IMG/VR virus record: IMGVR_UViG_3300021181_000039
Location: 1-24,568 of that record
From: a virus
Strand: one strand, 5' to 3'
DNA: 24,568 nucleotides
Part shown: positions 1 through 24,568 of the stretch, in pieces
Layout of the letters: each line of letters begins with the position of its first letter
Numbering within the stretch: position 1 is the stretch's first letter
The notes under the pieces: model-generated
Told to the model about the DNA's origin: nothing
What the model saw: the letters and a program-made list of their open reading frames with translations, nothing else
Databases searched by the model: none
Made by a program: the position numbers and the translations under genes

Positions 1-329
1 GTGGTTATAGCCTGCAGCGAACCATTGACATAAGTCAGCGCGTCATTCCCTGTCGTATGCGTCGGACCATTGACTGTCAAAGTCCCATTGACTGTAACAT
101 TCCCCGTCACAGTCTGCGCGCCACTAGCCAGCGTGCCCGTCACATCCAGGTTGTACGGTATGGTCACAGTCGTGCCATCGTTCGTCCAGCCTTTCAATAA
201 CTTCTGCAACAGATTCAACCAGTCTCGCATCTGCGCCCACGTACCTTTGCTAATGTACGCGCTAGTCTTCGAGGGATCCTTCGGCACAGGCTCAGTCCCA
301 ACCGGTGCCGGCGGTAGCGGCTTAGCCAT
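1..329 (-). CDS. Fibre-like virion protein, N-terminal part (cut by left edge)
   Basis: An open frame starts with ATG at 329, overlaps nothing essential (the PurD-like stop lies at 322-324) and continues through the left edge; 109 residues are visible. The start is Pro/Lys-rich and probably disordered, followed by a helix YISKGTWAQMRDWLNLLQKL and then short repeated beta units: TVTIPYNLDVTGTL, TVTGNVTV and NGTLTVNGP, with a final ALTYVNGSLQAIT. Such T-V-x-G-x-L repeats are typical of triple-stranded fibre or tailspike stems. This fits its place at the end of a tail module. The rest is outside the window, so no receptor-binding domain can be judged. Confidence 0.6.
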   Translation of the reverse strand, partial: MAKPLPPAPVGTEPVPKDPSKTSAYISKGTWAQMRDWLNLLQKLLKGWTNDGTTVTIPYNLDVTGTLASGAQTVTGNVTVNGTLTVNGPTHTTGNDALTYVNGSLQAIT

Positions 330-1629
330 TTACCCACTCCTCGCAGTAGCCTTTCTTCTGCAACGCGCTGATGGTATCGGCGAGCTTATGCCCAATGTCG
401 TTCCGGTACAGAGGCGAGTTAGGTATGCGGATGTTCTTCGTCCGCTCGAACGCTCGGTCACAAGCTTCGAGCACATTCCTCCCACGATCCACAACACAGG
501 CAACATAGCAGCCAGCAGTAACAAAGACGTCTTGCTCTTTGAGCTTGTCTCCGACGAGACACTTTCCCGCGCGGACTTGTCCGAGATGCACATGATCCAT
601 GTCCTCTTGCGTGATGTTCAGCAACGGATAGCCTTCGCACAACTCAGGCTCTGCGAAACTTTCGTACGGAAAGGGCTTGATCCCCATCACCACTCCACAC
701 GTATGATCTCTACGCACCTTCAGCGCGTCTTTTCCGTGCACCAAGTCCGCAAAGAATTCCACCATAGGTTGCTTGTGCAAGTGCGTCTGCATAAAAGTGA
801 TAGGCCAACCAAGCCGGGCCGTACACTCTGACGGATGAAGTGGGCCGTGCTTTGGAACCAGCAGACCCATGGCGAAATTCCCAACAAACTTTAACGCATG
901 GAGGGTGTCCGTGAGTGGGAGCAGAAAGTCTTGCGCTAATTTTGAGTCGTCTACATACTTGCATACATTTCCCATCTCGCCAGTGTTAGGCCCGATGCCG
1001 CCCGGCATAAGCTTCTTGTGTTCAAAGTCTTCTTCCCAGACGCCGCACCAGCCGCCAGGACCGAACCAGCCTGACACGCCAACTTCGCCAATCAGGTCGA
1101 GCTTTTCTTGCAAGATGAACGGATAGTTCTTGCTTTGCTTCTTCCACTTCTCCATCATGAAGATCATGTCGTCGGGGCCAGACGAGACATAGCTCGTCGA
1201 CTTGTCCGCGTGGTCATGCAGAGGCTTGCTAACGTAAGTCCCCTTGGTCTTCTTCACATGAGCAATGCCGTCGTCGAGGCTAGTGAAAGACTGGTACGGT
1301 AGACAGTCCATATCCGCGCGCTCGAAGCAATCCATACCGCACTCGCGATCAATCTCCAGCTGTGCCGCGTCCCAGTTGGTACCGAGGATCGGATAGCCTT
1401 TGGCGAAGTAGGCATCCAACTTCCGCATGTACTTTCCCACACCAGTCATCACGATCAGGTCCGCCCAATCCATATGAGCCTCCCAATCGTTTACCCGCGT
1501 GACCAAGCCCTTGCCGATGTTATCACACTTCTGAGGCGATATGAACACCTTGCACTGATGGCCAGCCCACTGGCTCCGCACGGCCATGTCCACACAGACC
1601 CCATCCACATCAATGAACAGAACTTTCAT
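322..1629 (-). CDS. PurD-like ATP-grasp ligase (GAR synthetase homologue)
   Basis: PurD joins phosphoribosylamine and glycine using ATP in purine synthesis. The 435-aa protein is full length and shows the family's order: an N-domain start MKVLFID, an ATP-binding strand with Lys135 (TYVSKPLHDHADKST), ILQEKLDLIGEVGVSGWF, then GGIGPNTGEMGNV at 210-222, close to the PurD signature GPNTGGMG. It continues with PSECTARLGWP (compare EFNCRFGDPE) and a C-domain with VFVTAGCYVACVVDRGRNVL, EACDRAFERTKNI and YRNDIGH. Odd points: the GDPE acidic residue is Trp275, and the Asn before the conserved Arg is Thr270, so the metal/ATP site differs from bacterial PurD. It overlaps the ejection gene by ATGA and lies far from any other purine gene seen here. 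Substrate may not be phosphoribosylamine. Confidence 0.85.
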   Translation of the reverse strand: MKVLFIDVDGVCVDMAVRSQWAGHQCKVFISPQKCDNIGKGLVTRVNDWEAHMDWADLIVMTGVGKYMRKLDAYFAKGYPILGTNWDAAQLEIDRECGMDCFERADMDCLPYQSFTSLDDGIAHVKKTKGTYVSKPLHDHADKSTSYVSSGPDDMIFMMEKWKKQSKNYPFILQEKLDLIGEVGVSGWFGPGGWCGVWEEDFEHKKLMPGGIGPNTGEMGNVCKYVDDSKLAQDFLLPLTDTLHALKFVGNFAMGLLVPKHGPLHPSECTARLGWPITFMQTHLHKQPMVEFFADLVHGKDALKVRRDHTCGVVMGIKPFPYESFAEPELCEGYPLLNITQEDMDHVHLGQVRAGKCLVGDKLKEQDVFVTAGCYVACVVDRGRNVLEACDRAFERTKNIRIPNSPLYRNDIGHKLADTISALQKKGYCEEWVNG

Positions 1630-4052
1630 TGCGTATCCTTCTTGCGTTTGTTGTCCCGCGCGATAGCCTTGTTCCGCGCGAGGACTTCTTTCTGGCTAGG
1701 CAGGTTTATACCGACCTGCGCGGCAGCGACTTCGCCAAGGCCCTTTCGCCCAGACACCACCTGCTCAGCCAATCCAGCCGGTGGAATCACCTCGCCAATG
1801 TAGCGTCCAATAGCCTTGCCTGTGTTCAGCTTTTCCCCTGTGAACGTATCTTTGCCGGTCATGATCTCAGTCGGTATGCGTAGCGCAGGACTAAGGCTCA
1901 ACGTCGATCCCATCAATTGCGAGTAGCCACTCTGCCCCGTGCTAAACTTATAGATCGCCTGTGGCACCGAGTCCGCGCCGAAGCGCCTGATACTCGCATC
2001 GTTATTCCCAGTCACTTTTCTAATAGCTGCATCCATAGCCGGGTAGATCACCGCGCTCGAGACAGCCAACATCGCCATCTGATCCAACGCATGTGCTCTA
2101 TCCGCAATGCTCGAATCTCGTCCGATCAAGTCCTTGACCATGTTGCCATACGAGGCAAGTCGACCGTAGTCATACCGCGCGAAGGTAGGCACAGTCTGCA
2201 TGATCTGCGACAGCGCCCGCGAGCCAGCGATCTCACTCGGCAGCCGGTAGTTCGGTATGTGCTTCTCGACTTCCTTGATAGCCTCTGGCAGACTCTGCCC
2301 TGCGTCCATATGAGTCCGGTAGGCGTGCATCATAATCACGTCGTTCCAGGACCAGAGCGACTTCGCGCTATGTGCGTAGATAGCCTTGACCATCGCCGCG
2401 GGATTAGCATACCCCCAAGCCTTAGCTACCCCAGTCATCTCAGGCGCCGTACCCAGTTCCTTCGCCATGTTCTCAGCAAAGTTCCTCGTAGCCAGCGCAG
2501 GGTACATCAGTCCCGCGCCGGACTTGATCGCTTCCCGATACAGCGGCGACATGGTCATCACATCATTGTGAGCCGCTATCGCCGTCTTCATCGTACTCGG
2601 TAAGTCGACTGTCAACGCCTTCAAGTTCCCTACCAACCCACCCTCGATCAACTTATGGTCGAGAACGTTCATCACGTGCGGCAGTGGGTTCCAGAACAAC
2701 GACCCTACCGTGGCTCTTGCGACGTTGTTGAGCACCGCGAACCCACCCGTATGCGCCGGGCCTGAGAAGTCGTCGAGTACATTAGCGACCTTCGCATCGA
2801 ACTTATATCCATGGAGCTGAGGAATGTTGACTTCTCTATAACCCCCTGGTGCCTCTTTACTAGGCGCGACAACGACAGAGTTAAACTCTGGCGAGTGTTT
2901 AAGCTGCTCGAGAAACGACGCATTGTGAAGAGCCTCGCTCAAATTAATATTTCCCTGGATCGCGCTAACCAGTGGATCATGGTGATAGCGCAATGGCGTA
3001 TTCGCCTCAATCGCCTTGGTTGTGCTATCCGTTAATGAGTACTTGTTCCCCATAAACGTAACTGATTTGTCCTCCAGATCCTTAGCCGAAAGTTTCCCAC
3101 TGCCTGTAATCTTACCGCCTTGATATACTTGAAACGAATTATTGTTCTTTGACTGCACGATATGTCCAGTCTCTGTGCCAGAGTCATCGACCATGCCAAA
3201 GACTTTTCTAGCCTGCGCTTCCGGCGCATACGTGCTGATGCCTCTCGGTTTTCCTTGAGGCACGACGCTTTGGATCGTGTCAACCAGCGAGCTCTTGCCA
3301 ACGGGCACACGGGATATGTACTTCTCCACGTCAGGGCCAACTTGGACTCCTAGCACACGAAGCTTTTGGAGCATGACTTTGTTCTTCGCCATGATCGGCT
3401 CGACGGCCTTCTCTTTCAACTCTTGCGCGCGAGGCGAGAGTTTAACCGAAGGGTCCTCGAACGAATGGTAAATATTCTCAGCGTGCTCTGCCCAGTCCTT
3501 CGGTAGAAAGTTTTTCACATCTGTCAACCACTGCATGCGCAAGCCCGTGTTGGTTTTGCCCAGAGTGTATAGGCTGTCGGACAGCTTGCCAATGGTGTCC
3601 CCTGCGACTGAGGTCACCGCTTGCAAGCTCGACACACCAGCCGAACGGTTCGTCACCGCGCTGATCGCTGCCTTAATACCTTTGAGTGGCCCTGCCACAT
3701 CTCCCATAGCAAAGCCCATTGACATCTTCTCAGCCGTCGGCAATTCCTTTTGAAAGTCCGAGTTGACCTTCGCCATTATATCTCGCTTTCCTCCTCCGAG
3801 ATCATTGACGTTTCTTTGCACGTCGCCCGGGCTTGGCGGATTAGGCTTAGCAATCGCAGGGCTCGCAAGCGCTTCTTTTTCTTCTGCTTTTGGAAGTGCT
3901 GCCTTTGACTGTCCAAGTGGGCTTTGCGTTTGCTTTTGGTCATTGCCTCCTCCGAAGAGGGAAGACACAAGAACGGCTTTGCTACCGGGAGTAGGCGGTA
4001 GTGGAGGTGTATCGGTGTTCGCAGGTTGCGCGAAGGCGTCGTTGATATTCAT
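1626..4052 (-). CDS. Large internal virion / ejection protein candidate 3 (808 aa)
   Basis: The 808-aa product is the largest of the three ejection-type genes. The first 90 residues are Pro/Lys/Gln-rich and disordered. After that come helical regions (including FLPKDWAEHAENIYHSFEDP and VMLQKLRVLGVQVGPDVEKY), a short beta-rich insert near residues 310-350, and a long amphipathic helical part with FAVLNNVARATVGSLFWNP, which could touch membranes. The C-terminus is basic. No lysozyme or transglycosylase motif is seen. P22 gp16 (about 609 aa) occupies the same place and helps DNA cross the envelope. The ATG overlaps the stop of the 413-aa gene, and the stop overlaps the PurD-like start. Function is inferred from order and composition. 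Confidence 0.65.
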   Translation of the reverse strand: MNINDAFAQPANTDTPPLPPTPGSKAVLVSSLFGGGNDQKQTQSPLGQSKAALPKAEEKEALASPAIAKPNPPSPGDVQRNVNDLGGGKRDIMAKVNSDFQKELPTAEKMSMGFAMGDVAGPLKGIKAAISAVTNRSAGVSSLQAVTSVAGDTIGKLSDSLYTLGKTNTGLRMQWLTDVKNFLPKDWAEHAENIYHSFEDPSVKLSPRAQELKEKAVEPIMAKNKVMLQKLRVLGVQVGPDVEKYISRVPVGKSSLVDTIQSVVPQGKPRGISTYAPEAQARKVFGMVDDSGTETGHIVQSKNNNSFQVYQGGKITGSGKLSAKDLEDKSVTFMGNKYSLTDSTTKAIEANTPLRYHHDPLVSAIQGNINLSEALHNASFLEQLKHSPEFNSVVVAPSKEAPGGYREVNIPQLHGYKFDAKVANVLDDFSGPAHTGGFAVLNNVARATVGSLFWNPLPHVMNVLDHKLIEGGLVGNLKALTVDLPSTMKTAIAAHNDVMTMSPLYREAIKSGAGLMYPALATRNFAENMAKELGTAPEMTGVAKAWGYANPAAMVKAIYAHSAKSLWSWNDVIMMHAYRTHMDAGQSLPEAIKEVEKHIPNYRLPSEIAGSRALSQIMQTVPTFARYDYGRLASYGNMVKDLIGRDSSIADRAHALDQMAMLAVSSAVIYPAMDAAIRKVTGNNDASIRRFGADSVPQAIYKFSTGQSGYSQLMGSTLSLSPALRIPTEIMTGKDTFTGEKLNTGKAIGRYIGEVIPPAGLAEQVVSGRKGLGEVAAAQVGINLPSQKEVLARNKAIARDNKRKKDTQ

Positions 4053-5290
4053 TCTATCGGCTCCACTTCAGTCGCGCTGGTTTTCTTGTACAGCTTGCCA
4101 TTGATCATAACCGAAGAGCCAATGGCTACCTTCGCCACGTCCGCGGGGCTGTTGGCAGTCGGTGGCAACGGTGGCTTGCCGGGAGTGCCTGTGCCGCCGG
4201 TCTTAGCCTGGCGCGGAGCCAGCGTCGAATCCGTCGACTTCCACGGGCCGAAACCAGACGTGGTTGACGTCACTCGCTTGCTGATATCACCCTTGACCTT
4301 ATCAACTTCGTTCATGAAGTCGTCCGCGCTAGGCAAGTCACCAGGTTTCTTTACTCCTTTGGCCAGCCTGGACCGCGCGCTCAGTACCATCTCCGCGGCA
4401 ACAGCCTTCTTCTGGTTGTCTGGCAAGGTGCTCAACACAGGGTCAGTCGCGATCAAGCTTTCCACATAGGTCTTGTCCGCGGCAGTCGGTCGTCCGGCTT
4501 GCGCTTGGGCTTTGGCCAGATCCATGTCGGTCGAACGTTGGAACCCTGCAGCGGCACGAGCATCCGAGCGGGCTTTATAATCGAGGTTGGACTTCTCGAC
4601 CGAATCCCTCAGCGCAAGCGACTGACCTTGCAAGTTTATCTGCGCGCCCTTCAGCCCTTCATCAGTCCGGTCATGCCGGACCTTCTCCAAGTAGTTAGCC
4701 TGCGCTTGGTCTTCTGTAACATTCTGGTGCGCGGCAGTGAGCTTTTCGCTATACGTCTGCGATCCCTTAGCAAGCTGTTCGAGCTTCGGCGTATCTTGGT
4801 CCAACTGACCCGACAATTGAAACTTAGTAATATCCACGCCTTGCGCGGCCAGTGTCTGCAACGCGGCGGTGTACCCTGCCTGATCCTTCACCGCGCCAAA
4901 CAGATCCCCCACAGCCTTCATCTGCGCGGCACCAGCAGCCAGTTGATCCTTCTTCCTCGTAGCGACTTGGTCTCGCAGCGTGCTGGCTTTGGTAGCCCAT
5001 TCGAGACTAGCTTTGGGATTAACCGGCGCGAGAGCCTGCGCCATCTTGTCCATCCGCGCAGCGTTCTGCTCACTTGGATCATCACCGGCACCAGCCGTAT
5101 CCGGTGTCGTCCCTTGTTGCCCCCACACCTGCGCGGCAATTTTGCGCTCTTGAATCTGGTTCTGTATATCGATCAGCTGTTGCTGCCCTTGCAGCTGGTG
5201 AATAACCAGATCCTGCTTGGCCAACTTCGCTTCAGCATTCTGGCGCACAGCATCCACGTACCCTTGGTAGATCGGAATAAACGAGGCCAT
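4049..5290 (-). CDS. Internal virion / ejection protein candidate 2 (helical)
   Basis: The 413-aa product is predicted helical over most of its length, with Ala/Gln/Lys-rich heptad-like stretches (AEAKLAKQDLVIHQLQGQQQ; LAKGSQTYSEKLTAAHQNVT; NQKKAVAAEMVLSARSRLA) and a disordered Pro/Thr-rich region near the end. It begins MASFIPIYQGYVDAV. It is the second of three consecutive large genes downstream of the tail hub, as gp20 is in P22. A role in delivering DNA across the cell envelope is inferred from this order. I see no enzymatic motif. It begins two bases after the upstream stop and ends with an ATGA overlap to the third gene. Confidence 0.65.
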   Translation of the reverse strand: MASFIPIYQGYVDAVRQNAEAKLAKQDLVIHQLQGQQQLIDIQNQIQERKIAAQVWGQQGTTPDTAGAGDDPSEQNAARMDKMAQALAPVNPKASLEWATKASTLRDQVATRKKDQLAAGAAQMKAVGDLFGAVKDQAGYTAALQTLAAQGVDITKFQLSGQLDQDTPKLEQLAKGSQTYSEKLTAAHQNVTEDQAQANYLEKVRHDRTDEGLKGAQINLQGQSLALRDSVEKSNLDYKARSDARAAAGFQRSTDMDLAKAQAQAGRPTAADKTYVESLIATDPVLSTLPDNQKKAVAAEMVLSARSRLAKGVKKPGDLPSADDFMNEVDKVKGDISKRVTSTTSGFGPWKSTDSTLAPRQAKTGGTGTPGKPPLPPTANSPADVAKVAIGSSVMINGKLYKKTSATEVEPIE

Positions 5291-5292
5291 GA

Positions 5293-6627
5293 TTAGAATC
5301 CCGAGTCAGTAAAGCCGCTGATCAAATCGTCAGGTGTCGATGTGGCTGCCGCGCCAAGGTTCTCGCTTCCGCTTGGCGCGAGGCCGTTCACCCCATTCAC
5401 AATACTGTTGATGCCACTGCCAAGCCCATTCGCAATCCCGCCGATGCCGGAGGTCACATTCCCTGCCGCGTTGTTGGCATTCGCAAACTCTTCCGACAGA
5501 ATCTGTCCAGCCGACGATGGGCTGGATTGGTTCGTTTCCGTAGCGCTCAACAGTGGATTCAGCTCTTGCAGTTCCTGGCTCGTCGCGCCTTGGTTAATGC
5601 CCATCAGCTGCGACAGCAAGGTTTGCAGATTAGTCTGGCTCGCCGTTTGTTGTTGCGTCTGGAGTTGTTGCTGCGCCAATGTGTTCGACGCGGTGTCTTG
5701 CTGTTGCTGCGTTTGCAACTGTTGTCCGCCGAGCAGGTTCGAGAAGTTCGCTTGTTGCTGGCTTTGTTCGAGCTCCGCAAGTGTAGCCGTATTGCCGAAC
5801 TGATTCTGCCCCATCTGGTTCACAATCTGTTGCAGACCTTGGTTCGTGCTAGCCGTCTGGTTGATCGTCGACTGCGCACTTTCCATCTGCGCGATGTTGG
5901 CAGCCTGAGACTGGGAAGCAAAGTTCTGCCCGTACTGTTCCGCGGCAACGAGTTGATTGCCAGAGCCAACTTGACCGGTCTGTGCGAGGCTACGGTTCAA
6001 TGCTTGCGCGCCTTGGGTCTCTTGGAACTGCTCACCGGCATTCAGCCCGTACGGGTTCTGGTTTGCCACGGCTTCCAAGCTCGCTGGCGTCGACACTCCT
6101 CCGCCTTGCAGGGTCTTAATCAGCTGCGTCGGGTTATCCACCAGCGCCTGTAGTTGTGCATTTTGCCCAGGCGTGCTTACGTTGGCCGCACTGGTCAGCG
6201 CGCCGATGTTCGTTCCCACGTTGGTAGGAATGGCTCCTGTGTTCGTGCTAATATTAGCCGAGCCCATGATCGAGCCGAGCAATCCATTCTCAGCCGACTG
6301 ATCCCCCAGTATCTGGCTAGTCAGTCCTGGGCCTTGCAGCAACGCTTCGAGCGCCGGCTCATAGCCTTGCGCGAATTGTCCAGCCGGATTGGCCGCTACC
6401 GCGCCAGCTTGCGCGCTGCCTTGCACCGTGCTAGGGCCTGACCCGAGCAGTTGATTCAATCCCAATGCCGCGCTCAGCCCACCCGAGATCAACGACCCAG
6501 GATCGCTATACCCACCCGTGCTCGAACCGCTGCTAGTCGAGCCACCAGACGAGCCACCGCCTCCCCCCGCAACACTACTAATCGCCCCCACAGCGCTAGC
6601 CGCTGCCCCCACCCATGCTGCTGGCAT
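5293..6627 (-). CDS. Internal virion / ejection protein candidate 1 (Gln/Ala/Gly-rich)
   Basis: The ATG at 6627 follows the cupin stop by one base with AGGGG 5 nt upstream; an upstream TTG is not needed. The 444-aa product begins MPAAWVGAAASAVGAISSV, a short hydrophobic Gly/Ala stretch like a membrane-active N-terminus, followed by Gly/Ser-rich sequence. A Gln/Thr/Ala-rich part follows with runs such as QQLQTQQQQDTASN and LAQQQLQTQQQT (nt about 5640-5790). Charges are few. P22 ejection proteins gp7 and gp20 are similarly Ala/Gln-rich, sit downstream of the tail-hub genes and leave the capsid to form a channel for DNA. The assignment is by composition and gene order, not by homology search. 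Confidence 0.65.
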   Translation of the reverse strand: MPAAWVGAAASAVGAISSVAGGGGGSSGGSTSSGSSTGGYSDPGSLISGGLSAALGLNQLLGSGPSTVQGSAQAGAVAANPAGQFAQGYEPALEALLQGPGLTSQILGDQSAENGLLGSIMGSANISTNTGAIPTNVGTNIGALTSAANVSTPGQNAQLQALVDNPTQLIKTLQGGGVSTPASLEAVANQNPYGLNAGEQFQETQGAQALNRSLAQTGQVGSGNQLVAAEQYGQNFASQSQAANIAQMESAQSTINQTASTNQGLQQIVNQMGQNQFGNTATLAELEQSQQQANFSNLLGGQQLQTQQQQDTASNTLAQQQLQTQQQTASQTNLQTLLSQLMGINQGATSQELQELNPLLSATETNQSSPSSAGQILSEEFANANNAAGNVTSGIGGIANGLGSGINSIVNGVNGLAPSGSENLGAAATSTPDDLISGFTDSGF

Positions 6628-6628
6628 A

Positions 6629-6946
6629 TCAGCCCCTTTCAAGTGCTACGTCGTCAGCGTCGTCCACGCCGTGGATACAGAACCAAACAATATCTGATAT
6701 CGCCGTGATGCGGTGTTCGACTCCCGCGGGAACCGTAATCGCATCACCTGACTCGTACCACTCTACTTCGCCGCCGTCGTACTCAACCTTCACTAGCCCC
6801 GTGCACAGTATGCTATAGTGATCATACGTGTGCTTGTGCGAGCCTATCACTCGTCCCGCTTTCGCCTTCATCCGCCTCATGTACACTGGGTTCCCCGGCG
6901 TCGGGAAGAAGTGCATCACGCTCAGTTCCTCGTCCAAGGTTTTCAC
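6629..6946 (-). CDS. Small single-domain cupin
   Basis: The start is GTG at 6946, chosen because AGGAG lies 8 nt upstream; upstream in-frame starts lack a ribosome site. The 105-aa product carries both cupin motifs. Motif 1 has Gly31, His37-x-His39, His43 and Gly50 with exact canonical spacing, except that His43 replaces the usual Glu. Motif 2 has Gly67, Pro73, Gly75 and His78, with the last Asn absent. Four His could bind one metal. Small cupins may be dioxygenases, isomerases or ligand sensors, and sequence does not say which. It overlaps the oxygenase gene by 125 nt, so the two are probably made together. It ends one base before the next ATG. Confidence 0.78.
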   Translation of the reverse strand: MKTLDEELSVMHFFPTPGNPVYMRRMKAKAGRVIGSHKHTYDHYSILCTGLVKVEYDGGEVEWYESGDAITVPAGVEHRITAISDIVWFCIHGVDDADDVALERG

Positions 6947-7520
6947 GTTTGAATCTCCTCTCATAGTCGTGTACTCTGAGGCACACACACAGGACTATAT
7001 AATCCTGGTCCGACTCGTTCACAACCCCATGCGGGACAGTATTAACAAAACGATGCACATCACCAGGGTTATCCCTAATAGACTCATCGTCATATACGAA
7101 AGCTGCTCCGACAGCGGACTGGATGCAGATGTTAAACTTATCATAGTAGTCCACATGCCAACTCCTATCTATATGCTTGTGAATCTTGTGGCCGGGCTTC
7201 ACCCGCCACAGTATCACGTCGCCAATCCGCTCGGCTTCCACGCACCGAGCCAGATCAAAGACCAGCTTTCTGATGGAAGGTAATGCATAGTAAGCTGGGT
7301 ACCAGATTGACTCATGTTCGGAATTGAAGTTCGTCCAATCACCTGACTCCACGAAAGGTGTTTTATCATTGAGACGGATCCACATATCATCAGAGTCTCG
7401 GTGTGGCCCGGCTTCGCTGAGTCTTTCTTTGTCGACATTCCAGAGCTCCGGATGCTGGTGGATCTCAAGGGCAAGGCTCGTGACGTTCCAGCCTTGGGCG
7501 ATCTTCAAAAAGTTTTTCAT
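6822..7520 (-). CDS. Fe(II)/2-oxoglutarate oxygenase-like protein, AspH-type
   Basis: Aspartyl/asparaginyl-hydroxylase-type enzymes use Fe(II), oxygen and 2-oxoglutarate to hydroxylate side chains. The 232-aa protein has the fold's markers: WRVKPGHKIHKHID with a His116-x-Asp118 pair, the strand KFNICIQSAVG, and GDVHRFVNTVPHGVVNES with the probable distal ligand His164. The usual 2-oxoglutarate arginine about ten residues after the distal His (Arg735 after His725 in human AspH) is missing; Asp173/Tyr174 occupy that place. The substrate is unknown. The last 41 codons overlap the next gene and read as a low-complexity tail. The gene starts directly at the hub stop. Local GC is low (about 46% over 7021-7200 by hand count) beside GC-rich neighbours, hinting at separate acquisition. 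Confidence 0.75.
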   Translation of the reverse strand: MKNFLKIAQGWNVTSLALEIHQHPELWNVDKERLSEAGPHRDSDDMWIRLNDKTPFVESGDWTNFNSEHESIWYPAYYALPSIRKLVFDLARCVEAERIGDVILWRVKPGHKIHKHIDRSWHVDYYDKFNICIQSAVGAAFVYDDESIRDNPGDVHRFVNTVPHGVVNESDQDYIVLCVCLRVHDYERRFKRENLGRGTERDALLPDAGEPSVHEADEGESGTSDRLAQAHV

Positions 7521-10388
7521 CTAGGCTACTCCGGTCTCGATTTCAATTTCCAATGCCTCGAGTCGCTGAGGCGTGAAGGCGGTGTGGCGGAGCTGGAAGG
7601 CTGTGCGAGTGGTCATGCCGAGCGCGCTGGCAAACGGCCACGAGGCTTGCATCCAGATCATGCGGTAAGGCATCCAGTTTTGGTAGTCTGTCTCAGACCG
7701 ACGGACCATGACATTGCTTGAGGTAGCATCGCCAACAATGCTGACGCGGCGAATGAACTTCTTCGCCATCACACCACCGTCCCAGCGCGGGGTCACGACG
7801 TTGAAGTCTATTGGATTCCCATTGTCACTGCCGGTAGCGTAGCTCAGCGCATAGACATTGCCATTGCTCGGGTCTTGCATGTAGCCAACGTCGGTCAACT
7901 CCGCGCTATCTATCGGCAAGAACGGGCCGGTCTGCCAGCTTTGTACAGTAGCATAGGTCTCTGGCGTAGCCGTTGCCGAAATGACATACTGGAAAGTCTG
8001 CGCGCCAGTCACCGTTACATTGAACAGTCCTGTATATTGCGGCTGCACAGTGTTCGAAATAACCACCGGGTCTCCATCCTGCAGACCATGCGACAACGGC
8101 GCGGTGCTGGCCAGTGCTAGCGCGTAAGTCGAGCTGCTCAACGGCGCGACACTAATCGACGTCACAGTAACTGGCGCGGCCGGAGTCGAACTCCACCATG
8201 TGTACCAGTCTTGCGAACCAAAGTCATACACCAGTGTAACACCTGTTGTCAACAAAGTCAATACATATAACGGATGACCGAAGTGAGTCGTGGCAAAGGA
8301 CTGGACCAGAGTGAGTGGATCGTTTTGAATGATCCGGTCGACAAACGGAGTCGACACTACCACTGGCGTATAGCCTTGCATCACATATACCTTCGCGCCC
8401 TCTGTGCTCGTCTGTCCCACCCAGATCACAGAGCCTTCCATCTCACAAATGCTTCGACCGACGGCACAACCGACTTGATAAGCCAATGTCGAGTTCGCGC
8501 TAAGCGGAGACCCAGGTGCCGCGTTAGCATTGTCGTAGAAGAACTCACACGACCACTGCCCGAAGCCAACCAAGTACGGTCCGACCTTGGCAATACCCAC
8601 ACCGCCGTCTGGCTCGTTCTGAATCGCGATTTCGTTCAGCGCGGTCCAGTTCGTCGGATCGTTTAGGTTAGAGCCCCAAATTTTCCCATTGGGGTCCATG
8701 ACGTAGAAGGTGGTATCGAGGTAAACCAAACCATAGACTGTAACTGCGGGGTAATTTGCACTGGTGATTCGATTAAGAGAAGCGAGTGCGGCGCTGAAGT
8801 AGTAACCTTGGTGCGCAGACTTGAACACAAGGTATGGAGTGGCAAGGCCATTTGATGTCTGGTTAAAGTTGTAGAATTCATTCGGCACAGTCGGGCTCAG
8901 CGGATAGCTAGTCGAGCCAGCTTCCAGTGCCCACACGTCGTTGTAGTAAGTGTTTGCGGTTGAGTTGTAGCCGCCGATAATAAAGATATCTCCATACACC
9001 ACAGGTATCATGCTGCGTGTTGCGTACCCTGGCGCGGAAGTGAACAGCGTCCAGGTGACTCCATCCGGAGCAGTCCAGATTTCATTCGACTGCGCGCCGT
9101 TGATGTACGTGGTGAAGAAGTAATACAGTCCACTCGTTGGGTCATACACGACTTCGCCAGACCTGCCACCACTCACAGACGTGCCATCCATAAATGCATA
9201 GCCGACTGCGGGAATGCTCGTGCCCTCGTTGTTGCAGACGAAAGTGCAAGGCGTGGTATAGCCTGAACCGACTGTGGTAAACGTAACAGTCTTGACTTCC
9301 GAGTAATCATTGAAGATGTTATTGCTTTCCCCTTCTGTGCTATCGGTGTAAGCATACGCGGCAGCTCCACCACCGCTGGCTCCGTTCGTCACAGTCACGC
9401 CGGTGCCATACACTGCTCCAATGCCGATCGACGTGATCACAGTAAAAGGATACATCGGACAGCCGCCGACGTTGAACGGATTCGTGTTCACGCGAGTCCA
9501 CGTCACTCCATTGTTCGTCGAAGCCCATTGGTCTGACACCGCGTTCTGGAACGTCGTGTTCGTAGTGCCGAAGCCCATGAAGCCACCGAGCACATACATC
9601 GTCGTCCCGACGTTGAAGAATCCAAACCTCCGCCGGCCGATCCAAGGGCAGCTTGGGTTCTGCACGGTCCAGTTGGTTCCGTCTGGCGTCGTCCATACGT
9701 CATGCCACAGGCCTGAATTCGGCACACCGCTGTTAGGTCCAGGGTAGCCCTGGCCACCAGCGAGGTAGATCGAGCCGTTGAACAACTGGACTTCAAAGTC
9801 TGTTCTTCCGCCCCATGGAGCATTGGCTGTAACCTCTGTCCACGTTACGCCGTCTGGTGTGCTCCACACATCGTTGAGGTAAGTGCCGGCCGAGTTCAAC
9901 CCGCCCATCAGAAACAGCACGTTGTTCAGCACAATGGCTTTGCCGTACGAACGGTTTGCTGGCGCGCCGCTTAGCGGATTCCAAGTAATCCCATCAATCG
10001 AAGTCCAAGCGTCGGACAGCACTCCACTAGCATTCACGCCTCCGAACAGGTACAACTGGCCAAGAAACCCTGCAACAGCAGCGCCTTGCCTAGCCGAGAA
10101 CGCGGCGTTGCTTTGGATCTGTACCGGCGCGATAGTGGCATCACCGCCATACTGGTTTAGGAAGTCTGACGAGACTCCGTACAAAGTCCCATTGTAGTTA
10201 TAAATCCCTTGGCCAGTCCCACCTTCGCCTTGGAAGGCCAGGCTATACCCTGCACGCTTCACCGCGCGCATGCCTATCTGACCTTGCTCAATCAGCCCAT
10301 TGACGAGCTTCGAGTCATAGTTCAATGTCGCATCTCGACTGTTGATCTGCTCAATCACCTGCAGCCGTAGTGGTTGCATGTCAGCCAT
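7521..10388 (-). CDS. Tail-hub / packaged-DNA stabilisation protein, P22 gp10-like, with kelch insertion
   Basis: P22 gp10 joins the adaptor ring to the tail needle and seals packaged DNA. The 955-aa product has a gp10-type start (NSRDATLNYDSKLVNG, then MRAVKRAGY), and from about residue 500 a gp10-type body with YLVGFGQWSCEFFYDNA, LAYQVGCAVGRSICEMEG, SVIWVGQTSTEGAKVYVM and a C-terminus with FQLRHTAFTPQRLEALEIE. P22 gp10 is about 472 aa. Two inserts account for the excess: residues about 97-490 are kelch-like blades, and about 735-815 form another beta domain containing LSHGLQDGDPVVISN. Removing both leaves roughly 480 residues. The gene follows the gp4-like adaptor with one shared base. The hub assignment comes from motifs and synteny and is fairly strong. 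Confidence 0.8.
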   Translation of the reverse strand: MADMQPLRLQVIEQINSRDATLNYDSKLVNGLIEQGQIGMRAVKRAGYSLAFQGEGGTGQGIYNYNGTLYGVSSDFLNQYGGDATIAPVQIQSNAAFSARQGAAVAGFLGQLYLFGGVNASGVLSDAWTSIDGITWNPLSGAPANRSYGKAIVLNNVLFLMGGLNSAGTYLNDVWSTPDGVTWTEVTANAPWGGRTDFEVQLFNGSIYLAGGQGYPGPNSGVPNSGLWHDVWTTPDGTNWTVQNPSCPWIGRRRFGFFNVGTTMYVLGGFMGFGTTNTTFQNAVSDQWASTNNGVTWTRVNTNPFNVGGCPMYPFTVITSIGIGAVYGTGVTVTNGASGGGAAAYAYTDSTEGESNNIFNDYSEVKTVTFTTVGSGYTTPCTFVCNNEGTSIPAVGYAFMDGTSVSGGRSGEVVYDPTSGLYYFFTTYINGAQSNEIWTAPDGVTWTLFTSAPGYATRSMIPVVYGDIFIIGGYNSTANTYYNDVWALEAGSTSYPLSPTVPNEFYNFNQTSNGLATPYLVFKSAHQGYYFSAALASLNRITSANYPAVTVYGLVYLDTTFYVMDPNGKIWGSNLNDPTNWTALNEIAIQNEPDGGVGIAKVGPYLVGFGQWSCEFFYDNANAAPGSPLSANSTLAYQVGCAVGRSICEMEGSVIWVGQTSTEGAKVYVMQGYTPVVVSTPFVDRIIQNDPLTLVQSFATTHFGHPLYVLTLLTTGVTLVYDFGSQDWYTWWSSTPAAPVTVTSISVAPLSSSTYALALASTAPLSHGLQDGDPVVISNTVQPQYTGLFNVTVTGAQTFQYVISATATPETYATVQSWQTGPFLPIDSAELTDVGYMQDPSNGNVYALSYATGSDNGNPIDFNVVTPRWDGGVMAKKFIRRVSIVGDATSSNVMVRRSETDYQNWMPYRMIWMQASWPFASALGMTTRTAFQLRHTAFTPQRLEALEIEIETGVA
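8919..10100 (-). other. Inserted kelch-like beta-propeller domain within the tail hub
   Basis: This part of the hub gene (residues about 97-490) carries repeated blades. Each has an aliphatic strand ending in Gly-Gly (116-117, 162-163, 211-212, 268-269, 472-473) and a D-x-W plus DGxTWT segment (126-136, 173-183, 230-240, 286-297, 436-446, and a shortened last one near 483). The fourth-to-fifth step is interrupted by about 110 residues, with Gly/Ala-rich and Thr-rich strands. Kelch repeats normally form four- to seven-bladed propellers that bind proteins or sugars. The number of blades here, five or six, is estimated by eye. Confidence 0.75.
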
Positions 10389-11116
10389 TAATGCCCCCTG
10401 CGATCAAACTTGATGCGGAGTTCTACGTCTTGCTCTTGGCCCCACTCTTCAATCAATTCGAGCTGACCAATGGCGCGCTTCTCTATTCGAGCATAACGTT
10501 CGCTCGACACAGGGTATTGGTTGGCGAGCTCATACGACAGGCATTTGATGAAAGGCCAGTAGTACTCCGCCGGAAAGTCAATGACGTCCGACAGGTTGAC
10601 TGCGTTCGTCAGCGGTTGCAGGGCCTTCAAGTATGCCGTGAACACACTGTTGCTCGGTATCGGGTAGAACGTTATACGAGAATTCGGACTGTTCAATTCA
10701 CTACCCAGTGGTTCGAACCAGTACTGCGTCGGTACACCAAACGAGGTATACTTGCCACTCAGCTCGACGAACTGTTCGCGCGCAAGTGGCCACAGGTCAA
10801 TGGACTGCTGAGAGATAGTATTCACAATCTCAGCCTCAGTCACACGCAAGACCCTGTCCGTAATCACCGCTCCTGGTCCACTTGCTGTCGGGCCGATGTA
10901 GTAAGTCTGTGTGTTAGCAACAAACGGTACTTGAATCGTAGACACCTTCCACAGTGCGATGCCACTTGCCATCCAGGTCTTGAGTAAGAGGTTCAGCGCG
11001 AAGCTGATATTCGTGTAGTCATTCGGATTAGGCTGCGACGACTGATCCAACGCTCCCAGCTCCAACATCGTCGCGATGATGATCTGGTTCTGAGTGACTG
11101 GGAAATCGGTGGCCAT
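10388..11116 (-). CDS. Head-tail adaptor, P22 gp4-like
   Basis: P22 gp4 binds under the portal and closes the filled head before the tail hub attaches. The N-terminal pattern fits that family: FPVTQNQIIIATMLELGAL, a short polar turn, then YTNISFALNLLLKTWMASG, matching the two-helix motif of gp4-type adaptors. The middle is beta-rich, and the last 60 residues form a long helical region (PFIKCLSYELANQYPVSSER onward). At 242 aa it is longer than P22 gp4 (about 166 aa). Its stop overlaps the start of the gp10-like hub gene (TAATG), the same gene order as P22 gp4 followed by gp10. The call uses pattern and synteny. Confidence 0.8.
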   Translation of the reverse strand: MATDFPVTQNQIIIATMLELGALDQSSQPNPNDYTNISFALNLLLKTWMASGIALWKVSTIQVPFVANTQTYYIGPTASGPGAVITDRVLRVTEAEIVNTISQQSIDLWPLAREQFVELSGKYTSFGVPTQYWFEPLGSELNSPNSRITFYPIPSNSVFTAYLKALQPLTNAVNLSDVIDFPAEYYWPFIKCLSYELANQYPVSSERYARIEKRAIGQLELIEEWGQEQDVELRIKFDRRGH

Positions 11117-11595
11117 CAGATGTAGCTCCAGTAGATATTGAAGTTCGTCGTCGCGCCGTCGCCGATGGCAAACTGAAAAGGCGTAGTGAACTTTTGCTGC
11201 GCGCCAGAGTTATGCAGCCATGTCCCTGTCCACTGGATTGCTGCACCACTCGCTGGTGGGCTGGTGAAGCTAATGGCTCCGTAGGGAAGCTGGATTGTAT
11301 ACGCAGCCGTCAGCACACCGTTGATATAAACACTCGGCGTGCCTACGACAATCTCCCCAGTCGGCACCGGTATGTCGCCGCTGAATGTCGGCGTAGGCTC
11401 CGGGTTCGCGTACGGCACCGACATCTGGTCCTTCACCCCACGCACAAAATCCTGTGGCTGCCTCGGTTCCCAGTCCTCCGGACACACCCACACATTGTCC
11501 CACCTCAGTTTCATATCTGTGTTCTTGTACTTGAAGCCACAGACAACACACAGCATGTTCCAACCGCCGGGTTGCCAGAAGTCTGCGCGTCCCAT
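11116..11595 (-). CDS. Zinc-ribbon plus beta-domain structural protein
   Basis: The ATG at 11595 has GGAG 5 nt upstream and follows the adhesin stop by one base; an upstream TTG is not needed. The 159-aa product starts with a small metal-site candidate: Cys16-x2-Cys19 (CVVCGFKYKNTDMK) and Cys38 in VWVCPEDWEPRQPQDF. I recall this short phage domain (CxxCGF...W...VCP.D.E.RHPQDF) as common in tail or head-tail genes. The C-terminal half (about 85-159) looks beta-rich, with VYINGVLTAAYTIQLPYGAI and DGATTNFNIYWSYI, like an immunoglobulin-type or strand-rich virion domain. It lies just before the gp4-like adaptor and shares a TGATG overlap with it. A particle role is likely. Confidence 0.75.
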   Translation of the reverse strand: MGRADFWQPGGWNMLCVVCGFKYKNTDMKLRWDNVWVCPEDWEPRQPQDFVRGVKDQMSVPYANPEPTPTFSGDIPVPTGEIVVGTPSVYINGVLTAAYTIQLPYGAISFTSPPASGAAIQWTGTWLHNSGAQQKFTTPFQFAIGDGATTNFNIYWSYI

Positions 11596-11596
11596 T

Positions 11597-12907
11597 TCAT
11601 CTCCCGTTACCGACGCCAATCAGCGGCAGATAGCTGTAGTGAATCGGTGGGGCTGCTGTCGGGGCTAATGGCCCTGCAGTTTGCCCTTGGAACAATGTTG
11701 CAAATTTAGCGTACTGGCTAAGCCTAGACTGCGGTGGGAGGTCAAATACACAGTTAGCAATATTGGGTGGGACTATGCTCGCAGCCGGTGGCCCTTGCAC
11801 CCAGCCACTGTAGTCATACCTGCGCCTCAATGATTGCATGGTCTGTGGAGGTAGCTCAGTCCATACACCAGCCCCCATTATGTCGGCAGCCCTGGGCTCT
11901 TGCGACCACCCGTCCCATACTGTACGGTTAGCAGGATACTTCGCGCGAGGCGGCAAGTCCGTTGACGTACAGGTAAAAGCTATTGCATTGTTCGGCATTC
12001 TCGGACTGACTTGCGTGCCTTGGTACTGAGTCCAATTCGTCCCTGGCCTCGTCAGCCTCGCCCACGGAAAGTTCGGTACAAGCGCATCAGTCCAGTTCGT
12101 CCCAATGCCAAGTACAGCCGGCGTCCAAGTGAGCCTGATTTGACCTCCCGCGCCTGGCCCACCAACGCCATTAGGACCACCATTATCTCCGCCGCCACCA
12201 CCCCCGCCAGGAAACCCACCGGTACCGCCAGTATTGCCAGAACCATTGTCCGCAAAGGAACCCCCACCTCCACCACCGCCATTAGCATTTGCCCCTCCTG
12301 TGCCACCGTTCTTCGAACCGCTTGTCCCGCCTGTACCACCGGCGCCACCAGCCACGCCATTATCGCCAGCACCGCCAGCACCGCCTGTGTCATTGCCTAC
12401 ACCAGTCGGCGGCGTAGCTCCTGCCTTACCAGCGCCATCTGGTCCACCAGCTCCACCGCCTCCGCCGCCAGGACCACCGAAGCTTGGATCATCACCGCCG
12501 TTGCCACCTGCGCCTCCGGCAAACTTCGTAGTGCCTACAGCGCCTGTGGTCGTGCCACCAGCACCACCGGTGCCGGCTGCTGTGCCGCTGAACACACCAC
12601 CGAGGCCTGGGTTCGATCCGACAGTAGAGGTGGATAGACTCGATCCATTGAACCAAGTCGCAGTGCCTGGCGCGCCACTTGCTCCGTTGTGTCCCGCGCC
12701 TCCTGCGCCGATTTGAATCGGTATGGAGCCGCTTAACCCCACCACATTACTAACCGACGAATAGCCTCCGCCACCCCCTGCGCCACCTCCCAGTGAATCA
12801 TCTCCTTCCCCACCACCGGCACCGGCCCAAGTCTCTATCTGATTCGTGCTGGTCCACGTGCCAGATAGTGTAACCGATGTTCCAGTAGTGACGATTAGAA
12901 CTGTCAT
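11597..12907 (-). CDS. Glycine-rich adhesin/fibre-like virion protein
   Basis: The 436-aa product has a beta-strand N-terminus (MTVLIVTTGTSVTLSGTW), then residues about 29-255 dominated by Gly, Ala, Asn, Ser and Thr in runs such as GGGAGGGGGYSS and GGNGGDDPSFGGPGGGGG, and a non-glycine C-terminal region of about 180 residues. Gly-rich regions of this kind occur in phage glycine-rich-domain proteins; in the phage S16 gp38 adhesin such runs form packed polyglycine-II helices that present host-binding loops. The C-terminal part has repeated Trp/Pro segments (TNWTDALVPNFPW, RTVWDGWSQEP, YSGWVQGPPAAS). It sits in the tail module just before the adaptor genes, so receptor binding is plausible but inferred. 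Confidence 0.75.
   Translation of the reverse strand: MTVLIVTTGTSVTLSGTWTSTNQIETWAGAGGGEGDDSLGGGAGGGGGYSSVSNVVGLSGSIPIQIGAGGAGHNGASGAPGTATWFNGSSLSTSTVGSNPGLGGVFSGTAAGTGGAGGTTTGAVGTTKFAGGAGGNGGDDPSFGGPGGGGGGAGGPDGAGKAGATPPTGVGNDTGGAGGAGDNGVAGGAGGTGGTSGSKNGGTGGANANGGGGGGGSFADNGSGNTGGTGGFPGGGGGGGDNGGPNGVGGPGAGGQIRLTWTPAVLGIGTNWTDALVPNFPWARLTRPGTNWTQYQGTQVSPRMPNNAIAFTCTSTDLPPRAKYPANRTVWDGWSQEPRAADIMGAGVWTELPPQTMQSLRRRYDYSGWVQGPPAASIVPPNIANCVFDLPPQSRLSQYAKFATLFQGQTAGPLAPTAAPPIHYSYLPLIGVGNGR
12143..12823 (-). repeat. Glycine-rich coding repeat region
   Basis: This part of the adhesin-like gene encodes residues 29-255, with many imperfect GGN/GCN codon runs. It reads on the opposite strand as long proline runs, which explains a 160-codon Pro-rich open frame there. 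Such DNA can gain or lose units by slippage or recombination, which would change the number of glycine strands and host-binding loops. That possibility is inference. Confidence 0.7.
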
Positions 12908-13170
12908 TTGGCGCGTGCGTTACCGGAGACCTTGCGTTGGAGAGCCGTCGAAGTTCCTTTGCTATTTAGTACTATCGGAGGCGCAGCGTAGATCGAGAAC
13001 GCTGTGACCTCCGTATTGCCGTGGATCTTATCCAGTGTCACCATCACATTCCCTGGCATGTGGGACTCGACCAACGTAGTAGCGATGCACTGAGCGACAA
13101 GCGTCTCTGCCGCGTTGATATCTACGTTGGGCGGCAGATCCGCTAGGACTGTGAATGAATAGACTGGCAT
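12904..13170 (-). CDS. Small alpha/beta protein of the virion cassette (88 aa)
   Basis: The gene starts with ATG at 13170, sharing one base with the upstream stop; a longer in-frame reading from 13350 is an Arg/His/Cys-rich shadow and is not used. The 88-aa product begins MPVYSFTVLADLPPNVD and has one probable helix (NAAETLVAQCIATTLVESH) between beta-like segments (NVMVTLDKIHG, TEVTAFSIYAAPPIVL), with a basic C-terminus. No family is recognised. The layout is unlike the all-beta neighbours, so it may be a linker or assembly factor. It ends with an ATGA overlap to the glycine-rich protein, suggesting the two are made together. Confidence 0.65.
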   Translation of the reverse strand: MPVYSFTVLADLPPNVDINAAETLVAQCIATTLVESHMPGNVMVTLDKIHGNTEVTAFSIYAAPPIVLNSKGTSTALQRKVSGNARAK

Positions 13171-13634
13171 TAGATCGGGTCCTCTTGCCATGTGAGAGAG
13201 ACGGTGTAGTTGCCACCACCGGCGACTCTCGTGCGAAGGGAGAAGCCTAAGCCATTGGCAATACCGCCGATGCAATTGGCTTCTTGCCCAGGTCTCGCGG
13301 TCCAACGGTAGATGCCTCCGTTGGCGTTCGCGCACAGCGCAGCACCGCACACTGGCTCGGTACCAACGACAGGCTGTGTGCCCCAGGTAGTGTTGACAGT
13401 GGAAGCCGATGCTGGTGCGTAGACATCTTTCGACGGCGTGAGCGCACCACCACCGGTGACACCTGCCGTGGTGATATACAACAGATCGACTTCACTTGCC
13501 GCGCTCGACGTTCCCATGCCCTGCATCGAAAACTCTGTCACCCAGATTCGACGGCTCGAAGCCGGTACAAGGGTAATCACATCGTTCCCCGCGGTGAGTG
13601 CGCCGTTGGGCACTGTTACAGAATAAGTTGCCAC
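13170..13634 (-). CDS. Beta-rich virion protein candidate (154 aa)
   Basis: The start is GTG at 13634, chosen because AGGAG lies 6 nt upstream. The 154-aa product starts MATYSVTVPNGALTAGND and is rich in Thr, Ala, Gly and Val with few Lys, as in phage surface proteins. Later segments RRIWVTEFSMQGMGTSSA, GGIYRWTARPGQEANC and NYTVSLTWQEDP suggest a beta-sandwich whose edge strands carry Trp and Arg. The pattern is close in style to the neighbouring 108-aa and 149-aa proteins, so they may form one multi-part structure. Its stop overlaps the next ATG (TAATG). Function is inferred from composition and position. Confidence 0.7.
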   Translation of the reverse strand: MATYSVTVPNGALTAGNDVITLVPASSRRIWVTEFSMQGMGTSSAASEVDLLYITTAGVTGGGALTPSKDVYAPASASTVNTTWGTQPVVGTEPVCGAALCANANGGIYRWTARPGQEANCIGGIANGLGFSLRTRVAGGGNYTVSLTWQEDPI

Positions 13635-13643
13635 AACATTCTC

Positions 13644-13970
13644 CTAGAAATTAGCGGGGCACCAGACGAGTTGGATCGCCGTTGATACCGCGGTGGTTTG
13701 AGCAAACATTAGCGCATCACCAATGTTGGTCTGCATCCAGCCAAGCTCGCTATACGGCAGCACGAAGCCGCCGTTTTGCGCGAGAGGCCAAGTGCAGCTA
13801 ATGTCTGCTGGGCCGGATGAAGTCTGAAACTTTACTGTGTTACTGTTGCTGGTGATGACACAAAGCTGTAAGACGATAATACGTTGGCCTGTCTGCGCGG
13901 CGACAATGGTCGTGTCGCCGGTCGACGAAGGCGTGGCAAAGGCATATGCTACCTGGAACTGGCCGGCCAT
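13644..13970 (-). CDS. Small beta-sandwich virion protein candidate (108 aa)
   Basis: The 108-aa product is almost without charge and rich in Thr, Ser, Ala, Gln and Val. A pattern of strands can be read: AYAFATPSSTGDTTIVAA, IIVLQLCVITSNSNTVKFQ, then NGGFVLPYSELGWMQTNIGD and TAIQLVWCPANF. The NGGFVLP...GWMQTNIGDAL segment is like small phage surface proteins in which a final strand follows a T..GdaL turn. AAGGAG lies 5 nt before the ATG, and the gene shares one base with the upstream stop. It is probably a decoration or fibre-tip type protein, but the family is not named with certainty. Confidence 0.7.
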   Translation of the reverse strand: MAGQFQVAYAFATPSSTGDTTIVAAQTGQRIIVLQLCVITSNSNTVKFQTSSGPADISCTWPLAQNGGFVLPYSELGWMQTNIGDALMFAQTTAVSTAIQLVWCPANF

Positions 13971-14206
13971 TACGACTCCTTGTCAAACTTCTCAGGACCA
14001 CTGACGCAGAGCTGCATGGTGAGACAGTGCGCATAGATGTGGCCTTCTTCTGTGATACGGTTTACAGTCAAAGGACCGATACCATTCCACATGACTTTGT
14101 CGCCAACACGAGTGCCGAGAACGTGAGGCGGTTCGACTTCTGGTTCAACCACCGGCTCTTCATGAACAACTACTGGCAATTTCGGAATATGAAACAGTTC
14201 CATCAT
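13970..14206 (-). CDS. Small protein with acidic Pro/Val/Glu N-region (78 aa)
   Basis: Two consecutive ATGs (14206, 14203) overlap the stop of the upstream gene; GGAGG lies 3 or 6 nt upstream, favouring the second. Residues 10-30 form a Pro/Val/Glu-rich stretch (PKLPVVVHEEPVVEPEVEPP) that is probably extended. The rest looks like a small beta barrel: RVGDKVMWNGIGPLTVNRI, then HIYAHCLTMQLCV. No family is recognised. The VGDKVxWNGxGPLTV pattern resembles small SH3-like barrels. The last base of its stop is the first base of the next ATG (TAATG), so translation is coupled. Confidence 0.65.
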   Translation of the reverse strand: MMELFHIPKLPVVVHEEPVVEPEVEPPHVLGTRVGDKVMWNGIGPLTVNRITEEGHIYAHCLTMQLCVSGPEKFDKES

Positions 14207-14652
14207 GCACCTCCAAGTGTGATGGGGCGATACTTGACCGTGTGAATCACAAGCAAGAGCGAGGCGTCAGTCGGTGTCGCTGCGCCAGTGGCAAAGGTGG
14301 TCAAGGCAATCTGCCCTGTAACACCTGCCCCAGCGTTGTTTTGGTAGCCTCCGAACTGTTTCGCTTCCAGCCTACCGCGGCCGTACAACTCGACAATAGC
14401 CACTGGAGCCGAAGCTACCCAGGTCAAAATAATCCCAAGGCCGTCTGTGATCGAGTAGTCAATATAATCAATACGAAGCAACGAGGCCAAATGCGGCCCT
14501 GCCATGCCCGGCAACATATCAGTCAACAGCGCCGGGTCGATAATGACAGTAGGTCCTGTGGCCAACGCTGTGGTAAGGTCACCGGTTACTTTTGATACTG
14601 TGTTACGAGGGCCATCTATCAAAATCTGAGTGGCCACGGCGAAGTTGGCCAT
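14203..14652 (-). CDS. Conserved-looking phage structural protein (149 aa)
   Basis: The product begins MANFAVATQILIDGPRN and continues through an aliphatic beta-rich core (LLRIDYIDYSITDGLGIIL, then APVAIVELYGRGRLEAK) to a QFGGYQNNAGAGVTGQI segment and a final strand TDASLLLVIHTVKYRP. I recall a similar pattern (rid.idysi, L.W, FGG.qN..agvtG) in many otherwise unnamed phage structural proteins, but I cannot give the family name. It starts one base after the stop of the 257-aa gene, with AGGAG 7 nt upstream. A virion role is likely; the exact place in the particle is unknown. Confidence 0.75.
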   Translation of the reverse strand: MANFAVATQILIDGPRNTVSKVTGDLTTALATGPTVIIDPALLTDMLPGMAGPHLASLLRIDYIDYSITDGLGIILTWVASAPVAIVELYGRGRLEAKQFGGYQNNAGAGVTGQIALTTFATGAATPTDASLLLVIHTVKYRPITLGGA

Positions 14653-14653
14653 T

Positions 14654-15427
14654 TTAACGCTCCTGCAGGGCGGATTGGAAGTCCACTGTCATGGTCTGCG
14701 TCGTGCCAGCAGTCGTAGACAGACCCAATGTCGGCGTCAACAAAGCGCTTGGCAATGTCGGTGCTGTCATACGTGCGACTGCACCTGCGTTCTGCGGATT
14801 GCCAGGAGTGTTGATGTTCGACTGCGGAATGTAGCCGACCAGCTGAGTGTCGACGTAGGCAAGCACATCACCCAGGCGAGTGATAGCAAACGCCAAGTCA
14901 ATGTTCGTTGCGTTGGCCATGGTGTAAGCGGCTGCAGGAATAACCACCGAGGTTGTCACACTTGCTACTGTGACGTTGATGCTCAGCCCCGTGCCGCCGA
15001 CCCATTTGAAGTACACGCCATTCACAGCGGCCGAGATCGGGTTCGCGCCGGTAGCAAACATGCCTGCCACAAACGTTGCCGTAGCTACGGTGCTGATCGC
15101 CACACGGGCTTGGTAGAAGAACTTCTTCGGCGCGATGTTTACGGTGAACGAAGCGTTGGTAATTTCAAGATATTCAAAGCTTCCCGTCAACGCGGAGATC
15201 GTGACGGCACCACCTGCCGTAGCAGGAGTCAAAGTTGCTGATCCAGTCCCCGTCGGCGTGTATGCGCCGGTGGCTGCGATCAGATCCCCAGCGTTGTCGA
15301 AGTCGTCCGAGTAAACGTGGTAGAAAAAAGGATTCTGCACGCCGCAGAGATCCAGTGGCTGAAAGTTCGCATCGGAGCTAATGCCCGACAAGAACCCTGT
15401 TGGTTGTTGCGATGCGACTGCTGCCAT
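14654..15427 (-). CDS. Beta-rich virion protein (257 aa), unknown family
   Basis: The 257-aa protein is rich in Thr, Ala, Val and Gly with few charges. The core alternates beta-strand-like segments such as GSFEYLEITNASFTVNI, FFYQARVAIST and GVYFKWVGGTGLSINVT, followed by IDLAFAITRLGDVLAYVD. This resembles a jelly-roll or concanavalin-like fold, although no named family is recognised. AAGGAG lies 7 nt before the ATG, so strong translation is expected. The stop is followed directly by the next structural gene. Its position just after the capsid genes and the clean beta composition point to a virion component, perhaps a head-surface or fibre protein. Confidence 0.75.
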   Translation of the reverse strand: MAAVASQQPTGFLSGISSDANFQPLDLCGVQNPFFYHVYSDDFDNAGDLIAATGAYTPTGTGSATLTPATAGGAVTISALTGSFEYLEITNASFTVNIAPKKFFYQARVAISTVATATFVAGMFATGANPISAAVNGVYFKWVGGTGLSINVTVASVTTSVVIPAAAYTMANATNIDLAFAITRLGDVLAYVDTQLVGYIPQSNINTPGNPQNAGAVARMTAPTLPSALLTPTLGLSTTAGTTQTMTVDFQSALQER

Positions 15428-15436
15428 GATATCTCC

Positions 15437-15652
15437 TTAAGCCTTTTTGCCGTAAATAGGATGCGGGACGCGCTTGGCGCCGAGGCTTGAGTTAGGCTGG
15501 TGTACAGGACCGGATGAACGCACAGGCGTACCAGTGTGCTCATATGGAGTATTGCGGATTGTTTCTGACCCGATAATCGGCTGCGAGGGGCCATTGCTCG
15601 GGCCCTTCTCGTTTAGATTCATTCGAGTGATTCGAAGTTTTTGGTTGGACAT
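15437..15652 (-). CDS. Small Pro/Asn/Ser-rich protein after capsid (71 aa)
   Basis: The ATG at 15652 is preceded by GGAG at 7 nt, just downstream of the tandem hairpins. The 71-aa product is basic and likely disordered, with many Pro, Asn, Ser and Gly residues (for example GPSNGPSQPIIGSETIRN) and a lysine-rich start and end. I do not recognise it. Such short disordered proteins next to the capsid gene may line the capsid interior or act as linkers, but nothing here shows that. It ends 9 nt before the next gene, which has a very strong ribosome site. Confidence 0.6.
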   Translation of the reverse strand: MSNQKLRITRMNLNEKGPSNGPSQPIIGSETIRNTPYEHTGTPVRSSGPVHQPNSSLGAKRVPHPIYGKKA

Positions 15653-15667
15653 GGAGACACTCCGGCG

Positions 15668-15710
15668 GGTTTACGATGGTGTAAAACCGGCGGTTCATAC
15701 CGACACCGCC
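15668..15710 (-). terminator. Tandem hairpins after the capsid gene, possible weak attenuator
   Basis: The 76-nt gap between the capsid stop and the next gene contains two adjacent inverted repeats. The first, GGCGGT (15705-15710) with ACCGCC (15689-15694), encloses a 10-nt loop and is followed by GG and four T residues (15683-15686). The second, GGTTTTAC (15681-15688) with GTAAACC (15668-15674), has one bulged base and a 6-nt loop. The T-run is too short for a strong intrinsic terminator, so partial termination or transcript processing after the capsid message is more likely. Not tested by folding calculations. Confidence 0.4.
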
Positions 15711-15728
15711 CTGGCTATGTCGCCAACC

Positions 15729-16652
15729 CTACGGACCGTTCGAGCCCCATACGCAACGCGGATCGCCCCAGAAGATCGAGTAACGTTCACGAGACTTGGC
15801 CTTGGCATTGTCCGTGTCGTAGTCGTTGTCCTGAGTAAAAGTGATACCGACGCGGTTGAAGTAAATCATTCCGTTCGGCGCATTGCTGCGGAGGAACCAT
15901 GCATGTGGCGAGGTGAAATAGTGATTCAGGTGAATCCCGCCGGGGATGCTGTTCGTGGCCTTGAGCACGTTGATGTCGTTATCAGCCGTGCCAGACTGGA
16001 ACACTGACTTGAGAATACGGTTGGCATTGAACCATTCCTGGCGTGCGATGTGCAGGCTCTTGGGAATGATATTGATCAAGTTGCCGACGTCGTCCGTCGC
16101 GCCCATCATCTGAATAATCAGATCTTCAATGGAGGCTTCGCACAGGTCAGCACCGACAGCCAACATGTTCGACCACGTGCCGCCCGAGGTATTCGGGTGG
16201 GCCGTGTTGCACAGTGAAACGCCGTCGCCGCCGATGAAGCCGGCAGTGAACGCGTTGTTATAAACGTTTGCTACGACGTTTTCCTTCGTCTGGTTGAAGG
16301 CAAAGGCCAGCGCGCGAGAACGCGTTTTCGACACCGACTCGTAGAGGTCATCTTCCAACTCTACCTGTGAGACGATGTAGCCCAACGAATATTCAACGTG
16401 GGTCCAGATGCTGGAGAAGCCTTGCACTTCCGAGACGTAGTTTGTCGAGGCCGTTTCTTGCTTCACTTGCGCGAGACCGAACCCGATAATCTGGGTATCC
16501 TTCTCATAGTTCTGCGTGGACATCTCTTGGTCGCACAACGCAGTCCACTCTGGGACATGCTCGTTGTACATACGACCCCACCAGCCGTGGATGCCAGGCC
16601 AGAGCGCTAGGGGGTGGGAACCAGTGGTAATCGGACCGCCAACTGCTGCCAT
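15729..16652 (-). CDS. Major capsid protein, HK97 fold
   Basis: At 307 aa this is the expected size for an HK97-fold shell protein. It has an N-terminal arm with aromatic residues (ALWPGIHGWWGRMY), an E-loop-like stretch around residues 65-100, a long spine-helix candidate (SKTRSRALAFAFNQTKENVV, about 108-127), and the segment SLCNTAHPNTSGGTWSN at 146-162, which resembles the P-domain motif of Mu gpT-like and related capsid proteins. The C-terminal part, with RVGITFTQDNDYDTD followed by RERYSIFWGDPRCVWG, is typical of the last strands of such shells. A strong GGAGG precedes the ATG by 5 nt, fitting a highly made protein. It follows scaffold and candidate decoration genes and is followed by the only sizeable gap in the array. 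Confidence 0.88.
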   Translation of the reverse strand: MAAVGGPITTGSHPLALWPGIHGWWGRMYNEHVPEWTALCDQEMSTQNYEKDTQIIGFGLAQVKQETASTNYVSEVQGFSSIWTHVEYSLGYIVSQVELEDDLYESVSKTRSRALAFAFNQTKENVVANVYNNAFTAGFIGGDGVSLCNTAHPNTSGGTWSNMLAVGADLCEASIEDLIIQMMGATDDVGNLINIIPKSLHIARQEWFNANRILKSVFQSGTADNDINVLKATNSIPGGIHLNHYFTSPHAWFLRSNAPNGMIYFNRVGITFTQDNDYDTDNAKAKSRERYSIFWGDPRCVWGSNGP

Positions 16653-16664
16653 GATAGCCTCCCC

Positions 16665-17294
16665 TTATTGTCCGATCGTGCCAGAGCTCTTCAGTTCGTG
16701 AGCATTCCACGTAACGATGAAAGGCGTGTTGGCGCTGTTGCTTACATTGACCCGCTGGGATACACCAAGAACTTTGAGCGGGAACCCGACTGTGCCGGCG
16801 ATGGTACCAGTCGTCAGTGTCATCGTGCTGAGAACGCTGGTGAGGCCGGTAGGAATCGTCTGCGCAGCTGTTGCGTTGTACGTCGCATTGCCACCGATCC
16901 AGCCTGCTGTTACACCTGCAGCGGTGTTGTCGCCCATGATCTCCATGACCAAATTGGGATCATCTGCGACCATCACGTAGTAGTTCTGGAGCTTCACCTG
17001 TGGGACATAGGTATAGTCCAGCGCGTACGGGTTGCGGAACACACTCACGATAATACCGCGAGCAAGTTCCGTGGTAGCGCCCGTGCACTTGACAACTTGG
17101 GGAATGCCAAATGTCCCCCAGGGATTGCTAGTGTCCGAGCCGCCGCCGGTAATCGTTTTGACTGCATCGCCAATTGCATAAGTGTTCGTTGCGTCGCTCA
17201 ACGGAATCTCATACATGTGGCACTGGGAGCTATAGTCAAACGCTCCGTTCGCAGCCAGCACGGAAAATCCATGCGGGCTAAGCGGGTTTGCCAT
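16665..17294 (-). CDS. Head structural or decoration protein candidate (209 aa)
   Basis: The 209-aa sequence begins MANPLSPHGF, is rich in Thr, Ala, Gly and Val, and has little charge, as expected for a beta-rich virion protein. The segment RGIIVSVFRNPYALDYTYV and the later VMVADDPNLVMEIMGDNTA recall phage structural proteins encoded next to capsid genes. The start has AGGTG 5 nt upstream. It lies 12 nt before the capsid gene, where a decoration or capsid-stabilising protein is often found. No motif proves that; the structural call is supported mainly by composition and position. Confidence 0.7.
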   Translation of the reverse strand: MANPLSPHGFSVLAANGAFDYSSQCHMYEIPLSDATNTYAIGDAVKTITGGGSDTSNPWGTFGIPQVVKCTGATTELARGIIVSVFRNPYALDYTYVPQVKLQNYYVMVADDPNLVMEIMGDNTAAGVTAGWIGGNATYNATAAQTIPTGLTSVLSTMTLTTGTIAGTVGFPLKVLGVSQRVNVSNSANTPFIVTWNAHELKSSGTIGQ

Positions 17295-17302
17295 TTTGTC
17301 AC

Positions 17303-17848
17303 CTATTCACGTTTGGTGTCAATCGAGATGCTAGAGCCTTTAGGAATATAAGTCTCCGGGCGCCTAACACCGTCTATTTTGCCGGACTTGATTTGTTCGT
17401 CGACCTTGCGCGCGCGAGACTGGTAGAAGGCACAATTCTCTTCGTACCACTCTTGCTTGATTTTCATCAGATGCATGGTCAACGGCTTCCCGCTGTCGTG
17501 TGACCCGGAGATGCAGGTCATGTATTCGCCAGCAGAATCGGTGTCGTTGCCGCGCCGGCGAGCGCGCTTGACTTCCGACCGCAATACGTACTCGTAGCCG
17601 TTTTCTTCCGCGTCTTCGAGCCTGCCTGGGTAGTCCGCGATCCAGTGGAGATGGTACCCTGGAATCTTCGTGACTGCCAATGTTAGCTTACCTGTGCCGA
17701 ACATCGTGCGAGTGCGTTCGAAACCGCCCTCGAGTTCGGGGTTCCGCGCGCGCGGATTGACAACTTCGTCCACCGCCATGCGCGAGGGAATACGTTCTTG
17801 CGGGCCCAGATCCATCTCTTGCCCGTCATCATTGTCTGTGATCTTCAT
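17303..17848 (-). CDS. Conserved-looking head-region protein of unknown function (181 aa)
   Basis: The start is ATG at 17848, overlapping the scaffold stop (ATGA) and preceded by AGGAG at 7 nt; an upstream TTG is not needed. The acidic N-terminus is followed by a compact central region, IPGYHLHWIADYPGRLED then NGYEYVLRSEV, a basic patch KRARRRG, and a helical C-terminal part (MKIKQEWYEENCAFYQ) ending in YIPKGSSISID. I have a general impression that proteins with a W-x-x-D plus NGYEYV pattern occur beside phage scaffold and capsid genes, but I cannot name a family. Position suggests a minor head or capsid-completion protein. Confidence 0.75.
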   Translation of the reverse strand: MKITDNDDGQEMDLGPQERIPSRMAVDEVVNPRARNPELEGGFERTRTMFGTGKLTLAVTKIPGYHLHWIADYPGRLEDAEENGYEYVLRSEVKRARRRGNDTDSAGEYMTCISGSHDSGKPLTMHLMKIKQEWYEENCAFYQSRARKVDEQIKSGKIDGVRRPETYIPKGSSISIDTKRE

Positions 17849-18690
17849 GATCCTGCTCCTGGCTGTTTCCAATATTCTTCGGCATAGTCTTCGAGGGTCT
17901 TATAGATCCCCGCTTTGACATAACGTTGCCCTGCTCTCATTGCGTCGTCGGGAAGAGCCGACACGGATTTCTTGCCCGTGCGTGGTCTCACACCACTTCC
18001 GCCCTCGCCAGCACCTGGGGTGATAGCGATCTTTTTCTTTACACCAAAACGATCGGGGAACATCTTCCGTACGCGCTCATCCAACTCTTCGAGCCTGTCT
18101 TCCACAGAAAGGTCAACGCGTTTACCCAGTCGTGCTGCATGACCATCGGCAAAGGCAACCATGTCTTCGTTCTCCGGCGAGGTGTTATACCACGTCGCGT
18201 TGTCTTTGTACCACTGTGTGAGCTGCGGCGGTTGTTCGACTTGCTTGGTTGGGGCAGCCGCTGGCTGGACCTTCGGCACTGCGGACGGAGCGCTCTTCAA
18301 CTCGTCCATCTCATCGGCGATTTCTTCGGCCAGCTCCATGTTGCCTGCGACCATAGCTGCGCGCCGTTCTGACTTCATCCGAGCAAGAGCCGCGTCGATA
18401 GCGCGCTTCTCCATGCCCTCGTGGTACTTCCGAATTTCCTCGATCGTCTTTCCCTGGTCTTCGAGCCGGCTCTTTGCTTCAGCCAACTCCCGGCGCAAGG
18501 CTTCATTTTCGCGCTTTGTGAACTGCTTAATCTCCCGCCCACGAGCAACGAAAGTCTCTGCATCCACCCAGTCCTTTTCCTTGCCCTTAAACTCGTCCGC
18601 CGGGCGCCAGCCTTGCACCCGTGCCTCACGTTCGATGGCTTCGTTATCACCACCTGTGTCTACTTCATTTCCTTCGTCGAGCGTGCTCAT
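17845..18690 (-). CDS. Scaffolding-type coiled-coil protein
   Basis: The 281-aa protein is rich in Glu, Lys, Ala and Arg, with a long predicted coiled coil at about 55-135 (including KRENEALRRELAEAKSRLE). Before it is a motif frequent in phage scaffolds: an acidic start, ARVQGWRPADEFKG, then DWVDAETFVARG. A Pro/Ala linker at about 138-155 leads to a second helical part and a C-terminus ending AGIYKTLEDYAEEYWKQPG. Scaffolds guide the major capsid protein into a procapsid and then leave. Its position between portal/co-chaperonin and capsid genes is the classic scaffold position. Its ATG overlaps the stop of the co-chaperonin gene. A separate internal capsid role cannot be excluded. Confidence 0.75.
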   Translation of the reverse strand: MSTLDEGNEVDTGGDNEAIEREARVQGWRPADEFKGKEKDWVDAETFVARGREIKQFTKRENEALRRELAEAKSRLEDQGKTIEEIRKYHEGMEKRAIDAALARMKSERRAAMVAGNMELAEEIADEMDELKSAPSAVPKVQPAAAPTKQVEQPPQLTQWYKDNATWYNTSPENEDMVAFADGHAARLGKRVDLSVEDRLEELDERVRKMFPDRFGVKKKIAITPGAGEGGSGVRPRTGKKSVSALPDDAMRAGQRYVKAGIYKTLEDYAEEYWKQPGAGS

Positions 18691-19076
18691 TGCTTGCCCC
18701 TGTATACCATTGTCAAGTCCGTGTCATGCATAATACGATACTCGACATTGTTGTCTTCTGAGTCTTTTTCCATATGGACCCAGCCGTGGTGCTTCTGGAA
18801 CTTAACCCGGTCGCCGACGTGAACCCAGTCTGTTTGGATCCAAGCTTGCAACTCGCTGTCCCATCTGCGCATGTCTTTGAAGGCTAGCGGCCCCATTGCT
18901 GCCACGGTGCCTTCGGTCTGGTTCATGGCATCGCGCTCACTTTGGGAGGGCAAAACAAAAATCCCACCGTGCGAAAAGCTTTCCACCAGATCCAGCTGAA
19001 TTGCTATCTTGTTTCCGGACGGGACCCATTCAGGTTCCCTCAACGCCTTCCGGACTGTCTTCGCGATCTCTGTCAT
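18687..19076 (-). CDS. GroES-like co-chaperonin for head assembly
   Basis: The 129-aa protein has the layout of a Cpn10/GroES subunit. A basic N-terminus leads to the first beta-strands (NKIAIQLDLVE) and a mobile-loop region with FSHGGIFVLPSQ at about 34-45. Its Gly-Gly-hydrophobic motif corresponds to the GGIVL of GroES that docks on GroEL. Then come GTVAAMGP (compare GEVLAVG), VGDRVKF at 87-93 and a C-terminal YRIMHDTDLTMV (compare the GroES end ILRESDILAV). An extra segment at about 66-85 lies where the roof region would be. Known phage examples (T4 gp31) cap host GroEL to fold the capsid protein, and the location between portal and scaffold fits that. The start ATG at 19076 has AGGA 5 nt upstream; a TTG start at 19088 is less likely. 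The call rests on motifs and synteny. Confidence 0.8.
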   Translation of the reverse strand: MTEIAKTVRKALREPEWVPSGNKIAIQLDLVESFSHGGIFVLPSQSERDAMNQTEGTVAAMGPLAFKDMRRWDSELQAWIQTDWVHVGDRVKFQKHHGWVHMEKDSEDNNVEYRIMHDTDLTMVYRGKQ

Positions 19077-19302
19077 CGTCTTCCTCAATCAGTAAGTTAA
19101 TCAAACTATCTACCTCAGCTATCCGACCTACCACGTCGGCTGTTCGCATCGCGGTGGCTTCCATTTCCTTGAACGTCGTGCCGCCACTTGCGAGCAATTC
19201 TACGTACTCCTGCCGGCGCAGCCTAAGCCCCGCCAGAACTTCCTGTGTTACTTGACTTAGCTGCCAAGCTAGCCATTGATCTCTCGTGCTCACGTTGGGC
19301 AT
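19030..19302 (-). CDS. Small helical protein downstream of portal (90 aa)
   Basis: I do not recognise a named family. The ATG at 19302 is preceded by an AGGGAGAAG purine tract; the gene overlaps the portal end by 80 nt and the co-chaperonin gene by 47 nt. The sequence is mainly helical (QWLAWQLSQVTQEVLAGL, then RTADVVGRIAEVDSLINLL) and ends in a very acidic tail. Two helices plus an acidic end would suit a small assembly factor, but that is only a guess. The long overlaps show strongly coupled translation within the head-assembly block. Confidence 0.7.
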   Translation of the reverse strand: MPNVSTRDQWLAWQLSQVTQEVLAGLRLRRQEYVELLASGGTTFKEMEATAMRTADVVGRIAEVDSLINLLIEEDDDRDREDSPEGVEGT

Positions 19303-21409
19303 CGTCTTCTTCTCCCTTGTCTTGAGTCTTCACCATCTCATGCGCGAGAGCCATGGCTTTGATCACCCCGTCGAGGTGAGCGTTCTTCGCGCCTATCTGC
19401 ATTTCCAACATAGCTATCTGATGGCCAGTGTCGACCCCCTTGGCATTTGCCATGGCTTCTGCTGCCTGGGCTGTGAGTAGAGCAATTTCTGCTTGCAGCT
19501 TGGATTTGTCTTGCTCCAGTTCTTGCATAGCAATCTGGACTTTGGACTTGACGTCGTCGGCCTTGGCTTGCGCGGTGATTTGCTTGGCTTGGGAATCGAG
19601 CATCTTCGGATTCGGCAAAGGCTGCGCGCCAGCTGGGACTTTGCCAGACGGTGGTTTGCCTTGGGACTTTAGAGTCTCGTCGTCGATGAAGTACTGTGGA
19701 TTGATCACGAACCGATCGGGGTCTTGCACCTTCCAGGCTTCGAGCCAATAGAGAGTCGCTTGGTAACGGTCGAACCCAGGCATTTGCACCGACGCGGTGA
19801 AGATAGCCTGAGCCTGGTTCATTCTTTGGACGTCAGACATATAGAAGGGATTCGCAGCGGGTCTGATGAGATTGATCCCCGTTGGCGAGTAATCCGCGTC
19901 GAATATATCCGCAGAATTGCCCTTAGCATCGTAGTACGACGTCTTACCATCCGCCAAGAAATTAACGTTAAGTCGGAAGAGTTTTTGCAGTTCTCTGGTA
20001 AAGGCTTTATGAGTCCGTTTATATATTCCATTGAACGTTGTCATCCCTTGTTCGACCATGGTCTGCGACGTTTGCGCAGGAGTATTTTGGCCAGGGTTGC
20101 CGCCAAGGAGAAGGTCAGTGGCACCGATCACGTTCTGGCCCCATTCGATCAGCAGCTGAACGAGCTTGAACAAAGCCTCGCTTGGCGCGGGTACTGGCAA
20201 GGGCAGAATGTTATCCTTCATGTCCGAGCCCAGACAGTCTAACGTTGTCCACTTTCCTGGGCTTTGATGAATGTCTCCCTTCTTGAGCTTCGCGCCCTTG
20301 CCGAGGAACCCGCCGCCTGCGTTCTGGAGCGTGCCTGCATCGAGCATTTGATTAAGCGCAGAGTCAATGATTTCGCTAACCGGGCCGAGCAGAGCTCCGA
20401 GGCCGAGGTCATAGAAGCCACCATCTGGCGAGGGGATAAAGGTGTACTTGGTATACATCCCACACGGGGCAATACGTAGTACCTGCGGTTTCTTGCTACT
20501 TCCTTTGCGAGGCGTTGTCCATGTAATGTCTTTGCGGGTGTAGAGGGGAGCGATTCGCAGAACCTGTCTAGAGTCATACCGGACGGTAACCACGTATGGC
20601 TCACGGTACCCGTCGTTGTCCAGGTCAAGGTAGACGCATTGTTCCAATAGCTCGTATGGAGTGTCTGAGTCGACGGGAGGCGGGTTAGTACCTTGCCGTT
20701 TGTCGATACCGTTGCCGTCGCGTAGAGTCGGGAGTTGGGCATGTTTGGTGCCATCTTTGAACTCGCAAAAGAGATCTGTCAATTGCATCTCACGAACGGC
20801 GTTGTGAGACATGTACATGACGTGGGTTACGCGCTGGGTTTCTTCAATCGACGTGGCCCAGTAGTTGACAACCAGGTCCCTCGGATTGACGCAGACCGAG
20901 CGATTAATCCCGCGTATCGGGTCGTACCAAGTCTTCTTGAACACACAGCCCATAATAGCCTGGATCAAAAAAGCCTTGTCCTGTTCTTCTTCCCAGTCGA
21001 GCATTTCCTCCAATATCTGGTAGGACATATGCATTTTAATGCGCACTGCCCGAGTCTCTTCCTGCTGATCTCCCGGCTTGATGGCTTTAGCAGCCACAGG
21101 CATAGGGCCGTTAAGAAGAGCAGGGTAAGCGCGAGACTGATACTGCAGCGCCGCAGTTGTGATGAGAGGAAGCTTAACATTCGCCGCGTTTTCCCAGGGG
21201 AAAGTTTTCTTTTCCACAACCTGCAAGGCCAGCTCCATCGCCTTGCCCATACGTTTCTCCCACTCGCGCCGGGAGTTTTGGTCTGCGACAAAGTTATCGC
21301 AAACGCGGAAGCCGAGTTGAGCCAAGTCCGACTCATCCATTAGCTCACAGATGTTCGGGCACGCTACCAGCGTGTGAATGTCAATAGCTTCCTCTATCTC
21401 CCAGGCCAC
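19223..21409 (-). CDS. Portal protein, P22 gp1-like size
   Basis: The portal is the dodecameric ring at one capsid vertex through which DNA enters and leaves. At 728 aa it matches the size of the P22 portal. The N-terminal half is an alpha/beta body with typical portal features (a NPRDLVVNYWAT segment, the YELLEQCVYLDLDNDG region and a DLGLGALLGPVSEIID segment before the long helices). Residues from about 600 onward are Ala/Gln/Lys/Glu-rich and predicted to form a long helix or coiled coil, as in the P22 barrel. The start is GTG at 21409, set by GGAGG at 7 nt spacing. It directly follows the terminase region, as in most tailed phages. The 3' end overlaps the next gene by 80 nt. Confidence 0.88.
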   Translation of the reverse strand: MAWEIEEAIDIHTLVACPNICELMDESDLAQLGFRVCDNFVADQNSRREWEKRMGKAMELALQVVEKKTFPWENAANVKLPLITTAALQYQSRAYPALLNGPMPVAAKAIKPGDQQEETRAVRIKMHMSYQILEEMLDWEEEQDKAFLIQAIMGCVFKKTWYDPIRGINRSVCVNPRDLVVNYWATSIEETQRVTHVMYMSHNAVREMQLTDLFCEFKDGTKHAQLPTLRDGNGIDKRQGTNPPPVDSDTPYELLEQCVYLDLDNDGYREPYVVTVRYDSRQVLRIAPLYTRKDITWTTPRKGSSKKPQVLRIAPCGMYTKYTFIPSPDGGFYDLGLGALLGPVSEIIDSALNQMLDAGTLQNAGGGFLGKGAKLKKGDIHQSPGKWTTLDCLGSDMKDNILPLPVPAPSEALFKLVQLLIEWGQNVIGATDLLLGGNPGQNTPAQTSQTMVEQGMTTFNGIYKRTHKAFTRELQKLFRLNVNFLADGKTSYYDAKGNSADIFDADYSPTGINLIRPAANPFYMSDVQRMNQAQAIFTASVQMPGFDRYQATLYWLEAWKVQDPDRFVINPQYFIDDETLKSQGKPPSGKVPAGAQPLPNPKMLDSQAKQITAQAKADDVKSKVQIAMQELEQDKSKLQAEIALLTAQAAEAMANAKGVDTGHQIAMLEMQIGAKNAHLDGVIKAMALAHEMVKTQDKGEEDDAQREHERSMASLAAKSSNTGSSGGA

Positions 21410-21412
21410 TGA

Positions 21413-21478
21413 TCAACCTCCGTTGTGGTAGTCGCAATTGCAGCGGTGCATCTCCGCGCCACAGATGCCACAGGTCAT
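21413..21478 (-). CDS. Cysteine-rich zinc-knuckle-like micro-protein (21 aa)
   Basis: A 21-codon ORF starts with an ATG overlapping the TGA of the 59-aa gene (ATGA) and ends just before the GGAGG-preceded GTG of the portal gene. Four Cys and two His fall in 16 residues: Cys3-x2-Cys6, His11, Cys13-x-Cys15 and His18 (core TCGICGAEMHRCNCDYH), which suggests a metal-binding knuckle. No separate ribosome site is clear, so translation would depend on coupling to the upstream gene. The same codons could instead be the C-terminus of a longer, less convincing frame starting at 21760. The density of metal-ligand residues is the main reason for listing it. Confidence 0.5.
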   Translation of the reverse strand: MTCGICGAEMHRCNCDYHNGG

Positions 21479-21654
21479 GCACCGTTGATCAGGTTCCATT
21501 TGAGGAACTCCAGCACACCCACTGTCTGCGACAGTGACATGTTGTCGAACTTCGGATTCGTTACTACCGCGTACAGCTCGTCCTGCAACGCACCGCCCAG
21601 GACACTCAAGTCCCGCAGCTCCACCAGCGGCCAAACTTTTTTGGGCTGATCCAT
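21475..21654 (-). CDS. Small hypothetical protein between terminase and portal (59 aa)
   Basis: This 59-codon gene begins with ATG at 21654, preceded by AAGGAG at 7 nt spacing, and ends in a TGA overlapping the ATG of the next micro-gene. The translation is a balanced, protein-like sequence starting MDQPKKVWPLVELRDLS and ending FLKWNLINGA, with mostly G or C at third positions. It reads as an amphipathic helical protein; no family is recognised. It fills the space between the large terminase and portal genes, where small accessory genes are common. A competing frame runs through the same DNA (21413-21760, 115 codons), but its middle is Gly/Arg/Ala-rich and looks like a shadow. Confidence 0.7.
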   Translation of the reverse strand: MDQPKKVWPLVELRDLSVLGGALQDELYAVVTNPKFDNMSLSQTVGVLEFLKWNLINGA

Positions 21655-21689
21655 TGAGCATCTCCTTGACTTCCGGCATTTGCATTACC

Positions 21690-23225
21690 TCAGTAACCTG
21701 TCGTCTCGCTGCGGCCCGTGCTTCCCGTTGTAGCAACCATTTCGTCGTAGTCTTCTTCATCTTGCTCTTCCTTGGTCAGAGCAGGGACCATTGTCGCCAG
21801 CTCCATACCTATCATGCTCAGTACGTCTACACGGTCGTCGTGCTTCGCGCGGGGAAAGCCTTGCATCTCCTGCTTCAGTTCTTCAAAACCACCAGGCATA
21901 TTCGTGTTGTACCGGACCCCACGCGCAGCATGTCTCGCTTGCCAACTCCGGGCTCTCATTTTCTTGTCGTTTTTGGGGCTTACGAGCTTCATTGGCAGGT
22001 AGTGGTTTCGCTCGTGCATCATCAAAGTGAGAAATGGTAAGATAGACTTGGCGATGTTTTCCGCCTCGACTATCCAGAATTCCGGTTTGTACAAGAGATC
22101 GAGTTCGAACCATTTTTCCGCTGCCTTTAAAGTATCGATCAGATCCGCGTGCATCTCTAGAACACAGGCGATGTTGTCCGAGTTCACGCCGACGATGCCA
22201 AAAGCTGTGTTGTCAGTGTCTTTCTTTTCCGAAACTGCAAAGTCGATCGCACCGTAGATCGTCATCGAGCGTTCGAAGTCTTTGCCCTCCATAGGCACAA
22301 AGCCCTCACTGACGTAGAACTCATTGCCCTCAGCAATGGCAATGCCGAGGTATTCTTGCGAGTAGCCGTTCTTGTTCCGCAACTGCTCGTAGCGCTTCTG
22401 AATCTGGCGGAGTTTTTTCTCCGTGAACTTCTCGGGCCAAAGCAGCTCGGTGAAGTTCGAGTAAGACTTGTGTGCGCGGCGGAAGAAACCATTCCAGGTA
22501 GGCTCCTCGCCTTTCTCTAGAAGCTCTGCCGCGAAAAGTTGAGACTGATGCAAGAAGTTATTCAGCAACGAGTCTTCATGCAAAATCGTCCCAACCATTC
22601 TAATCTTGCCATCGTCGCTGACCGCCGGCAAGACCGCATTCATGAACCAGTATTTCAACTTCGCGCGCGAGAGATCGTTCAAAACGTCTTCATCGTTTTC
22701 AAGATCATCGACCCGGATTTTCCCAGGCCGCATCTGGCGCCACAACTCACCACGGACTTTCTGCCCTGCACCACGGGCCATGACGCAGAACTCACGGCCT
22801 TTGACCCTTCCTACCAACTCCGTCTCGTTCGACTTCAGCACCTGGACCTGGAAGACTTCCTGCAAGTCCCGGTACGCACTGTCTTCCAGAATATACGTAA
22901 TGTTCTCTAAGAACTGCGCCGCCTTTTTCTCGTTAACCCCAATAAGCATTTCAAAATCTTCTGCCCCAAACAGGACGTCGGCAAGAGTACAGGTAATAGT
23001 ACTACCTGTCGTCTTGGCGTGCCCACGAGGACAGACAGCCACACCGAGCTCAGAACTTGAGCAGTCCCATTCCCAGAGGTCGTAGTGAAAACTAGGTGTT
23101 GGTTTAGCTTTATCGAAACCGGCGGCAAGAAAGGTTTCAGAAAATCCCGCGATAAGATGTGCATCGAGTTGTATCCTTTCCGCCGCAGCGGTTTCCCAGG
23201 GGTAGTCTTTCGGTTTGCGGGCCAA
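21690..23225 (-). CDS. terL: Terminase large subunit (TerL), ATPase-nuclease
   Basis: TerL is the motor that pumps DNA through the portal and cuts the concatemer. The 511-aa product shows the family's parts in order: a deviant Walker A, CPRGHAKTT, at 65-73; Walker B, IRVDDLEND, at 170-178; a coupling-motif region MVGTILHE at 210-217; and a C-terminal RNase H-like nuclease with Asp328 (GAIDFAV), an acidic pair around Glu387/Glu389 (VEAEN) and HDD at 462-464. Length is typical and both domains are intact. The start is TTG at 23225, preceded by AGGGG at 6 nt; no ATG lies suitably before the Walker A motif. The upstream codon in frame is the TAG of the 112-aa gene. The acidic tail ends just before two micro-genes. 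Confidence 0.95.
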   Translation of the reverse strand: MARKPKDYPWETAAAERIQLDAHLIAGFSETFLAAGFDKAKPTPSFHYDLWEWDCSSSELGVAVCPRGHAKTTGSTITCTLADVLFGAEDFEMLIGVNEKKAAQFLENITYILEDSAYRDLQEVFQVQVLKSNETELVGRVKGREFCVMARGAGQKVRGELWRQMRPGKIRVDDLENDEDVLNDLSRAKLKYWFMNAVLPAVSDDGKIRMVGTILHEDSLLNNFLHQSQLFAAELLEKGEEPTWNGFFRRAHKSYSNFTELLWPEKFTEKKLRQIQKRYEQLRNKNGYSQEYLGIAIAEGNEFYVSEGFVPMEGKDFERSMTIYGAIDFAVSEKKDTDNTAFGIVGVNSDNIACVLEMHADLIDTLKAAEKWFELDLLYKPEFWIVEAENIAKSILPFLTLMMHERNHYLPMKLVSPKNDKKMRARSWQARHAARGVRYNTNMPGGFEELKQEMQGFPRAKHDDRVDVLSMIGMELATMVPALTKEEQDEEDYDEMVATTGSTGRSETTGY

Positions 23226-23234
23226 ACTCAGCCC

Positions 23235-23573
23235 CTATCGTCGAGCGCACTCGCATTCAATGACCAGATGGTGAGTCCAGTGTGGCCTTGTTCGCCAGAC
23301 AACGGTGCGAGTTGACCCAAGCCAGCTAGTGAGGGCATCGTCGAACTCGGCAATGGCTCCGAGCAAGTCTTGAGTGCTTGCTCTAACAGTGAATACCTGG
23401 AATCGAAGAGAGCTTTCAACCCAGGCCACATCGTCTTCACAGTCGAACCCATGGTAATTAACCCAGGCAGAGAACCAGTCATCAATCATCTCCTTCAGTA
23501 TCGTGTCCAGCGAATTCAGGCTGGCGAGGCTCCACTCGGGCTCGATCGGAGGTTCTATTGATAGGCGTGACAT
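23235..23573 (-). CDS. Unknown protein between the terminase subunits (112 aa)
   Basis: I do not recognise this protein. The start at 23573 is well supported: GGAGG lies 6 nt upstream, although this places the first 92 nt inside the end of the small terminase gene. The product has many Trp, Asp and Glu residues (for example EMIDDWFSAWVNYHGFD and IAEFDDALTSWLG), a normal mix for a soluble alpha/beta protein, and synonymous third positions look coding. A second frame here (23228-23485) reads as a Ser/Leu/Gly/Pro-rich shadow. The gene ends in TAG, and the large terminase begins four codons later in the same frame. Position suggests a packaging accessory, but no motif shows this. Confidence 0.7.
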   Translation of the reverse strand: MSRLSIEPPIEPEWSLASLNSLDTILKEMIDDWFSAWVNYHGFDCEDDVAWVESSLRFQVFTVRASTQDLLGAIAEFDDALTSWLGSTRTVVWRTRPHWTHHLVIECECARR

Positions 23574-24150
23574 CTTGCGCCTCCATATCGATCGTCAGGT
23601 GTGTAGCGTCTTTCGCGCCAAGCGCGCGGAGCTTTTGGCTCAGTTCTTCCAGCTTCTTGTTGCTGTTGTCGATGTGAGTCGGTTCACCGTTCAACAGTTG
23701 ACGTTGTTTGAACACGGCTTCTGAGATGCGCGCGAGGTCTCGGCCGGACAATTTCGCGCGGACAAAACCACGGCCCTTCATTACCAAGTCGCCGTGTTCA
23801 AGACGGTCCTCGAGGGCTTCGAGTGTCAGGTTGTGAATCCGCGTCAGGCGAGCATTCTTCATCGCCGACTCTTCGCGCCGAAGCGCGGCTAGCTCCGCTT
23901 GCCACCAGCTAGTGCGTTGGAGCTTTTGCAGTTCGTAAATCGCAATGCCGAGTTCGCGCGAAACCGAAGCCAGGCTTCCCGATTCCGCATACAGCCTCAC
24001 TGCCTCCAGTTCAATCGAAACCGGCGCGAGCGCTCTCACATCCTCCAGCAACGTACAATCCATCTTCCCTTCCACAGCCAGAGGTTCGCTCACCGCCTCC
24101 CTACTCGGCGATTCCGTCACCAGCACCCCTCCAGCCCCATACACTCTCAT
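23482..24150 (-). CDS. terS: Terminase small subunit (TerS)
   Basis: TerS recognises viral DNA and presents it to the large terminase for packaging. This 222-aa protein has a variable N-terminus, a predicted helix-turn-helix around residues 49-80 (AESGSLASVSRELGI, then a helix ending near SWWQAEL), a helical oligomerisation region at about 90-155 (including LEALEDRLEHGD and EAVFKQRQLLNGEPTHID), and a disordered acidic tail. The HTH, the central helices and the LxGEPT-like end resemble small terminases of podoviruses. The start ATG overlaps the stop of the upstream mini-gene and AAAGGTG precedes it. The tail overlaps the next gene by 92 nt. The large terminase lies one gene downstream, the usual place for TerS. 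The family call is from pattern and synteny, not a database search. Confidence 0.75.
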   Translation of the reverse strand: MRVYGAGGVLVTESPSREAVSEPLAVEGKMDCTLLEDVRALAPVSIELEAVRLYAESGSLASVSRELGIAIYELQKLQRTSWWQAELAALRREESAMKNARLTRIHNLTLEALEDRLEHGDLVMKGRGFVRAKLSGRDLARISEAVFKQRQLLNGEPTHIDNSNKKLEELSQKLRALGAKDATHLTIDMEAQDVTPINRTSDRARVEPRQPEFAGHDTEGDD

Positions 24151-24257
24151 TTCTTCACCTTTGGCATTTTCCCAGCCTTGACCTTCATCGGCTTGGTTAC
24201 TTTCACAGTCTTTGGTCGACCCGGCTTCGCCGACTGCGCGCTGACGATCTTCATCAT
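24147..24257 (-). CDS. Lysine-rich mini-protein with an AT-hook-like core (36 aa)
   Basis: A 36-codon ORF starting with two consecutive ATGs (24257 and 24254) and ending in a TGA that overlaps the ATG of the small terminase gene (ATGA overlap). The product is strongly basic: about a third of residues are Lys or Arg, with a KPGRPKTVK stretch resembling an AT-hook core (G-R-P flanked by basic residues) and a KVKAGKMPKVKK tail. AAAGG lies just before the start; the second ATG has the better spacing. Such a peptide would be expected to bind nucleic acid. The tight overlap with the terminase gene argues that it is translated, but its short length leaves doubt. Confidence 0.5.
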   Translation of the reverse strand: MMKIVSAQSAKPGRPKTVKVTKPMKVKAGKMPKVKK

Positions 24258-24267
24258 CCCTTTCGGT

Positions 24268-24450
24268 CTAGCGTTCGCCACAGCTGCCTCCCATACGCGC
24301 CAGCACTGTGCGATAGCCATCGGAGCTTCTCACGGCGCGAACCCAATCCGCATCCACCTCCACCCCCTGCAGTCTCGACAACGACCCAGCCGTTTCTTCC
24401 GCACTTTGGCCTTCCGTCTCGCCCAGTGCCACCACTTCGATCAGTGTCAT
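24268..24450 (-). CDS. Small HTH-like protein, first gene after the promoter (60 aa)
   Basis: I do not recognise the family. The ATG at 24450 is chosen because GGAGG (24456-24460) lies 5 nt upstream; a GTG one codon earlier is too close to that site. The protein is acidic at the start. Its middle (EGQSAEETAGSL, then a second predicted helix around DADWVRAVRSSDGY) has the pattern of a helix-turn-helix seen in small DNA-binding proteins and in terminase small-subunit N-termini. It is the first gene downstream of the promoter and lies 10 nt before the next small ORF, close to the small terminase, so a DNA-recognition or packaging accessory role is possible. That role is inference; the coding call rests on the ribosome site, length and position. 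Confidence 0.55.
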   Translation of the reverse strand: MTLIEVVALGETEGQSAEETAGSLSRLQGVEVDADWVRAVRSSDGYRTVLARMGGSCGER

Positions 24451-24485
24451 CACAGCCTCCGTTTCGCTTCGCGATTAGACTACAG

Positions 24486-24514
24486 ATCATAGACCAAAGT
24501 TCCGCAGTAGTCAA
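24486..24514 (-). promoter_or_regulatory. Sigma-70-type promoter for the packaging/head operon
   Basis: On the minus strand a -35 box TTGACT (24509-24514) is separated by exactly 17 bases from a -10 box TATGAT (24486-24491). Each box differs from the bacterial consensus at one base. Transcription would start near 24479, leaving a leader of about 30 nt before the first ATG at 24450, which has a GGAGG ribosome site. It is the only strong promoter-like pair I noticed and it sits upstream of the first gene. The rest of the right edge (24454-24568) holds no gene I can support. Function is inferred from sequence only. Confidence 0.7.
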
Positions 24515-24568
24515 CCACAACATCCGGCGGTCATAGGCGGCGTTTATACGCGTCTAATTTTTCCCCCG

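Follow-up and report, generated by a model that had tools for sequence, protein, structure and literature searches.

A kelch propeller at a recurrent insertion site in the P22 gp10-type tail hub of an environmental virus

The tail hub protein of an environmental virus carries a kelch propeller, predicted to be six-bladed, between its N-terminal segment and its conserved body, at a recurrent site (site A) that in related hubs takes unrelated domains as well as a gene break; kelch is one cargo of several. The DNA is IMG/VR record IMGVR_UViG_3300021181_000039, positions 1 to 24,568 (the whole stretch analysed, called the window below), and the hub gene lies at 7521..10388 on the minus strand. It encodes 955 aa of a gp10-type tail hub (stabilization protein, head-closure Hc3; PHROG 578) with a kelch insert. 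We propose, with a probability of roughly 0.6 for the explanation as a whole, that the kelch domain is an outward-facing, exchangeable recognition module grafted into a P22 gp10-type hexameric hub. In short-tailed phages, host recognition is usually ascribed to fibres and spikes, and the hub is regarded as a conserved DNA gate. Should hubs themselves mount recognition domains that can be exchanged, a gene that bears on host range has been missed in predictions for many uncultured environmental phages.

The preliminary description of this DNA had reported a gp10-like protein of 955 aa instead of the usual length of about 472, and the open reading frame is as described. The hub body matches PHROG 578 ('head closure Hc3') over residues 527-729 and beyond (E 8.5e-31). 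A search of the family profile against the PDB recovered P22 gp10 at 6.2e-8 and, for the body region, also Sf6 gp8, the 'stabilization protein' 9vyg and the 'needle head' protein 7eeq, which we take to be from the cyanophage Pam1. With Phage_stabilise of Pfam, the window protein gave no match at E up to 1; 14 of the 39 members of its alignment do match, the best at 2e-12. An AlphaFold2 model of the full-length protein built with 16 relatives was poor (pLDDT 48.9, pTM 0.40) and was used for Foldseek ranking alone, in which P22 gp10, Sf6 gp8 and another phage tail protein came out on top and the kelch protein KLHDC2 lower. The tail adaptor gene (10388..11116, minus strand; Pfam SU10_adaptor, 3.5e-7) is located directly upstream and shares one base with the start codon of the hub, and portal and terminase genes are found upstream of the adaptor, which places the hub in the packaging/tail module. 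The oligomer is expected to be a hexamer seated between the adaptor and the needle.

Three hub parts could be delimited around the insert, all encoded on the minus strand. Alignment and HMM define an N-module (residues 1-82; 10143..10388) that comprises a platform segment and the first strands of the hub propeller, with R8, R18, N30, K44, R45 and G47 as conserved columns among relatives. Hub sequence resumes with the blade-2 segment (residues 518-542; 8765..8837; blade-2 HMM score 26.8), followed by the hub body (residues 549-955; 7524..8744; PHROG 578), which holds the conserved inner blades and the C-terminal part of the platform. With P22 gp10 and Sf6 gp8 (PHROG 578, Phage_stabilise) the protein shares this body, the N-terminal platform segment and the gene position directly after the adaptor. 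However, P22 gp10 has about 472 aa and is cargo-free at sites A and B (site B being the next inter-blade gap), whereas in the window hub the kelch domain is located at site A.

The kelch propeller spans residues about 88-505 (8874..10127, minus strand), as judged from Pfam, motif statistics, AlphaFold2 and Foldseek. It had earlier been placed at residues about 97-490; the assignment to kelch families stands and the limits are slightly wider. In the insert, Kelch_1 matches at 9.2e-13 (47.9 bits, Pfam cutoff 20.1) and Kelch_4 at 1.1e-8 (35.3 bits, cutoff 21.6), while Kelch_KLHDC2 matches residues 110-301 at 2.2e-12 with 47.2 bits, slightly below its cutoff of 50. A phmmer search of the PDB with residues 103-292 likewise returned kelch proteins. 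Galactose oxidase names among the matches are family labels, and an enzymatic function of the insert was not assumed. The motif W-x(2-4)-[DN]G-xx-W occurs five times between residues 125 and 447, compared to an average of 0.02, and never more than 2, in 20,000 shuffles of the insert. Where five or six blades had been suggested, we count six: the W..DGxxW element is present in five, and YNDVW ends the remaining one (residues 456-500). The flanking hub sequence is back by about residue 518.

When the domain was modelled alone from an alignment of eight inserts, AlphaFold2 predicted six blades (pTM 0.63), with pLDDT mostly 70-87 in blades 1-4 and 45-67 in the regions of blades 5-6; residues 89-92 probably close the ring in this model. 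In a Foldseek comparison of the domain model with the PDB, the best matches were designed six-bladed kelch proteins (SAKe6, E 3.5e-12) and the human kelch domains of NS1-BP (TM 0.76), KLHDC2 and LZTR1. Blade 5 contains a non-kelch stretch of about 105 residues with a GSGY-type element (residues about 306-410; 9159..9473, minus strand), which is predicted to be disordered (pLDDT 22-32 over model residues 219-323). No other part of the domain varies as much; identity to the close relative is 74% here. The repeat signature and the predicted six-bladed fold are those of the KLHDC2, NS1-BP and KEAP1 class of kelch domains, but here the domain is nested in another protein that is itself probably a propeller, has a long insert in blade 5 and shows about 12-25% identity to that class.

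The fusion is found in more than one assembly. A second contig of 50.8 kb encodes a 100% identical hub protein, and a second virus from the same metagenome (L002) has an 85% identical hub with the same kelch insert. Between the window and L002, identity is 97% in the hub core (residues 501-735; dN/dS 0.034), 80% in the kelch domain (dN/dS 0.12) and 71% in residues 736-835, the region of a smaller insert. The kelch domain is under purifying selection, constrained yet faster-evolving than the hub core. That the repeats arose by chance, or that a bacterial kelch gene was fused to the hub by misassembly, might be considered because the source is a metagenomic assembly and the kelch domain has no cultured example. 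We regard this as barely credible, given the same fusion in the 85% identical contig with its dN/dS of 0.12, a motif count far exceeding that of shuffled inserts, and the occurrence in other samples of a further, independent hub with kelch (L025) and of comparable propeller hubs. The two viruses have strongly different glycine-rich appendage genes ahead of the adaptor, of 436 aa in the window (11597-12907, minus strand) and of 711 aa in L002, where the region 865-4784 also holds an additional gene of 592 aa that by eye is possibly glycosidase-like.

To place the insert among related hubs, about 130 distinct environmental hub loci (L-numbers) were collected in two IMG/VR scans, and site spans were measured with anchors on the N-module, blade 2 and the body. 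Among complete fused hubs, lengths run from 477 to 1065 aa, and almost all of the extra length falls at two places in the N-terminal third. Site A, from the N-module to blade 2, spans 20-37 residues when cargo-free and 126-436 with cargo; site B, from blade 2 to blade 3, spans either 5-16 or at least 81 residues. In the window hub, site A is occupied, with a span of 436, and site B, with a span of 7, is empty; blade numbers are assigned by analogy. A single insertion zone was dropped, as the anchors flanking blade 2 resolve two separate sites. Both sites are filled in three hubs with SPRY domains (L014, L016 and L022) and in one with a laminin-G-like domain (L027), and two hubs of the same family are cargo-free (L029 and L034). 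In L038, L063, L068, L139, L146 and others, site B holds 80-360 residues with GxGY-type or CBM_5_12-like repeats, and the repeat length differs between relatives.

The smaller insert of the window hub lies at a third site, C (residues about 736-820; 7929..8183, minus strand), and was delimited by length comparison; in relatives this region is Ig/FCCH-like, with E1_FCCH matched in four of them. Site C measures 105-115 residues in the clade nearest the window hub compared to 31-41 in other hubs, and since the whole nearest clade has it, this insert is not peculiar to the window hub. Removal of both inserts leaves roughly 450-480 aa, close to the 480 or so residues previously estimated. We also asked whether the kelch region might belong to the hub core, or whether the full length might be typical of gp10 proteins. 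Neither is the case: relatives without the insert exist and align almost end to end with P22 gp10 (residues 43-471, 4.1e-23), and the hubs examined from cultured phages or complete genomes have 457-491 aa. No cultured phage of the collection searched carries cargo of the site-A/B type, the kelch domain as a query had no match among cultured phages, and the scan of genome contigs yielded no prophage relative of the hub.

Site A exchanges its cargo. Kelch domains occupy it in the window hub, L002 and L025 (7.9e-17), and sortilin, DUF6242 or weaker-kelch propellers are present in L013 (Sortilin, 6.1e-7), L011 (DUF6242, 1e-7), L012, L096 and L111, where for the N-truncated contigs L096 and L111 the cargo was assigned to site A from C-terminal context. 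SPRY domains are found in L014, L016 (5.2e-9) and L022, Laminin_G_3 in L027 (2.4e-12) and Gly_rich_2 in L045 (1.5e-13). On a tree of 63 hub bodies, propeller cargo requires 5 changes and SPRY 4, at least 3 of each being forced by the starred branches; these counts are approximate, because the tree came from a quick search with SH-aLRT support only, long branches occur in it, and a portion of the cargo labels was assigned by eye. The preliminary description had suggested that the kelch may be a separate surface module. A separate kelch propeller in a gp10-type hub is what we find, now as one cargo among several, and its suggested part in host sugar or partner recognition is plausible. In phages, kelch and DUF6242-type models include virion proteins and auto-processing proteins with intramolecular chaperones, as in tail spikes. 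Tips of tail fibres are known for mosaicism in which the mount is conserved and the recognition module is exchanged. The arrangement at site A is the same in this respect, but the mount is the DNA-channel hub itself and not a fibre.

In 20 loci the hub gene is split, and its ORF begins at the end of site A, immediately ahead of blade 2 (L004 3204-4594; L019 1564-2555; L020 1158-2677; L024 1807-3601; L042, L098, L104 and others). The N-module HMM detected the module in 110 fused hubs and, in these 20 loci, in one or two separate upstream genes. Most of the split loci have a pair of N-module genes, a short cargo-free one of 82-126 aa and a long one of about 240-425 aa with cargo. The same division is present in GenBank, where EBPR podovirus 1 has separate genes for a short N-module (gp31), a long one (gp30) and the body (gp29), and MW202796 has one separate N-module gene. 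No PHROG match was obtained for the N-module proteins scanned (EBPR gp30 and gp31, the short gene of L019 and the long gene of L104). Some 'hypothetical protein' genes beside hubs, such as gp30 and gp31, are thereby explained as hub N-modules. Split and fused states require about 5 changes on the hub tree.

One split group, L019-L028, has hub bodies that are 70-83% identical, with N-module identities of 45-76% (53-74% for the N-modules of the long genes). Its cargoes include SPRY domains in L024 (3e-14), L026 (1e-11) and L028 (3e-15), a propeller-like repeat recognised by eye and without a Pfam match in L020, and sequences that are neither SPRY nor propeller in L019, L021 and L023. A stretch of roughly 60-90 residues is shared by most members, and beyond it unlike cargoes do not align. 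This is the pattern of module exchange known from tail-fibre tips. That site A is a general exchangeable mount, with lineages in which cargo-free and cargo-bearing N-modules, as tandem paralogues, join a separate body, is a tentative reading to which we give somewhat less than even odds. If true, a virion would have a mixed ring, with and without cargo, on a split propeller. Split hubs would also be a natural system in which to study two-chain propeller assembly at a pressure seal.

Hub propellers with inserted domains are already known; what is new here is the insertion site, the cargo classes and the gene fission at the site. In T7 gp12 and the SU10 nozzle, both propellers of seven blades, the N- and C-terminal ends of the chain build the platform that meets the adaptor. 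Blades 1-3 of SU10 point outward from the tail axis, and its DNA channel is lined by blades 4-6 (PMC9509320). For PhiGT1, the conserved part of gp10/tubeB-type proteins was described as lining the inner tube surface (PMC10386132). Given the T7 and SU10 propellers, the core of gp10-type hubs is expected to be a propeller as well, and the kelch would thus be a propeller inserted in a propeller. The crassvirus muzzle gp44 is likewise a seven-bladed hub propeller with inserted domains, and the inserts of T7, SU10 and crassvirus hubs are Ig or barrel domains (nozzle tip, four Ig domains, IG1 and IG2). These inserts are located between blades 2 and 3 or in blade 3, a position that probably equals site B, equated by order and not by structure, whereas the window kelch lies one gap earlier. 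As far as the available portions go, kelch, SPRY or lectin cargo or a split gene are not described for these proteins. In the literature searched, no gp10-type hub with a kelch, SPRY or lectin insert is reported; the three 'kelch' matches checked were to the author name B. A. Kelch and not to the domain.

Sites A and B lie in the variable N-terminal part of the hub propeller, which by analogy with these structures would be its outward half; because the full-length model is poor, the orientation rests on the analogy with T7 and SU10. In the proposed mechanism, site A would be a loop hot spot in the outward-facing N-terminal part of the propeller, with the kelch grafted into it, so that each virion would display six kelch domains around its short tail, beneath portal and adaptor. 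Most likely, they would bind a ligand on the host surface or on a phage appendage during adsorption. The conserved inner blades would go on sealing the DNA channel. Site A would act as a cargo bay with interchangeable contents (kelch, sortilin/DUF6242-type propellers, SPRY, laminin-G-like and glycine-rich domains), and in several lineages, with the gene split at site A, platform segment and cargo would form a separate subunit. The outward orientation, ligand binding and a role in adsorption are what this arrangement suggests for the kelch, and its ligand seems somewhat more likely to be the host surface than a phage fibre.

SPRY and kelch domains bind proteins as commonly as sugars, and docking of a phage fibre is therefore equally compatible with such cargo. 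The site-A domain could then be a dock for a separate tail fibre or tailspike that itself touches the host, with cargo and fibre exchanged together. In favour of such a dock, the hub proteins of T7 and SU10 carry fibre-dock elements on the same propeller, and the appendage gene upstream of the adaptor differs between the two kelch viruses (436 aa in the window, 711 plus 592 aa in L002). However, the same kelch is kept in both hubs despite these strongly different neighbours, and the known dock elements are located towards the propeller's C-terminal end and nearer to site C than to site A (Trp839-857 in SU10). We consider this explanation unlikely, though it is the strongest of the competing ones. 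An identification of site A with the SU10 fibre dock itself was dropped on account of that position of the loop.

A structural role would be another possibility, in which the inserts support adjacent hub subunits or cover the joint between adaptor and hub, thereby stabilising the packaged DNA, and their diversity reflects drift. The inserted Ig domains of the SU10 nozzle touch neighbouring subunits, inserted domains are part of both this nozzle and the crassvirus muzzle, and single N-modules are kept in fused hubs, all of which would fit. Nevertheless, the replacement of whole folds among hubs that are 70-83% identical is more than drift, and the cargo-free L029 and L034 of the same family manage without an insert. 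A structural role is improbable, and an exchangeable recognition module remains our preferred reading of the kelch domain.

Some further genes of the window were recorded. Directly after the hub (6822-7520, minus strand) follows an aspartyl/asparaginyl beta-hydroxylase or cupin-like gene (Pfam 4.4e-5) whose L002 counterpart is 90% identical, an odd location for such an enzyme. In the tail region (322-1629, minus strand), a protein of 435 aa resembles the phosphoribosylglycinamide synthetase C domain (GARS_C 1.3e-6, below the Pfam cutoff). Near the adaptor, a small zinc-ribbon-like protein with the motif CxxC...RWD..VC..DWE.RQPQDF.RG is encoded in the window (11116-11619, minus strand), in L002 (4794-5273) and also in the distant hub locus L005 (2168-2413).
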